A stretch of DNA of 54,019 nucleotides from a virus. Shown here one piece after another: positions 1 through 54,019 of this stretch. The position numbers were made by a program, and so were the translations under genes. The stretch is from positions 1-54,019 of the IMG/VR virus record IMGVR_UViG_3300025310_000213; one strand, 5' to 3'. Under the pieces are notes generated by a model, which worked only from the letters and a program-made list of their open reading frames with translations, did not search any database and was not told where the DNA came from. Every line of letters begins with the position of its first letter. Position 1 is the stretch's first letter.

Positions 1-315
1 TTACAGGAAGAAAAGCACTTGACCCGGCCCCCGCCTGAGCTTTGCGATTCGACGTTCAAGGTCGCGGCCATGCCAAAAGTCGCCATCGCAGAAGACCACG
101 ACGCGATCCCGGAGGAACACGATATCCGGGCGGCCGGGCAGCCCGGGGACGTGGAGGCGATAGCGAAGGCCCATGCGCCAGAGTTCACGCCGCAGAACGA
201 GCTCGCAGCGCGTGTCCGTCTTCCTGCTGGCGCCGCGCGCCGCTGCAGAGGCGGTCTTCGAGGCCGACCTGAGCCCTCTGAACGAAGGCGCGTTGTGTTT
301 TCGGGATTTCATCAT
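1..315 (-). CDS. Vsr-like mismatch endonuclease, C-terminally short
   Basis: The 104-residue product matches the N-terminal two thirds of Vsr (very short patch repair) endonucleases: a basic N-terminus, an arginine-rich stretch, then PGRPDIVF and FCDGDFWHGR, which hold the catalytic-core aspartate and histidine. Vsr nicks next to T:G mismatches made by deamination of cytosine methylated by Dcm-type enzymes. Family members are usually about 130-150 residues. Here the reading frame leaves the family pattern after KLRRG and stops at the window edge, so the last helix and tryptophan-rich segment are missing. It is either a broken gene or a short variant. No cytosine-5 methyltransferase is visible nearby. 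It lies outside the phage gene blocks and may be host DNA. Confidence 0.6.
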   Translation of the reverse strand: MMKSRKHNAPSFRGLRSASKTASAAARGASRKTDTRCELVLRRELWRMGLRYRLHVPGLPGRPDIVFLRDRVVVFCDGDFWHGRDLERRIAKLRRGPGQVLFFL

Positions 316-336
316 CTCTCTTGACCAGTTTCGAAA

Positions 337-618
337 TCAGACTTCTCTGAGTCGCCCTGCCGCGTACTTGTGCAACAGGCTGGAGATCAGCGTCTGATAC
401 GGCAGCCCCTCCGCAAGCGCACGCTTCTGGATCGCTTCCAGATCCTTGCTCGAGAGTCGGATGTTCAACCGCCGGTCCTTGCGGAACGTCGCCCTGGCGT
501 AGCGTGCGTAGCGACCCCGCTCGCGCTTGCTGCCGGCGGCGGACTTCCACTCGCCGCGCTCGACGGACTCGAGCAGCTCCTTCTCGTCGGCATCAAGCTT
601 CATCGTCGGCTTCTTCAC
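337..618 (-). CDS. CopG/BrnA-like antitoxin
   Basis: The 93-residue protein has an acidic N-terminal half and a C-terminal ribbon-helix-helix segment (NIRLSSKDLEAIQKRA followed by GLPYQTLISSLLHKY). This is the layout of CopG-type antitoxins that pair with BrnT toxins. The N-terminal part would bind and neutralise the toxin; the C-terminal part binds DNA and represses its own operon. It overlaps the toxin gene by 26 bases and lies downstream of it, the usual brnT-brnA order. The start is GTG; an internal ATG near 603 is an alternative. Confidence 0.8.
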   Translation of the reverse strand: MKKPTMKLDADEKELLESVERGEWKSAAGSKRERGRYARYARATFRKDRRLNIRLSSKDLEAIQKRALAEGLPYQTLISSLLHKYAAGRLREV

Positions 619-883
619 CGAGGTACTCCTTCGTGGCCTTTCGGCTCGGGATGATCGTCTTCAGGAAGACCGTGTGCTCGTCCTCAACGAATGGCACCAG
701 ATACACGTAGTCCTCGCGTCGGACGACGAAGATCCGCTGGCCGGCGTAACGGTCGGGGTTCGGATGCTCGAGGATGTCGAGCAGGTCGCCGCGCTCGATG
801 TGGAACACCACGTCCTCGAACCCGATACCGCGCTCCTTCCTGAGCTTCGCGTTCTTCGCGTCGTCCCAGGCGAAGTACTTCAC
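593..883 (-). CDS. brnT: BrnT family toxin (RelE-fold ribonuclease)
   Basis: The 96-residue product begins MKYFAWDDAKNAKLRKERG and contains GFEDVV, RIFVVRR, YLVPFVE and KTIIPSRKATKEY, all hallmarks of BrnT. BrnT is a RelE-like ribonuclease that blocks translation until it is bound by its ribbon-helix-helix partner. The partner follows immediately on the same strand. Upstream (905-960) there are dyad and direct repeats suited to autoregulation by the antitoxin. The pair may stabilise an integrated element or be a host locus next to one. Confidence 0.85.
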   Translation of the reverse strand: MKYFAWDDAKNAKLRKERGIGFEDVVFHIERGDLLDILEHPNPDRYAGQRIFVVRREDYVYLVPFVEDEHTVFLKTIIPSRKATKEYLGEEADDEA

Positions 884-904
884 TGACTGCAGGATATCAC
901 GAGT

Positions 905-960
905 GTGTGCTCAGAAGGCACACATTGGCATCGACGCCAGTGTGCCCAGGAGTGTGCCCA
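905..960 (-). promoter_or_regulatory. Putative operator of the BrnT/antitoxin operon
   Basis: A 6-base inverted repeat GTGTGC / GCACAC with a 7-base spacer (905-923) lies 21 bases upstream of the toxin start. Two direct copies of AGTGTGCCCA follow at 939-948 and 951-960, a 12-base period. All share the GTGTGC core, as expected for a ribbon-helix-helix antitoxin binding side by side. The function is inferred from position and symmetry only. Confidence 0.45.
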
Positions 961-1016
961 AACGCGGTCCGACGGCCATCCTCCGGCAGCCAACGCCAAC
1001 CAAGAAACCAAACAAA

Positions 1017-1049
1017 AATGGGCCTGAAATCATCGATTTCAGGCCCATT
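1017..1049 (-). terminator. Rho-independent terminator
   Basis: Two perfect 15-base arms (1017-1031 and 1035-1049) with a 3-base loop form a strong hairpin. On the minus strand the hairpin is followed by TTTTTG, so it would stop leftward transcription coming from the tRNA fragment or the phage side before it reaches the toxin-antitoxin genes. It lies 18 bases beyond the tRNA-Ser half. Confidence 0.7.
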
Positions 1050-1067
1050 CCGTGATGCCGGGTAGCC

Positions 1068-1106
1068 TTAGCAAACCGCCGCCTTCAGCCTCTCGGCCAC
1101 CTCACC
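1068..1106 (-). tRNA. tRNA-Ser(GCU), 5' half only
   Basis: Read on the minus strand, the segment starts with the acceptor strand GGTGAGG and continues with the D-arm pattern GGCCGAGAGGCTGAAGGC. It ends with an anticodon arm GCGGT and loop TTGCTAA (anticodon GCU). Immediately after the loop the sequence diverges: the 3' anticodon strand, the variable arm, the T-arm and a CCTCACC acceptor partner are all absent. The break falls at the loop, a common crossover point for tyrosine recombinases. It is best read as an attachment-site remnant or a phage-borne tRNA fragment, not a working tRNA. Confidence 0.65.
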
Positions 1107-1158
1107 GTGTCTTTGGAATCTTACACTTACAGGACCCTTGGCGATCCATTCGGCCCGA

Positions 1159-1177
1159 TTGTTCAGTGAATTGTTCA
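1159..1177 (+). repeat. 19-base repeat, copy 1 (inverted copy at 27696-27714)
   Basis: The sequence TTGTTCAGTGAATTGTTCA contains two TGTTCA units 12 bases apart. Its exact reverse complement lies at 27696-27714, in the non-coding region upstream of terminase. The copy here is between the tRNA half and the first secreted-protein gene. A protein-binding site or recombination site is possible. Confidence 0.5.
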
Positions 1178-1179
1178 GT

Positions 1180-1262
1180 AACCCCTTCGGCGTCCCAACA
1201 CCTTTCTACTATATAGTCCCCGCCGCCGAAGCCCGAAACCCACGTCCAGGAGATGGGTTCAA
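1180..1262 (+). promoter_or_regulatory. Possible promoter and RBS for the 1263 gene
   Basis: A TA-rich palindrome ACTATATAGT (1208-1217) offers a -10 (TACTAT) about 50 bases before the start. No clear -35 is seen at 17 bases. The ribosome binding site AGGAGAT lies about 8 bases before the ATG at 1263. The rest of the 884-1262 gap is covered by the features above. Confidence 0.3.
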
Positions 1263-1751
1263 ATGAAACGACGCAGTCTACCGCGGGCCGCCCTCCTGGC
1301 GTTCGCGTTCGCTCTGATATCGGCGCCGGCCTTTGCCCAAGTGGCCGTGCTGAAGATTTCCCCGAAGGGATTGGGCCAACCCGAAGCCGGCCGCGTGACT
1401 CTCACGCTGGCGTCCGGCACGAAGATCACTGTCCCCCTGACCGACTTGGACCTTGAGAAAACCCGCGAATCGTTGCCCGCGGCTGACCCGGAACTAGGGT
1501 CCGCTACGGGCGTGCCAACCTACGATGTGCGCCAATCGTGCGCGACCGAGTGGCCGGACAACTTCCAGATGCGATCGTTCTGTGAGAAGAACCAAGGGGA
1601 GTCGCTCAGCGCGCTCCAACGTCGCCTCATGCTGACACCCGACAAGCAGACCATTCGGAAGCACTGCCTGGGTGAATGGCCGAAGAACTATCAGATGCGA
1701 AACTTCTGTGAGGAACAGCAGCTCAAGGCGTTGGGTGAAATCGACCGCTAA
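1263..1751 (+). CDS. Secreted protein with two Cys-EWP-QMR-FCE repeats
   Basis: The 162-residue product has a clear signal peptide (basic MKRR, hydrophobic core, cleavage after AFA near residue 25). The C-terminal half carries two copies of a 19-residue unit, at roughly 85-105 and 130-150, of the form C-x3-EWP-x-N-aromatic-QMR-x-FCE-x-Q. The paired cysteines suggest disulfides in the periplasm or outside the cell. I do not recognise a family with a known function. It is the only rightward gene at the left end of the phage block, converges on the 1748-2122 gene with a 4-base overlap, and sits between the late genes and the tRNA fragment. That is a typical place for a moron (lysogenic conversion gene), though a host gene is possible. 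Confidence 0.7.
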   Translation: MKRRSLPRAALLAFAFALISAPAFAQVAVLKISPKGLGQPEAGRVTLTLASGTKITVPLTDLDLEKTRESLPAADPELGSATGVPTYDVRQSCATEWPDNFQMRSFCEKNQGESLSALQRRLMLTPDKQTIRKHCLGEWPKNYQMRNFCEEQQLKALGEIDR

Positions 1752-2122
1752 TCTGCCGAGCAGGTAAGTCCCAACACCCGGAAGTTCTCGATCGCGTGCT
1801 TTTCGACAGGGCGGCCGTTCTCGATCCTCACGAGAACGGCCCGCACGTCGTAGTTCCCGCAGGGCACGCCCTTCCACCACGAATCGTAGACACGCGAAGC
1901 TTCTTCGCCATCAAGTTGGCGAACGCTCCGCAGGCTATAGCCGGCGCTCTCCAGTAGCACTACGAGCGCCCGGTTGTCCGGATGCCGCTCGATGATCACC
2001 TTCGCGTTGACCGTCGCGGGTGCCTGGGCAATTTTCGTATTGACTCGGACTCGGATGGGCGGCTCGTCGGCCGCCGCGTTAGTTGCCCACAGCAGTGCGA
2101 GGAGCAGGGCGCTCCACCGCAC
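1748..2122 (-). CDS. Secreted protein of unknown function
   Basis: The 124-residue product (GTG start) has a signal peptide (MRWSALLLALLWATNAAA) and a compact mature domain of alternating strands containing AKVIIERHPDNRALVV and a single Cys pair (CGNYDV and LTCSAD). The beta pattern resembles small periplasmic domains of high-GC soil bacteria, but I cannot name it. It reads in the late-gene direction and overlaps the end of the convergent 1263 gene. It may be a moron or the last gene of the lysis operon. Confidence 0.6.
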   Translation of the reverse strand: MRWSALLLALLWATNAAADEPPIRVRVNTKIAQAPATVNAKVIIERHPDNRALVVLLESAGYSLRSVRQLDGEEASRVYDSWWKGVPCGNYDVRAVLVRIENGRPVEKHAIENFRVLGLTCSAD

Positions 2123-2143
2123 GTGTAATCTCCGGGCGGAACG

Positions 2144-2383
2144 TTACGCGGCCCATGCGTGATACCGGTTGAGGGTGTGAACGCGAACGTCGGGTCGGCA
2201 GATCGGCTTGCCGGTGACCCGCATGCGGTAGATCGGCAGGTCCTGCACGTGCTCGCCAGTTCGGACGAAGGCGTGCGGGCCGAGATCCACGACGACCGGC
2301 AGCGCCCTCTCCTTCACTTCGTGGAGCGCCACATTGCCGACGCCGTCGACCAACGCCACGGCCTGGGCCAGGGTCTTAGACAC
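2144..2383 (-). CDS. Small hypothetical protein
   Basis: The 79-residue product starts with GTG inside the end of the preceding gene (8-base overlap), which argues for translational coupling. No motif is recognised; the sequence has alternating valine-rich strands with few charges at the C-terminus. It is the second-last leftward gene. Confidence 0.5.
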   Translation of the reverse strand: MSKTLAQAVALVDGVGNVALHEVKERALPVVVDLGPHAFVRTGEHVQDLPIYRMRVTGKPICRPDVRVHTLNRYHAWAA

Positions 2384-2831
2384 GGCTCCCTGGCTGCGGC
2401 GCCGGCCGCCGTGGTGCGGCGGTTGGCCGAACGGCTTCGCTCAGCGTCTTGAACTTCGTGCGCGTGAACTTCTCCCGCCCGAGCGTCGGTGCATTGGGAA
2501 TCGCCCAGCGGACGTCGCCATTCGTCTTGACCAGAATCGGCATCGGGGAATGCATGCCGGTCAGCACCAGTCGATCGTCGTAGACGAACCCGATCGCGAT
2601 CATGGCGATCTCGTCTGGCGCGGTATCGATCACCCAGGCCGCCTGGTAGAACTCGGAATTCGGCACCTGCCGGATCTCGACAACACCGGTGTAGTTGGAC
2701 CCGTCAGGGTTCGTGCCCACGACGCGGTAGACGCCCTCCCATCGTTCGGCCGCGGGCGTCGACACGCTTCCGGCGAGAATGGCGAGGGCAACGACGATCG
2801 GTGTGAGAACGGCGAGGATACGGATTCGCAT
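2376..2831 (-). CDS. Secreted or membrane-anchored protein
   Basis: The ATG at 2831 is chosen because AAGGAA lies just upstream. The 151-residue product begins MRIRILAVLTPIVVALAIL, a signal peptide or anchor, followed by a beta-rich domain (WEGVYRVVGTNPDGSNYTG, then WVIDTAPDEIAMIAIGF and LVLTGMHSPMPILVKTNG) and a proline-rich, basic tail. The domain resembles the small beta-barrel repeats seen in some exported host proteins. The role in the phage is unknown. Confidence 0.6.
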   Translation of the reverse strand: MRIRILAVLTPIVVALAILAGSVSTPAAERWEGVYRVVGTNPDGSNYTGVVEIRQVPNSEFYQAAWVIDTAPDEIAMIAIGFVYDDRLVLTGMHSPMPILVKTNGDVRWAIPNAPTLGREKFTRTKFKTLSEAVRPTAAPRRPAPQPGSRV

Positions 2832-2842
2832 GGCGGGTTCCT

Positions 2843-2959
2843 TTACTTCTTCGCGGCCTTGGCTGCGTTCACGACGGCGATCACCTGATCGGGATGATCC
2901 GCGGCGTAGACCGCCAGCTTGGCGGCGTATTTGGCGAGGGCTTTCCAGAAGGCTTTCAC
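2843..2959 (-). CDS. 38-residue amphipathic small protein
   Basis: A short reading frame with a GTG start, preceded by a good AGGAG site 7 bases upstream. The product starts VKAFWKALAKYAAKLAV and ends in a lysine-rich AAKAAKK. It is predicted to be a single amphipathic helix with a short turn (DHPDQ). Basic amphipathic helices next to lysis genes can act on membranes, but nothing here proves a holin-like role. It lies 9 bases after the metallophosphoesterase gene in the same operon. Confidence 0.6.
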   Translation of the reverse strand: MKAFWKALAKYAAKLAVYAADHPDQVIAVVNAAKAAKK

Positions 2960-2968
2960 GATCGACTC

Positions 2969-4321
2969 CTACGCGGCGATCCGCGGCTGCGAATCGGCCT
3001 GAATGTGACCGAGGTTGATGCGCGACAGGTCCGTGAGGCCGTGCCGCGGGTGGAACGTGAGCAGGGCCTGGATCGGCGTCTGGCCGCTGTATTTCGTCTT
3101 GAGAATGAACTCGTCGTAACCCTTGATTGACCCGTTGATCAGCAAGCCGCACCCGCTGCCTTCCTCGTAGATCAACTGGTGGAAGTGGCCATAGATCAGC
3201 AGGTCAAGCTGAGGCAGGCCGAGCGACTTGAGCAGCGACTGCATCGCGTCGCGTCGCTGTTTCATCGAATACCAGGGGATGCCGGCGAACGCCTGGGCCT
3301 TGACGCCGTCGCCGTGCGTGAGCCCGATCACCTGATTGAACGCCTTGTGGCGGTAGACCAGATCCTTCGGGACGATCACGTTGAACTGGTCGCGGGCAAG
3401 GGCCTGAATGAACATGCCCATCACCCACTCCCAATTGTTCCAGGCGTTCTTTATGCGAGGCTTGCGCTCCAAGCGCGGGTGGTTGCCCGGCATGACGATC
3501 ATTTCGACGTTCGGAACTTCCTCGGCGAACGCCCTGCCCATGTCGTAGAGGGCATAGGCCATCTTGACCATTGCCTCGCTGATCGGCAGTTCGTTCGTGA
3601 CTTCCAGTTCCTCGTGAATGTTGCCCGAGAGCATGTCACCATTGACCGCGCAGACGATCTTCTGGACCGGATACGCGACGGTGCGGAGATCCTTATAGCG
3701 GATGACGGTGTCGCGGACCTTTTCCATACGCCGCAGGCAGATGTCGCCGTTGTATTCGATGCCGTAGGCAGCGGCTGGGTCGACGCGCTCTGGGTAATGC
3801 GCGTCGGAAATGACCGGCCACATCTCGTGCGGCGCGGCCTTGCCCGAGAGCTTCAACTGGCGCGGGGTGCGAAGCTGCGGGCGATACGGATTCTTCTCGA
3901 TGAACTCTCGAATGTTGGCGACCAGAGCGTCCTCGACGCGGGTCTTGGAACGGTATGCCTTGACCGTCTCTTCGAGTTGTCGCACGCGCGAGCGAAGTTC
4001 CGACGTCTCTTCCTTGAGGACGTCGGTCTCGTTGGGCTGCCCTGCGGCGATACGAGCGTCGGCCGCGGCACGTTCCTCTTGCTCCCGACGGTGACGCGCG
4101 GCCCGTTCATCGATCATCTGGAGTCGCCGGCACGCCTGACACATTTCCGAGTCTGGGTCTTTCCGGCCGCCGCACGGATGTCCTGGGTAGCCTGGGCACA
4201 CACGCTGGGCTTCGGTCTCTTTCCTTCGTTCCTTGAGCCGGCACGCCGAGCAGAGCTTCGACTTGGATTCCTTGAGATTCTTGCAACCCTTGGTCGGGCA
4301 AGGCACCTGGCGTTGAGGCAT
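2969..4321 (-). CDS. Metallophosphoesterase with N-terminal Cys4 clusters
   Basis: The 450-residue product has three parts. Residues 8-27 (C8, C13, C24, C27) and 42-64 (C42, C50, C61, C64) form two zinc-finger-like clusters. Residues 75-125 are highly charged and heptad-like, a probable coiled coil. Residues 165-440 are a calcineurin-type phosphoesterase with all metal motifs: DAH (173-175), GDM (228-230), GNH (279-281), HGD (336-338) and GHFH (378-381). Such enzymes cleave phosphodiesters with two metal ions; SbcD/Mre11 nucleases share the fold. The zinc clusters suggest nucleic-acid binding, so a nuclease is the best guess. Its place among lysis genes, away from the replication genes, is unusual. 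Confidence 0.8.
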   Translation of the reverse strand: MPQRQVPCPTKGCKNLKESKSKLCSACRLKERRKETEAQRVCPGYPGHPCGGRKDPDSEMCQACRRLQMIDERAARHRREQEERAAADARIAAGQPNETDVLKEETSELRSRVRQLEETVKAYRSKTRVEDALVANIREFIEKNPYRPQLRTPRQLKLSGKAAPHEMWPVISDAHYPERVDPAAAYGIEYNGDICLRRMEKVRDTVIRYKDLRTVAYPVQKIVCAVNGDMLSGNIHEELEVTNELPISEAMVKMAYALYDMGRAFAEEVPNVEMIVMPGNHPRLERKPRIKNAWNNWEWVMGMFIQALARDQFNVIVPKDLVYRHKAFNQVIGLTHGDGVKAQAFAGIPWYSMKQRRDAMQSLLKSLGLPQLDLLIYGHFHQLIYEEGSGCGLLINGSIKGYDEFILKTKYSGQTPIQALLTFHPRHGLTDLSRINLGHIQADSQPRIAA

Positions 4322-4342
4322 ACGCTCCCTTTTCGAACGAAG

Positions 4343-5011
4343 TTAGGCAGCGCGGCCCTTCGACGTATCAACGTCGTCGAAGAAATCGATGAGGCCGCGC
4401 TGCTTCCACTGCGGGAACCATTCGGGCTGCGTGAGCATGCCCGAGTGACCGGCTCCCGCCACTGACACGTTGACGTCGGCCGCGGGGAACGAACGCTTCC
4501 ACCCGAGTCGGCCGTCGCCAAGTTCACCGAGGACCTGCATACGGTCCTTCAACGTCGGGTCGTAAATGTGCAGCCAGCGTTCGATATTCGGTCGCGCCTT
4601 GACGATCGTGTTGACCATGTCGGCGCGCACCGGAGTCGACACCGTCACCAGGCGCCGAATACGAAGGCCACTTGCCGCCGCAAGCAGGGCCACCTGACCG
4701 CCGTGCGAATGCGCGATCACGTTCCGCTGTGAGAACGGCACCGGGCAGCCACGCGGTTCCAGCAGGTAACGCAGGGCCTGTGCACCGGCTTGCCAATCCC
4801 GGCTCTCGGGCGACGAGAACCAATTCCACGGCAGCAACCGCGCCAGGCCCGTCAGATCACCTGACCATCGGAATGGCTCGAAAGCCCCAGCGTGAAGACC
4901 ATGCGATGCCAGCATCTGAGCGAACGCACTCCCTGGTTCCCACCATTGAGCAGCATCCGTAGTGTTGAAATCACCGCTCCACGTTCCGTGAATAAGCAAC
5001 ACCGGTCTCAT
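4343..5011 (-). CDS. Alpha/beta hydrolase (lipase/esterase-like) of the lysis region
   Basis: From the ATG at 5011 the product is 222 residues. LIHGTW (6-11) is the oxyanion loop and AHSHGG (100-105) is the nucleophile elbow, with Ser102. Histidine 189 (GAGHSG) and an aspartate near 151 can complete the triad. The gene follows the endolysin, an arrangement seen in phages that add a lipid-ester-cleaving enzyme for cell-envelope release (LysB in mycobacteriophages). A role in outer-membrane or envelope-lipid attack is inferred, not shown. An upstream in-frame TTG at 5080 would overlap the endolysin. I prefer 5011 because a TAGGGT promoter element lies 13 bases before it. Confidence 0.75.
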   Translation of the reverse strand: MRPVLLIHGTWSGDFNTTDAAQWWEPGSAFAQMLASHGLHAGAFEPFRWSGDLTGLARLLPWNWFSSPESRDWQAGAQALRYLLEPRGCPVPFSQRNVIAHSHGGQVALLAAASGLRIRRLVTVSTPVRADMVNTIVKARPNIERWLHIYDPTLKDRMQVLGELGDGRLGWKRSFPAADVNVSVAGAGHSGMLTQPEWFPQWKQRGLIDFFDDVDTSKGRAA

Positions 5012-5024
5012 ACGTCCGTCACCG

Positions 5025-5069
5025 ACCCTAACACAGGACCTGGCGATAACTACTTGCCTGGGCAATAAC
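5025..5069 (-). promoter_or_regulatory. Late promoter with TTGCC-GGCAA box (lysis genes)
   Basis: On the minus strand, TAGGGT (5025-5030) is placed 13 bases before the hydrolase ATG. Seventeen bases upstream is a poor -35 (GTAGTT). Directly upstream at 5054-5065 is the palindrome TTGCC-CA-GGCAA, continued by TAAC on one side. The same box, in the other orientation, precedes the promoters at 22349, 25234 and 27526. Confidence 0.5.
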
Positions 5070-5612
5070 TTATGCGGCAACTTGCCAGTCCTGCCCGGTC
5101 CGCATCATGGCTGCCAACCGGTCGGCGCGATCGATGCGTCCCCCGAGACCGTCGCCAACCTGACGCGCCCACAGCGAGTCGACCATGTGAAACGCGACAG
5201 CATCCCAGCACGCCTGGCGCAAATCGGGGTCGGTCTGCTTGAGCGCGAGACGAAGCCGCGCGATCGCGGTCTTGAAGCCGAGAGCGCGGTTCTCCATGTT
5301 GAAGACGAAGTCGAGCACCGCCCGCTGGCGGACCTCGTCGAGTTGGTTCCACTCGGGCAGCTTCTTCGGGATGCCCGCTTCGAGGCGATCGAGATCCGCA
5401 CGAAGGAGCTTCAGTGATTCCTCCTCCGTCAACTGATCATCCATCCCTCGCCAACGTCGACCGATGGCGCTTTCCAGAAAGGCCACCCCGCGATTCTGAA
5501 TGCAGTAGCCGCGACCAACGGTCCAGAGCCCGAGCGAGTCCTTGTAAGGCCGTAGACAGTTGCCCTCGTGAAGCGTGATCTGTGCCTCCATCCGGGCACG
5601 GTTCACCGCCAT
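5070..5612 (-). CDS. Endolysin, GH24 (T4 lysozyme type) muramidase
   Basis: The 180-residue product has the GH24 catalytic signature: Glu16 in LHEGNCLRPY, Asp25 in KDSLG and Thr31 in LWTVGRGY. The spacing (9, then 6 residues) is identical to that of T4 lysozyme. The enzyme cuts the beta-1,4 bond between N-acetylmuramic acid and N-acetylglucosamine in peptidoglycan. No signal peptide or N-terminal anchor is seen, so export would depend on a holin. The length fits single-domain GH24 endolysins. It starts one base into the end of the fibre-like gene upstream and is followed by the hydrolase gene. Confidence 0.9.
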   Translation of the reverse strand: MAVNRARMEAQITLHEGNCLRPYKDSLGLWTVGRGYCIQNRGVAFLESAIGRRWRGMDDQLTEEESLKLLRADLDRLEAGIPKKLPEWNQLDEVRQRAVLDFVFNMENRALGFKTAIARLRLALKQTDPDLRQACWDAVAFHMVDSLWARQVGDGLGGRIDRADRLAAMMRTGQDWQVAA

Positions 5613-6715
5613 TACTGCGCCCTCCGCGTTGTCAGTTCCACGGCCACCAGGCGCGCCGTGTCGGCCAGAGTGTCTGAGCCGTTCGCGGGATCACGGAACA
5701 CCCTGACGAACCACGACTCGCCGGCCGCGCAACCGGTCATCGTGAGGCTCGTGATGCTGGCGTCGTTAAACTGATTCGCCGTGCCTTTAGCGGCATCGGT
5801 GACCGTCGACGCCGTGTTAAAAACTGGATCGCCCGTTTCGGCGTCCGCGACACACGCTGTTGCAACCTGCCACACTACGCTGCCGGTCGTAGCCGGCGTG
5901 TGCCACACGAGCTTCACGTCGACGTTTCCGGTCCAGTCTCCAGGGAGCAACCGTTGGAGCTGCGCCGAGAGCACCGACGCGCCATCAGCGAAGTCGAGAA
6001 CGCCACGTTGTGTGTTCGTGCCGGTCACGCACGCCGGCACCGCTGGGTTCGACGTTGGGAAGCTCCACTCCGGCGAGCTGGCGGTCGCGTTGTCGCATCG
6101 CGCAGCTCTGACGAAGTCTTTATCGACCGTCGTCAGGACGTTGCCGATGCCCTCTGCGTCGAGAGTCTTGTTCGTCAGCGTGTTCGTGCCGGCGTTCGTT
6201 GTGATCGATGAGTCCACATCGGTGGCGGTCACTGTATTGCACGTGGCGACTCCAACTGCGGAAAGCGCTCGGACGAACTGGTTCGTGCAGCTCGTCCCGG
6301 CATACGCAGTTGGCACACCTGTCGTCGTGGTGTTGACCAGGAGGGCCGTGGCAAGGGTTCCGAGAGCGAACTCGTTGCTCAGACCGGACTCGGCGACCTT
6401 CGTGATATACGACGCGGCTGCCGAACCCGAACTGGTCGACGTCGCGGCCGGCGTCCACCCCGTATTCCCGGTGCCGCTCGCTTTCACATAGAGGGTCGTG
6501 CCGTCCGCACCGTCCGTTCGCAGGTAGGCGTCGCATACGTTGCCGGTGACCGCGCCCTCGGGCGAACCGGAACCGCTCCGAAGCACACACTGTCCATTGA
6601 GTAGCACGCGAGTGAAGCGGCCGATGCTGGACTGCGCGTCAACCCGCGGCATCGCTGCCGCGAGCAAGCCGAGAACGAGGGTCGTCGCGATGAGGACTTT
6701 ACGCATAGGTTTCAC
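5612..6715 (-). CDS. Tail fibre-like protein with signal-peptide-like N-terminus
   Basis: The 367-residue product starts MKPMRKVLIATTLVLGLLAAAMPRVDAQ, a textbook signal peptide, which is odd for a virion protein. The middle is rich in Gly, Thr, Ser and Asn with low-complexity turns typical of fibres (GTNTLTNKTLDAEG). The C-terminal 150 residues form a beta-rich domain with several cysteines (WQVATACVADAETG, TMTGCAAGESWFVRVFRDP). Position at the end of the tail module suggests a fibre or appendage. The signal peptide suggests instead that it may be exported by the lysogen. I cannot decide between the two. Confidence 0.6.
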   Translation of the reverse strand: MKPMRKVLIATTLVLGLLAAAMPRVDAQSSIGRFTRVLLNGQCVLRSGSGSPEGAVTGNVCDAYLRTDGADGTTLYVKASGTGNTGWTPAATSTSSGSAAASYITKVAESGLSNEFALGTLATALLVNTTTTGVPTAYAGTSCTNQFVRALSAVGVATCNTVTATDVDSSITTNAGTNTLTNKTLDAEGIGNVLTTVDKDFVRAARCDNATASSPEWSFPTSNPAVPACVTGTNTQRGVLDFADGASVLSAQLQRLLPGDWTGNVDVKLVWHTPATTGSVVWQVATACVADAETGDPVFNTASTVTDAAKGTANQFNDASITSLTMTGCAAGESWFVRVFRDPANGSDTLADTARLVAVELTTRRAQ

Positions 6716-7157
6716 ACACTCCCAGGAGCCAGACGTCGTTGTTGGCGTTGTTGGTCACACCCTGCAGGCGATACTTCTTCGAGCCGGCGGTCAGCGGAGA
6801 CATCGTGAGCACTTGTTCCACGAAGCTCGTTGACGTGATGGCGGTGCCGGTGACGTGATCGGCACCGTCGGTCACGTTGCGCACACGAGGCGTCACCGAC
6901 GTTGCGGCATTCGCTGTCTTGCCCTCGACGCGCGCACGGACGGTCAGCCCGGTCAGCAGAGTGCTGTCCATCTGCACGTCACGGAACTCGAACACATCGA
7001 ACGTCCCGTTATGATTGATGGACGCCTCGCGCGAACCACCGAACGACTTCTCGAATCTCACAGCGGCGAGGGCCGCGATGCTGTTCTTGATCTTGTTCGC
7101 CGTTTGATAGCCGAACAGTTGATCGAGCACGAAATCAGACGGAATCTCGAAGGGCAT
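6699..7157 (-). CDS. Tail appendage protein (hypothetical)
   Basis: The 152-residue product is beta-rich, with FEKSFGG and TGLTVRARVEGK segments and an Asn/Thr-rich C-terminus, and has no signal peptide. It overlaps the next gene by 17 bases. The context (between the tail-tip gene and the endolysin) suggests a minor tail or fibre-associated protein. No family is recognised. Confidence 0.6.
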   Translation of the reverse strand: MPFEIPSDFVLDQLFGYQTANKIKNSIAALAAVRFEKSFGGSREASINHNGTFDVFEFRDVQMDSTLLTGLTVRARVEGKTANAATSVTPRVRNVTDGADHVTGTAITSTSFVEQVLTMSPLTAGSKKYRLQGVTNNANNDVWLLGVCETYA

Positions 7158-7534
7158 CAGATATACCTGGGTGCAAATAGAGGGTTGTATTGACGCGCCC
7201 GCTCACGCAGTGCGTCTATCTGTTGATAGAGGGCCAACCACGCGTCTGGCTGCGGCCACGCAGCGAAGTCGAAACCCGGAGCCATGCGTCGCGCAACGGC
7301 TTGCACCGCGCGAGGGCTGGTGAATACGAGTGCTACTCGCGTGAGCCCTTCTGGCGCCTCCCATCCACGTTCACGGTGCTTCTCCATATCGGCCAACCCC
7401 GCGTCGAGAAATGCTTCGAGCGCGTCGACGTTGGAATAGCAGTGAATCAACATGGCGGGCTCCATCGCTTCGAGCACGGCCATGCGACGATGCGCCACGA
7501 AATCGTCCAGCGGAGTGTCTTCGTAGAGAATCAT
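7157..7534 (-). CDS. Hypothetical tail-module protein
   Basis: The 125-residue, mostly helical product (TPLDDFVAHRRMAVLEAMEP, DALEAFLDAGLADMEKHRER) overlaps the tail-tip gene by 4 bases (ATGA). Its small helical nature would suit an assembly chaperone for the adjacent fibres, as in other phages, but this is inference. Confidence 0.6.
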   Translation of the reverse strand: MILYEDTPLDDFVAHRRMAVLEAMEPAMLIHCYSNVDALEAFLDAGLADMEKHRERGWEAPEGLTRVALVFTSPRAVQAVARRMAPGFDFAAWPQPDAWLALYQQIDALRERARQYNPLFAPRYI

Positions 7535-10254
7535 CGGAGTCGCTTTCCGTCCTCACCGTTACTGAAAGCGCCGGTGGTCTCGTCACAAAGGTAGCCGCGG
7601 AGCTTCTGTGCGCTGTTCGCCAACGTCCAGAACGCCGGAAGCAGAGTCGGTGAGCCAGGTTGGTCGTCGCCGAGCACGAAGGCGGTCGAGTAGAGGCGCC
7701 ACACATCGATAGCTTCGAACCGCACGTCGTAGCGTTGTGGATTCGTGATCTGGCGCATGATCCGAAGCGGCCGACCGACCCACCCGTTGGCGCCTCCACC
7801 TTCGACGTGGTCGACCGCAATCACATCGCCGATCTCGTTTGTGAGTCCCTTGAGAGTGGTCGTGAACTTAACCGGGATCGGCGCTTCCTTATTGGCCAGC
7901 AGCCGGCGTTGTGCGATGTCATACGCGACCGCGTCGTCCCGAACGCCCCACAACTCCAACCGCGGCCCTTGCCGCGTCTCCTTCAGCAGCGAGATCGATT
8001 CGGCGTGCTCGATCGTTTTGATGCCGATCCATTCAGCCGGGCCGATACCGGACGACGAGGTCTGCGGAGCATACGTCGCGTAGCGTCGTGCCCACACGTA
8101 GTGGACGCTGTTCTCGACCTTGTCGATCTCCGGTTCTAGGTTGAAGTTGGCCTGGAGGATATCGAACTTCTGCGTATACAACTGCGCGCCGTCGAGCACT
8201 GAGATACGGTCATCAAAGATCGACACAAAGAACTGCGAGTGACGATTGAACCCGCTCTGACAATCACATGAGAGGTTGAGCCGAGCCAACGCGTCGCGTA
8301 GGTTCATCGCGCCGTCGCCTGGAGCGCCAAACATAATGGCGCCGGGATATCCCCCCGCCACGCGATTCGCGTGGACCGCCCGCATGGTGTCGAAGCTCGT
8401 GTTATCGATTTGCGCCTTGACCTGGTCAACCGGGTCGAAGCCTTGCTCCCATACCGGCGCATTGAGCCACGGACCGGACTCCCACGCCTGGAATCCGAAG
8501 TTGGTCACGAAGTGCTTGTAGATGTCCGCGAGTTGCTCGATGAGCAGACCGGTTCCGTCGCCGGCAAACTCGATACCTCGAACGTTCAAGGTGATGGGCG
8601 CCGTGCCGTCTACTGCCTGATCGGCTTTGATCCCTTTCGCGTAGATGATGGTGTAGCGGCGGCCGTTCCTGTCCTGATAGGTCGCGGCGCCCTTCTGCGA
8701 GATGTAGCCGGCGTAACCTGGGATCAGGAAGCTGGCATTCGCGCCTTCGGTCGACGCAGCCTGCCGCACACCGCCGCAATACCACTCGTCGATGCCCTTG
8801 ACGGCATGGCCACACACGACGAATGCTTGCCACGTCGTGCCACCGATAATCTCCTCACCCACGTGAATCGTCGGCACGACGCCACTGCCCTGATCGAGTT
8901 TGATCTGCGTGCCTGGGGCTGTCGGGTCGCCTTCGAATACCGCGTTATTGACGCCAGGTGGTTGAGACGACGGTGCGCGTGACGCGATGCCGGTGTCGTT
9001 CCACTTGTTCAACGCATACTGCCGGCCGAAGCCCATCAGCAACTGCTGCGGCTGTGACCCCACCTGTCGGCCATAGATCCGGCTGCACACGAGGCGTCCT
9101 TCGTAACTCGCGTCTGATGGACCGCCCCACCACAATGCCTGCTGCCCTGACCCGACATTGCCCCATCGCAGTTCGATATACCGAGTCGGATCGGCCTGCA
9201 TCTCTTCAACAGACGGGGCATTCGTCACGATGCACTGGCTTTGGGCAAATTCCTGACGGTGGTCGTTGTCCTGCGCCGGGTTCTGCGGGTCTGGGCAAAC
9301 CGTGCCGAAGCCGTCGACAGGTGCGCCGACAGCCGTGAGCGTGTAGATGTGGGTCGAGCTTCCCGGCGCGCCGAATACCGTGGCTTCAAGCTGCGAATTG
9401 ATCAGGTTCGACTGGACTGTGACCGTCCGCTCCTTCTTGTCAGAGAGGTTGCCGTAGAGGATGGGGACGGGCAGCCCTTCAGACGCCGCCGGGATGTTCG
9501 GGAAGTCCACGCGCGTCAGTTTGCGGAACGGGACGTTCTTTTCGAGGTTGCCGGCGCCCAACGACGACGCCAGGAAGTCCCGACCAGTGAACTCAAAGTG
9601 CAGTGGACCCCGCGGCTTCCAGTCACGCACAATGCCGCGGACCAGGACGAACGGGGTCACCTTCTGACGACGACTCTCGTCGTCAATGATTCGGATGATG
9701 ATCATCCGGTTCTGGAAGAACTTGCCTTTTGCACTGTCAAGGAGGGTGCGGATCTGACGGTCCGTGTCTGAGACGACGAACGAGAACTCCGAGCTCTCGT
9801 AGTTCCCCCGTTCATCGGAAAGGCCGCGCGTGATGTCACCAAACCCGATGACCCGCGCCTCCTTAAATCCACCGTAGTAGTCGCCGTCATCGACGAGATC
9901 CACCGGCGCCCAGAGATACGTCTTAGGTGCCCCGAGCACGTTGACGTGATACAGCTCAATCCACGTCAAACCGATCGACCCGTCCTTCAAGTTGCTGAAG
10001 TCGAGCGTCGAAGCATTCACGTGCCACACGAACGAGTCCGAATTGCCAGAGCCGCCCAGCGCGTCGGCCACAAGGACGGTCACGTTGTAGTCGCCCGCAG
10101 CCGCACCTGAAATCGTGCCCATCACCCGACCGGCCGTGTCCATCGAAAGGCCGGGAGGCAGACCAACGGCGCTATAGACAAGGTTCGGCACAAAGGGCCG
10201 ACCCTGCCTCGACTTCGAGATGCGCTTGGCTGCGTCGTGCGGAAGATTCGCCAT
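7531..10254 (-). CDS. Tail tip / baseplate hub-like protein with Ig-like N-terminus
   Basis: The 907-residue product begins with a short basic stretch, then a putative Ig-like (He_PIG) domain at about 25-85 (GLPPGLSMDTAGRVMGTISG). The region 90-300 holds strands and a TGRDF segment like the domains of siphovirus tail-tip proteins. The middle contains YVRIE-type beta-strands and several cysteines (VVCGHAVKGIDEWYCGG). The C-terminal part (PVKFTTTLKGLTNEIGDVIA, VEGGGANGWVGRPLRI) is typical of hub proteins that contact the host. It lies downstream of the tape measure and minor tail genes, in the usual place for the central tail-tip protein. Enzymatic activity is not evident. Confidence 0.7.
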   Translation of the reverse strand: MANLPHDAAKRISKSRQGRPFVPNLVYSAVGLPPGLSMDTAGRVMGTISGAAAGDYNVTVLVADALGGSGNSDSFVWHVNASTLDFSNLKDGSIGLTWIELYHVNVLGAPKTYLWAPVDLVDDGDYYGGFKEARVIGFGDITRGLSDERGNYESSEFSFVVSDTDRQIRTLLDSAKGKFFQNRMIIIRIIDDESRRQKVTPFVLVRGIVRDWKPRGPLHFEFTGRDFLASSLGAGNLEKNVPFRKLTRVDFPNIPAASEGLPVPILYGNLSDKKERTVTVQSNLINSQLEATVFGAPGSSTHIYTLTAVGAPVDGFGTVCPDPQNPAQDNDHRQEFAQSQCIVTNAPSVEEMQADPTRYIELRWGNVGSGQQALWWGGPSDASYEGRLVCSRIYGRQVGSQPQQLLMGFGRQYALNKWNDTGIASRAPSSQPPGVNNAVFEGDPTAPGTQIKLDQGSGVVPTIHVGEEIIGGTTWQAFVVCGHAVKGIDEWYCGGVRQAASTEGANASFLIPGYAGYISQKGAATYQDRNGRRYTIIYAKGIKADQAVDGTAPITLNVRGIEFAGDGTGLLIEQLADIYKHFVTNFGFQAWESGPWLNAPVWEQGFDPVDQVKAQIDNTSFDTMRAVHANRVAGGYPGAIMFGAPGDGAMNLRDALARLNLSCDCQSGFNRHSQFFVSIFDDRISVLDGAQLYTQKFDILQANFNLEPEIDKVENSVHYVWARRYATYAPQTSSSGIGPAEWIGIKTIEHAESISLLKETRQGPRLELWGVRDDAVAYDIAQRRLLANKEAPIPVKFTTTLKGLTNEIGDVIAVDHVEGGGANGWVGRPLRIMRQITNPQRYDVRFEAIDVWRLYSTAFVLGDDQPGSPTLLPAFWTLANSAQKLRGYLCDETTGAFSNGEDGKRLR

Positions 10255-10257
10255 GAC

Positions 10258-10413
10258 CTAGTTGTTCACGATGTTGATGTCGATGACTTCTCCTGCGTTG
10301 TTCGTCCGATCAGGGAGATTCGAGATCAGCGGAATGACCGAGAATCGAATCTTCCGCTGCACAAGAATTTGCACCCCCGGAAAGTTCTCTGGTGGTTTGA
10401 GCACCTGCGGCAT
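10258..10413 (-). CDS. 51-residue hypothetical protein
   Basis: A short frame with ATG start and a GAGGTGA site. The product starts MPQVLKPPENFPGVQIL and ends DINIVNN; the C-terminus is polar with an NN pair. It sits tightly between the two paralogous tail genes and the tail-tip gene (4 and 8 bases), so it is very likely translated. Function unknown. Confidence 0.65.
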   Translation of the reverse strand: MPQVLKPPENFPGVQILVQRKIRFSVIPLISNLPDRTNNAGEVIDINIVNN

Positions 10414-10421
10414 AACTCACC

Positions 10422-11312
10422 TCACGCGTCGTAACGAGCTAACAACGAAACACCAGCCGGGCCACCCCGAGTCGCCTTACCAGCGTTGTTCGCGAACGTC
10501 GCACCGAGTGGGTAATATTCGTGGCTGTTACCGTAGACGGTCACCGTCACCGGAACACCAGCGGCAAGAGATGCGCTGAAATAGCCGAATAGATTCAATC
10601 CAGCCGGCTTGAAGATTCCCGCGGCGTGGAACTGCGGGAACAGCGTGATGTCGAATCCGTCCACACCAGTCCCGACGAGCGGAGCAAGAATTCCCAGATT
10701 GCCCTCTACACCGAGACCGCCGCTTGATGGTGACCAGAATTCCTGTTCGTAGTTCGGTGCGTTCGGATCGTGGAAGAACGAAAGCAACACACCGCCGTTG
10801 CTGGATACAAGGTTGCCATTGGCATCGACCTCTCGTTCGATCGAGAACCCGATCGCACGCGTGTCAGCCTGGCCATTGACGAACAAGGCCACCAGCGCAC
10901 GGTTCGTATCACCAGTCATCAAACAGTTGAAGCTACTCGTCGAGGTTGAACTCACACAGGTGCGGTGTCGTGTTGACGTTGGACCTGTAAGAGATCCGGA
11001 ACCATTGCTGCCGGTTGCGATCTGCACCCACATGGTGGGCTGCGCAATCGACACGTTACCGGTGCCCCATTCCAGTTTCATGAAGACTGGATTCGTGGAT
11101 TGCAGCGCATCCGCCATGCGCCAGATCTCGTAACCCGCGACCGTGTTCACGGTGCCCGGACGAGTGACGGTAGACCAATCGACTTGACCCGTGTCCCCGG
11201 TCTGCACCCACCCCATCGCGATGAGCGCGTTCTTCACCGCGAGACCGGTAGCCCGGAAATCGGCATCGTTGTCGTGATGAGCTTTCAGCGTGATGACGGT
11301 TCGATAAGCCAT
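10422..11312 (-). CDS. Tail protein, paralogue B
   Basis: The 296-residue product is about one third identical to its upstream neighbour along its whole length: MAYR start, GYEIWR near 60, FMKLEWG, MTGDTNRA, ERE-DANG and a closing ARYDA. The sequence is Gly/Ser/Asn rich with aromatic beta strands, typical of tail fibre or decoration proteins. The pair arose by tandem duplication. The end is 8 bases before the 51-residue gene. Confidence 0.7.
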   Translation of the reverse strand: MAYRTVITLKAHHDNDADFRATGLAVKNALIAMGWVQTGDTGQVDWSTVTRPGTVNTVAGYEIWRMADALQSTNPVFMKLEWGTGNVSIAQPTMWVQIATGSNGSGSLTGPTSTRHRTCVSSTSTSSFNCLMTGDTNRALVALFVNGQADTRAIGFSIEREVDANGNLVSSNGGVLLSFFHDPNAPNYEQEFWSPSSGGLGVEGNLGILAPLVGTGVDGFDITLFPQFHAAGIFKPAGLNLFGYFSASLAAGVPVTVTVYGNSHEYYPLGATFANNAGKATRGGPAGVSLLARYDA

Positions 11313-11318
11313 GTGTCC

Positions 11319-12221
11319 TCAGTTCTCATAGCGTGCCATCACGGTTTGACCTGTCGTGCCTGGGCTTCCTCGCTGGCAATTGCCATTCGAGAAGAAGCTG
11401 CCAAGACAGAAATACGTGCGCGCCTGACCGTAGACGGTGAACTGCACCGTGGTGTAGGCGGGGATGGCCGCGTGGAAATACACGAAGTGATTCAGACCGA
11501 ACGGCTTGAACGAGTTGTGCGCGTGATACTGCGGGAACATCGACACATCTGAGCCAGCCGACCCCGATCCAATACGCGGAGTGAGCACACCCATGTCCTG
11601 TTCGACACCAGTCCCGCCGGCCGTTCGGTTGAAGTATTCCTGTCGAGCATTCCCGCTCATACCGCCGCCAGCGGAGCTCACCGTGACGTAGGCTCCTGTC
11701 CCAACACGACTGCCGTTAGCATCAAGCTCTCGCTCGACGCTGACCAGCATCGCGCGTTGCGTGTTGCCGCTTGCCGCGTTGTCTTTGTAGTGAAGATACA
11801 GACCCATTCGGTCCGTATCTCCAGTGAAGAGGCAATCATGTGGAGTCGTGCTGACGGCATTGCCCATCCCAGCCTGAACACGAGTCGAGGTCACGCCAAC
11901 GAACGAACCGGACCCGTTCATCGCGACGCCGAGTTGAATCCACAGCGACGGTGCTGTTGCTGAATTGGAGACTCCGTATTCAAGCTTGATGAAGATGGGA
12001 TTGGCGGCCTGCAACGAGTCAGCGAAGCGCCAAATCTCATATCCACCGACCGTGTTTACGACCCCAGGCTTTGTGACGGTCGTCCAGTTCACTTGGCCGG
12101 TGTCGGCGGTCTGCACGAGTCCCATCGCGGCAAGTTGCGCACTGATGGCGGACCCCCACGCGCGGAATTCCGTGTCGTCGTTGACACGCGGAACCAACTG
12201 GATGATGTTTCGATATGCCAT
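11319..12221 (-). CDS. Tail protein, paralogue A
   Basis: The 300-residue paralogue of the next gene shares MAYRNII, GDTGQV-like turns, GYEIWRFAD, FIKLEYG, FTGDTDR, VERELDANG, FPQYHA and ARYEN. The C-terminal FKPFGLNHFVYFHAAI block matches FKPAGLNLFGYFSASL in the partner. Divergence is greatest in the middle (about 95-200), where a receptor-contacting loop could lie. It follows the discoidin-like minor tail gene without a gap. Tail adsorption is a reasonable but unproven role. Confidence 0.7.
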   Translation of the reverse strand: MAYRNIIQLVPRVNDDTEFRAWGSAISAQLAAMGLVQTADTGQVNWTTVTKPGVVNTVGGYEIWRFADSLQAANPIFIKLEYGVSNSATAPSLWIQLGVAMNGSGSFVGVTSTRVQAGMGNAVSTTPHDCLFTGDTDRMGLYLHYKDNAASGNTQRAMLVSVERELDANGSRVGTGAYVTVSSAGGGMSGNARQEYFNRTAGGTGVEQDMGVLTPRIGSGSAGSDVSMFPQYHAHNSFKPFGLNHFVYFHAAIPAYTTVQFTVYGQARTYFCLGSFFSNGNCQRGSPGTTGQTVMARYEN

Positions 12222-13016
12222 TTACAGCACCAAACCTCGGCTCACCTCGCTCCACGCGAGATCAAGCTTGTTATGGTTCTTGAACTCTCGCTTGTCCGTC
12301 CGCTTGATGTCGGTCCACCGCACGAGCAAAGCGTCGTTGACTGACGGGTCAGGGACGATGAGAGTCGGCAGCACGCGGCCCTTGCACGCATCCCACCACT
12401 CGCGGATGACAACGAGCCCGGCGTCCGTCGTCTCGACTTCACCCTGAAGTGAGCGGACCTTCACGCCGAAGTCGTAGATGGTTGAAACGCGATAATCCGT
12501 CTCATGTTCGATGAGCGGGCGTTCTACGCTTTCACCGAAGCCCCAGGAGATGTTGTGAACGAGCGACCGCTTCGGAGCACCGAAATGCACGTGACCAAAC
12601 GCGCAGTTAGCGGAATTGGCCGTCACGACGATCAGCCGCCAGTAGCGGTAGGTCCTCGGCGTGATCCCCGTCATGTCTTTCCAAGGGTTCGGCGGGAAGC
12701 CGTCCTTATCCTTCGCACCGACCGTGATCAACTCGTTGATCGGCGGTGCCCCCCAACTGTCAGCGGAGTTGGCCTGGAGCCGTAGCTCAATGCCAGCATC
12801 CAGGTTGTGCATCACGAGGGCAAAGATGTCGATTTCCTTCGCCGACCCGAAGTCGAAGACGATATTCCCGGTGGTCGCCGTGAAGCGGAATGGCTTTGCG
12901 GGATTGCCGTCCAGCAAATTGGCAATCGGATACGCCGCGTCCGCGGTCGACGGCGTCGCTGTGATGGACGGCGTCGCGAGATTGTCAGTCGGATGCTGGA
13001 AAATCAGTCGCCCCAT
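12222..13016 (-). CDS. Minor tail protein with discoidin-like domain
   Basis: The 264-residue product shows a galactose-binding/discoidin-like pattern in the first 150 residues: ANLLDGNPAKPFRF, IVFDFGSAKEIDIFALVMHN, YRYWRLIVVTANS. This jelly-roll module is used for carbohydrate binding. The rest (RPLIEHETDYRVSTIYDFGV, RSLQGEVETTDAGLVVIREW) fits distal-tail proteins. The gene directly follows the tape measure gene, where siphoviruses encode their distal tail protein, so a Dit-like role is likely. Confidence 0.65.
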   Translation of the reverse strand: MGRLIFQHPTDNLATPSITATPSTADAAYPIANLLDGNPAKPFRFTATTGNIVFDFGSAKEIDIFALVMHNLDAGIELRLQANSADSWGAPPINELITVGAKDKDGFPPNPWKDMTGITPRTYRYWRLIVVTANSANCAFGHVHFGAPKRSLVHNISWGFGESVERPLIEHETDYRVSTIYDFGVKVRSLQGEVETTDAGLVVIREWWDACKGRVLPTLIVPDPSVNDALLVRWTDIKRTDKREFKNHNKLDLAWSEVSRGLVL

Positions 13017-13019
13017 CTC

Positions 13020-15638
13020 TTACCTCGTGGGGATACCAAGCGCGACCTGGAGCCGCGTGCGACTGCCACTCTTGTTGCCTTCGAGCCAGTCGAGGAACAG
13101 CGGACCAATCTCCGAATAGACCATCTGCCTGACGGTGTCGACCGTCGCCAGCGGTGTGGTGAGGTTGAAATTGATCGTCGCGGCTCCGCCAGTGCGGCCG
13201 GCGAACCCAACTCGCTCCATCGCCGTGGCCAGAGCAGAGACGATCGTGTTGGGCTGGCCGACGATCTCGGGACTGCGCTCGGCGATCACGCGCATGACCG
13301 GCTTGGCATAGACGCCGCCGCCGGCCGCGCCATAGATCTGCGCAGCGCGATCCCAATCGCCAGGATTGTTCTGCATGAACTGCTGCAGTTCCTCCCACTT
13401 CGGCCGTCGTGCGTCGATGTATGCGAGGACTCGTTCCCGCGCGACAGCTTGACGATCTTCCCGATTGGCTTCCGACGTGTCGCCGGTCCCACCCGCGTTG
13501 GCTTGTTCGGCCGCTCGGGCAATATCTGCTGCGGTGCGAATGCCGTCCGGCGCTCCCTGGATGTCGTAGCGCACCGGAACGACGATTTCGTTGCCGAACT
13601 CGTCGCGAATGATCTGCATCTCCCGGCCGACGGTGCGGATCGAATCTTTGACTCGATCAAATCCATTGACCGCCGACGACGTGAGGTCTTTCTGAGCCTG
13701 GCTAGCGCGGTCCATCTTGGCGCGGATCTCATCGATCACTTGCTGAACAGCCTCACCACCTTCCTTCTCCGCTCGCCACAATCGATCAGCGTCGGCCAGG
13801 GCCTCCTCGGCGCTGACGCCGACCGCCACGTAGGCGTCGCGGATCGCGATCACCGTCGCGGCGCCGACTTCGTTGCCTTTCCACGCTCCCTTGATGGCTT
13901 CCTGCACCTCCGCCATCTGCTGGGGATTGAGTCCGTCCAGCAGCCCCTGCCGGAAGTTTTTCGCAACCTCACGCCCCTCAAGCTCCTGCTCGGACGGCCC
14001 GCCGAACAATCCCTTGATCCATCCACCGAGCTTCTTCAGGCCCTTGACGGCCAAGTCCGTCAAGGCGCCGATTCCCTGTTGAATGAGAGGGCCAAGCGGA
14101 CCGGCAGGGCCGAGGAAGAACCCGAGTCCCTGCTGCAGCAGGCTCCCGAACATTCCGCCGCCACCACCCTGACCAAAGAGGCCACCGATCATCCCTTGGA
14201 GCTTGCCGGTGACCTTGCCCATAAAGCCGTCGAGCGAACTGCTCAACGTGCCGAGCGCTCCGCCCTCACCGAAGAGACCGCCCATCCATCCCGGCATCTG
14301 CGACTGCAGGCCAGTGAACATGTTTGAGAAGAGGCCGGACACTTGCTGAGTGGAGTTGAAGGTCGGACCGACCATCACGGTATCGAGCTTGCCGAACTCA
14401 ACCTCGATCCCTTTAATCATGTCGGGCACGAACGAATGCCCGACGACCGCGTCATACATGTTCTTGAAGAACCCGGTGACGGCACCGACCTTCTCGCCGA
14501 TCCACTTCACGACGGCCGCGAACTTGTCGACGAGCCACTCCTTCACGGCGCCATAGACGTTCTTGACGATCGGGCCGATGGTGTCCCACTTCTGCCAGAC
14601 CGCGAGGCCAGCAAGAATTCCAGCGACGACCAATCCTGCCGGCATGGTGAACAGCGCAGCGAGTCCCTTCAACGCGATCGGCAGCGTTGACGAGATGAGA
14701 GGCACGATCGTGCCGGTTAGGAACGTCGACAGCCCCGCGAACGCACCGCTCAGCCCCGACGCGCCGATCATGGGCAGCAGTGTCGTGAATGCTTTCTTCA
14801 GCGGTCCGACCGCTCCACTCACGAGACTGACCGCGCCAGAGGCCGCCGTGATCACCGATGCCCACTGGCCGATCTGCGGCGATGTGGCGATCCATGAGTT
14901 GAGACCGTCCACGAAATTCGCGACGCTCGCTTTTGACGCGGCGATCTTGTCGCCGAAGTCGACCTGGGCCTTGCCATTCGCCTCGACGATCGTCTTGAGC
15001 CGTTCCTTCGTGGCGATGGCTAGGGCCTCAACCTTTTCCTGTTCCGACAGATCCTTCGCGGCTTTCCCGACCTTATCCGCGTAAGCCTGGATCGCTGCCG
15101 TGTTGTCGATGACGCCAACGAGCATTTCTGCGCCGCGAGTCCGGCCGGTTGCCATCGATTGCGCGAGCGTATTGAATGCCGTCGTGGCGTCCATTCCGGT
15201 GCGATCGGCCAGGATGCGCGCGGAGTCCGCAAGCAACGCGAAGTCCGCCTCACTCGCTTTGAGGCCGGCAGTGAGGGCCTGGTTGGCAAGTTGCAGGAGT
15301 TGAGCGTCGGAGACTGTGCCGGCAAACGACGACCGCAGCGTGTTGAGCGTTGCTACGGCATCGTTGCCGATCGCCACGTTCAACTGCGTGAAGGAGTCGC
15401 GCAGGTCGAGCACGTCGGCACCACGAGCGCCCATCGCTCCGATTCCAGCAGCAACACCTGCGACAGCACCTGCGACAACGGTGGCAGCCGTCGCCATTTC
15501 AGAGAACGAGACCTTCGATTTCTGTGTCGCCTGAACGGTCTGCTGCTCAACCTGCTGCGTGAAGGCGGAGATCTGGGCCGACGCCTCGTTGAGTAGCGCC
15601 CTGGCCTTGATGATCAGTTCAATATTGTTATCGGCCAT
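13020..15638 (-). CDS. Tail tape measure protein
   Basis: The 872-residue product sets tail length and is threaded through the tube during assembly. The N-terminal 120 residues are a heptad-rich coil (LIIKARALLNEASAQISAF) followed by a hydrophobic Ala/Gly segment (VVAGAVAGVAAGIGAMG). Further hydrophobic stretches lie at about 290-380. A Gly-rich segment (about 450-520) contains GGLFGQGGGGGMFGSLL. The C-terminal third is charged and helical. It is the largest tail gene and directly follows the chaperone frames, the standard order in siphoviruses. It overlaps the chaperone frame's end by 11 bases. Confidence 0.9.
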   Translation of the reverse strand: MADNNIELIIKARALLNEASAQISAFTQQVEQQTVQATQKSKVSFSEMATAATVVAGAVAGVAAGIGAMGARGADVLDLRDSFTQLNVAIGNDAVATLNTLRSSFAGTVSDAQLLQLANQALTAGLKASEADFALLADSARILADRTGMDATTAFNTLAQSMATGRTRGAEMLVGVIDNTAAIQAYADKVGKAAKDLSEQEKVEALAIATKERLKTIVEANGKAQVDFGDKIAASKASVANFVDGLNSWIATSPQIGQWASVITAASGAVSLVSGAVGPLKKAFTTLLPMIGASGLSGAFAGLSTFLTGTIVPLISSTLPIALKGLAALFTMPAGLVVAGILAGLAVWQKWDTIGPIVKNVYGAVKEWLVDKFAAVVKWIGEKVGAVTGFFKNMYDAVVGHSFVPDMIKGIEVEFGKLDTVMVGPTFNSTQQVSGLFSNMFTGLQSQMPGWMGGLFGEGGALGTLSSSLDGFMGKVTGKLQGMIGGLFGQGGGGGMFGSLLQQGLGFFLGPAGPLGPLIQQGIGALTDLAVKGLKKLGGWIKGLFGGPSEQELEGREVAKNFRQGLLDGLNPQQMAEVQEAIKGAWKGNEVGAATVIAIRDAYVAVGVSAEEALADADRLWRAEKEGGEAVQQVIDEIRAKMDRASQAQKDLTSSAVNGFDRVKDSIRTVGREMQIIRDEFGNEIVVPVRYDIQGAPDGIRTAADIARAAEQANAGGTGDTSEANREDRQAVARERVLAYIDARRPKWEELQQFMQNNPGDWDRAAQIYGAAGGGVYAKPVMRVIAERSPEIVGQPNTIVSALATAMERVGFAGRTGGAATINFNLTTPLATVDTVRQMVYSEIGPLFLDWLEGNKSGSRTRLQVALGIPTR

Positions 15639-16466
15639 TGCCCTTCTTCATCTCCTGCTGCTTCTTCACCGCTTCACGCCGACGCCGCTTTTCCATGTCC
15701 TCCACGAGTTGCTGATGAAGGCCGGCCACATATTCGAGGCCGTCCATCAACCACGCGTCTTGATCGCCGACACCTCCGGCAGCCGGCAGCGCCACACGCC
15801 GCCATACGGCCGCGCCTTGTGGTGTGAATTCGATGTCGTAGCAGTGGACGAACCACCGCATGACGTCCTCGACGTCCCGGTCCTTTAACGACAGAACCGG
15901 GCAGACCTTCGTCTCTACGCGCTCGTCACGCCAGACGGGGTCTGGGTTGCCGTCTGGTCGACAGCCGCGATCGGCGCAGAGTCCTCGCTGTCTGCATGCA
16001 CCGCAGTCGGCTCCGGTGTCGGCCCAGGAAGTTCCGGGTGTTGCCCTTCGGAGGTAGTCGCTGAACCGGACAGCGACCGCAACTTTTTTCGCACCTCCTC
16101 GCCGAAGCGGTTGTGCGACCAGATCTGGTTCATCACGTCGATCTTCACGTCGAGCTGTCCCGCGGCCAGCTCGTAGAATGCCTCACCGGTCGTCACCGGT
16201 ATGCCTTCGTCATCTATCTCGCCTTCAGGCAGGCGCACGTAATCGGTGAACGACTGCTTCAGCCACGCGAGCATGTCGTTCTTCCGCTTTTCGATGTCCT
16301 CGGCAGGCGCATCAAACCCACCAGGCATGGGCCGTGCGTAGGTGAAGTATTCGCCTTCGAATGCGAGAAATTCGTCGAGCGTCTGTCGTTTGACTTCGAT
16401 GTTCACCGGCGCGCCTTCAAAGACAATGACCGCCGGCAGCCATCGTTTGACCGATACCTTGGCCAT
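15628..16466 (-). CDS. Tail assembly chaperone, frameshift fusion (gpGT-like)
   Basis: Reading the first frame to the slippery heptamer (16083-16089) and slipping back one base gives an open frame to 15628. The fusion has about 279 residues: 128 shared, then about 151 unique. The unique part starts VAVRFSDYLRRATPGTSWAD and carries a cysteine cluster (DCGACRQRGLCADRGC) and then a helical region with DVEDVMRWFVHC and a basic tail. The extension is open through the whole overlap, far upstream of the ATG at 15861, which is why I read it as a fusion and not a separate gene. In lambda and relatives the longer form binds the tape measure protein during tail assembly. Confidence 0.8.
15915..16466 (-). 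CDS. Tail assembly chaperone, short form (gpG-like)
   Basis: The ATG at 16466 gives 183 residues, beginning MAKVSVKRWLPAVIVFEGAP. The core (LDEFLAFEGEYFTYARP, DIEKRKNDMLAWLKQSF) is followed by a low-complexity Pro/Ser/Thr-rich end (GPTPEPTAVHADSEDSAP), which is what a frame selected only as a stop region tends to look like. This zero-frame product is expected in large excess over the fusion. It lies between the tail tube and tape measure genes. Confidence 0.75.
   Translation of the reverse strand: MAKVSVKRWLPAVIVFEGAPVNIEVKRQTLDEFLAFEGEYFTYARPMPGGFDAPAEDIEKRKNDMLAWLKQSFTDYVRLPEGEIDDEGIPVTTGEAFYELAAGQLDVKIDVMNQIWSHNRFGEEVRKKLRSLSGSATTSEGQHPELPGPTPEPTAVHADSEDSAPIAAVDQTATQTPSGVTSA
16083..16098 (-). 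promoter_or_regulatory. Programmed -1 frameshift site (A AAA AAG with upstream SD)
   Basis: The heptamer AAAAAAG (16083-16089) is in the correct phase (A AAA AAG) of the short chaperone frame, at codons 127-128. Four bases upstream lies GGAGG (16094-16098), an internal Shine-Dalgarno, the type of stimulator used at dnaX. This is the most slippery -1 heptamer known in bacteria. Confidence 0.8.
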
Positions 16467-16609
16467 GTGAGATGGAGCCTCCTCAAGTTGGATGTTGCTG
16501 TTCCGAACTATCGAAGGTCCGCCGCTCGCGGGGATCATTCGAACCGCGGCGAAGGTGGCCGCGGTTCGTTCGACGGGGCGACGGTAAAATGCAGGGCCTT
16601 GCTAGGTCT

Positions 16610-17749
16610 TTACGCGATGGCGAGCATCAGCTCGTCGTTCTCGCCGTCAGCCGTTTCGAGAGCCGTGCCCTCGAACGACCAGGTCACTTCGTCCTCGCCA
16701 TCGCTCGTTTCCGCGGGCTTGAACTCCACCCGCGGTGCAAAGATCGCGATGATCTTTCCCTCCGTGCGGCCGTTCTGCCGAAGGACCGAGAGGTTCGCAC
16801 CAGACTCGGTCTGGTCGTAAATCGCAGTTTCGTCCTCTGCAAACGCATCGAGCTTGATCTTGATCTCTCGCCGATCCTTACGGAACAGTTCGGTCGGCCG
16901 ATCGGTGCCGGCCTCGCTGTGTCGAACGGCTAGGGCGTTGTTGATCTCGGCCGAGAACATCGTGTGCTTGTAGGCATTTGCGCCCACACGAAGCTCACCC
17001 ACCATGCCGGTCGGCGGGTTGCCGCCCACCTCGGTCGCCGAACCCGGCGTCGCCTGGCCTGGGGTGATCTGTTCCTTCGCCGGTCCGCTGGCCGAGAACC
17101 GCGCCTCCTCGGTTCCGTCGAATTCGAGGCTGAGTGAATCGATGCCGGCGCCGAGCACCTCCCGTTTGAACGAGGTGTATGCGTGCAAGACATCAAGCGA
17201 CTTGGCGAGGTCAGTCGTCAGCTTGTAGGTGATGCACCCCTTGATTGCCGCGCCATCGGCAGGCGGGCCGGGCAGCGCTGGCGCCCACGTGAGCACGTTG
17301 CCGGCGACCGACGTCAGGAATCGCACGTGAAGCGTGCCGCCTTGCGAGATCAGCACCGCGTCGCGCTTGGCGAGAGTCCCGGCCGAGGCGACCGTCGCGC
17401 CCGTGGTCGTGCCAGTGCCGGGGTTGACGGTGGTCGACAGGGTCACGTTGGTCACCGATCCGAACCCGCACTCCATAACCGGATCGCACTCCGGCAGCGT
17501 GTTCAGCGTCCCCGACGGCCGGATCAGACCTTCGATCGTCTTGAGGGAGGCGTCGCTGCGTCGGTCGAACCGATTCACCGGGCCAGGGGAGTCCTTGCGT
17601 TCCGACGACGTCACACGCGCATACGGGTCCCACCCGAAGTTCACATTGATGTGCCGCATGAAGTTGGTCGGGCCGAGCGCCTCCGCGACTCCGTAGGTGG
17701 CCTCCTTTTTGAGGAATACCTTTCCCCTGCGTCCGATCTGAAGTGACAT
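16610..17749 (-). CDS. Major tail tube protein
   Basis: The 379-residue product begins MSLQIGRRGKVFLKKEATYG, a common opening of siphovirus tube proteins, and ends with beta strands (EVTWSFEGTALETADGENDE). It contains an inserted Thr/Gly-rich stretch (NPGTGTTTGATVASAGTLAK, about 108-127), perhaps a surface domain. The position just before the frameshifted chaperones supports the call. Confidence 0.8.
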   Translation of the reverse strand: MSLQIGRRGKVFLKKEATYGVAEALGPTNFMRHINVNFGWDPYARVTSSERKDSPGPVNRFDRRSDASLKTIEGLIRPSGTLNTLPECDPVMECGFGSVTNVTLSTTVNPGTGTTTGATVASAGTLAKRDAVLISQGGTLHVRFLTSVAGNVLTWAPALPGPPADGAAIKGCITYKLTTDLAKSLDVLHAYTSFKREVLGAGIDSLSLEFDGTEEARFSASGPAKEQITPGQATPGSATEVGGNPPTGMVGELRVGANAYKHTMFSAEINNALAVRHSEAGTDRPTELFRKDRREIKIKLDAFAEDETAIYDQTESGANLSVLRQNGRTEGKIIAIFAPRVEFKPAETSDGEDEVTWSFEGTALETADGENDELMLAIA

Positions 17750-17752
17750 GTC

Positions 17753-17974
17753 CTACTCCTCGTCCGGTTCCGGTTCGTCCAGCGGCGGTTCCCACGCCAG
17801 CACGTTCGGTTCGATGGCCTCGTAGTGGTCGGGGTTGACGCAACCGCTATCGATGAGGAATCGGAGCGTCTTGCCGTCGCCGAGGTTCTCGTCCATACCG
17901 ACAACCTTGCCGGCACCGATCGACACGCCCCAATCCTGACCCCTGACCTGCAGATCCACTTTGAACTTGAACAT
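17753..17974 (-). CDS. Small tail-module protein
   Basis: The 73-residue product starts at ATG 17974, two bases after the stop of the previous gene. It has a beta-rich front (MFKFKVDLQVRGQDWGVSIG) and a Pro/Glu-rich acidic tail (EPPLDEPEPDEE). The role is unknown; its place before the tube protein suggests a tail assembly factor. Confidence 0.6.
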   Translation of the reverse strand: MFKFKVDLQVRGQDWGVSIGAGKVVGMDENLGDGKTLRFLIDSGCVNPDHYEAIEPNVLAWEPPLDEPEPDEE

Positions 17975-17976
17975 CT

Positions 17977-18450
17977 CTAAGGCTCTCCATACGTGCCGTG
18001 CATGCGCACTTCCCACGGCACCACGACCATCACGACGTCGCTGCCTACGCCCACAAACGGTGCGGGTTGCTTCAACCGCAGGTCGTAAACGAGTCCTCCG
18101 AGCGTCACGTCGACGGCAAACGCTTTCTCCAGATCCGCGTGCATCTTTTCCCAAGCGTTCGCCCGCGAATCCGGATCAACCACATCTGCAACGTCCATGC
18201 GGCCAGTGATCGTTCCGGTCATGACGTCGCGCACTTGCATCGCTGGATAAAATTCGCGAACGCTGTCTGGGTCCGGCTCGATCACGTAGAATGGCAAGTC
18301 GACCCCTGGAGCCACCATCACGTTGAACGTCGGGTCGAGCGTGACGCTCTTCGGGTTCGTCACAGGGAAGTGGTAGCTGGGGCCGGTGATTCCCTGGGCG
18401 ACGGCTTTCATTGCTTTGAGCACCGCGAGACGCTTCGGATCAGGGGGCAT
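17977..18450 (-). CDS. Tail completion/terminator-like protein
   Basis: The 157-residue product has the length and alternating alpha/beta pattern of tail terminator proteins: N-terminal helices, then FYPAMQVRDVMTGTITGRM, a helix ANAWEKMHADLEKAF, and a strand pair ending VVMVVVPWEVRMHG. It lies between the gp10-like neck protein and the tail tube, as in HK97-like phages. I rely mainly on position. Confidence 0.6.
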   Translation of the reverse strand: MPPDPKRLAVLKAMKAVAQGITGPSYHFPVTNPKSVTLDPTFNVMVAPGVDLPFYVIEPDPDSVREFYPAMQVRDVMTGTITGRMDVADVVDPDSRANAWEKMHADLEKAFAVDVTLGGLVYDLRLKQPAPFVGVGSDVVMVVVPWEVRMHGTYGEP

Positions 18451-18645
18451 CTACTTGAACGCCGCCTTGATGATCTCGACGATCAGCATGATCGTCGGAG
18501 TGATCCACGAAGCGTGCAGCGCCGTCTTCTTGACGACGGCTGCACGCTGCCCGAGCAGCCGGTCAACCTTGCTCTCGACCCTGTCGACTTTCGTTTCAAG
18601 CCGTCCCATGCGGCTCTCGAATTCGCGGCCGGTGACGTATTCCAT
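18451..18645 (-). CDS. Coiled-coil protein with one C-terminal membrane segment
   Basis: The 64-residue product has a heptad-rich N-terminal half (RMGRLETKVDRVESKVDRLL) and one hydrophobic stretch at the end (WITPTIMLIVEIIKAAFK). This layout is like XhlA-type hemolysin/holin accessory proteins, but genes of this kind inside tail operons are also reported as assembly factors. It is the best holin-like candidate in the late region, with weak support. Confidence 0.5.
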   Translation of the reverse strand: MEYVTGREFESRMGRLETKVDRVESKVDRLLGQRAAVVKKTALHASWITPTIMLIVEIIKAAFK

Positions 18646-18651
18646 CTCTCG

Positions 18652-19254
18652 CTACCCGAAGATGCTCTTGAGTGCCTTGGCGACTGCCCTGCCAAGTTCC
18701 TCGATCGCCCACGGCCGCTTTTCCTCGATCGACCCACTGAGGTATCCAGTCCCTTTGATCGCGACCTGCGGCTTGAGCACAAACAATGGAACTGGCACTC
18801 GATTCCGGTGGCCGAACAGCACGTTCTTCCTGAAGAACGCGCCCGTATATCCAAAGGCCCGCGGGTTCTGCATCAATTGACGGGCCGAAAACCTCGCCAC
18901 ACCGCCGCGCGTCTTCGCCTCACCAATCGGGATGGCTAGGTTCGACCCACGCCGCGGGCGAATAATTCCGCCAACTTCATGTATGCGCCCATAAGGCGCC
19001 TTCGCGGAATCGACGCCGACCACGACAACCACGTCGCCGCCAGTGGCTTGAGTGCGGCTAAACACCGCTCGACTCAACGTGCCGGTGCGGGCCTTGAACA
19101 CCTGGCCACGGAGCTTCCCTTTCACGTGCGACTCGATCCCCAGGCCAATGCGACGCATGCCGTCCAACAGAGACGGCTGCAGCAACTTCGGTCCGTTATC
19201 GAGCACTGCCTTGAGTCGGTTGACGCTGGCCTGGTCGAACTTGATATCCAGCAT
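18652..19254 (-). CDS. HK97 gp10-like neck protein
   Basis: The 200-residue product has the gp10 pattern: an N-terminal helix (QASVNRLKAVLDNGPKLL), the basic KGKLRGQVFKARTGTLSRAV block, a YGRIHEVGG motif and a C-terminal helix (IEELGRAVAKALKSIF). A Gly/Arg-rich stretch (about 95-155) is longer than usual. This protein sits at the head-tail joint. Confidence 0.75.
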   Translation of the reverse strand: MLDIKFDQASVNRLKAVLDNGPKLLQPSLLDGMRRIGLGIESHVKGKLRGQVFKARTGTLSRAVFSRTQATGGDVVVVVGVDSAKAPYGRIHEVGGIIRPRRGSNLAIPIGEAKTRGGVARFSARQLMQNPRAFGYTGAFFRKNVLFGHRNRVPVPLFVLKPQVAIKGTGYLSGSIEEKRPWAIEELGRAVAKALKSIFG

Positions 19255-19256
19255 CG

Positions 19257-19844
19257 CTAGATCCCCACCCGGTGCTTCTTGAAGGCCATCACTGCGTCAC
19301 GGATGTCCTTCGGTGGCTCAGGCACGACGACCACTGACCGGCCACTTTCTGCTACCGAACTCACCACGAGCAGGTTGTTGCTCTGTCGAGTGAAGGCGAA
19401 CTTCACCCAATCGAGAGCCGCCTGAAACAGCGGCAACGCAGCCGCGTCGTCCTTCGCACCATAGCCGGCCGAGAACACGACCTCGGTCGTCATCGGTCCC
19501 TTCGGAAACGCCATCGACTTGCGGTAGAGAATCCCCAGCCGCAGATCGCACTCGTAGTCGGAAGCGTCGATCGTTTGAAACGTTCCCCGTAGGTCGTCAC
19601 GCACCTTCACGCTGGTAATGGCCGTGACCGGGTAATCCCGAAGAGGCAGGTCGTGATGACCACGTGCATCACACAACTGCGTGATGCTGCGGGTCACGAA
19701 CTTCCGCCCGGTCAGGGTTTCGATCCGATCGCTGACCCCGTCGGCTACGTCCACGATGGTCTGGTCCTTCTCGATCTGAACGGCGCCCAGATACGCTTTC
19801 ACCCGAGCAAGGGTGAACATCGTGGTGGCTTTGGTCTCGGCCAT
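19257..19844 (-). CDS. Head-tail connector protein (gp6-like)
   Basis: The 195-residue product resembles HK97 gp6-type adaptors: helix FTLARVKAYLGA, ISRIETLTGRKF-like core (DGVSDRIETLTGRKFVTRS), then VTAITSVKVRDD and a C-terminal helical part (FQAALDWVKFAF). Its order next to the gp10-like gene is as expected for the joining module. Confidence 0.7.
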   Translation of the reverse strand: MAETKATTMFTLARVKAYLGAVQIEKDQTIVDVADGVSDRIETLTGRKFVTRSITQLCDARGHHDLPLRDYPVTAITSVKVRDDLRGTFQTIDASDYECDLRLGILYRKSMAFPKGPMTTEVVFSAGYGAKDDAAALPLFQAALDWVKFAFTRQSNNLLVVSSVAESGRSVVVVPEPPKDIRDAVMAFKKHRVGI

Positions 19845-19914
19845 GTTCCCAGCGCTCGTGTGGAAGTTGCCGGGCGGCGCACGTTGCGCCGCCTGGTGGT
19901 CTTCCGACTAGGAA

Positions 19915-20322
19915 CTAGGCGGTCGGTGCGTGGTTCGGGTGACCGAGCACCGCAACCGCCGACAGCGGACACGAGCCGGCGTTGGAGCTGACCGTTGCGA
20001 CGAGCTTCAGGAACTGCTTGGACCCGCGGTAGCCGAGCTTCTTCACGGTGTTGGCGCCGGCCGTGCCGTCCGCCACTCCCGCAGCCGCCTCGGTGCCTAG
20101 CAGATCCGTATCGGCGACAGGCGTGTAGACGCCGCCGCTGGTGTCGCACTCCTGCAGTTCGATCGCCACGGCGCCATCGGTCTTGTTGCCGTAGGAGATG
20201 ACGAACTCGACGCTCTTGTGACCGGCGAGATCGACTACTTCACCGGTAATCGTCTCGTTGCCGACAGACGTCTTGGCGTCGATGGCTCGGGCGACCTTCA
20301 CCTTGTTGTGCAGATCACGCAT
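19915..20322 (-). CDS. Putative head decoration or connector protein
   Basis: The 135-residue product is beta-rich (SVEFVISYGNKTDGAVAIEL, FLKLVATVSSNAGS) with no cysteine cluster or enzyme motif. Position directly after the capsid gene and its terminator suggests a capsid decoration protein. Confidence 0.6.
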   Translation of the reverse strand: MRDLHNKVKVARAIDAKTSVGNETITGEVVDLAGHKSVEFVISYGNKTDGAVAIELQECDTSGGVYTPVADTDLLGTEAAAGVADGTAGANTVKKLGYRGSKQFLKLVATVSSNAGSCPLSAVAVLGHPNHAPTA

Positions 20323-20415
20323 CGTCAGTTGACCCTCTCCCCGCCACTTTCCCGTCGACGCCCGGTTACGGGGTTCGCCGGCCGTCGCCCTCGAATCGAG
20401 GAAGTGAATAAATAA

Positions 20416-20435
20416 GAGCGGGCAACAGCCCGCTC
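20416..20435 (-). terminator. Terminator after the capsid gene
   Basis: An 8-base GC-rich stem (GAGCGGGC / GCCCGCTC) with a 4-base loop is followed, on the minus strand, by TTATTTATT. It lies 18 bases after the capsid stop. Partial termination here would give more capsid than tail mRNA. The rest of 20323-20452 shows no gene. Confidence 0.7.
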
Positions 20436-20452
20436 CAACCTTTAGGCCGCGA

Positions 20453-21613
20453 CTACGCGCTGACCTTCTGCTTGACGATCGCTTCCGCGAGAACCACCTG
20501 GCCGCCGACCCGGCGCGTGGTGTAGAACTCGACGAACGGCTTGGCCGAATACGGGTCGCGGAGAACGCGGATGCCCTGGCGGTCGACGATCACGTATCCG
20601 GCCTTGAAGTCGCCGAACAGGATCGGGTAGGTGCCCGCCGACGCGAGCGGCATGTCGATCGCTTCGCGGTAGGGCTGACCGAGAATCGTCGATGGGCTCT
20701 TCTCGCCGAGCGCCGGCTGCCAGAGATACTGTCCCTGGGTGTCCTTGAATTTGCGGATGTCGCCGACCGTCTTTCGGCGAAGCAGCCAGGTCGCATTGAC
20801 CGCATAGGGTTCCGGCAGCGCGTGGAACAGGTCGATGATCCCGTTCGCGGTGAGCAGGTTCGCATCGCCTGACACGACTTCTGCGATGTCGGCGTTCGTG
20901 AGCAGGCCCTCGGGCTGCGTCACACCGTTGCCGCTGATAAACGCCGTGCCCTCGCGCTTGCCGAAGCGCTGCTGCACCTTGCGCGAGATCCAGCCCTCGA
21001 CGTCGAACGCGACGTCGTCGAGCATCTTCTGCGTCGCGCGGGGCTTCGCATACTGCTCGAAGGTCGGAATCTGGTCGAGCGCGAACGTGCCGGTGACCGT
21101 CTCGGGACGATCCTGGCGCTCGGACACCCAGCCGTCGTCGAAGTTCGTCGAGCCTTCCTTCGGCACGTCGAGCGAATCGCCGACACCGATGGTCTCGATC
21201 GTCGCCAGTTCGCGGACCGGCGAAATCTCGACGAGCTTCTCGATAATGCCGGCGCGCACGTTGCGTGGAAGGAAGTAGCCGCCGTCCGGGTCGGAATCAG
21301 TCGCGAGAGCCTTGAACTCGACCTCGCTGATCCCCTTCTCGCCCTTGCGGAAATACTTGTTGAAGGCCGCGCGATACTCGCGGTCCTGCTGCGACTCCTC
21401 GGCGCGATCGGGCACCGCCACCTGGTGTCGCTGTATCTTGACGTCGAGCTGATCGAGACGCGTGTTGATGGCATCGAGCTTCGCTTTCGTCTCACCGAGC
21501 GTCTCGCCGAACTTCCGCTGCTCCTCGGCTGCGCGGCCTTCGAGCACTCCCTTAAACTCGTTGAACTCGCGGTTCAACTTCTCGATGGTGTCCTTCAGTT
21601 CCTTCGTATCCAT
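20453..21613 (-). CDS. Major capsid protein, HK97 family
   Basis: The 386-residue product has an N-terminal coiled-coil scaffold (delta) domain, about 1-100, rich in Glu/Lys/Arg with KLNREFNEFKGVLEGRAAEE. The mature shell domain follows with GGYFLPRNV, the E-loop VPKEGSTNFDDGWVSE, the spine-helix region and C-terminal strands VEFYTTRRVGGQVVLAEAI. The delta domain is normally removed by the protease encoded next to it. The length and order (protease then capsid) are standard. Confidence 0.9.
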   Translation of the reverse strand: MDTKELKDTIEKLNREFNEFKGVLEGRAAEEQRKFGETLGETKAKLDAINTRLDQLDVKIQRHQVAVPDRAEESQQDREYRAAFNKYFRKGEKGISEVEFKALATDSDPDGGYFLPRNVRAGIIEKLVEISPVRELATIETIGVGDSLDVPKEGSTNFDDGWVSERQDRPETVTGTFALDQIPTFEQYAKPRATQKMLDDVAFDVEGWISRKVQQRFGKREGTAFISGNGVTQPEGLLTNADIAEVVSGDANLLTANGIIDLFHALPEPYAVNATWLLRRKTVGDIRKFKDTQGQYLWQPALGEKSPSTILGQPYREAIDMPLASAGTYPILFGDFKAGYVIVDRQGIRVLRDPYSAKPFVEFYTTRRVGGQVVLAEAIVKQKVSA

Positions 21614-21621
21614 GTGTCCTT

Positions 21622-22341
21622 TTACTCCTTCGCCGCAGCGCGAAGGCTGCGCATCGTGGTGAGCAGTCGCTGCGCCGAAGTCAGCAGCTCCTTCTGTGCT
21701 TCTTTGTCGTCTTTGTCCGGGTTGCTCGCGTCGAGCAGCTCCTGAAGAAGCTGCACAACGTCGGAAATCTTTTGACGGTTCGATGCGCTCAGAACTCGAC
21801 CCGCCTTGACATCGGGGAGCACCTGCAGCACTAGATGGGCGAGACGTTCATCAGGAAGCGCTGACAAGGCTGCCTTGACGTCCGTCACGCGAGCAAACGG
21901 GTTCGCCGGGAACGTCACCAGGCTGACTTCCATCAGCTTGATTTCGTTCAACTGGCGCACACCCTGAACGTAGGAATCGCCGCCTGGAGGGACCTCGTAT
22001 CCGATTGAGATGCCAGTCAGCAGGCCGTGCTGCAGCCGAACGTAGTCGTCCTTCGCGGCGGGAAGTTCCAACACCAACTGCCCGTCAACGAGCAGCGCGG
22101 TGTCGGAATCCGTGAGCTTGGCTTTGCCGATGGAAGCGCGGGTGTCATGCTGGCTCAGAACGACGATCTCGCCGGGAGCCAGACCTGGGGCGGGCTCCGC
22201 GAGCGTCTTCGTGAAAGCGCCCGGCATGACGACATCGCCGTAGGAGTCCTTGACGCCATAAACGCTGGCGCGCCCCGAGAAGCGACCGGGCTTCTCTGCG
22301 TCAGCCTTGACGTCGAAACGAAATACCTTCGGCAGTTCCAC
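21622..22341 (-). CDS. Prohead protease, HK97 family (S78)
   Basis: The 239-residue product starts with GTG and shows the family elements in order: RFSGRASVYG, FVxPGAF-like DVVMPGAFTKTL, the catalytic His65 in VVLSQHD, Ser112 in GISIGY and an acidic residue in NEIKLMEVSLV. It cleaves the capsid delta domain during head maturation. The C-terminal 60 residues are helical and charged and may act as a capsid-binding or scaffold tail. The TAGGGT -10 is only 7 bases before the GTG, so the mRNA may lack a leader. Confidence 0.9.
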   Translation of the reverse strand: MELPKVFRFDVKADAEKPGRFSGRASVYGVKDSYGDVVMPGAFTKTLAEPAPGLAPGEIVVLSQHDTRASIGKAKLTDSDTALLVDGQLVLELPAAKDDYVRLQHGLLTGISIGYEVPPGGDSYVQGVRQLNEIKLMEVSLVTFPANPFARVTDVKAALSALPDERLAHLVLQVLPDVKAGRVLSASNRQKISDVVQLLQELLDASNPDKDDKEAQKELLTSAQRLLTTMRSLRAAAKE

Positions 22342-22348
22342 GAAGACG

Positions 22349-22408
22349 ACCCTACGGGTAGTCCTCGCGGGTGTATCTACAAACGAGTTGTCTTTTTATT
22401 GCCCAGGC
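22349..22408 (-). promoter_or_regulatory. Late promoter with GGCAATAA box (protease/capsid)
   Basis: The minus strand reads GGCAATAA (upstream box, preceded by GCCT to form GCC-TG-GGC), then 18 bases, the hexamer GATACA (22372-22377), a 17-base spacer and TAGGGT (22349-22354). Seven bases separate it from the GTG of the protease. The spacer from box to -35 is 11 bases longer than in two sister promoters, about one helix turn. Confidence 0.6.
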
Positions 22409-22870
22409 TTACGCGGCAACAGGCGTGCGGAGCTTCTGAATCTCGCTAGACAGTTCAGGCGTCAATCGAAACCACTCGCCGCGAACCCGATAGGAGGCAA
22501 ACTGCTCGTGATACTTACGTTCCAATGCCGGGCCGCCTTCGACAGTTGCCAACACGGTCAGGGGTTTGCCAGCTTCGAATGACAATTGCTGGAGTCGTTT
22601 CTCGACGTTCAACGAGAACCCGATCTTTACAAGCTCGCCATCCGAAATGAAATACACCCGTCGATGGATTGGTTTCCGATGCCACTTGCGAACGAGCGGC
22701 TGGTGTTCTTTCCTAAATGGCGAGACACCATCATGACAATCCGCGACAATCTCGTTGATGGCATCACGGACGAAATCCGACATCGTCTGATGGTTGCGGT
22801 CCGCGAGCTTCTTTAGAAGCTCTTTATCTGTGTCAGTGATACGAAGGATGATGACGGCAGTCCGCTTCAT
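22409..22870 (-). CDS. RHH plus GIY-YIG (T5orf172/MUG113-like) protein
   Basis: The 153-residue product has two parts. Residues 5-50 are a ribbon-helix-helix-like domain (VIILRITDTDKELLKKLA, TMSDFVRDAINEIV). Residues 70-150 are a minimal GIY-YIG fold of the MUG113/T5orf172 type: VYFISDGELVKIGFSLNVEK (VYF as the first Tyr motif and KIG as the second), a catalytic-like Arg in EKRLQQL, and a conserved Glu-Lys-His (LERKYHEQF), then GEWFRL. Such nucleases cut DNA and are often in homing elements. It sits between the minor head gene and the protease, where head operons have no such gene, so an insertion is likely. The DNA-binding domain would provide site choice. Confidence 0.75.
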   Translation of the reverse strand: MKRTAVIILRITDTDKELLKKLADRNHQTMSDFVRDAINEIVADCHDGVSPFRKEHQPLVRKWHRKPIHRRVYFISDGELVKIGFSLNVEKRLQQLSFEAGKPLTVLATVEGGPALERKYHEQFASYRVRGEWFRLTPELSSEIQKLRTPVAA

Positions 22871-23454
22871 TCTTCGTCAAGCACCGGTTCAAAGTCCCGC
22901 AGGCAACCGGGGTGCGCGATCGGCTTGGCCAGGGCTTCCTCGATCGTCCAGATCTGACCGTTGGCCTGGCGGCACTCCTCGTCGCTGTCGTCGCTATCGA
23001 TCACCCTAACCTTGCTCACGCCGGCTTGCCGATACCCGAGCGTGTTGCCATAGTTATAGGCGATTGACGTTTCCGCTCGTGCGATGCGATCGGCACGCCA
23101 GTCGGCATAACCATCGAAGCGTTCACGCACCTTTTCAGCCACGATGTCGCCGATCTGCTCGGCGGACCCACCATCCTTAGCGATGATCTCGCGCAGCATG
23201 TCAGCGACTTCCTGCTTCGTGGTGTCGTCGAGGCTGGTGATGCGCTCGCCGACGTAGTCGGTGAGTTGCCTCTTGACGAACGGATCGTCGACGTCGAACG
23301 CCACCTCGGCGCCGGCCCGAACCGCGCCGCGGTTGCCCTGGATGGTGAGGATTTCCGTGAACGACTTGTCGAGCATGTTGCTCACGAACTCGTGATACGA
23401 CTCCCAATCAAACCGATCAACAAGGGCGATGATCTGCGCGGGCGTCAGCGGCAT
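22867..23454 (-). CDS. Minor head protein, MuF/SPP1 gp7-like
   Basis: The 195-residue product keeps the MuF-type core: RADRIARAETSIAYNYGN, the C-terminal CRQANGQIWTIEEA and HPGCLRDFEPV. Phage-Mu gpF family proteins are head morphogenesis proteins, often longer, so this is a compact form. It starts 4 bases after the portal gene. Confidence 0.8.
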   Translation of the reverse strand: MPLTPAQIIALVDRFDWESYHEFVSNMLDKSFTEILTIQGNRGAVRAGAEVAFDVDDPFVKRQLTDYVGERITSLDDTTKQEVADMLREIIAKDGGSAEQIGDIVAEKVRERFDGYADWRADRIARAETSIAYNYGNTLGYRQAGVSKVRVIDSDDSDEECRQANGQIWTIEEALAKPIAHPGCLRDFEPVLDEE

Positions 23455-23457
23455 GCG

Positions 23458-25047
23458 TTATGCTGCGAGCTTGCGGATTTCGTTGCGGAGGAAGTTGGCA
23501 AGGTTGGCACCTTGCTCTTTGAAGTGTCGGCTCATGCCCTTCCGAATTACTTCTTCGAGCGCCCGCTGCCGCGACGTCAGCCGTTTGGCCTTCTCTTCAA
23601 GTTCCGCGATATTCGCGTCGAGCGTTGCCAGGGCCGCTGCCTTCTGTTCCGGTGTCCACTCCTTGGAATCCTCGACGGCCTTCCGCACCATGTCGGCGAA
23701 CGACCGCAGCGACGTCACCGTGCCGGATGGGAACCCCGGCTGCCCGGTTGCACCGGGTGTCGGGTTCAAGATCGACTCGGGCACATCGGCGAGCGGATCG
23801 GCGATCGTTTCGAATCCGGTGCCCACACGTTTCTCGTTCGTCGAGAGGAACCGCGTGCGGTTAAACATGTCGAAGACCTTGGCGCGGTCTTCCTGCAGGG
23901 CGTCGATCTGGTCGCGATCATAATCGACGAAGATCCGATCGCCGAAGAGCGGTGCGAGTCGCTGGTTGTAGCTGTCGCGCAGCCGGTCGAGCAGCGGCAG
24001 GTTGGCTTCCTGCCACATCGCCTTGCGCGCCTCAGCCAAGGAGTTGTAGGTCTTGGCGTCGGGCACGCCGATGATCTCGGGTGCAAGGTGATAGACGCGG
24101 CAGATCCGGATGGCCGCGTCCCTCATGCCGGCGAGGAAGTCCAACTCCATCGGCGTGAGGCCCATCGGCTCCCACTTGATACCGCCTTCGAGGAACATGG
24201 GCGTGCCAGCGTTCTTCGCGCCCATGTAGCTTTCCCGAATTTCCGCCTTCAGCCGATCGTAGACGTCGTCGGCCACCGTCGTCGGCGCCACCAGGGCACC
24301 CGACGTTCGGCCGGCGTTGTTCAGCAGCGCGTAATTCCAATCCGAGCCGAGGTTCTCCGTCTGCCAGGCGCGCACCGATGCTTGCAGTGGCGACATCCCG
24401 TAGAAGTCGTCGGTCGGGTTGAAGAACTTATGATGAATGACCGACGTCGGTTCGAACGGCTTCTCCTTACGACCGTTGACGGTGTATTGGTAGCCGCCGA
24501 CGATGCCGATCGCGGGGTTGTCGGACGGCAGCACCTCCGTGCGGTCCGGTCGCAGGTTCCAGATCTCGATCGGCCGCCCGCGGTTCGGTCCACTTTCAGG
24601 CGCGAGGAACTTCTCATACGCATTGCCCGAGATCAGCCAGTAGGAAATCAACTGCTCGATGTAGTCGCCCTGCGCCTGCGAATCGTTCGGACGTTCCAGC
24701 AGCTTCAACAGAGGATGATCAGTGACTTCAGTTTGTGCGAGGGCTTTGCGGAGGAACGGGTAGCGCACACCATCGGCGCTTTTCACAAACGACTTCTGAT
24801 GCGTCGACAGCGACATGATCCGACGCGCCTTCGAGTTGCTCGTGCGGCCGAATTCATACAGCACCCACGGCACCGTGGCACACGCCTGAGCGATCGTGCT
24901 CACGCATGCGTAGACAGTCGGGTTGCGCTTATAGCCGTCGTTGGCGAGGCGTTCGTAATTGTCGTGATGCACCGGCCCGGTGACGTTCAAGCCGAGCACG
25001 ATGACGCGAGAGACGGGGTTCGCTTTACGTGAGAAGGGCCAGCGCAT
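23458..25047 (-). CDS. Portal protein, HK97 family
   Basis: The 529-residue product begins MRWPFSRKANPVSR and contains DGYKRNPTVYACVSTIAQAC, NGNAY-like SGNAYEKFLAPE, the PTSVIHHKFFNP segment, GMSPLQASVRAW and the clip/stem regions (YNSLAEARKAMW, LPLLDRLRDSYNQRLAPLFG). Portal proteins form the dodecameric ring for DNA entry and bind terminase. The C-terminal 100 residues are charged helices. It follows the 58-residue zinc protein without a gap. Confidence 0.9.
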   Translation of the reverse strand: MRWPFSRKANPVSRVIVLGLNVTGPVHHDNYERLANDGYKRNPTVYACVSTIAQACATVPWVLYEFGRTSNSKARRIMSLSTHQKSFVKSADGVRYPFLRKALAQTEVTDHPLLKLLERPNDSQAQGDYIEQLISYWLISGNAYEKFLAPESGPNRGRPIEIWNLRPDRTEVLPSDNPAIGIVGGYQYTVNGRKEKPFEPTSVIHHKFFNPTDDFYGMSPLQASVRAWQTENLGSDWNYALLNNAGRTSGALVAPTTVADDVYDRLKAEIRESYMGAKNAGTPMFLEGGIKWEPMGLTPMELDFLAGMRDAAIRICRVYHLAPEIIGVPDAKTYNSLAEARKAMWQEANLPLLDRLRDSYNQRLAPLFGDRIFVDYDRDQIDALQEDRAKVFDMFNRTRFLSTNEKRVGTGFETIADPLADVPESILNPTPGATGQPGFPSGTVTSLRSFADMVRKAVEDSKEWTPEQKAAALATLDANIAELEEKAKRLTSRQRALEEVIRKGMSRHFKEQGANLANFLRNEIRKLAA

Positions 25048-25224
25048 TTAGTCCACCCGCTCCCTGGCTTCGTCGATGAAGTGTTTCCGTGCGGACGGCA
25101 CGACAGCTTTCGTCGCCTCCATCTTGCCGCCGCACCGACCGCACGGACCCGGATCGCTGCCGATTACCGCATGGCGAGTCCCTCCGCAACTGACGCATCG
25201 CACAAGGTGGGTGCGTTCGATCAT
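25048..25224 (-). CDS. 58-residue zinc-ribbon protein
   Basis: A short frame, ATG at 25224, starting MIERTHLVRCVSCGG, with a second Cys pair (CGRCGGK) and a basic tail. The C-x2-C ... C-x2-C arrangement predicts a small zinc-bound fold. The stop directly precedes the portal ATG. A TAGGGT promoter lies 9 bases before the start, giving a near-leaderless mRNA. Confidence 0.65.
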   Translation of the reverse strand: MIERTHLVRCVSCGGTRHAVIGSDPGPCGRCGGKMEATKAVVPSARKHFIDEARERVD

Positions 25225-25370
25225 TCGGGGTCCACCCTACGGATCAAGGAGTCGGTTGTCGAGGGTTTGTTATTGCCCTGGCATGCAGCGCAGGTTTTGC
25301 CGATTCGTTCCGTCACCCAGGTGCGGCACCTCGGGCAACGCCAGCGGGTTACGACACCGTCTTGCAACAC
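25221..25370 (-). CDS. Small zinc-finger protein
   Basis: From a GTG at 25370 the frame encodes about 49 residues with RWRCPRCRTWV and CAACQGN, another C-x2-C pair of pairs. The stop overlaps the next ATG (ATGA). The start is uncertain (TTG at 25367 also possible). The promoter of the next gene lies within its 3' end. Confidence 0.45.
   Translation of the reverse strand: MLQDGVVTRWRCPRCRTWVTERIGKTCAACQGNNKPSTTDSLIRRVDPE
25234..25282 (-). promoter_or_regulatory. Late promoter with GGCAATAA box (head genes)
   Basis: On the minus strand: GGCAATAA box (palindromic TGCC-AG-GGCA), 7 bases, TCGACA (25257-25262), 17 bases, TAGGGT (25234-25239), then 9 bases to the ATG at 25224. The -35 is identical to that of the rightward promoter at 42265. 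Confidence 0.65.
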
Positions 25371-25540
25371 TCCGCGTCGAACGCCAAGCGATATTGCACC
25401 AGAAGTGCCAACCCTTCGTCGTCGAGGGCTTCGACGTGTTCCCGCTGCCCGAGCCATACGAGGTAGTGGTTCGACTTTCGTTGTAAGAACAAATGCCCAT
25501 CGATCAGCCGGACGAGGAACGATTCGTAATGGGCCGGCAT
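25349..25540 (-). CDS. Small hypothetical protein
   Basis: The 63-residue product (ATG at 25540, MPAHYESFLVRLIDGH) has a compact alpha/beta pattern (HYLVWLGQREHVEALDDEGL) and overlaps the next frame by 22 bases. It heads the small-gene group before portal. No ribosome binding site stands out. The 127 bases between it and terminase hold nothing I recognise. Confidence 0.45.
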   Translation of the reverse strand: MPAHYESFLVRLIDGHLFLQRKSNHYLVWLGQREHVEALDDEGLALLVQYRLAFDAECCKTVS

Positions 25541-25667
25541 GGGGGTAAGGACGAAGGCGAAGCTCTGTGGTCTCGGGGCTTCTCGGTTATTTGTGAACGC
25601 CGCTCAAGTGTGCCGGCTTCGCCTTCATGAGAGCACCCTGCCATGAAACACGAAGGAGTCAAGTCCC

Positions 25668-27419
25668 TTATGCCGCGCTTCGCAGTTCGACCTCCGTTGC
25701 CCGGCCATCGGCGCGCTTGTCGTCCTCGGCACCTACGCACCGCACACGGTATTGCACGCCGGTCGAGCCGCTGACCAGGGCTCCAGCCGCAGCGTTGATG
25801 ATGTCGTCGTGACCATTCTTCGGGTGATCGATGATGTCCTTGCCGCCACGCCCGGTTCGCCTCTCGAGACTCTGCATCTGCACCACCATGCGTTTGTTCA
25901 TGACCATGTCGACGCGCCTCCCGTTCACGAGCGGCAGCACCGCTTTATAGATTTCGTTCTTCGTGCGGTCACTCACTTCGTATTCGATTTGATACGCACG
26001 GAACCGCTCGCGCGGCCATTCACCCGCGTAGCGGTCACCCTTCACGGTGCTCACGCGATACGACTTGATCACCTCGGCAAACTCTTTCGTTGTGTCATCC
26101 GGGTTAAACGGCGGCTTCCGTTCGCGCACGCAATCCAACACCTCGACGTCCCCTTCGGTGTGCGCGATGGCGAGCGTCATCGAGTCCTGTCCGCTGCCGC
26201 CAGCAGGGTCTACGAACGCCCGATAGGTGACGCCGGGCTTCGGCGGCCTCTCCGCTTCATCGGAGAGCACCTCTGCGATCACCTTCGAATCAAACAGCGC
26301 CTGGACATCACTCCTGAAGTTCGCGCCATACTCCGCATCCGCCGCGGCGAAATCCTCCTCATACGCCGCGTCGACATCCTCCTGGGGGAACGTCGGATTC
26401 ATGACCCGCGTTGGTGCCTTCCAGGCGAGCACCTTGCTGTCGTTCCGACCGTAGTGGCGCTGGTGCGCTTTATACAGCTCGCCCTTTTCCCAATACGGAG
26501 AGCTCAGGCAGATGAGCATCCCGCGCGTGGTGCCGAGCGCCGGCCGGAGCGCTTTCAGCACTTCGTGGTCAGGGTTGGCCGCGTCCTCCGTTTCCCAAAA
26601 GGCGATCTCGTCGCAGAGCACGAACGCGATCGTGTAGCCGCGGACCCGGCGATAATTCGACGTGTTCACCCGAATGGTGATCCCCGTCGTCAGCGTGATG
26701 GACTTCTGCGTCTCGCGGAACTGCGACCCGCGCCGCGCGATCAGGGCTTCGAGACGCTTATGGGAGTGCAACATCTCAGAGATGTAGTTCATGATCACGC
26801 CGGCCTGTTCGCGGTCGGCCGCGAGCACCATGCCGATGATCTTTTCCCCGCGCGAGCGCGTGTATTTTCGGAAGCACGCGAGGTAGACCGCGAGGAACGC
26901 CACGATCTCCGACTTGCCGGCGCGGCGACCGCAAATCAGCCAGATCTCCCGAACGGCTTCTTCGAATTCCGAAGTTCGTCCGGTGCAGGACTCGTAGATC
27001 GCGCGCTCGGCATCGTCGAGCGGCTCGTTGAAGGCCGCCTTCAGGAAGACGTGCCACGCCGCTCGGCTCTCCCCGGCGAGATGCGGAAAGTATTGCCGGA
27101 GCACTTCCAGCGGAGTCTTTCCACAAAATTCGGCGACGTCTCGATCGGCATCGAGTCCGCCTGGAAGGAACCGACCATCGGTCGGATTGTGGTTACGCGG
27201 CTTCGCCGGACGCTTGGGTTGCTGCCGCGCCTTCCATGCATGGAGGGCTTCGGCTTTTTCGACCGCGTAACCGATTTGCCCCGGCTTCCGCTGCATCACA
27301 TGACCGAGGCAATCCGGCCGGCACGTGGGCAACTTGATGACGCAATCAGCCCGGCACTCGGGTTTCGGCTTCGGAGGGCGCTTGGGTTTCGGCGTCGCTT
27401 CGGCCTTCGGTTCGTTCAC
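25668..27419 (-). CDS. Terminase large subunit
   Basis: From the GTG at 27419 (GGAGG upstream) the product has about 583 residues. The N-terminal 100 residues are Pro/Lys-rich with a Cys cluster (ECRADC, TCRPDCLG). The ATPase follows with Walker A GRRAGKSE near 165, Walker B VLCDEIAFW near 269 and a C motif CLSSP. The RNase H-like nuclease domain starts FVDPAGGSGQDS near 401, with a second acid in GDRYAGEW. It packages DNA into the head. No small subunit is recognised nearby; the N-terminal Cys region may do its job, or one of the unknown genes does. Confidence 0.9.
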   Translation of the reverse strand: MNEPKAEATPKPKRPPKPKPECRADCVIKLPTCRPDCLGHVMQRKPGQIGYAVEKAEALHAWKARQQPKRPAKPRNHNPTDGRFLPGGLDADRDVAEFCGKTPLEVLRQYFPHLAGESRAAWHVFLKAAFNEPLDDAERAIYESCTGRTSEFEEAVREIWLICGRRAGKSEIVAFLAVYLACFRKYTRSRGEKIIGMVLAADREQAGVIMNYISEMLHSHKRLEALIARRGSQFRETQKSITLTTGITIRVNTSNYRRVRGYTIAFVLCDEIAFWETEDAANPDHEVLKALRPALGTTRGMLICLSSPYWEKGELYKAHQRHYGRNDSKVLAWKAPTRVMNPTFPQEDVDAAYEEDFAAADAEYGANFRSDVQALFDSKVIAEVLSDEAERPPKPGVTYRAFVDPAGGSGQDSMTLAIAHTEGDVEVLDCVRERKPPFNPDDTTKEFAEVIKSYRVSTVKGDRYAGEWPRERFRAYQIEYEVSDRTKNEIYKAVLPLVNGRRVDMVMNKRMVVQMQSLERRTGRGGKDIIDHPKNGHDDIINAAAGALVSGSTGVQYRVRCVGAEDDKRADGRATEVELRSAA

Positions 27420-27517
27420 GCGGCCTCCGTGGCAAGAGGGAACGAAGGGCAAGGGGACGGCCTTCGGGGTTCGAGATTCGAAGCGTGGGGGCCAGGGAAC
27501 AAAGCCCAGCGGGGCAT
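27416..27517 (-). CDS. 33-residue leader ORF overlapping the terminase start
   Basis: An ATG 8 bases after the TAGGGT element opens a 33-codon frame (MPRWALFPGPHASNLEP...) whose TGA overlaps the GTG of terminase (GTGA). The product is Pro-rich and has no recognised fold. Translation of the leaderless ATG would bring ribosomes to the terminase start, so it may be a coupling leader and not a functional protein. Confidence 0.35.
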   Translation of the reverse strand: MPRWALFPGPHASNLEPRRPSPCPSFPLATEAA

Positions 27518-27525
27518 AAGGCTCG

Positions 27526-27574
27526 ACCCTAGCGGGTCGTAATTCGTTGTTCAAGCAGAGGTTATTGCCGTGCC
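27526..27574 (-). promoter_or_regulatory. Late promoter with GGCAATAA box (terminase)
   Basis: On the minus strand: GGCAATAA box, 7 bases, TTGAAC (27549-27554), 17 bases, TAGGGT (27526-27531). It has the best -35 of the set. Box-to-hexamer distance is identical to the head promoter. Confidence 0.65.
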
Positions 27575-27695
27575 TACATCGGGAAAATTTCCGTGGGCTG
27601 AGCAATACCCGCGCGAGGGCGTGCAGAAAAATGAAACTACCCCCGGTCCACTGTCGGTCTTGAAGAGCGGCTGGCGCCGAAAGGGGGCAGGTAGG

Positions 27696-27714
27696 TGAAC
27701 AATTCACTGAACAA
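27696..27714 (-). repeat. 19-base repeat, copy 2 (inverted copy of 1159-1177)
   Basis: Exact reverse complement of the copy at the left end. Two TGTTCA units 12 bases apart. It lies about 180 bases upstream of the terminase promoter. Confidence 0.5.
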
Positions 27715-27802
27715 AACGACCTGAGTCTCCGCGTAAGTGATTGACGCCTCGATAGATTAAAGGCCAAAGCCATCGGCTTGATAGGCCGCGCCCTTCAACC
27801 AC

Positions 27803-27819
27803 TGATTACTTAGTAATCA
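27803..27819. promoter_or_regulatory. Perfect 17-base palindrome
   Basis: TGATTACT-T-AGTAATCA has two 8-base arms and a single centre base. It is AT-rich in a GC-rich genome, followed by TTTTACT on the plus strand. It may be an operator; a terminator is less likely because no rightward gene precedes it. Confidence 0.4.
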
Positions 27820-28200
27820 CTTTTACTGAGGTCCGGGGCTCGGTTTCTTCGCCGCTTGCCCGCGACTAACGGGGCCGGGAACGGGTGATCCGATCCCCTG
27901 TTCTACCCTGTTCGCGTCCGTGTTCTAGTGGAGGGGGAACAGGTTAAGTCCTTTGTTACTAGATGGTTAGGTATCCTGTTCCTATCGATCCCGTCTTTCG
28001 AGGGTAACTTGCGCCGGCCGCAAGCGCCGGCCAAGGGGCTGCTGCTCCGTAGGTGCTCTTTTCCCCGCTCTTAGATAGATAGGATCAGTGGGAACAGTGG
28101 GAACAACCCAATAAGATCAAGGGTGAAAGCGATCCCATCGCTGTTCCTACCTACCCCTTGCCCAACCCTGACTCGGGAACAATGGCTTAGCGCCAGGTCC

Positions 28201-28229
28201 ACCCTACTCCCTTTCAATCAACCGTCCGA
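28201..28229 (-). promoter_or_regulatory. Possible TAGGGT promoter
   Basis: On the minus strand TCGGAC (28224-28229), 17 bases, TAGGGT (28201-28206). No gene start follows closely; the transcript would run through the repeat-rich region into terminase. No GGCAATAA box is present. Confidence 0.35.
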
Positions 28230-28262
28230 ATCTCGACGTTCGAAACCTGACCACCCGAGACC

Positions 28263-28649
28263 CTACCCCTCGCTTTCCGAATCCCGAAACCCGTTCGTCT
28301 TCGCGCGAGCCTTGAGGATACGAATCTCGGCCTCCAGCACGTCCTGCGGCGGCACGTTCATCCGCCCGAGCATCGTCGCGATGGACGTCACGATCCGCTC
28401 GGCGGCCTGCTTGGCGGTCGCCAGCCGGGAATTCTCAGCCTGACAGGCGTCGCGTGCTCCTTCAAGCTCGCGAATCCGCGATTCGAGTTGCTCGATCGCC
28501 TCAGCGACGCTCGGGTTGGGGCACTGGAGCCACGAACACGTGAGATGTCCGCCGGACCCGACGAACAGCGTCTGGTGATGGCACGCCGGGCACCTCGTGA
28601 CGATGGATATCCGTAGGCTCTCAGCGGGTTCTCGCATCGAATCCGACAT
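28263..28649 (-). CDS. Zinc-ribbon and coiled-coil protein
   Basis: The 128-residue product has a Cys4 ribbon near residues 19-43 (TRCPACHHQ, LTCSWLQCPN), then a long charged helix (EAIEQLESRIRELEGARDAC, RLATAKQAAERIV). The design (metal-bound head, coiled-coil stalk) suggests an oligomeric scaffold or nucleic-acid binder. It is the last gene of the leftward replication operon. Confidence 0.65.
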   Translation of the reverse strand: MSDSMREPAESLRISIVTRCPACHHQTLFVGSGGHLTCSWLQCPNPSVAEAIEQLESRIRELEGARDACQAENSRLATAKQAAERIVTSIATMLGRMNVPPQDVLEAEIRILKARAKTNGFRDSESEG

Positions 28650-28661
28650 CGGTCCTCCTTG

Positions 28662-28826
28662 TCATGAGTGCGGCCTCGTTTCGATTTCATTGGGATCGAC
28701 GATCGGGCCGCGAGTGGTGTCGCCGTTCCACCAGCCCATTCGAACGAGGCCACTACCGACCTGCGTCATCCAGCCGTAGCGCCACGGCCCTGGGACGTCG
28801 TTTTTGAAGCGCCAATACACGCTCAC
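28662..28826 (-). CDS. Small hypothetical protein
   Basis: From the GTG at 28826 the product has 54 residues with many tryptophans (YWRFKNDVPGPWRYGW, GWWNGD). The start overlaps the stop of the previous gene (GTGA) and has GGAGG upstream. A small beta domain is likely; function unknown. Confidence 0.55.
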   Translation of the reverse strand: MSVYWRFKNDVPGPWRYGWMTQVGSGLVRMGWWNGDTTRGPIVDPNEIETRPHS

Positions 28827-29143
28827 ACGGCCTCCGGCTCTCGAATTGGGACATACGTGCCGCGCTCGGCGTGGCACGGCTCACAGATGGAGTGCGGCGC
28901 GGGTCCGTGCGTGGCGCAGGCGAACGGTCCGGTGCCGGTGCAATAGTGCTGGTAGTTCGCCTGGTCTTCCTCGAAGGTTAACTGCCGACCAGGGCACTCG
29001 GGCAGCAGCGAACCTTCCATCCCGACGCACACCGAACAGATCGACAGCGATTCATACATGCAATCGAGGCCGTCGTCGCGGCACCCACCGCAACGGCCGG
29101 TGTCGGCCTTCGTGCATCGTTTGTAGACGTGCTCGCGCGTCAT
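28823..29143 (-). CDS. Cys-rich zinc-binding protein
   Basis: The 106-residue product contains ten cysteines, arranged RCTKADTGRCGGCRDDGLDC, SICSVCVG, HYCTGTG and SICEPCHAERG. At least two zinc sites are likely. No family name is recognised. It overlaps both neighbours by 4 bases, so it is co-translated. Confidence 0.65.
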   Translation of the reverse strand: MTREHVYKRCTKADTGRCGGCRDDGLDCMYESLSICSVCVGMEGSLLPECPGRQLTFEEDQANYQHYCTGTGPFACATHGPAPHSICEPCHAERGTYVPIREPEAV

Positions 29144-29490
29144 CGTAGACCCACTAATACGATGAGTGGGAGCCTTTCAAAATCAACCCGCGTCATCGGG
29201 CGTGGCGTGGAGACGAGGTGACCTTCAAGGTCGATTCTGTCTTTGTAAGGGTCACCGTATTCATATTCCCAATCACCAACCTGATGGCAACGAACGAGTG
29301 TGCCGTCGCGTTCGGATCGACCAATGATCCACTGTGCTCCATCGGATCTCACCCTGCCGAAAATAGGATTCATAGAGTCAACAGGGCACTCGTCTAGTTG
29401 TTTGAACACTGATGCCGTGACCTGTCGGGAACCGACCATGAGCACGCGAACTTCGGCGGTGAGAGTTTCAACGGTGGCTGTATTAGTCAT
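29140..29490 (-). CDS. Hypothetical protein
   Basis: From the ATG at 29490 the product has 116 residues (MTNTATVETLTAEVRVLMV). The middle contains beta strands and GDWEYEYGDPYKDRIDLEG. No motif is recognised. The stop and start overlap adjoining genes by 4 bases. Confidence 0.6.
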   Translation of the reverse strand: MTNTATVETLTAEVRVLMVGSRQVTASVFKQLDECPVDSMNPIFGRVRSDGAQWIIGRSERDGTLVRCHQVGDWEYEYGDPYKDRIDLEGHLVSTPRPMTRVDFERLPLIVLVGLR

Positions 29491-29870
29491 ACGGTCTCCG
29501 AATCCCGAACCACGCGGGTCACCAACCCATCGACGATCTTGGTGTAAAGCTCTTTCGCTTCTTCGAGCGTCGTGGCGGGTGGGGCGCCCTGCCAATGCTC
29601 GTCGCAATAGGCGCCAACGATCGGGTCCCACTCCACGCGGCGCCGGCAGCCGTCATGGAAGCAGCGCACCTTGTAGCCCCACCGCGCGCTCAATTCGAGG
29701 TAGAGCACCCACACGATGTAGCGCCACCCGAATGCCGTGCGGAGGTCGTAGGCTTGGCGGAACGAATCCCGAAGCACGGGGCACCGCCAGGGCATGAAGA
29801 ACAGGTGCGGCAAGGTTGCCCAGATCGACGGGAATGGTTCGCCGCACGATGAGCAGATGCGTTCGCTCAT
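29487..29870 (-). CDS. Cys-containing hypothetical protein
   Basis: From the ATG at 29870 the product has 127 residues. The N-terminus RICSSCGEPFPSIW and the later VRCFHDGCRRRVEWD and YCDEHW form two possible metal sites around a helical, hydrophobic middle (RYIVWVLYLELSARWGY). A nucleic-acid or membrane role cannot be settled. Confidence 0.6.
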   Translation of the reverse strand: MSERICSSCGEPFPSIWATLPHLFFMPWRCPVLRDSFRQAYDLRTAFGWRYIVWVLYLELSARWGYKVRCFHDGCRRRVEWDPIVGAYCDEHWQGAPPATTLEEAKELYTKIVDGLVTRVVRDSETV

Positions 29871-30124
29871 AGTTCCTCGCACCGCCCGTCGAGCATGGCG
29901 TCGATCTCCCGAACGATGCCGTCGTCCGGTGTCAGGCCCTCGCGTTGCAGCTTCTCTTGCACCGCGTAGAAGATGAAGCGCAACGACTGATGGCTGTTGC
30001 GGTAGAGCGACGGGTCTCCGTGCGTCTTGCAAAAGCAATCGTTCGGATCACGGTATTCCTGCTTCGTGTGCGAGACGAGCGCCTGCAGCCGGCACGCGAT
30101 CCCAATTGCGACGTCGCGGGTCAC
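29867..30124 (-). CDS. Small helical protein
   Basis: The 85-residue product (GTG start) has a helical pattern with two cysteines (NDCFCKTHGD) and an acidic C-terminus. It overlaps the following ATG by 4 bases. Function unknown. Confidence 0.55.
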   Translation of the reverse strand: MTRDVAIGIACRLQALVSHTKQEYRDPNDCFCKTHGDPSLYRNSHQSLRFIFYAVQEKLQREGLTPDDGIVREIDAMLDGRCEEL

Positions 30125-30252
30125 TGCTTTGGACCCCAGGCGATCGAGTAGGGCTGCCCGTTGACGGTGACCTTGATTCCGCCACCACCGCCGCAGCCGG
30201 TGTAGCTGCTGAAGAACACCATGAGCAGCAGGAACGCGAGAACCTCTTTCAT
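30121..30252 (-). CDS. Small lipoprotein-like protein
   Basis: The 43-residue product (MKEVLAFLLLMVFFSSYTGC) has a hydrophobic signal ending in a lipobox-like YTG-C, then a Gly-rich linker and a short beta end. Rz1-type spanins have this size and a lipobox, but no partner spanin with a coiled coil is adjacent, and the gene is in the replication region. It could equally be a lysogen surface lipoprotein. Confidence 0.5.
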   Translation of the reverse strand: MKEVLAFLLLMVFFSSYTGCGGGGGIKVTVNGQPYSIAWGPKQ

Positions 30253-30257
30253 GTGAG

Positions 30258-30491
30258 CTACTCCTTCGTGGCTTTCTCGTATTCCGCCATCGGCACCCAC
30301 ACGAGTGCGCACACCATGCGGGGATCGCCGATGGCGATCTCGGTGGGCGTGATGTTCGTGGTGGCGATCCGAAGCTCGGTGTGGCGATAGGGCTTCTTCC
30401 GTTCGGACGCGCCCACGAGGCACTCGTTGAGGAATTGCACCTTTACCCCCGGTGCCTCGGCGACGCGCTTCAACATTTCGGCAATCGACAT
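30258..30491 (-). CDS. Hypothetical protein
   Basis: The 77-residue product (MSIAEMLKRVAEAPGVKVQF) has a helical start and then a beta domain with LRIATTNITPTEIAIGDPR. It lies between the primase-helicase and the lipoprotein-like gene. Function unknown. Confidence 0.6.
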   Translation of the reverse strand: MSIAEMLKRVAEAPGVKVQFLNECLVGASERKKPYRHTELRIATTNITPTEIAIGDPRMVCALVWVPMAEYEKATKE

Positions 30492-30526
30492 CTGATCCTC
30501 GTTACGCTGATCGGCGTATCCGCACC

Positions 30527-32656
30527 CTAAAAGAGCGGTGGCGCGTCCTCTGCCGGGTGAGGCGGTTCTTCCCCTGGCCCGCCGTTGTCCAAGGCCGCGT
30601 CGGCAGCCGTGGTCATCCACCGATGTTTCGTTTTGATCGTCTCTTCCCACTTCTGGCGGCACGCGTCGAGCGACGGCACCGTGGTGAAGTAGACCAACCT
30701 GCCGGCCGACCGTTTCCTGAACCGAGTCCACTCGGGTGTGAACTTCATGAGCGCGGACCAGAATTCCGATTCGCCGGGACGTCGTGTGACGCCCATCTTT
30801 TCGAGAGTCTCGATGCAGTCGTTGTAGACCGTCTCTTTGGGGATCTCGCTGGGCCAGGCACCGTTGATCAAGGCGCCGTCGTCAATCTTGCTGAACCACC
30901 ACTTGTGCAGCGGCGACATCGTGGCCTGCTTCTGTTCGAGCAGCGCCTTCGTATGTGGGATCTGGCGGTGGTTCCAGTTGCTGATATCGAGTGCGAGCAG
31001 ATCGTGCAGCATCGCCTCGCGGCCACCTTCCTTCATCTGTTTCAGAAGGGCGGCAAAGTAGTGATGGTCATTCGCGTGCGATGGATCGACGTCGAGCATG
31101 GTCCACCGACGTTCGTCGAGTTCGGCCGGCAGCACCCAGTCGTGGTTGGACGCCATGAATAGGTGGATCACGTTGCGAACCGTAAAGGCATCCTTCCCCT
31201 TGCGCTCGATCGTGACGTTCGGTTCCGACACCAGGGTCTTGAGTGCCGACACCGCGGCCTTGTCCTGCGGTGCCACGGCCTCGTCGGCAAAGACGAACAC
31301 CGCATCTTGCAGATGCGAGTTGAAGTGCCCGACCAAGTGGTGGGCGTGCGTGACGTGCAGGTAGTGCTGGCCGAAGATGGACCCGATGACGCGGCCGACG
31401 ATGCCCTTGCCGGTGCCCTGACGGCCGCGGAGCGCGATGCCGGTCTCCGCCGGTCTTCCAGGCTTCTGGAAAAGGCGAGCCAACCAGCGTATGACGAAGT
31501 CATATACCGGTTGATCACCTCGGCAGATCACGTGCAGCAGGTGCTCGCGGAACAGCGTCCAGTCCCCCAGCTTCGGGTCCACGGTAAACCCGCGCCAGAG
31601 GTTCAACTTCGTCGAGTCGTTGACCCTGTTCTCGGGATCGAAGATCACGCCGCTGTATTGCTTGCGGCCAGGGTGATCGAGCCAGAAGTCGCCGAGGGTT
31701 TTGACGACCTTCTTCTTCCCGACCTTGAGTTCGACCTTACGGTTGCGGTAGAGCAACCGGATGTCCTCGGCCGACGATCGGTCGTAGACGAAGCGATCGA
31801 GCAGGTCTTCCTTGCGCTCGGTGAAGATAATCGTCTTGCCGGCCTCGAATACCACCATATGGCGGTCGTTCATCCAGTCGACCGCGCGTTCGGCTTTGGA
31901 GGGCGGATACTTCCCGATCGATCGAGCAATGACGCTGACTTCCTGTTTGCCGAGCGGCGGCTTGCACCGCTTCTGATCGATCGCGATCAGGGCCGCGAGC
32001 AGCTCGTCATCGTCGAGGCCGATGCGGCGCAACGAACCACCGATCCGCGTGAGCGTGACGTTGCGGTTTGCGGTGATCTCGCCCTGGTCGTCGAAGGATT
32101 CCTCGGTGGGAGCGTTTTCGCCGGCTGTTTCCTCGTCTGGTGCGTCGGGATCGTCGGCGGAGTCGAAGTCAAACTCCCGCGCGATTAGGGCTTCCAACTC
32201 CGACGCCCGAGCCTCCACGTCCGCGGGCGTGCCCTCAACGTGGTCTTCCGTGACTGTGAAATAGCGATGGTGGCCGTAGATTTCGAGGCCCTTGCGTGCG
32301 TGGTTCTTCCCGAGCCACGCTTTAACAAAAATCTTGATGCCACACTTCGACGGGGAAATCTCGGTGTAGCTGTTCGTTTCCTGAATGATGCGCTTCGCTT
32401 CGGCGGTCAGTTCACCCGTGTCCGGGTTGCGGCAGTCGTCGATATCGATCCCCGCCTCGCCATCGCCCAGGACGTAGCCTTTCCCGTCGACGTGGCCGGC
32501 CGCGATCATGGCGACCGCTTCGTCGTGTGTGCCCCACGACGATTCGTCGTTGACCTTGGCTTCGAGCAGGGGGATCCGCGGTTGGTAAGGGACTTTTTTG
32601 TCGCCGACGAGCCGGTAGCAAACCCAGCGGCGTTTGGCTTTCAGGGTTTCGAGCAT
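30527..32656 (-). CDS. PrimPol-like primase fused to SF3 helicase
   Basis: From the ATG at 32656 the product has about 709 residues; an upstream GTG at 32740 would add 28. Residues 1-170 are an archaeo-eukaryotic primase domain of the NrS-1 type: metal acids in GIDIDDC (D71, D73), SPSKCGIKIF, and EIYGHHRYFTVTE. A linker rich in acids follows. Residues about 380-560 are an SF3/DUF5906-type helicase with P-loop GRQGTGKG near 415, VFVFADEAV as Walker B, and MASNHDW as motif C. The protein would both prime and unwind. The C-terminus may bind DNA. A loader or separate primase is not seen, in keeping with a self-contained replisome. Confidence 0.85.
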   Translation of the reverse strand: MLETLKAKRRWVCYRLVGDKKVPYQPRIPLLEAKVNDESSWGTHDEAVAMIAAGHVDGKGYVLGDGEAGIDIDDCRNPDTGELTAEAKRIIQETNSYTEISPSKCGIKIFVKAWLGKNHARKGLEIYGHHRYFTVTEDHVEGTPADVEARASELEALIAREFDFDSADDPDAPDEETAGENAPTEESFDDQGEITANRNVTLTRIGGSLRRIGLDDDELLAALIAIDQKRCKPPLGKQEVSVIARSIGKYPPSKAERAVDWMNDRHMVVFEAGKTIIFTERKEDLLDRFVYDRSSAEDIRLLYRNRKVELKVGKKKVVKTLGDFWLDHPGRKQYSGVIFDPENRVNDSTKLNLWRGFTVDPKLGDWTLFREHLLHVICRGDQPVYDFVIRWLARLFQKPGRPAETGIALRGRQGTGKGIVGRVIGSIFGQHYLHVTHAHHLVGHFNSHLQDAVFVFADEAVAPQDKAAVSALKTLVSEPNVTIERKGKDAFTVRNVIHLFMASNHDWVLPAELDERRWTMLDVDPSHANDHHYFAALLKQMKEGGREAMLHDLLALDISNWNHRQIPHTKALLEQKQATMSPLHKWWFSKIDDGALINGAWPSEIPKETVYNDCIETLEKMGVTRRPGESEFWSALMKFTPEWTRFRKRSAGRLVYFTTVPSLDACRQKWEETIKTKHRWMTTAADAALDNGGPGEEPPHPAEDAPPLF

Positions 32657-32755
32657 GAGCGGGTTCGAGGGATCTAGGCTTTTCCTTCTTCCTCCACACA
32701 CTCCCGGCGAGACACCTTGCGGCGCCTCGCCGGGTTGCACTCAACGGGGAACGAA

Positions 32756-33535
32756 CTAGAACGGGACGTTCTCGGCACCGTCGGTTTCATCTTCGGCCGT
32801 TTCAGCAGCCGACGTATCGATGGTCTTGTCGCGGAGATCGAGCGCCGTCTGCTTCAGTTCACCGTAGAGCACCTGGTTGGTGATGATGCCGATGGGCAGT
32901 CGCGGGATGACCGGGATGTAGAATTCCTGGCCGGCCGCGTTCTTCGTTGCGATGCTCGACAGCGTGAACACCTTGGCGAAGTCGGCGATCCCCGACATGG
33001 CGCGGAGCGAGCTGTTAAAGCCTCGCATGGTCTTCAGGAACGTGCTCTTCGCACTGAACCAGACGATCTCCTTCGTGTCCGGCAGGTAGAAGAGGTAGTT
33101 CATGAACTTCGTGACTTCGGGCTTCTCGCCCTTCGGTCCGAAGGTCGTGCGGAGCGGCAGGCCTTCCTCGTCGCGCACGACGCCATCGGATCCCACGATG
33201 CCGCGGCACACGATGCCGCCGCCCTGGTCGATCGGCTTGAACACGATGTAATTGACCCAATATTTCAACATCGTGAAGCGCAACGGGCCGGTGCCGTAGA
33301 TGTAGCCACTGGCGTCGTTGAAGAAGTCGCCCTCGGCGAGCCCTTCGATGTAGTTTGGGTCGTTGCGCTTGCGCTGCGGCGTCATCGACTGGCACAGCTT
33401 CAACTGTGGCAGCCGAATCTCCGACTGATCGAATTGCGTGTTGAGCGCCAGGGCCTCCTGGTCCTGCTTCATCCAGTCGGGGAGCGCGAGCGCTCCGCCG
33501 GGCGTGACGGTGGTGAGTGCGGTTTCTTCCTTCAT
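32756..33535 (-). CDS. ssDNA-binding-like protein with SSB-type tail
   Basis: The 259-residue product has an OB-like body (NPLRFTML-like GPLRFTMLKYWVNYIVFK, KTFMRGFN-like TMRGFNSSLRAMS) and a long acidic C-terminus ending ENVPF, like the DDDIPF tip by which SSB recruits partners. It is upstream of the primase-helicase in the same operon. The tail and position support a replication SSB; a recombination-protein role is also possible. Confidence 0.6.
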   Translation of the reverse strand: MKEETALTTVTPGGALALPDWMKQDQEALALNTQFDQSEIRLPQLKLCQSMTPQRKRNDPNYIEGLAEGDFFNDASGYIYGTGPLRFTMLKYWVNYIVFKPIDQGGGIVCRGIVGSDGVVRDEEGLPLRTTFGPKGEKPEVTKFMNYLFYLPDTKEIVWFSAKSTFLKTMRGFNSSLRAMSGIADFAKVFTLSSIATKNAAGQEFYIPVIPRLPIGIITNQVLYGELKQTALDLRDKTIDTSAAETAEDETDGAENVPF

Positions 33536-33538
33536 GCG

Positions 33539-33831
33539 CTAAGCGGCCTCCTGTGCCGCGATCGGGCGAGCCGCCCGCTTGGGTGGGTGACAGATCGGGC
33601 AACGCAGCGCCACCCTCTTGCTGCGTTTACCCTTCAGGCGCCGTTCTTCCGAACGGTCACCTTGCCATGTCCGAGCGACACGAAACTCGATCCCCGCTGC
33701 CACCACGGCTGCCGTCAGCTTGCTCGCGTGCCCTTGACGGTGCTCGGCCACGCGCCGGTCGACGTCCTTGGCATACCCATGTAGTGGCGGACGTGCCGAT
33801 ACGGCCGATCAAAGTGGAGCAGGTAGACCAC
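33539..33831 (-). pseudogene. GIY-YIG-like nuclease, frame broken
   Basis: From the GTG at 33831 the frame reads VVYLLHFDRPYRHVRHYMG, a typical opening (VYLL as GIY-like, HYMG as YIG-like). It then shifts: the expected continuation (YAKDVDRRVAEHRQGHASK, then ARTWQGDRSEERRLKG and RCPICH) lies in the next frame, ending at 33539. One base seems to be missing around 33776-33780 (ATGGGTATG). This is a sequencing error, a true mutation, or, less likely, recoding. In the downstream frame alone a 70-residue product from a GTG at 33751 is possible but lacks the first motif. Confidence 0.65.
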
Positions 33832-34350
33832 CTACTTCTTCCTCCGCTGGACGGTGGTCTTCATGAAGATGTCGATGCCCTCGGGCATCGGCCTGGGCTG
33901 TCCGGTCGCGGGATCGATTGGGTCTTCGAGGATGCCCTTCACCATCGCGTTGAGCGTCGACCACGGTGGAGCGAGGATTTCTTTCAGGCCCTGCTTTTCG
34001 AACCACTCGCGGCACGCGGCCTTGTCCTTGACGCTGGTGTGCGGTTCGTCCTTGAGGATGAATTGGCCGCCGCTGGCGAGCTTGAAGTTGGAGAGACCCT
34101 GGTCCTCCATCTGGGTGACCAAGAGTTCCTCGATCGCCGCGAATTGCACATTGATCTCGGCGAGCGCGGCCTTGATTTCTTCTTCCTGGTCGCACAGGGC
34201 GTTGTAGGCTTCCGCCAGTTCCTGTAGGCCCTTGCCGACGAGTTCAGCTTTGACGGCGTCGACCTTCTCCTGATACTTGGCGCCATCCTCGTATTTGATT
34301 TCGACAGGGAGCTTCGGCAAGGTGCCCCGGAGGTGAGTCCACTTTCCCAC
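33832..34350 (-). CDS. Coiled-coil hypothetical protein (replication region)
   Basis: The 172-residue product (GTG start) has a long coil (KVDAVKAELVGKGLQELAEA, CDQEEEIKAALAEINVQFAA) and an alpha/beta end with FEKQGLKEILAPPWSTLNAM. Phages use such proteins beside SSB and recombination genes, for example Gam-like nuclease inhibitors, but the match is not specific. Confidence 0.6.
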   Translation of the reverse strand: MGKWTHLRGTLPKLPVEIKYEDGAKYQEKVDAVKAELVGKGLQELAEAYNALCDQEEEIKAALAEINVQFAAIEELLVTQMEDQGLSNFKLASGGQFILKDEPHTSVKDKAACREWFEKQGLKEILAPPWSTLNAMVKGILEDPIDPATGQPRPMPEGIDIFMKTTVQRRKK

Positions 34351-34547
34351 TACGCTGCCTCCTGCGCCTTCCCCTTGATTTCGTCGAGGATCGAGAGGAA
34401 ATACGGAGCGGCGGCCTCCCCGTAGGTTTCGGGCGTGCCCTTCAGCAGCCGGACTGCCTCGTTCTCAAACTCCTCCGGGTGTTCACGGTAGCGACGATCC
34501 CATTCCGTGAACGCAGCGGCGATCTGTTCCGGTGTGGCGTTCTTCAT
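34350..34547 (-). CDS. Small hypothetical protein
   Basis: The 65-residue, helical and acidic product (MKNATPEQIAAAFTEWDRRY) overlaps its neighbours by a few bases. Function unknown. Confidence 0.6.
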   Translation of the reverse strand: MKNATPEQIAAAFTEWDRRYREHPEEFENEAVRLLKGTPETYGEAAAPYFLSILDEIKGKAQEAA

Positions 34548-35146
34548 GCGGCGGCGCCCTCCTTCACGCCGTGGAGTTGATAGAACCGCTGGATGAACAT
34601 GTGCTTCGCTTCATCGGGATCAACCGGATGAATCTGAATCCCGAGCCCCGGTCCGCGCAACGCTGATGGGCGCGCGAGGTTGGGCGTAAGTTCACGCGCC
34701 TCGTCCTGCAGAATGAGGTGGTCGATCTGTTTCACCTCGGGCGGCTGTGCCCCAGTCAGTCCAAACGATTCACGGATGACCCGAAGCAACGTGTCGTCGG
34801 CCGATCGATAGAGCCTCATTTCGGCTGCGTGCTTCACCGGGCCGGTCATGTCTCCCAGATAGGCTTCGGGCGTGTCGTGGACCAACCCTTCGAGTGCGTA
34901 GATCCGCTCCAAGCGATCCAGCGCCTCACCGTGCGCTCGGAGGGAGGCCGGTGGTCGAACGAATCGGCTGACCATGACGCAGTGCTGCGCGACGCTATAG
35001 AACCGGCGGACGTGCCCGTTGAACCTGCATATGTGAGCTAGGGCGTGAGCGATGTCCTCGATGCAGATGTCCTCTGGCCGCGGGTCGAGAGGCCAGAACT
35101 TCCGACCGGTGATCGTCGTGATGAAGTTCTCGTCGCCGTGCTTCAC
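34544..35146 (-). CDS. HD-domain nucleotide phosphohydrolase
   Basis: From the GTG at 35146 the product has 200 residues. It shows the HD pattern of YfbR/5'-nucleotidase-like enzymes: FYSVAQHCVMVSR (first His), LEGLVHDTPEAYLGD (His-Asp), and a C-terminal acidic helix (VKQIDHLILQDEARELT). These hydrolyse dNMPs or related nucleotides using a metal. A role in reshaping the dNTP pool fits the neighbouring replication genes and the dNMP kinase on the other arm. Confidence 0.85.
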   Translation of the reverse strand: MKHGDENFITTITGRKFWPLDPRPEDICIEDIAHALAHICRFNGHVRRFYSVAQHCVMVSRFVRPPASLRAHGEALDRLERIYALEGLVHDTPEAYLGDMTGPVKHAAEMRLYRSADDTLLRVIRESFGLTGAQPPEVKQIDHLILQDEARELTPNLARPSALRGPGLGIQIHPVDPDEAKHMFIQRFYQLHGVKEGAAA

Positions 35147-35496
35147 GCGGCCTCCGACCTGGTCATCGCCGCCGTGGCTCTCTTGAGGTGACGACGCTCG
35201 CGCGCATACACCACGCGGTCCTCGTGTTTGCCTTTGATCAGGTGTTCGGGTGCGACGCACATGCCGTCGCCGGTTTCGTTGTTGCCCACCGTGCCGCAGG
35301 TGTTCGTGACTTCCTCGTCAGCGGCAACGTGACCCGCGGAACCTCGGTCATGCTGGTGCGCGAAGGCGTAGGCCAAACGGCGGACGTGACACATCCCCCT
35401 GTCCGCGCGGCCGTAAATCTCGACGCTCATATGGCGGCGGCCGTCCGCACGGAACGTTCTACATCCGTGCTCGTTGGGCGGGTTGAATATGTGCAT
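35143..35496 (-). CDS. HNH-like endonuclease
   Basis: The 117-residue product has an HNH_3-like second half: CGTVGNNETGDGMCVAPEHL, then IKGKHEDRVVYARER. This is the N-P-x-H-L ... G-T-H-x-D-N type of metal site with variations. Family members cut DNA and are common in phages. The first His of the motif is unclear (HQHDRGSAGHV). Confidence 0.65.
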   Translation of the reverse strand: MHIFNPPNEHGCRTFRADGRRHMSVEIYGRADRGMCHVRRLAYAFAHQHDRGSAGHVAADEEVTNTCGTVGNNETGDGMCVAPEHLIKGKHEDRVVYARERRHLKRATAAMTRSEAA

Positions 35497-35557
35497 CGAA
35501 TTCTTCTCTCAGAGCTCTCGTCAGCTTGATTTGGTCGGTATCGTGTGCCCCTGGTCT

Positions 35558-37117
35558 TTACGCGGCGAGTTCCCGTCGCCATACGTCCGTTGTCCATCGC
35601 GCGAGGTCTTGCTTCTTCCTGAGAGCGTTGAGAATCACGTGGTCGATCGTTCGCTGGCCTTCCGGCCCGGTCGCGATCACGTCGGTGTAAAGCACGGTGT
35701 GTCGTTGCCCTGGCCGGTGGACGCGGTCCTCGGACTGCAGCCGCGTGGTCAGGGAGTAGTCGTTGCTCGAATAGATGACGTGGTGAGCGGCCGTCAACGT
35801 GAGGCCAAGGCCGCCAGCTTGCGGATTGGCGAACATGACCATCGGGTAGTCACCATTCGCCTGAAATTCCGCGATCATTGCCCGGCGCTCGCCTTCCTTC
35901 TGGCCGCCCTGAATGCGACCAATCGAGACGTGCGGCCACCGCTCGGCGACCGCCTTCACGGCGCGTTCTAGTTCGGCGCGGTAGCGGCACCAGACGACGA
36001 TGCGAACGTTGGGCTCGTCGGTTTCGAGCCGGTCCTCGATCTGTTCAAGCAGGACGTCGAGCTTCTCGCGGCCGATTTCCTTCGGCACCGACGGATCGCC
36101 GAGCGGCACCGTGAAGAGATCGCCGCGGTCGTCTTGCACCGGCTCGATACCGCCAAGGAACCCAGCGGTGATCTGCGACAGGCGCAGCAACCGCACGACC
36201 GCTTGAGGTGCGACGCTCACGCGCTGACCGGGACCTTCGCCGAGGTAGGCGACGCATTCGTCGCGCATTGCCTTGTAGACCTTCCACGTCGCGGGCGTCA
36301 TGCGCGCTTCGCGGATGGTGTAGGTCTTCTCGGGAAGGTCGAGGCAGTCTTCCTTCAGCCGGCGCAGCACATACGGCGCAATCTTGGCTTGCAGTTCTTC
36401 GAGACGCTGCCAGCCGATCACCTGTTTGTTCATGTAGCCGCCCATCACGGCGTAGGCGGCGCGGAAGTGAAAGAAGTTCTTCGCGCCGATGATGCGTGGG
36501 TCGAGAAACTGGAACTGCGCCCACAGGTCGAGCGGGTTGTTGCCGACCGGCGTCCCATTCAAGATGCTGCGGCGCACACAGAGTGGGGCGAGCTTGAGCA
36601 CCGCCTTCGTCTGCGCGGCCTTGTGACTCTTGATGCGAATCGACTCGTCAACGACGCCCCAGATGCGGCGCCCGCGAAGCTGGTCGATCAGTTCGAGCAA
36701 CCGATCGCCCGAGCGGATGAAATCGAAGTTCGTCACCACCCAATTCAGGCGGCCTTTGGCGAAGGGCAACCTCGGGGTCTTGGCGTGAAATTCCACGACC
36801 GTGCGCGGGAACCAGGCGTGCTTCTGGATCTCGCCGAAGTCACTCGCCCACACCGCGCGCACTGAAGCCGGCGTGACGATCAGGACGGTATCGATCTCGC
36901 CCGCATCCGCCAGGAAGCACGCCGTGTCGACGATCTGCTTCGTCTTGCCGGCACCCGGCTCGTCGAACAGCGCGAACACCCCCGGCAGAACCCGGCCTTT
37001 CGCGGGGTCGTTCCACTTGAGCAGTTCGCGGATACCGACCTTCTGGTGTTCGAACGGCGGCAGGACGCACCGCGACCAATCGATCTCGACGAGCGGTCGT
37101 GTGGTGGCGACGCTCAT
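35558..37117 (-). CDS. SNF2-family (SF2) helicase/translocase
   Basis: From the ATG at 37117 the product has 519 residues. Motif I is FDEPGAGKT (51-59), motif II is VVDESIRIKS near 157 and the C-terminal RecA lobe has LGLTLTAAHHVIYSSNDYSL with motif VI SEDRVHRPGQRHTVLYTD. These ATPases remodel or translocate on duplex DNA. Phage versions are often in the replication operon. The stop of the small gene upstream overlaps the ATG. It is shorter than cellular SNF2 proteins and lacks accessory domains. Confidence 0.9.
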   Translation of the reverse strand: MSVATTRPLVEIDWSRCVLPPFEHQKVGIRELLKWNDPAKGRVLPGVFALFDEPGAGKTKQIVDTACFLADAGEIDTVLIVTPASVRAVWASDFGEIQKHAWFPRTVVEFHAKTPRLPFAKGRLNWVVTNFDFIRSGDRLLELIDQLRGRRIWGVVDESIRIKSHKAAQTKAVLKLAPLCVRRSILNGTPVGNNPLDLWAQFQFLDPRIIGAKNFFHFRAAYAVMGGYMNKQVIGWQRLEELQAKIAPYVLRRLKEDCLDLPEKTYTIREARMTPATWKVYKAMRDECVAYLGEGPGQRVSVAPQAVVRLLRLSQITAGFLGGIEPVQDDRGDLFTVPLGDPSVPKEIGREKLDVLLEQIEDRLETDEPNVRIVVWCRYRAELERAVKAVAERWPHVSIGRIQGGQKEGERRAMIAEFQANGDYPMVMFANPQAGGLGLTLTAAHHVIYSSNDYSLTTRLQSEDRVHRPGQRHTVLYTDVIATGPEGQRTIDHVILNALRKKQDLARWTTDVWRRELAA

Positions 37118-37335
37118 GCGGCCTTCCCGTTGGTGCCGCGGTGTTCGGCGATCACCAGGCAACTGGTGACGTGCGGCACACCGGTGAACGACGCTGGCAG
37201 CGGCTTCCCGACTTCGAGCGGTTCGGTCGTGCCGCCGCAGAACAGGCAGGAAAACCTGACTAGGTGGCGCTCGGCGTCGACGACGAAGCCCATCAGGTGG
37301 CTGGCCTGGAGTATCGTGTTGGCGTCTATCGCCAC
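37114..37335 (-). CDS. Small Cys-containing protein
   Basis: The 73-residue product has HLVRFSCLFCGGTTEP, a single C-x2-C, and a later cysteine and histidines (HVTSCLVIAEHRG), so one metal site is possible. It overlaps the helicase gene by 4 bases. Confidence 0.6.
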   Translation of the reverse strand: MAIDANTILQASHLMGFVVDAERHLVRFSCLFCGGTTEPLEVGKPLPASFTGVPHVTSCLVIAEHRGTNGKAA

Positions 37336-37601
37336 TTGAGAACCTCACGGCGTGCGGAGACCGACCACACGTGGTCCTTGGTCGAGGGCGACGTTGCCGC
37401 CATTCGAAGCGTGTGGCGCACCTGACGAACGCGGCAACGCACGACCGTGTCGCCGTCTTCGTCGTGGCGGATGGCTTGGCCGGTCACCCCTGGCATCACG
37501 CGCACGCGCGATCCGATTGGGAAGAACCCGTGCTTCGTGAGATCGATCGGGTCGGTGTCCTTCAGCCCTTTGATCAAGGCTTCGAGATGCTTCGGGGTCA
37601 C
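37326..37601 (-). CDS. Small beta-rich protein
   Basis: From the GTG at 37601 the product has 91 residues: a helix (PKHLEALIKGLKDTDP), then SH3-like strands (GSRVRVMPGVTGQAIRHDED, VWSVSARREVLKW). This pattern is common in small regulatory proteins. Function unknown. Confidence 0.6.
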   Translation of the reverse strand: MTPKHLEALIKGLKDTDPIDLTKHGFFPIGSRVRVMPGVTGQAIRHDEDGDTVVRCRVRQVRHTLRMAATSPSTKDHVWSVSARREVLKWR

Positions 37602-38443
37602 GCGGCCTCCTGTTCGGCTTCCGCAATGGCGCGAATCGGGAATCTGTTCTGAAGCGCGTCGCGGACGATCTGCTTCACGTCGTCCTGGAAGTCCTGCCCC
37701 TGTATCCAGGTCAGGTAGTCCTTCGGCACGTTCTTCAGCGGGATGCCGTTCCACTTGCCGAAGCCGAAGCACGCCTCTTGGTTGCGCCAGACGATCTTTC
37801 CGGATGCGTCGACCCAGCTCGGGTCGCGCGGGAACAACATCTCGTGGAGCCCGTCGACCGTCTGCGGCAGGTTCGGGTAGGCGTCGAGCATGTGCGCGAG
37901 GACTCGAATCGTCCAGCGCACGTCCGACATCGCGTCGTGGGCGTCGGTGATCTGCTCGCGGAGATACTTCTCGACCAGGGCTTCGAGGGTGCGCGGGAAC
38001 AGAACCTCGTCGATCCGCTTTGTGTCGATAATCTTGGCCTCAGCGTAGGACCACTGGCGACCAACGCGGGCAAATTCAGCCTCCAGAAACCGCAGATCGA
38101 ATTTCACATTCTGCCCGACGAAGTCGCAGCCCGAAAGACCGACCGCGAGCTTGCCGGCGAGACTCGCGAACGTGGGCGCGCCCGCCACCATCTCGTTCGT
38201 GATCTTGTGCTTCAGCGTCGCTTCCGCCGGGATCGCCAACTGCGGATCGATGAACGTGGTCCACTCGTTCACGCAGCCACCGGGGCACTCGTTGTTCCCG
38301 TCGACTTCCGGATACGCCTTCACGATTCCGATTTGGATCGCCCGGTCGACCCCCGGCACCGTGCCGGTGGTTTCCAAGTCGACGCAGACCAGCGGTCGCG
38401 TAATGCGAAGCCGCTGCGCAATGGTCAACAGCGGATGGTTCAC
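37598..38443 (-). CDS. DnaQ-like 3'-5' exonuclease
   Basis: The 281-residue product has the DEDDh motifs: VDLETTG (D22, E24), GQNVKFDLRFL (D116) and HDAMSD (H169, D174). It removes 3' nucleotides from DNA. The C-terminal 90 residues contain GFGKWNGIPLKNVPKDYLTW, a DUF3820-like appendage seen in other phage exonucleases. It may proofread for the family A polymerase, which carries its own exonuclease-like domain, or act in recombination or end processing. Confidence 0.9.
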   Translation of the reverse strand: MNHPLLTIAQRLRITRPLVCVDLETTGTVPGVDRAIQIGIVKAYPEVDGNNECPGGCVNEWTTFIDPQLAIPAEATLKHKITNEMVAGAPTFASLAGKLAVGLSGCDFVGQNVKFDLRFLEAEFARVGRQWSYAEAKIIDTKRIDEVLFPRTLEALVEKYLREQITDAHDAMSDVRWTIRVLAHMLDAYPNLPQTVDGLHEMLFPRDPSWVDASGKIVWRNQEACFGFGKWNGIPLKNVPKDYLTWIQGQDFQDDVKQIVRDALQNRFPIRAIAEAEQEAA

Positions 38444-38664
38444 GCTGCCGCCTTCGCGTTGCCAAGTGGTAGCAACTCAACGGTGAACGCTCTCGGCCCC
38501 TTGAACGGGTGTGCTACCGGCTTGTAGCTGACGCGCAGGCCGACCGTCAGCTTGTCGAACGCGATCCCGCGGACTTCCTTCGCGGGGAAGAATCGGCGCA
38601 CACCGTCGTCGCCGTTGATGAACCCGAATCCACGCGTGTCGAGGCTCTGAATGGTCCCGGTCAC
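38440..38664 (-). CDS. Cold-shock-like OB protein
   Basis: From the GTG at 38664 the product has 74 residues: VTGTIQSLDTRGFGFINGDD (RNP1-like FGFI), RRFFPAKEV, and closing strands. This is a CspA-like pattern, with DGVRRFF in place of the usual DxFFH. It would bind single-stranded nucleic acid. It overlaps the exonuclease gene by 4 bases. Confidence 0.7.
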   Translation of the reverse strand: MTGTIQSLDTRGFGFINGDDGVRRFFPAKEVRGIAFDKLTVGLRVSYKPVAHPFKGPRAFTVELLPLGNAKAAA

Positions 38665-38852
38665 TTGGTCTCCTTGAGCGCGTTGAAGATCGTTTGAGGG
38701 CTGACGGTGATCTGGTTGGCGCCGTGCTTGACGACTACGTGCTTCCACTGGGTGAGATCGATCGTCAGCACCCCTGGCTCCGCGGCGTGTGCCACGCGGC
38801 GGGTCGTCAGCAGCAACCCGATCACGGCGAGCCAGGCTTGGCGTCGGGTCAC
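38661..38852 (-). CDS. Small secreted protein
   Basis: From the GTG at 38852 the product has 63 residues, with a signal-peptide-like start (VTRRQAWLAVIGLLLTTRRV, cleavage after AHA) and a short helical end. Its place inside the replication operon is unusual for an exported protein. Function unknown. Confidence 0.5.
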   Translation of the reverse strand: MTRRQAWLAVIGLLLTTRRVAHAAEPGVLTIDLTQWKHVVVKHGANQITVSPQTIFNALKETK

Positions 38853-39109
38853 CGCACTACCCGTTCGCTGCACTTGCACGTGAACACCGGGCGACCGCCG
38901 GGTCGCTTCTCGTCGAGTTGATCGACCAAGGCGAGATCGAGCGGGGTTTTGCAATGCTGGCAACCAAGAAGGATCTGGATGCCCTCTGCCTGCATCTCGC
39001 GGACGAATCTACTGACCCGTTTGAGCGTGTCCTTCGGCAGGACGCGCTGGGTTTTCGCGACGGCGGATGCCGGCACGATGAGCCCGGCGTCGGTGCGGAC
39101 TTCGTTCAT
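38849..39109 (-). CDS. Small Cys-containing protein
   Basis: The 86-residue product has a helical N-terminus (DTLKRVSRFVREMQAEGIQI) and a C-terminal metal site (LLGCQHCKTP, VFTCKCSERV). It overlaps both neighbours. Confidence 0.6.
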   Translation of the reverse strand: MNEVRTDAGLIVPASAVAKTQRVLPKDTLKRVSRFVREMQAEGIQILLGCQHCKTPLDLALVDQLDEKRPGGRPVFTCKCSERVVR

Positions 39110-39291
39110 GCCGTTTCGCCGGTGAGGCGCGTCCAGGCGCGGCGGAACAGGGTGGTCGGCTGTTTCGCCTCGGCCTTGGCGAGCAGGTTGCGGAGCACCG
39201 AAGCCCGAGTCTCGCCCTCGCTACGCCGCGATCCGTTCGTCAGGGAGCGTCCGTCCGATTCTCGAACGCCGCTTGTGATACATGTCCTCAT
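39106..39291 (-). CDS. Small basic protein
   Basis: The 61-residue product is basic and helical in its second half (ASVLRNLLAKAEAKQPTTLF). The overlap with its downstream neighbour (ATGA-type) supports translation. Function unknown. Confidence 0.5.
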   Translation of the reverse strand: MRTCITSGVRESDGRSLTNGSRRSEGETRASVLRNLLAKAEAKQPTTLFRRAWTRLTGETA

Positions 39292-39298
39292 GTCGTCC

Positions 39299-40090
39299 TC
39301 AGTGCAGGAGGAAGGTCACGTCCCCGCGCTTCCCGCGAAGGCAATAGCCGCAGGACTCGCAGTTGGGTTGGTGTCCGGTTTCTTCTGGGCACACGAAAGT
39401 GGTAGCGCCGTCGACCGTGCGATAGGTCCGCGCCTTGCCTTCGAGGCTCACCTGGCCGATCGGCGCGGCCTCAGCTCGCTCGTCGCCTTCGATCCACGCC
39501 CGTCGCCAACCGGAGGGAGGCAGCTCTTCGGTCGACCTGTCCATCGACGCGAAGAGCTGCACGTTGGGCAGCGCCCGGAGGCGCTCAAGGGCGGGAAGCA
39601 AGGCGGGCACGCGCCATGAGCGCGTATAGGCCCACACCGTCACGTGTGGGTGGCGGGAAAGCAACGACGTCCACCCGTCGATGTATTGCTCGCTAGTGAA
39701 GTCGCCGGAGATGTGTAGCCGAAGCAGCCGGCAGCCTTCGGGAAGCTCGGTCGGCACGTCCTCGGTGCGCGAGTTCAACCACCACATCTGGTTGACCGGA
39801 CCGCCTTCGGCCACCGGTCGCGCCGCGTAGCAGACCCTCCGGCACTCGTCGGTGGCACCGGGGCACGTGCCCTCGTAACCGGGCGTGACGTATTCCGAAC
39901 GCAGCCACGACTCCCGATCCATGAAGTAGTGGCCCTCGAAGCCGAGCGCCGGTTCGGTTGGCAGCCCTGGATACCGCGAGTAGGTGTAAACGTTCGGCCC
40001 GATCTTCATGTTGCCGCTGCCGAACCGGCTGATCGTGGTGCCGCGCGTGTCGGGCAAGTAAACGATCAGCTTCTTCGTGTCGACCTTCAT
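39299..40090 (-). CDS. GP88-like phage protein
   Basis: From the ATG at 40090 the product has 263 residues. It shows YEGTCPGATDECRRVCYA, LRLHISGDFTSEQYIDGW and VWAYTRSWR, a pattern of the mycobacteriophage GP88 family, and a second Cys group near the end (CPEETGHQPNCESCGYC). The cysteines suggest a metal or iron-sulfur site. The biochemical role of the family is not known to me. It is in the replication operon. Confidence 0.7.
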   Translation of the reverse strand: MKVDTKKLIVYLPDTRGTTISRFGSGNMKIGPNVYTYSRYPGLPTEPALGFEGHYFMDRESWLRSEYVTPGYEGTCPGATDECRRVCYAARPVAEGGPVNQMWWLNSRTEDVPTELPEGCRLLRLHISGDFTSEQYIDGWTSLLSRHPHVTVWAYTRSWRVPALLPALERLRALPNVQLFASMDRSTEELPPSGWRRAWIEGDERAEAAPIGQVSLEGKARTYRTVDGATTFVCPEETGHQPNCESCGYCLRGKRGDVTFLLH

Positions 40091-40266
40091 GCCGTTGTCT
40101 CCTCGTCGCGATCGGGTAGCTGCAGGAGCCGTCTCGTTTCCGCGTAAAGGACCTTGAGCCCCTCGCGATCCAACTCTCCCGGTTCCATCAGCCTGAGTTG
40201 CGTGGCCATGTCGTGAATGCGAGCGTCGAACATCAACGTCATGACCGGTTGCCGTGTCTCGGGCAT
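40087..40266 (-). CDS. Small helical protein
   Basis: From the ATG at 40266 the product has 59 residues (MPETRQPVMTLMFDARIHDM), helical and acidic at the end. Start and stop overlap neighbours. Function unknown. Confidence 0.55.
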   Translation of the reverse strand: MPETRQPVMTLMFDARIHDMATQLRLMEPGELDREGLKVLYAETRRLLQLPDRDEETTA

Positions 40267-40469
40267 CACGCAGCAATCTGCTGTTCGTCCGTCTGCTGGC
40301 GTTGCCACCGTTTGTCACCACCCTTTTGGCCGGCGACGGTCGCGGTGCCCTCGGGACCAGCCGTCCATCGCGGGTGCTTGTTCTGGCTGCGCTGTGCGCG
40401 GTTCCCCATCTGACGCACCTGCTTAGCTCGTTCGGGGTTGTAGTTCGGCGATCCGAGTCCTCGCTTCAT
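40266..40469 (-). CDS. Small basic, Gln-rich protein
   Basis: The 67-residue product (MKRGLGSPNYNPERAKQVRQ) is basic, with Gly and Gln repeats (GQKGGDKRWQRQQTDEQQ), possibly nucleic-acid binding. Function unknown. Confidence 0.5.
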   Translation of the reverse strand: MKRGLGSPNYNPERAKQVRQMGNRAQRSQNKHPRWTAGPEGTATVAGQKGGDKRWQRQQTDEQQIAA

Positions 40470-40471
40470 CC

Positions 40472-40585
40472 CTAGTCCTCGCAAGTCGAAGGCAGCCGCG
40501 GGTTGCACGGTTGGTGGGCCTGCCAACCGCCGGTGTAGAAGATCCAGAACGCCAGACTGATGGCGACGATGAGGCGCCAGCGGAT
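40472..40585 (-). CDS. Possible small membrane protein, start unclear
   Basis: An open stretch of about 37 codons reads IRWRLIVAISLAFWIFYTGG and ends with two cysteines (CNPRLPSTCED). The single hydrophobic segment is convincing, but no ATG, GTG or TTG starts it in frame nearby. The ends given are approximate at the 5' side. It may use a rare start or be a chance frame. Confidence 0.25.
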   Translation of the reverse strand: MRWRLIVAISLAFWIFYTGGWQAHQPCNPRLPSTCED

Positions 40586-40589
40586 TGGA

Positions 40590-41051
40590 TTACGCCGCCT
40601 TTCGTTGAACCACCTTGGCGGACATGAGGCGACGCAGTTGTGCTCGTCGTCTCGGTGAAAGAAACGAATAGAAAGTGAGTGCGATACCCGTCGCGCGAGG
40701 GCCGTAGGCCGACCAAATCCAGAACGGTTTTCGCCCTTTCGATCGCTTGGGTTCTGGTAGCGTTCCCCCGAAGAGAGCGACGAACCTCGCAGGCAACCAC
40801 CGATCCGCTTGACCCACCGAGATGCTGAAGCTGCCAGACCGTCCGTGATGCGCGCGTGTCGCGCACATTCCCTCGCCTTCCCAAATACCTGCTGCCCACG
40901 CGATGTCGCGAATCGTTGGGGCAACTGTGCGTCGACGAGCAACACGTCGTGATTCATAGAAGCAACCTGACGAACAGAACCTATGCCGCCTCTCGCGACA
41001 GGGTCGCGTTCGACAGAAGGCGCATAGCTTGGTCCTCGTCGCCTGTTTCAC
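40590..41051 (-). CDS. LAGLIDADG-like homing endonuclease with zinc finger
   Basis: From a GTG at 41051 the product has 153 residues. It starts with a Cys cluster (KLCAFCRTRPC, HRFCSSGC) like those on homing enzymes, then a LAGLIDADG-like segment (AWAAGIWEGEG) and a beta core (SFSISVGQADRW, LFGGTLPEPK). The cysteine part lies in another frame over the last 71 bases of the methyltransferase gene, which is rare. Such enzymes cut a target site and spread their own gene. The exact start is uncertain; starting after the overlap would remove the zinc finger. Confidence 0.6.
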   Translation of the reverse strand: MKQATRTKLCAFCRTRPCRERRHRFCSSGCFYESRRVARRRTVAPTIRDIAWAAGIWEGEGMCATRAHHGRSGSFSISVGQADRWLPARFVALFGGTLPEPKRSKGRKPFWIWSAYGPRATGIALTFYSFLSPRRRAQLRRLMSAKVVQRKAA

Positions 41052-42072
41052 GCAGCGCCTTGGCGATGCGATGACTCGCGATTTCGAAGAAGTCGGTCTC
41101 ACGTTCAATCCCGATAAACGAGCGGCCCTCCAAGACGCAGGCGATCCCGGTTGAACCCGAGCCCATGAACGGATCGATCACGGTCGCCCCTGGCTTCGTG
41201 AGCAACCGCACGAGCCGTCGCATCAACTCGATCGGCTTGACTGTGGGGTGAATGTTGCGAGCGAGCGCGCCCGAGAGGATGTCGTCCATCTCCGCCTTGA
41301 TTTGCGCGTCGGTCCAGTCAGGGTGCTCGCGGCGCACACGCTCGCGAAGTTCGTCGCGCTTGATCAGGGCGTTCCCGCTGATACCGCCTTCTTTCCGGCG
41401 GAGCGGCAGGTTGTCGCAACCGTAGTCCCGCTCGTTGGCCGAGGGTTTGGCGACGTAGAGGAACTTCGCCATTCCGCGGATGTCTTCGTTCTCGTCGACG
41501 AGTTCAGGGTCGGCAATCTCAACGTTGAGCGGGTGCTTGCCGGTTTCCTCCTTCAGGTCCTGCGCGTGAAGGAATCCACGGCCGGTGCGTTTGAAGAGTT
41601 TCGTCAGGTCTTCGGCGGTCTTCTTTCGGGCAATGACGATCGGTTCATACGCCGGCTTGAGAATGTGCTTGTGTTTGACCTGGCCAGTTGCGTAGAGCCA
41701 CAGGGCCACGTCGATGAGTTCGTAGTTCGTGCGCTGCAGCGCGAACATCAGGGCGTGGACAGTGCGTGCGCCGTTGAAGGCCGCGATGAGCGCCCCTGGC
41801 TGGAGCACTTCCGATTGGAGCGGATAGGTCCACTGCGCCAGCCAATCGCGGAAGTCCTCGTCCGGTAGGGAGAGCTTGTCTTTTTGAAAGCTATCCCACC
41901 CGCGGTCGCCACCGAGATCGATGTTGTAGGGTGGGTCGGTGATGCACGCGTCCGCTTTGAGGATCTTGCCGCTCGGGGTGCGGAGCACGGTTGGCCGCCG
42001 GTGCTTGCCACCGTCGACGACTTCGGTCAGAAGGTGTAGGGTATCGCCGTGGAGCAACGTGACCGACGTCAT
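40981..42072 (-). CDS. DNA N4/N6 methyltransferase
   Basis: The 363-residue product has the catalytic DPPY at 46-49 (ITDPPYNIDL) before the S-adenosylmethionine motif FMGSGSTG (near 312), the beta-class order. It transfers a methyl group to adenine N6 or cytosine N4. No restriction partner is adjacent, so it is probably a protective orphan enzyme. It is the first gene of the long leftward replication operon. Its start is divergent from the rightward early genes. Confidence 0.9.
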   Translation of the reverse strand: MTSVTLLHGDTLHLLTEVVDGGKHRRPTVLRTPSGKILKADACITDPPYNIDLGGDRGWDSFQKDKLSLPDEDFRDWLAQWTYPLQSEVLQPGALIAAFNGARTVHALMFALQRTNYELIDVALWLYATGQVKHKHILKPAYEPIVIARKKTAEDLTKLFKRTGRGFLHAQDLKEETGKHPLNVEIADPELVDENEDIRGMAKFLYVAKPSANERDYGCDNLPLRRKEGGISGNALIKRDELRERVRREHPDWTDAQIKAEMDDILSGALARNIHPTVKPIELMRRLVRLLTKPGATVIDPFMGSGSTGIACVLEGRSFIGIERETDFFEIASHRIAKALRETGDEDQAMRLLSNATLSREAA

Positions 42073-42317
42073 GCCGAGGCTTCGCCCCTGGTCGCCGTTG
42101 CGGGCGGGAACGCTTGGTAGTTGGTCCGCATAACCTAGCAGCGACCTTACGGTCCTCCGCCAAGGCTGGTCCAGCGTTTTAAGACGATGCGATCACGCTG
42201 TCACGCGAATCACTCAATAAATATGGGCGTCATTCGCGCGTTTTGAGGGAATTTAAATTTTGACTCGACATTGATAAAAAGTAGAGCTAGGGTCGTTCTT
42301 GAGGAAAGCGGAGGGCC
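42073..42317. other. Divergent regulatory region between the two early operons
   Basis: 245 bases without a gene. The right part is AT-rich for this genome (TTTAAATTTT near 42250) and holds the rightward promoter. No clear leftward promoter of the TAGGGT type is seen; TAGGTT near 42137 has a poor -35. The AT-rich tract could be an unwinding element or origin, without repeats to support it. Confidence 0.5.
42265..42293 (+). promoter_or_regulatory. Rightward TAGGGT promoter
   Basis: TCGACA (42265-42270), 17 bases, TAGGGT (42288-42293). The -35 equals that of the late promoter at 25234. Unlike the late promoters it has no GGCAATAA box and there is a normal leader with GGAGG before the ATG at 42318. 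Confidence 0.65.
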
Positions 42318-42701
42318 ATGACACGCGCGAGGGTCTACGAGTTATTGACCGGCCGGCCGGCGCCCAAGTTCGGCTGGCACAAACGTCATCGGATTACGAT
42401 TCGGCAGGCGGTTTACGAGGCATTGCGGCAATTGAAACGCGCCGACCTGCCGAAGATCGTCGGGACAGTGCTAGAGAACCACCCGTATTACACGAAGCAA
42501 CGGGACCGGGATAAGCAGATTCAGTTCAACCTGTGGCAATTCACTCGCGAAGGAATCGCGCGTGAGCGCCCAGATCGCCGTTGGCGCCCGAAGCCTTCCG
42601 TGCTGAAACTCATGGCGCCACCGAAGAAGCGCAGGGATTTCAAGGTTGATAAACGCCTGTCGCAAAACGAGTCACGTCTAAAAATCGCCACTCGGAGGTG
42701 A
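42318..42701 (+). CDS. Hypothetical basic protein, first early gene
   Basis: The 127-residue, strongly basic product (MTRARVYELLTGRPAPKFGW) has a helical core that could be a winged helix (RQAVYEALRQLKRADLPKIV). The basic tail suggests nucleic-acid binding. As the first gene after the rightward promoter it may be a regulator, but no family is recognised. GGAGG precedes the start. Confidence 0.65.
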   Translation: MTRARVYELLTGRPAPKFGWHKRHRITIRQAVYEALRQLKRADLPKIVGTVLENHPYYTKQRDRDKQIQFNLWQFTREGIARERPDRRWRPKPSVLKLMAPPKKRRDFKVDKRLSQNESRLKIATRR

Positions 42702-42707
42702 CAACCA

Positions 42708-43292
42708 GTGTCGTTTCATGAGCTTTCGAATACGAAGGTGATCGCGTTTGGACATCGAGCGAGGCATGGCAAGGATTTCGCTGCTGGGGTTGTCGCCCAA
42801 GCGTTCCCCTACGCACAGCGGTTTGGGTTTGCCGATGCGCTCAAGGCCGTGTGTCGAGTGCAATGGGGAATGCGGGCCAAGGATGCGGATCTCCTGCAGA
42901 AGGTTGGTGTGGCGATGCGGTCCATCGATCCTGACATTTGGCTCCGAGCCCTGTATTGGACCATCGCCGAACGGCAACCGAGGATCGCTCTCATCACGGA
43001 TCTCCGCTTCCCCAACGAGATGGACCTAGTCAAGGCCATGAACGGCTTGGCCATCAAAGTGGAGCGGCGCGATGCTGTAGGTAACCTGTTCGTTCCGGCC
43101 GACCGCGATCCGAATCACATCAGCGAGATCGCGCTTGCCGATGACCATCGCTGGGATGCAGTCATCGTAAATCCCGAAGGACAGGTCGACGTATTCCGAT
43201 CGCGAGTGCTGTCGACCGTTGAGCAATTCATCGGAAGCCGACCCAGCGGCTTCGAGGGCCTCCATTATGGCGAACAAAAGGCTGCGGCGTAA
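42708..43292 (+). CDS. Deoxynucleoside monophosphate kinase
   Basis: The 194-residue product (GTG start) opens with a variant P-loop (IAFGHRARHGKDFAA, residues 12-26). It then has LQKVGVAMRSIDPDIWLRAL and ITDLRFPNEMDLV, a pattern of phage dNMP kinases of the T4 gp1/T5 type. It phosphorylates dNMPs to dNDPs. It complements the HD hydrolase on the other arm. Confidence 0.8.
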   Translation: MSFHELSNTKVIAFGHRARHGKDFAAGVVAQAFPYAQRFGFADALKAVCRVQWGMRAKDADLLQKVGVAMRSIDPDIWLRALYWTIAERQPRIALITDLRFPNEMDLVKAMNGLAIKVERRDAVGNLFVPADRDPNHISEIALADDHRWDAVIVNPEGQVDVFRSRVLSTVEQFIGSRPSGFEGLHYGEQKAAA

Positions 43293-43491
43293 TATCAGCA
43301 AGCAGCACATCAACTTTGTGCTGCCGTCTGACGTCAAGCGCGAACTCGAACAGCGCGCCGACGAACAAATGATCTCGACAAGCCATTTGATCCGACAGTT
43401 GATCCGTGCGTATTTGAAGAACGGGGCATCGCGCCCAGCGTCAACCCAATCACATTTGGGTGGCGCTGGCAATGCTTCGCGCGCGGCCTAA
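43267..43491 (+). CDS. Ribbon-helix-helix regulator
   Basis: From the ATG at 43267 the product has 74 residues. The pattern KQHINFVLPSDVKRELEQRA and SHLIRQLIRAYL is a CopG/Arc-type fold that binds DNA as a dimer. No toxin is seen next to it. It overlaps the kinase end and the polymerase start; a dyad operator is located within its 3' end. It may control the early region. Confidence 0.7.
   Translation: MANKRLRRNISKQHINFVLPSDVKRELEQRADEQMISTSHLIRQLIRAYLKNGASRPASTQSHLGGAGNASRAA
43443..43461 (+). promoter_or_regulatory. Early dyad, copy 1
   Basis: A relative of the three dyads at 46990, 47321 and 50143: AACCCAAT, 4 bases, TTTGGGT. It lies within the RHH gene and just ahead of the polymerase start. 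It is the weakest copy. Confidence 0.4.
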
Positions 43492-45346
43492 TCAGCCAAC
43501 TCTTTTTCAACTTGACGGTCTCGACGAAGAGACCGAGTGGCGCCCGCCGCAGACCCTACCGGACCTGTCGCGGTATGACGAAGTGTGGGTGGACTTCGAA
43601 ACCACCGGCACGAACGTCGCCAGCGACAGGCCGGTAGGGATCGCAATCGCCACGCCCGACGACCGCGCGTATTACCTGCCGTTTCGACACCGCGGCGGCA
43701 ACCTCGACGAGCACACCGTTCAACGGTGGGCCTCGCGTGAGCTACGCGACAAGACGCTCATCGGGAGTTGGATGAAGTTCGACGCGCACATCTCCAGAAA
43801 TTGGGGCGTCCCGTTTCAGGACATGAACGTGCGGCTCCGCGACATCCAACACCAGGCATGCCTGCTCAACGAGCGGCGCCGGAAGAGCGGACTCGATCTA
43901 CTGGCCAAGGAAATCCTCGGCGAGCAAAAGCTCGACCTGCCCTTCGACAAAGGCCAGATGGCCAGGGCGCACAGTTCCCTGGTTGGGCCGTATGCCGAGC
44001 AGGACGTGCGGCTCACACGGCGACTCGACCTGGCGATGCGGCCGATGATCGAGAAGGAAGACCTCGGGCGCGTGTTGGCGCTCGAAGATTCCCTGATCGA
44101 GGTCGTCGTCGAGATGGAGGCGAACGCGGCTCCACTCGATATCGAGAAGCTCGAACGGTGGTGCGTCGATGTTCGAGCGCAACGCGACGCAGGGCTCAAG
44201 GCTCTGCGTGACCTCGCCGGCTTCCCCGTCAACCCTGACTCGCATCCAGACCTGATGCGGCTGTTTGCGAAGTGGGGTCTGCAGACACCGATCGACGAAG
44301 TCGACGGCCGGCCTACGTTTGCGGCTGCGTATCTCCTGCCGATGAAAGACCAGCACCCAGGCGTCGCGTTGGTGCTGCGCACGCGGGCGCTGAGCAGCCT
44401 GCTCTCGAAGTTCCTCGACAAATACTCGAAGGTCGTCGGGCCGGACGGGAGACTTCGCTACAACCTCCACCAGCTACGTGCCGACGACTACGGGACGATC
44501 ACCGGGCGGTTCAGCGCGGCCGACGAGAACATTCAGCAGGTTTACCATCCGGAGAATCAGGAAAAGAAGCTCGGCACGCGGGAATTTCTCGTGCGCGAGT
44601 TGTTCATACCAGAGCCGGGAAAACTGTGGGTGTCGGCCGATGCGGCGCAGATCGAGTATCGGATTTTTGCCAGCCTCGCAGCGAACCCCGACGTCCTTGC
44701 CGCGTTCGCCAAAGACCCCGACGCGGACTTCCATCAACTCGTGACCGACATGGTGCGGTCACTCGCGATGCCCAGCGCGAGTCGCAAATACGTGAAGAAC
44801 GTCAACTTCGCAAAAATCTTTGGGGCGGGCACAAAGAAGATCCGCCGCATGCTCGGGTGCTCGATGGACGAAGCACAAGCGTTCATCGACGCCTACGACC
44901 AAGCGTTCCCAGAAGTCGGGCCGCTCATTCGTTCGGTGGAGCAGGCGATCCGTCGCCGGCATCGCACGGAAGGCTGCGGTTACGTGCGGACGCTCACCGG
45001 CCGGCGTCGCCGCTACCCTGATCTCGATCGATTGCATTCCGGGTTGAACGCCTTCATCCAGGGCACCGCCGCGGATATCAACAAAATCAAGCTCCGCGCG
45101 GTCTACGACGAACGCAAGCGTCTTGATCTGACGATGCGTTTCACCGTTCACGACGAACTGGACGGCGATATCGGGACGCCGGCCAAGGCTAGGGAACTAC
45201 AGAGACTTTTGAACGAGCCGGCCCTCCCTGACCTGAAAGTTCCGATCAGGTGGGGCGTTGGTATCGGACCGAATTGGGCAGCGGTGCAGGATCTGCCCGA
45301 GGAAATGGCGGCGGGTCTTCGCGACACCTTCAAGGAGGCCGTGTGA
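43472..45346 (+). CDS. DNA polymerase, family A (PolA-like)
   Basis: About 624 residues from the ATG at 43472; a GTG at 43460 is also possible. The N-terminal exonuclease-like domain has VDFETTGTNV (D41, E43), GSWMKFDAH and YAEQDVRL, so proofreading is probably kept. Polymerase motif A is SADAAQIEYR (near 390), motif B KYVKNVNFAKIFGAG (near 435) and motif C FTVHDELD (near 559). In motif B the usual tyrosine before Gly is phenylalanine. No 5' nuclease domain is present. With the PrimPol helicase and SSB-like protein it completes a phage replisome. Confidence 0.95.
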   Translation: MLRARPNQPTLFQLDGLDEETEWRPPQTLPDLSRYDEVWVDFETTGTNVASDRPVGIAIATPDDRAYYLPFRHRGGNLDEHTVQRWASRELRDKTLIGSWMKFDAHISRNWGVPFQDMNVRLRDIQHQACLLNERRRKSGLDLLAKEILGEQKLDLPFDKGQMARAHSSLVGPYAEQDVRLTRRLDLAMRPMIEKEDLGRVLALEDSLIEVVVEMEANAAPLDIEKLERWCVDVRAQRDAGLKALRDLAGFPVNPDSHPDLMRLFAKWGLQTPIDEVDGRPTFAAAYLLPMKDQHPGVALVLRTRALSSLLSKFLDKYSKVVGPDGRLRYNLHQLRADDYGTITGRFSAADENIQQVYHPENQEKKLGTREFLVRELFIPEPGKLWVSADAAQIEYRIFASLAANPDVLAAFAKDPDADFHQLVTDMVRSLAMPSASRKYVKNVNFAKIFGAGTKKIRRMLGCSMDEAQAFIDAYDQAFPEVGPLIRSVEQAIRRRHRTEGCGYVRTLTGRRRRYPDLDRLHSGLNAFIQGTAADINKIKLRAVYDERKRLDLTMRFTVHDELDGDIGTPAKARELQRLLNEPALPDLKVPIRWGVGIGPNWAAVQDLPEEMAAGLRDTFKEAV

Positions 45347-45522
45347 ATGGCAAAGTCCTCGATTTCACGACTCGAAAGGTCCGCACACGTGAGGCGCACG
45401 AAGGCACCTGCCACGAGTGCGGCTACACGTGGGCCGCACCACAAATCGGCGCCTGCCCGAAGTGCGGCAGCGATCACACCGAAGTCGGCAACCGAAAGCA
45501 TTTTGATTACGAGAGGGTGTGA
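45343..45522 (+). CDS. Small zinc-ribbon protein
   Basis: The 59-residue product (GTG start, AAGGAGG upstream) has CHECGYTWAAP and CPKCGSDHT, one Cys4 site. It overlaps the polymerase stop. Function unknown. Confidence 0.75.
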   Translation: MNGKVLDFTTRKVRTREAHEGTCHECGYTWAAPQIGACPKCGSDHTEVGNRKHFDYERV

Positions 45523-45523
45523 G

Positions 45524-45742
45524 ATGAACAGAGGTCGATTCATGGAGGCGTTTCGCCATGCGCTGGAAGCCGCCGTCGAAGTGGCACCTGTCGCAGATGG
45601 CAAGTTCGATGTGGTGCTGTGGGACGACAACAACACCGAAGTCACGATCCTCGGATCGTTCGACGAACGCGAGAACGCGGAACGTCTGCGTCAGGCGGTC
45701 ATCGACGCGGCGCTCAACACCTGGCGGAGAGCGGCGGCATGA
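45524..45742 (+). CDS. Small hypothetical protein
   Basis: The 72-residue, acidic alpha/beta product (FDVVLWDDNNTEVTILGSFD) follows by two bases and ends in an Ala-rich segment overlapping the next ATG. Function unknown. Confidence 0.65.
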   Translation: MNRGRFMEAFRHALEAAVEVAPVADGKFDVVLWDDNNTEVTILGSFDERENAERLRQAVIDAALNTWRRAAA

Positions 45743-45951
45743 CCGTTTGGGTGCTTTGGCTCCACGACATGGTGCTCGGTATCTATCGAACGAAGGCACC
45801 AGCGATGACTCGGGCACATCGAGTCATGCGGCAGCGATATCCCGACGAGAAGTTCTTCGAACGGCCGCAATCGGGCGGCGGTGTGCGCTGGCACTCGCAT
45901 CGAATCTCGAGACTCGAAGTCGAACCGTTCGAGGTGCGGGAGGCGCCATGA
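45739..45951 (+). CDS. Small hypothetical protein
   Basis: The 70-residue product (MTVWVLWLHDMVLGIYRTK) looks like a short alpha/beta domain, with KAPAMTRAHRVMRQRYPDEK as its helix. Co-translated with neighbours by 4-base overlaps. Function unknown. Confidence 0.6.
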   Translation: MTVWVLWLHDMVLGIYRTKAPAMTRAHRVMRQRYPDEKFFERPQSGGGVRWHSHRISRLEVEPFEVREAP

Positions 45952-46364
45952 CAGAAGCCAGCGTCACCCAGGATCTGCTCGCGGTCTTGCGCCCACGGTT
46001 CGGGAACCTTCGCGTGGTGAAGACGTCGGAGCGATTTACGAAGGGCATCCCCGACATCTACATTGCGTCGCCGCACACGTGGCTGGAGATCAAGCTGCTG
46101 AAGAAGGGCGACTCTCTGGGCTCGTGTTCGGACGCGCTTCAACGGCACACGATGCTCGACTACTTCGAAGCCACGGAAAGGCGCGCCTGGTATGTGGTCT
46201 ATGACGCGCGACAGCCCAAGAGGTGCGTGTGGATCTACGAGCCTGAAGAAGTGGACGCGGCGGCCAGGGGGATCGTCGAGAACAACCTGGTCCCGGTGCT
46301 GACCGCGTCCGGATTCAACCACCGTGAGGTTGCGGATTTCGTGATGCGGAGGGCGCGTGAATGA
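45948..46364 (+). CDS. PD-(D/E)xK nuclease (VRR-NUC/resolvase-like)
   Basis: The 138-residue product has the nuclease motif in order: an N-terminal helix with a Glu, GIPDIYI (Asp) and WLEIKLLKKG (ExK), as in VRR-NUC and archaeal-type Holliday junction resolvases. It would cut branched or flap DNA during replication or recombination. No other junction resolvase is seen, so it may fill that role. Confidence 0.75.
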   Translation: MTEASVTQDLLAVLRPRFGNLRVVKTSERFTKGIPDIYIASPHTWLEIKLLKKGDSLGSCSDALQRHTMLDYFEATERRAWYVVYDARQPKRCVWIYEPEEVDAAARGIVENNLVPVLTASGFNHREVADFVMRRARE

Positions 46365-46558
46365 GGGGTGGACGTGGCTGTTCAACAGGCCGGAAGTGGC
46401 ACTACTTCCGAGATGGACGATCGCTGTGTAAGCGGTTCATGTTGCTCGGGCGAGGGGAATTCGAATCGGGCAACGAGGCGTCACCCGATAACTGCGCGGC
46501 GTGCCGGCGGGTCAGGGCCGGCGAGCTGCTCGCTGCTTCCGCGGACGTCCACCCTTAG
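46361..46558 (+). CDS. Small Cys-containing protein
   Basis: The 65-residue product (MRGGRGCSTGRKWHYFRDGR) has C7, C23, C44 and C47, a possible zinc site. Overlaps the nuclease stop (ATGA) and converges on a leftward gene, with a 47-base overlap of coding ends. Function unknown. Confidence 0.65.
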   Translation: MRGGRGCSTGRKWHYFRDGRSLCKRFMLLGRGEFESGNEASPDNCAACRRVRAGELLAASADVHP

Positions 46559-46664
46559 CGCCGTTGGCCCGAGCTGCGCGGACCTTCTTCGGGGTGGTGG
46601 CCTTACCGCCCACCAGGCCGCCCAAGCGGCCAAGAGCAACTGCGTGCGGATTCTTCTGGCTCAT
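46512..46664 (-). CDS. Small Gly/Lys/Arg-rich protein
   Basis: A 50-residue frame (MSQKNPHAVALGRLGGLVGG, then KATTPKKVRAARANGAKGGR) matches a small basic family common in bacterial genomes, of unknown function, probably nucleic-acid binding. Last gene of the leftward three-gene cassette. GTAGAGAC precedes the ATG. Confidence 0.6.
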   Translation of the reverse strand: MSQKNPHAVALGRLGGLVGGKATTPKKVRAARANGAKGGRPRKQRAARRP

Positions 46665-46809
46665 GGTCTGTCTCTACGTTAACGCCCGAGTGTTCTTGTT
46701 GCAAGGGTTTGTCGTCGAACTGCGCAAGACACGCCGAACAGATGCCGTGCGACGCCGGCAGCGTGCCCGCTCGGAGGACGATCTTGCACCAGGCGCAAAT
46801 CACAGCCAT
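46603..46809 (-). CDS. Small zinc-finger protein
   Basis: The 68-residue product (ATG at 46809, GAGGAAACG upstream) begins MAVICAWCKIVLRAG and continues with SHGICSACLAQF, a Cys4 site typical of small proteins described in many bacteria. Its C-terminal third overlaps the next gene in another frame. Function unknown. Confidence 0.65.
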   Translation of the reverse strand: MAVICAWCKIVLRAGTLPASHGICSACLAQFDDKPLQQEHSGVNVETDHEPEESARSCSWPLGRPGGR

Positions 46810-46827
46810 CGTTTCCTCGCCCGCCAA

Positions 46828-46977
46828 CTAGGCCGACTCGGGGGCCAACTCGAACACGAAGTCGGAAATCACCTCCAGGGTCTCGATCAGGCGCACCGCC
46901 GCTTCGAGCGACACCTTCACGTAGAACCCTGGCAAGTCGGGATACGCGCGACTGCGAATCTTCAATACGTAAACCAT
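46828..46977 (-). CDS. Small hypothetical protein, first gene of the leftward cassette
   Basis: A 49-residue frame with ATG at 46977 and GGAGGAACG upstream. The product reads MVYVLKIRSRAYPDLPGFYV and ends in an acidic helix. It is divergent from the HTH gene at 47083, with a dyad between them. No family is recognised. Confidence 0.65.
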   Translation of the reverse strand: MVYVLKIRSRAYPDLPGFYVKVSLEAAVRLIETLEVISDFVFELAPESA

Positions 46978-46989
46978 CGTTCCTCCACA

Positions 46990-47009
46990 AACCCTAACCG
47001 ATTTGGGTT
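46990..47009 (-). promoter_or_regulatory. Early dyad, copy 2, over a TAGGGT -10
   Basis: AACCCTAA, 4 bases, TTTGGGTT (one mismatch in the arms). The left arm contains, on the minus strand, the TAGGGT -10 (46991-46996) placed 13 bases before the leftward ATG at 46977. A protein bound to the dyad would block that promoter. The -35 at 17 bases (CCGTTG) is poor. Confidence 0.5.
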
Positions 47010-47082
47010 TCTACAACGGACACGACGATGGCTCTGCGCCCGGCGTTCAGTCAACCGTCACATCTGTAATCGGAGACCTCTC

Positions 47083-47295
47083 ATGAACGAAGCCCTGAAT
47101 GAACGCGCCGTGGCCCTGCGGCTAGGCGTGTCGCCCTTCACGTTGCGCACGTGGCGCCGGCTAGGCCGTGGACCGGCCTATATGAAATTCGGGAAGGCCG
47201 TTCGCTACAGGCCAGAAGACGTGGATGCGTGGATGCGCGCGATGCGCATCGAAAGAGTGCAGGACTGTGCTGCATCGACCTTGACTCCCCAATAG
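47083..47295 (+). CDS. Helix-turn-helix protein, AlpA/excisionase-like
   Basis: The 70-residue product is a MerR-like helix-turn-helix: NERAVALRLGVSPFTLRTWR (HTH), RRLGRGPAYMKFGKAVRYRP (wing with R-Y-R) and EDVDAWMRAM. This is the pattern of DNA-binding excisionase and AlpA-type regulators. ATG chosen for GGAGA upstream. It lies opposite a small leftward cassette with a dyad between, the layout of a lysis/lysogeny switch. It might bind the dyads. Confidence 0.8.
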   Translation: MNEALNERAVALRLGVSPFTLRTWRRLGRGPAYMKFGKAVRYRPEDVDAWMRAMRIERVQDCAASTLTPQ

Positions 47296-47340
47296 CCCAG
47301 AGCCATCCTGTCATCACGCTAACCCATACCGCTTTGGGTT
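47281..47340 (+). promoter_or_regulatory. Early promoter with dyad, copy 3
   Basis: TTGACT (47281-47286), 17 bases, CATCCT, then the dyad AACCCATA, 4 bases, TTTGGGTT (47321-47340). The arrangement (dyad about 11 bases after the -10) repeats at 50106-50162. It lies before the 47361 gene. Confidence 0.5.
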
Positions 47341-47360
47341 GTAGGGAAGGGAGCAACGAG

Positions 47361-47564
47361 ATGACTTTGTTCGAACGGATTCAGGCGCACTTGGCGGAAG
47401 GCGGGAAGGTGCTGATCGCGACCTACACGAAGGCGACCCTCTACAGCCCGAAGCACGCCGCGATGTTCAAGGCGCCAACGAAGCCCACCGAGCAGGGTGT
47501 CTACGTTCAGCACGGTCGCCGCTGGGATTACGTGATCTCGGCGGAATACGTTCGCTTCGTATAG
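47361..47564 (+). CDS. Small hypothetical protein
   Basis: The 67-residue product (MTLFERIQAHLAEGGKVLIA) has an alpha/beta pattern with QHGRRWDYV near the end. First gene after a dyad-controlled promoter. GGGAGC is the ribosome binding site. Function unknown. Confidence 0.65.
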   Translation: MTLFERIQAHLAEGGKVLIATYTKATLYSPKHAAMFKAPTKPTEQGVYVQHGRRWDYVISAEYVRFV

Positions 47565-47572
47565 GAGCCGAG

Positions 47573-48439
47573 ATGGCCACGATTCATACCGAGCGCAACT
47601 TCGAACCGAGCGACTACGTGGTCCTCGACTACCTCGATAACAAGCGGCCGGCCTATTGCGGCGGCCCGGTCGAGGGCTACATCGAGATCTGCCAACAGTG
47701 GGAAGCCGACATGGAACGCGCCCTCGGCTCCGATTGGCGCGCCAAGAGCCACCGTTGCGCGCATTGCGGCAACGGAATGGTCCGGTGGATCACCGCGGTT
47801 CTTCACAAGCCTTCGAACGAGCGAGTCGTCTTCGGCGCCGATTGCACCGAGCGGCTTGGCTTCGAGAACCACCAGGCGTTCAAGCTCGCCCTCCTGAAGA
47901 AGCGCGCGGCGGCCCACAAGGAAAGCCTGCGGATCTGGAACGCGCGCTGCGCCTTCATCGAGAAGCACCCCTCGATCGCGGCGGCCCTCACGGCGATCGA
48001 GGAACCGGTTCACGCGGCCAACGTTTTCGTGAAGGACGTTCTTCGGAAGCTCGATCGCTACGGGTCGCTGAGCGACAAGCAGGTGGCCGCGGTCGAGTCC
48101 TCCCTGGCCAGGGACGTTGAGCACGCCGCGAAGAAGGCCGCCGAAGCGGCCGAACCGAAGGGTGAGGCGCCCGAGGGGCGCACAGAAGTCACCGGCACGG
48201 TGTTGAGCGTTCAGTTCCGCGAGAGCGATTGGGGCGAGACCGCCAAGATGCTGGTCAAGCTCGAAAACAACAGCAAGGTGTGGGTCACGGTGCCGAGCGG
48301 CGCGCTTGGCACGGACGGCGGCCTGAAGGGCAAGACGATCACGGTTCGCGCCACGTTCGAACGGTCGCGCGACGACAAGAGCTTCGCGTTCGGCAAGCGG
48401 CCCACGTTGGTGGGAATCAAAGAGGAGGCGGCGGCATGA
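47573..48439 (+). CDS. Zinc and OB-fold-like protein
   Basis: The 288-residue product has three parts: HRCAHCGNG with VVFGADC (about 60-91, a Cys3/His site), a helical middle rich in Ala/Glu/Lys (AKKAAEAAEPKGEAPEG near 190), and a C-terminal OB-like domain (TEVTGTVLSVQFRESDWGET, MLVKLENNSKVWVTVPSG, KGKTITVRATFERS). The OB end could bind single-stranded DNA or RNA. It is a frequent phage early gene of unknown function. Confidence 0.7.
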   Translation: MATIHTERNFEPSDYVVLDYLDNKRPAYCGGPVEGYIEICQQWEADMERALGSDWRAKSHRCAHCGNGMVRWITAVLHKPSNERVVFGADCTERLGFENHQAFKLALLKKRAAAHKESLRIWNARCAFIEKHPSIAAALTAIEEPVHAANVFVKDVLRKLDRYGSLSDKQVAAVESSLARDVEHAAKKAAEAAEPKGEAPEGRTEVTGTVLSVQFRESDWGETAKMLVKLENNSKVWVTVPSGALGTDGGLKGKTITVRATFERSRDDKSFAFGKRPTLVGIKEEAAA

Positions 48440-48630
48440 ACGACGCCTTCTGGAAAGACCCGGCCGGCCTCACCCACCGGGTGACGATCGTCGCCCGCGG
48501 AACCCGCACGGCCACCATCGAGTATTGGGACAACTCGCATCGCGGCGATCGGTTCAAGGTCGGCCGCCGCTACAACCACGGCACACGCAAGCGGGTCGTG
48601 GTTTACCTGAAGGAATTGCGGGAGGCGTGA
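48436..48630 (+). CDS. Small basic protein
   Basis: The 64-residue product (MNDAFWKDPAGLTHRVTIVA) is beta-rich and basic with RRYNHGTRKRVVVYLKE; the ATG overlaps the previous stop. Function unknown. Confidence 0.65.
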   Translation: MNDAFWKDPAGLTHRVTIVARGTRTATIEYWDNSHRGDRFKVGRRYNHGTRKRVVVYLKELREA

Positions 48631-48860
48631 TGGTCAAGCCGACCCGCGACGAACTTCGCACCGAACTAACCAACGCCTATCCGGGCACCACAGTCATCAC
48701 GCGCGATCGCGGAATGGTGATCTGGTGCCACCGCGATCACGGCAAGGCGATCGCCAGCCTCGTGCAGCGGCACGGCCTTGACGTCACCGAGAACCTGAAC
48801 GACGAGCCAACCTACACCCGGATCGTGGTGTTCGGGTTTCCACGGAGGAAGAAGAACTAA
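48630..48860 (+). CDS. Small hypothetical protein
   Basis: The 76-residue product (MVKPTRDELRTELTNAYPGT) has an alpha/beta pattern with His/Cys residues (VIWCHRDHGKA). ATG overlaps the stop of the previous gene. Function unknown. Confidence 0.65.
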   Translation: MVKPTRDELRTELTNAYPGTTVITRDRGMVIWCHRDHGKAIASLVQRHGLDVTENLNDEPTYTRIVVFGFPRRKKN

Positions 48861-49636
48861 TGGAACGCGACAAGGCACTCAACAAGGCCGCGAAGCTCAA
48901 AGCCATGATGGAGTCCGCGGCGCAGGTTGGCAACGAGAAGGAGGCCGAGGCGTTTGCCGGCATGGTGAACCGCCTGATGCTTCGGCACGAGTTGTCCGAA
49001 GCGGAGATCAACTCGGTATCGACCGAGGAACCGATCGAGGAAGTTGAAGTCGATCGGAACGTTCACGGCCTCGGGATCAAACGATCGCGCGTCGCCTGGA
49101 CCGAGTTGCTCGCCGCGATCGTCGCCGAGGCGCACCTATGCCGGAACCTCGTGATGCCCGGCACCAATCGCGTCTGGTTCGTTGGCACGAAGCGCCACGC
49201 GGACGTGGCCGCCTACATGTATGGAACGATGGCTCGCCTGCTCGACCGGATGGCGACCTCGGCCTACAACAGGTATTGCAAACGGGTTTACGAGCGCGAC
49301 GGTTCGATGCGCGCAGCCAGGGGTTATCGCCAATCGTTCATCGTCGGGTTCCTTGGCCGGCTGAAGCAGCGATACGACGACGAACGCAAAGGCGCCGTCC
49401 ACGAAGCACCGCAAGGCGAATCCCTAGCCGTGATCCGGTTGTCGGGCGTTCTGACCCGCGTCGACGAATTCATGAAGGGGAAGAAGGAACTCCCCGGCAC
49501 GAACTTTCGGCGCGACCAGAAGCACGTGGCGGGCTACCGGGAAGGGATCAAGGCGGCCGACGCCCTAAAACTTCAGGCCAACGCCATCGAATCCCAGGGC
49601 GGCCACAAAGCTCTCACGGAAGGCGCCAATGCCTAG
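48860..49636 (+). CDS. DUF2786 protein
   Basis: The 258-residue product has the DUF2786 helices at its N-terminus (KALNKAAKLKAMMESAAQVG, AEAFAGMVNRLMLRHELSEA) and a second helical domain (FVGTKRHADVAAYMYGTMAR, RGYRQSFIVGFLGRLKQRYD). Family members are common in phages and mobile elements; function is unknown. The N-terminal pair of helices is the most conserved part. Confidence 0.8.
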   Translation: MERDKALNKAAKLKAMMESAAQVGNEKEAEAFAGMVNRLMLRHELSEAEINSVSTEEPIEEVEVDRNVHGLGIKRSRVAWTELLAAIVAEAHLCRNLVMPGTNRVWFVGTKRHADVAAYMYGTMARLLDRMATSAYNRYCKRVYERDGSMRAARGYRQSFIVGFLGRLKQRYDDERKGAVHEAPQGESLAVIRLSGVLTRVDEFMKGKKELPGTNFRRDQKHVAGYREGIKAADALKLQANAIESQGGHKALTEGANA

Positions 49637-50102
49637 CCTTCTCGTGCGCTCAGTGCTGGGTGATTCACGATCCGCCGACATTCGGCCGGGCGACGGCTTC
49701 CCCTGGTTCAACTGCCCTTTCTGCGGCTATGCCGTTTTCGTCAACGAGCCCCACCCGGAACACGCGGCGCTTGGCAACGCGTCGCGCGACGGAATCTGCC
49801 AGACCCCCTGGTGCCTTGCCAACCCGGCGATGCCGCTTGACGCGGCGCGTGTGGCCCGCGGCGAGGCCATTCTGCGGGACATGAAGGACGAAGAGCGTGC
49901 AAGGAATCATCGCCTGGCGATGCAACGAATTGAATCGGACCGCAAGGAAGCCGAACTCCAGCGACAGAAAACTGTCGCTGAGGCGAAGCGCCGTGGCGCG
50001 TGTTTGGCGTGCCTATTCGGACCTGGTGGCCGGCCGAAGTTTGTCAGGCATCGCGGGCCTTGCCCAAAGAGCATCAGAAAGAGTGCTGACCTGTGCAGGT
50101 AG
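49629..50102 (+). CDS. Zinc-finger and coiled-coil protein
   Basis: The 157-residue product has WFNCPFCGYAVFV and GICQTPWCLANP (Cys4), then a charged coil (AILRDMKDEERARNHRLAMQ), and a third Cys group (GACLACLFG) with a basic end. A nucleic-acid-binding role is likely. Overlaps the previous gene by 8 bases. Confidence 0.65.
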   Translation: MPSLLVRSVLGDSRSADIRPGDGFPWFNCPFCGYAVFVNEPHPEHAALGNASRDGICQTPWCLANPAMPLDAARVARGEAILRDMKDEERARNHRLAMQRIESDRKEAELQRQKTVAEAKRRGACLACLFGPGGRPKFVRHRGPCPKSIRKSADLCR

Positions 50103-50105
50103 GAG

Positions 50106-50162
50106 TTGACTCCCGCCTTGGCCGATTGCATCATCGCCGTGTAACCCAAATCGCTTTGGGTT
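50106..50162 (+). promoter_or_regulatory. Early promoter with dyad, copy 4
   Basis: TTGACT (50106-50111), 17 bases, CATCAT, then AACCCAAA, 4 bases, TTTGGGTT (50143-50162), a perfect 8-base dyad. The -35 is followed by CCC in both this and the 47281 copy. TAAGGAGGT for the 50180 gene follows. Confidence 0.55.
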
Positions 50163-50179
50163 TTCTAAGGAGGTTCCGA

Positions 50180-50410
50180 ATGGCCAAGCGCAGACTCACC
50201 CCGGAGCAGATTGCGGCGAACGCGCGGATCGAATCCGCACGCGCGGAAACGCGGCGCGTTGTTGCCACTGGCAAGTGCCCGCAGTGCGGCGCCGGCCTTC
50301 GGCGGAACCTTTCGCTGACCGGTTGGTGGCAGTGCGAACAGTTGGGCGCCGAAGGCTTCCGCAAGGACGCGACGAAGCCTTCCTGCTCTTGGCAAGGATT
50401 CACGGAGTAA
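50180..50410 (+). CDS. Small zinc-finger protein
   Basis: The 76-residue product has KCPQCGAGLRRNL, WWQCEQLG and PSCSW. The strong TAAGGAGGT site and the dyad promoter mark the start of a new transcription unit that runs to the integrase. Confidence 0.7.
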   Translation: MAKRRLTPEQIAANARIESARAETRRVVATGKCPQCGAGLRRNLSLTGWWQCEQLGAEGFRKDATKPSCSWQGFTE

Positions 50411-50421
50411 GGGAGCCAACG

Positions 50422-50628
50422 ATGAACGCAAACAAGATGGTCGAAGCCCTCGAAGCCGAAATCGCCAACCTCACGCGCCTCTACCAGAGCGAGATCGAAC
50501 GCGGCCAGCGCATGTTGCAGGAAGGCTTGGACCGTTCGAACCAATCGAGGCCTCGGTTCGCAAGTTCGTGGCGGGCGACGACGTTCCGCCGCCTTTCGGG
50601 TGCCACCCGTTTCAACCGGAACTCATAG
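50422..50628 (+). CDS. Small hypothetical protein
   Basis: The 68-residue product (MNANKMVEALEAEIANLTRL) is a coil-forming helix followed by a basic end (RRLSGATRFNRNS). The basic end does not resemble the rest, so a frameshift or run-on is possible. Function unknown. Confidence 0.5.
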   Translation: MNANKMVEALEAEIANLTRLYQSEIERGQRMLQEGLDRSNQSRPRFASSWRATTFRRLSGATRFNRNS

Positions 50629-50638
50629 CGAGGTTCTG

Positions 50639-51022
50639 ATGCCTGGACACGTCACGTTCAACGTTGCCCCGCGCTATACCCCCGGTTCGCCGGCCCAGGT
50701 CGACGAGCGGATCGCCCGACGCGTCGCCGAAGAGGAAAAGGTCGGCTACGGCCGATCGTTGGCTGGCGTCTACGGTCAGAAGGAACTCTGGCGCGCCGAA
50801 CTATTCGGCAACGCCGGCATCGTCGAAGCCCGGTGGGAACAGGTGCGGCCGAGCGGGTGGCTCGTGCAGGACTTGCTCACCGGCGAAATGTTCTTCCGCT
50901 ACGCGACGCGGGACCCGAAGGGTCCTACTGTGGCCCAGCGCACGAAGGCGCGCCAGTTGGTCGCCGCGTGGCAAAGCCGAACCCTGGTCGATTGGACCGA
51001 ATCCCGAGAGGCAACCGTATGA
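50639..51022 (+). CDS. Hypothetical protein
   Basis: From the ATG at 50639 (GAGG upstream) the product has 127 residues (MPGHVTFNVAPRYTPGSPAQ) with a compact beta pattern later (YGRSLAGVYGQKELWRAELF). No family is recognised. It overlaps the following ATG by 4 bases. Confidence 0.65.
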   Translation: MPGHVTFNVAPRYTPGSPAQVDERIARRVAEEEKVGYGRSLAGVYGQKELWRAELFGNAGIVEARWEQVRPSGWLVQDLLTGEMFFRYATRDPKGPTVAQRTKARQLVAAWQSRTLVDWTESREATV

Positions 51023-51465
51023 GTCACTGCAGCGACTATTTCGGCATCTACGATCGGCACCGCGGCCCGTTCACGTTGGTCCTCTCCCGCGAGGAAACAA
51101 AAAAGGTGAAGGGCGAGGACACGGTCGTGTTGAAAAAGGACCGCGAGCGCGGCCCGTTCAGCGCGGAGGACGCGCACGAAACCGCCCGCATGCTGGTCAG
51201 CGACCCGCGCGACAACGTCAGCGACGTGTTCGTCTACAGCGAAAGCGAGTGTCAGTTTATCGGTGCGGCTTATCACAAAGGCCAGGTGATTCCCTCTTGG
51301 GACGAGCAGTCGAGCGTGCGACTTGCCGCCGAAGCCGCGCCGAACATCGGACCGGACGACCAACTGCGCTCGACTCGCATCATGGTCGAGAGCGCGAAGT
51401 TTGCCGCCGAAGAAGCCGCGCCGAAGCCGCGACGCGAACCGAAAACCCGAAAAGCGCACCCATAA
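51019..51465 (+). CDS. Hypothetical protein
   Basis: The 148-residue product (MSHCSDYFGIYDRHRGPFTL) has an alpha/beta core with VVLKKDRERGPFSAEDAHET and a basic, low-complexity C-terminus (AAPKPRREPKTRKAHP). Function unknown. Confidence 0.65.
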   Translation: MSHCSDYFGIYDRHRGPFTLVLSREETKKVKGEDTVVLKKDRERGPFSAEDAHETARMLVSDPRDNVSDVFVYSESECQFIGAAYHKGQVIPSWDEQSSVRLAAEAAPNIGPDDQLRSTRIMVESAKFAAEEAAPKPRREPKTRKAHP

Positions 51466-51469
51466 GACG

Positions 51470-51727
51470 GTGCAACCCGAGTCTGCACCCTCAAACGGGT
51501 GCAGGCGCACGCGCGGCGCCCGCCTGGTGATCGGCAAGACGGACGGATGGCCGAAGTCGCAAGGCGCGCAGATCGTTCGCCAGTTCTTCCAACACCCGGA
51601 TCGCCGCGCCTCGACGCAAGAGATCGTCAGCGCCATTGGCGACCAACTCATGGCCGCGGGCATCGAATTTCCCGGCAGCCTGGTGAGCCGTTTGAAACAG
51701 GCTGGGTTTCTCACGGAGGCCGCATGA
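51470..51727 (+). CDS. Winged-helix-like protein
   Basis: From a GTG at 51470 the product has 85 residues with the pattern SQGAQIVRQFFQHPDRRAST, then QEIVSAIGD and SLVSRLKQAGFLTEA, like a winged helix. The start is uncertain. It could be a regulator of the integrase region. Confidence 0.5.
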   Translation: MQPESAPSNGCRRTRGARLVIGKTDGWPKSQGAQIVRQFFQHPDRRASTQEIVSAIGDQLMAAGIEFPGSLVSRLKQAGFLTEAA

Positions 51728-51879
51728 AGGAAGACCCGAACGCGAAGCCGACGAGCGTGGAAGAAGTTTTGAAACGTATCCAGGCACTCGCCGAGAACGC
51801 GCACTGGACGTCTGACCGCCGTTGGCGGATCGCCGAACTCGCCGCGCAGGGCCTCGAACTCGTGCGAAAGCAGGCTTGA
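51724..51879 (+). CDS. Small helical protein
   Basis: The 51-residue product (MKEDPNAKPTSVEEVLKRIQ) is helical; it ends two bases before the integrase start. Function unknown. Confidence 0.6.
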   Translation: MKEDPNAKPTSVEEVLKRIQALAENAHWTSDRRWRIAELAAQGLELVRKQA

Positions 51880-51880
51880 C

Positions 51881-53146
51881 ATGGCCCTTTGGAAACGCGG
51901 CAAACGTTACTGGACTCGGTTCGCCGTGCATGGGCAGATGTTCCATAAGCCGCTCCGGCCACCGGGGAGCAACCGCGCGACGACCGACCGGCGAGAGGCC
52001 ATCGGGCTTGAGAAGCTGATGATCGAGGACGCTCTCAACGGCCGCGTGTTTCAGAAGAACGGACCGACGCGGCTCTTTGCCGCGTGCGACGCCTACCTGG
52101 AGGCGAAGCGCGCGACTGCCAACAGGCCGCGCACGGTGGAATTTGATGAGAAGCACCTGGAACAGGTGAAACGAATCCTGGGTGACATCCCGCTCGTCAC
52201 CATCACACGCGAAACGATCGAAGGCTTTCAGGCGAAGCGAAAACTCGGCGGGGTGAGCAACCGCACGATCAACATGGACGTCGGCGTCCTACGTCAGGTC
52301 CTGAAACGCTACAAGCTCTGGAAGCGGCTCGAAGACGACGTGAAGATGCTCACCGAGTCCGGCGGCGAGCCGGTTGGCCGAGCCCTGACCAACGAGGAAG
52401 AAGAGCGGCTCATGAAAACCGCTCAGAGCAACCCCGAATGGGAACACGTCTGGTGCGCCGCGCAATTGGCGGCCAATACCTCGCTCCGCGGAGTCGAAGT
52501 AAAGAACCTGCGCCGGAAGGACGTCGATATCGACAAGGGCGAGATCCACATCCGCAAGAGCAAAAACGAGACGAGCCTCCGCGTGATTCCGCTGAACGGG
52601 CCGGCGCTTGAGGCGGTGCTGCGCATGGTGATGAAGGCCGACGCCCTTGGCCACAAGGAGCCAGAACACTACCTCTGGTGTGGCACGCGGATGGAAAAAG
52701 TCGAGGACCGGAAAGGTCGCACGCGCGTTCGAACGCAACGAATGCGCGTGCTCGATCCGACCACACCGGCGAAGAAGTGGGACACCGCCTGGCACGCGCT
52801 ACGCGATGCGGCCGGCCTGCCAGGGTTCCGGTTCCACGATTTACGCCATACCGTCGTCACCCGTCTGCTCGAAGCGGGCGAACCCGACCACGTCGTCGAG
52901 TCGATCACCGGGCACCTCTCAAAGCGGATGCTGCAGCACTACTCGCATATTCGGATGGCCGCGAAGAAGGCGGCGCTCGAACGGCTCGACGCGGCGCGAA
53001 AAGCCGGCGCAACGAATGTGGAATCGCTCGAAGCGCGCGTGCAACGCATCGCTGAGCAATTGGAGCGAGCATCGAAGAATCAATCGCTAGACCATCCCAC
53101 CGAAACCGGAACGGCCAACGCCGCTCTCAGGATAGTGAACAACTAA
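51881..53146 (+). CDS. int: Tyrosine integrase/recombinase
   Basis: The 421-residue product has an N-terminal arm-binding domain and a core-binding SAM-like domain (TRLFAACDAYLEAKRATANR). The catalytic domain holds Arg203 (TSLRGVEVKNL), a Lys near 226, His319 and Arg322 (HDLRH), His345 (ITGHLS) and the nucleophile Tyr354 (LQHYSHI). It catalyses site-specific integration and, with an excisionase, excision. The C-terminal 65 residues are helical. It reads in the early rightward direction near the right end. An att site should be close; none could be recognised. Confidence 0.95.
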   Translation: MALWKRGKRYWTRFAVHGQMFHKPLRPPGSNRATTDRREAIGLEKLMIEDALNGRVFQKNGPTRLFAACDAYLEAKRATANRPRTVEFDEKHLEQVKRILGDIPLVTITRETIEGFQAKRKLGGVSNRTINMDVGVLRQVLKRYKLWKRLEDDVKMLTESGGEPVGRALTNEEEERLMKTAQSNPEWEHVWCAAQLAANTSLRGVEVKNLRRKDVDIDKGEIHIRKSKNETSLRVIPLNGPALEAVLRMVMKADALGHKEPEHYLWCGTRMEKVEDRKGRTRVRTQRMRVLDPTTPAKKWDTAWHALRDAAGLPGFRFHDLRHTVVTRLLEAGEPDHVVESITGHLSKRMLQHYSHIRMAAKKAALERLDAARKAGATNVESLEARVQRIAEQLERASKNQSLDHPTETGTANAALRIVNN

Positions 53147-53160
53147 CAAGGAGGCATCTG

Positions 53161-53580
53161 ATGGGTCACGTTTACACGATGAAGAAGAACGCAGTCCGAG
53201 CTGCGAAGAAGGCCGGCCTCGATGCCAGCGCGGTTTACAAGACGGTCGGCGGCTACGCCGTTGGCCACGCGCCGGCCGCCGCTCACGACTACACCAGTGC
53301 GGTCCTCAAAGCCACAACGCCGAAGAAGGCCAAGCCGAAGGCCGCTGCGAAGGCGTCTCGCGACTACCCGCGGGAAGGCACGAAGAACCACAAGCTGCTC
53401 GACATGCTGACTCGCGACGGTGGCGCCGCGGCGGCCCAATTGGAAGCCGCTCTCGGCTGGAAGCAGCCCACGATCCGCACCGCGATCCAGCGGGTCACGA
53501 AGCAATACGGCCTTTCCTGGCGCCACGTGAAGGGCGAAGACGGCGCCAAGTCCCGCTGGGAAGCGAGCCGGGCGGTGTAG
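53161..53580 (+). CDS. DUF3489-like HTH protein
   Basis: The 139-residue product has a basic, Ala/Lys-rich middle (ATTPKKAKPKAAAKASRDYP) and a C-terminal winged-helix-like domain (NHKLLDMLTRDGGAAAAQLE, then LGWKQPTIRTAIQRVTKQYG) of the DUF3489 type. It may act with the integrase. AAGGAGG precedes the ATG. Last rightward gene before a terminator. Confidence 0.7.
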   Translation: MGHVYTMKKNAVRAAKKAGLDASAVYKTVGGYAVGHAPAAAHDYTSAVLKATTPKKAKPKAAAKASRDYPREGTKNHKLLDMLTRDGGAAAAQLEAALGWKQPTIRTAIQRVTKQYGLSWRHVKGEDGAKSRWEASRAV

Positions 53581-53621
53581 CAAATCGCCAGAATTGGACT
53601 ATTCCGTTTCGCACACGTTAC

Positions 53622-53660
53622 GGCTAGGCCGGATCGAGCAGATCCGGTCTGTGCCTTTTT
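53622..53660 (+). terminator. Terminator after the integrase unit
   Basis: CCGGATC (53629-53635), 5-base loop, GATCCGG (53641-53647), with an outer GGC / GCC pairing, followed by CCTTTTT. It ends the rightward transcription unit. Between 53581 and 53689 nothing else is recognised; no copy of the tRNA-Ser half is present. Confidence 0.75.
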
Positions 53661-53689
53661 CGTGTCCCTAACGGGGTCAGCCTGAAAGA

Positions 53690-54019
53690 TCAGTCGGACA
53701 GATCGTAGAAGACCACACCCGAGTCGTCGGTATCCACGCTAAGCTCAAAGCCGTCCTTCAATCCGTTCTTCCGGATTCGATCGGCGAATGCGTTGAACAC
53801 CACTTGCGACTTTTCCTGGTCGTTCTCGCCAGGAAGACGATCGTAGGCTTCGGCGACGAACCGCAACCTGCCGCGGATCGGCTTTGCGCCTGATGCATGC
53901 TTGACTTCGAGATACGCATTGAAGGCGTGGTGGGTCGGCTCACGGCGGAATTCCTCCTGCTCGACCGCACCCTCGGTTCCGTCGTTCCAGCGGATCGGTC
54001 CCGCGATGGTGAGTGGCAT
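53690..54019 (-). CDS. Unknown protein, at window edge
   Basis: The 109-residue product begins MPLTIAGPIRWNDGTEGAVE exactly at the end of the window, so it may be complete. It has an alpha/beta pattern (FNAYLEVKHASGAKPIRGRL, VVFNAFADRIRKNG) and an acidic end. I cannot decide whether it is phage or host. It faces the terminator of the integrase unit. Confidence 0.5.
   Translation of the reverse strand: MPLTIAGPIRWNDGTEGAVEQEEFRREPTHHAFNAYLEVKHASGAKPIRGRLRFVAEAYDRLPGENDQEKSQVVFNAFADRIRKNGLKDGFELSVDTDDSGVVFYDLSD

Follow-up and report, generated by a model that had tools for sequence, protein, structure and literature searches.

The slippery heptamer of phage lambda is GGGAAAG, and in chaperones of the gpG/gpGT type the frameshift takes place at low efficiency, so that the ratio of G to GT is near 30:1. 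In lambda the tape measure is coated by the abundant form, whereas recruitment of the tail tube protein falls to the rare one (PMC5009743). This -1 frameshift is conserved among tail chaperones of dsDNA phages (Xu, Hendrix and Duda 2004, as cited in PMC5009743 and PMC3711429), and 6-7% frameshifting has been measured for one HK97-like chaperone cluster (PMC3711429). The frameshift site of E. coli dnaX, with the heptamer A AAA AAG also found here, uses a Shine-Dalgarno (SD)-like stimulator and a hairpin (PMC3711429). Within tail assembly, the T half of frameshifted chaperones is still poorly understood, and as it frequently lacks a start codon it tends to escape gene callers.

The stretch of DNA analysed here (the window) is a virus record of 54,019 bases with 61.6% GC; the features of the chaperone locus are listed in Table 1. 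The chaperone gene sits between the genes for a tail-terminator-like protein and the putative major tail protein on one side and the tape measure gene on the other. It lies immediately upstream of the latter, and a tape measure gene adjoins in most homologous loci. The putative major tail protein is 81-84% identical in two close relatives and was without a match in family searches. As in lambda, the chaperone is followed by the tape measure, an in-phase heptamer is located late in the 0-frame gene, and the -1 extension ends at the start of the tape measure gene, which here overlaps it. The window differs from lambda in its slip sequence (A AAA AAG versus GGGAAAG), in the conserved candidate Cys knuckle that separates its G-like part from its T-like part, and in a protein without detectable match to any named family. 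We consider it probable (about 0.75) that a siphovirus-like phage makes the two forms of its tail chaperone from this locus, and that the slip-made extension combines a Cys knuckle with a T-like part.

Table 1. Features of the chaperone locus (window positions)
Feature	Position	Strand	Remarks
Putative major tail protein	16610..17749	-	assigned by position only
GAGGAGG		-	just 5' of the chaperone ATG
0-frame tail assembly chaperone (gpG-like)	15915..16466	-	183 aa; ATG at 16466, stop ends at 15915
GGAGG	16094..16098	-	SD-like, 4 nt upstream of the slip
Slippery heptamer A AAA AAG	16083..16089	-	in phase, within CGA AAA AAG
Possible stimulatory hairpin	16057..16077	-	GUCGCUG, 7-nt loop, CAGCGAC; 5 nt after the slip
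-1 frame extension (T-like)	15628..16083	-	151 codons plus TAA (15630-15628)
Frameshift fusion product (predicted)			279 aa; junction peptide EEVRKKVAVAVR
Cys cluster DCGACRQRGLCADRGC	15961..16008	-	C27, C30, C36 and C41 of the extension; codons at 16005, 15996, 15978 and 15963
Fifth conserved Cys, C61	15901..15903	-	in CPV motif; codon at 15903
C-terminal T-like region with LPAAGGVGDQDAWLM	15631..15876	-	roughly D70 to end
Tape measure protein	13020..15638	-	872 aa; phrog_1272 tape measure, E 5e-12

The original prediction had described an in-phase A AAA AAG heptamer, a -1 frame open from the slip to 15628 and a cysteine sequence within that frame, and all of these are present as described. 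In the structural region, no other in-phase A6 slip occurs in any of the 17 main ORFs. The length of the open -1 frame is by itself not rare, as 4 of 171 such stretches in the phage reach 151 codons, and the case therefore rests on conservation and not on length.

To follow this conservation, codons were compared between the window and two relatives (L003/L175 and L004/L007; 81-87% identical), both of which retain the slip, a stop-free -1 frame and all of the cysteines. In these close relatives the substitutions shift, right after the slip, from the third position of frame 0 to the third position of frame -1. Counted over the overlap, codon differences in frame 0 are 1-4 synonymous versus 14-20 nonsynonymous, and those in frame -1 are 11-13 synonymous versus 6-10 nonsynonymous. 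Judged by these codon differences, the -1 extension is under protein-level selection. Across the family the extension is also the more conserved portion, with 34-42% identity versus 14-27% for the 0-frame part. A slip-blind search, in which a Cys-motif pattern was used and the slip ignored, recovered 38 viral contigs, of which an HMM showed 19 (14 distinct) to be homologous. Homologues lacking a slippery site would have counted against the prediction; each of the 19 homologous loci (14 distinct) carries an in-phase heptamer. The family heptamers vary (A6G, A7, A6C and GGGAAAA/G/C), all of them in the -1 phase. An early pattern combining the slip with four cysteines was too loose; among the matches listed most were due to chance, and L066 was found there. 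The position of the gene, the conserved slip and the frame-switching constraint support a programmed -1 frameshift that yields two forms of the tail chaperone, a device already known from lambda gpG/gpGT.

Possible stimulators of the slip are confined to close relatives. The GGAGG that had been noted four bases upstream is indeed there, but it is not conserved beyond the closest relatives; L163 has GAGGAG instead. The SD-like element of dnaX lies farther from its slip than the GGAGG of the window does. A role of GGAGG in frameshifting is doubtful because it is restricted to close relatives, has a shorter spacing to its slip than the element of dnaX does and probably represents Glu-Glu codons. 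The downstream hairpin is identical in the three closest relatives, with a folding z-score of about -1.6. A family-wide stimulatory hairpin was also tested for and rejected, as the family members have no consistent hairpin in common.

The cysteines follow the pattern CxxC-x5-C-x4-C...CP in the window's clade, where all five are invariant at 34-42% extension identity, although the conservation of C27, C30, C36 and C41 is in part due to hit selection, since the first patterns required them. C61 was in no search pattern and is still retained by all full-length members. To remove the selection bias, a Cys-blind search was performed with the C-terminal motif LPxxGGxGDQ, which contains no cysteine. 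Its strong new matches (L208, L226 and L240) all possess the cysteines, except that L226 has another residue in place of C36 and L240 lacks it; together with L231 they retain CxxC...C...CP, as do prophages in three Pseudomonadota genomes. The four-Cys core also characterizes a second clade, to which the cultured Alteromonas phage P24, Rhodobacter phage RcZahn and Microcystis phage Mae-JY22 belong. A third, sister group (L184, L205/L244, L206, L207, L216 and L221) has the slip and a T-like end without the Cys cluster, NP replacing CP. In a tree of 30 extensions, which is indicative only, being short and built with the Cys columns included, a supported branch (99/98) sets the Cys-less group apart, and only a few changes are required to account for the five-Cys and four-Cys forms. 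The cluster thus stands as conserved in the window's clade, is reduced to a four-Cys core in the second and is absent only from the third. On this distribution the cysteines are a genuine trait of the family. As the sister clade has the slip and the T-like end but no cysteines, the general mechanism can do without the knuckle.

The cultured phages of the second clade share with the window an in-phase slip (in their case A AAA AAC) next to the tape measure gene, and their extension contains CxxC...C...CP and ends in a similar way at the C-terminus. They differ from it in having the four-Cys core only, without the C-x5-C-x4-C form, and in P24 and Mae-JY22 the extension is shorter. The RcZahn gene 27/28 frameshift is missing from the annotation of that phage, in which gene 28 (L251:2261-2683), annotated as a tail assembly chaperone from a start of its own, represents the -1 extension of gene 27. 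The annotations of Mae-JY22 and P24 have no gene in the frame that encodes the Cys-bearing part of the extension. Azospirillum phage Cd, the closest annotated phage by capsid (49%), similarly has an unannotated in-phase slip (GGGAAAC) with a -1 extension at gp41 (L009:14205-14696), but this extension contains no Cys cluster and has no clear sequence similarity to that of the window.

Searches with the extension and its relatives gave no significant match in Pfam, PHROGs, NCBIfam or PDB sequences, and none was found in Pfam or PHROGs for the 0-frame chaperone of the window; one relative had a single weak PHROG chaperone match (E 0.028). DNA and single-protein searches of 50,697 phage records produced nothing useful for the window, and a further search of 385 Alphaproteobacteria gave one weak match, without the cysteines. 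In searches of the open-access literature, no title or abstract described a Cys or zinc cluster in a tail chaperone. The mechanism is a known one, and its variant with a conserved Cys domain is apparently unreported.

In the mechanism that we propose, most ribosomes would produce the 183-aa 0-frame chaperone, which would coat the tape measure protein, and a minority would slip by -1 on A AAA AAG to yield the 279-aa fusion. The extension of the fusion would comprise two parts, the Cys knuckle (CxxC-x5-C-x4-C...CPV) followed by the T-like C-terminal region. The latter would recruit the major tail protein, and the knuckle would give a fixed shape to the stretch that links the chaperone part to the T part. 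Four conserved cysteines including a CxxC pair are present, as in a Cys4 knuckle, and they fit a metal knuckle that has been inserted after the chaperone and ahead of the part that recruits the tail tube. Most likely such a knuckle would bind one metal ion, with zinc as the first candidate and an iron-sulfur cluster as the second, and the most likely ligands are the conserved core C27, C30, C41 and C61. C36 seems to be auxiliary, given its loss from both L226 and the four-Cys clade.

No significant match of the site to a known metal-site family or fold was found in Pfam, NCBIfam or PDB. AlphaFold models of both parts (three close rows) were poor, with pLDDT of 48 and 61 and no significant fold match, and a PDB fold search with the N-terminal model found nothing. 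A possible likeness of the CxxC-x5-C spacing to the iron-sulfur motifs of radical-SAM SPASM, Cas4/AddB or EndoIII proteins found no support in Pfam scans. A broader proposal, that two large phage clades carry in the minor (GT-like) form a metal-binding domain made only by frameshifting, so that the T-form is metal-dependent and possibly holds an Fe-S cluster, is in our view a long shot. If true, tail-tube recruitment would respond to metal or redox state.

An alternative that keeps the frameshifted chaperone as it is, but in which the cysteines bind no metal and act as a redox or disulfide switch or are merely packed free thiols, is unlikely, though it has more to recommend it than the other rivals considered below. 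It would sit well with the variation of C36 and with the sister clade, whose extension does without the site. The CxxC and two further cysteines, one of them in CP, are however kept across very different spacings, which is how tetrathiolate metal sites usually look, and a disulfide is difficult to reconcile with the reducing cytoplasm in which tail chaperones act.

Two further explanations concern the change of frame itself, and both are very improbable. Transcriptional slippage on the A run, in place of ribosomal frameshifting, could be imagined in several relatives having runs of 8-9 A, a length that permits polymerase slippage (PMC3711429); the window has just 6 A followed by G, and other relatives use GGGAAAA/G/C, which is unlikely to slip in that way. 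Slightly less probable still is that the extension is an independent gene read from its own start, as the annotation of RcZahn gene 28 would have it. The first ATG, GTG or TTG in the -1 frame of the window is at codon 75, past the Cys cluster, so that the cluster would be made only via the slip; a start codon ahead of the cluster is absent in most relatives too, and with an independent gene the conserved in-phase slip would serve nothing. Programmed ribosomal frameshifting is the preferred reading. The T half described here can be aligned as a family that has a Cys knuckle, invariant residues that can be named, and cultured phages among its members, and this makes a metal requirement and the structure of the T-form directly testable.

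Several other features of the phage were observed. The tape measure protein has 872 aa in the window versus 1094 aa in a close relative (L175:687-3968), the two being alike mainly in the C-terminal half, with chaperones over 80% identical; such a length difference with nearly the same chaperone predicts different tail lengths. Downstream of the tail module, the adjacent genes at 10422-11312 and 11319-12221 have products that are clearly related to each other (MAYR..., DTGQV.W.TVT.PG.VNTV.GYEIWR), which makes them a tandem duplication; the protein is probably a tail or fibre component. A small gene amid the capsid-region genes (22409-22870) has by eye a GIY-YIG/T5orf172-type look (VYFISDGELVKIGFSLNVEKRLQQL); just a 59-aa stretch of it matches in the relative L006, and it may be a mobile insert. 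The phage also carries a tRNA-Leu (CAA) gene at 33385-33479.
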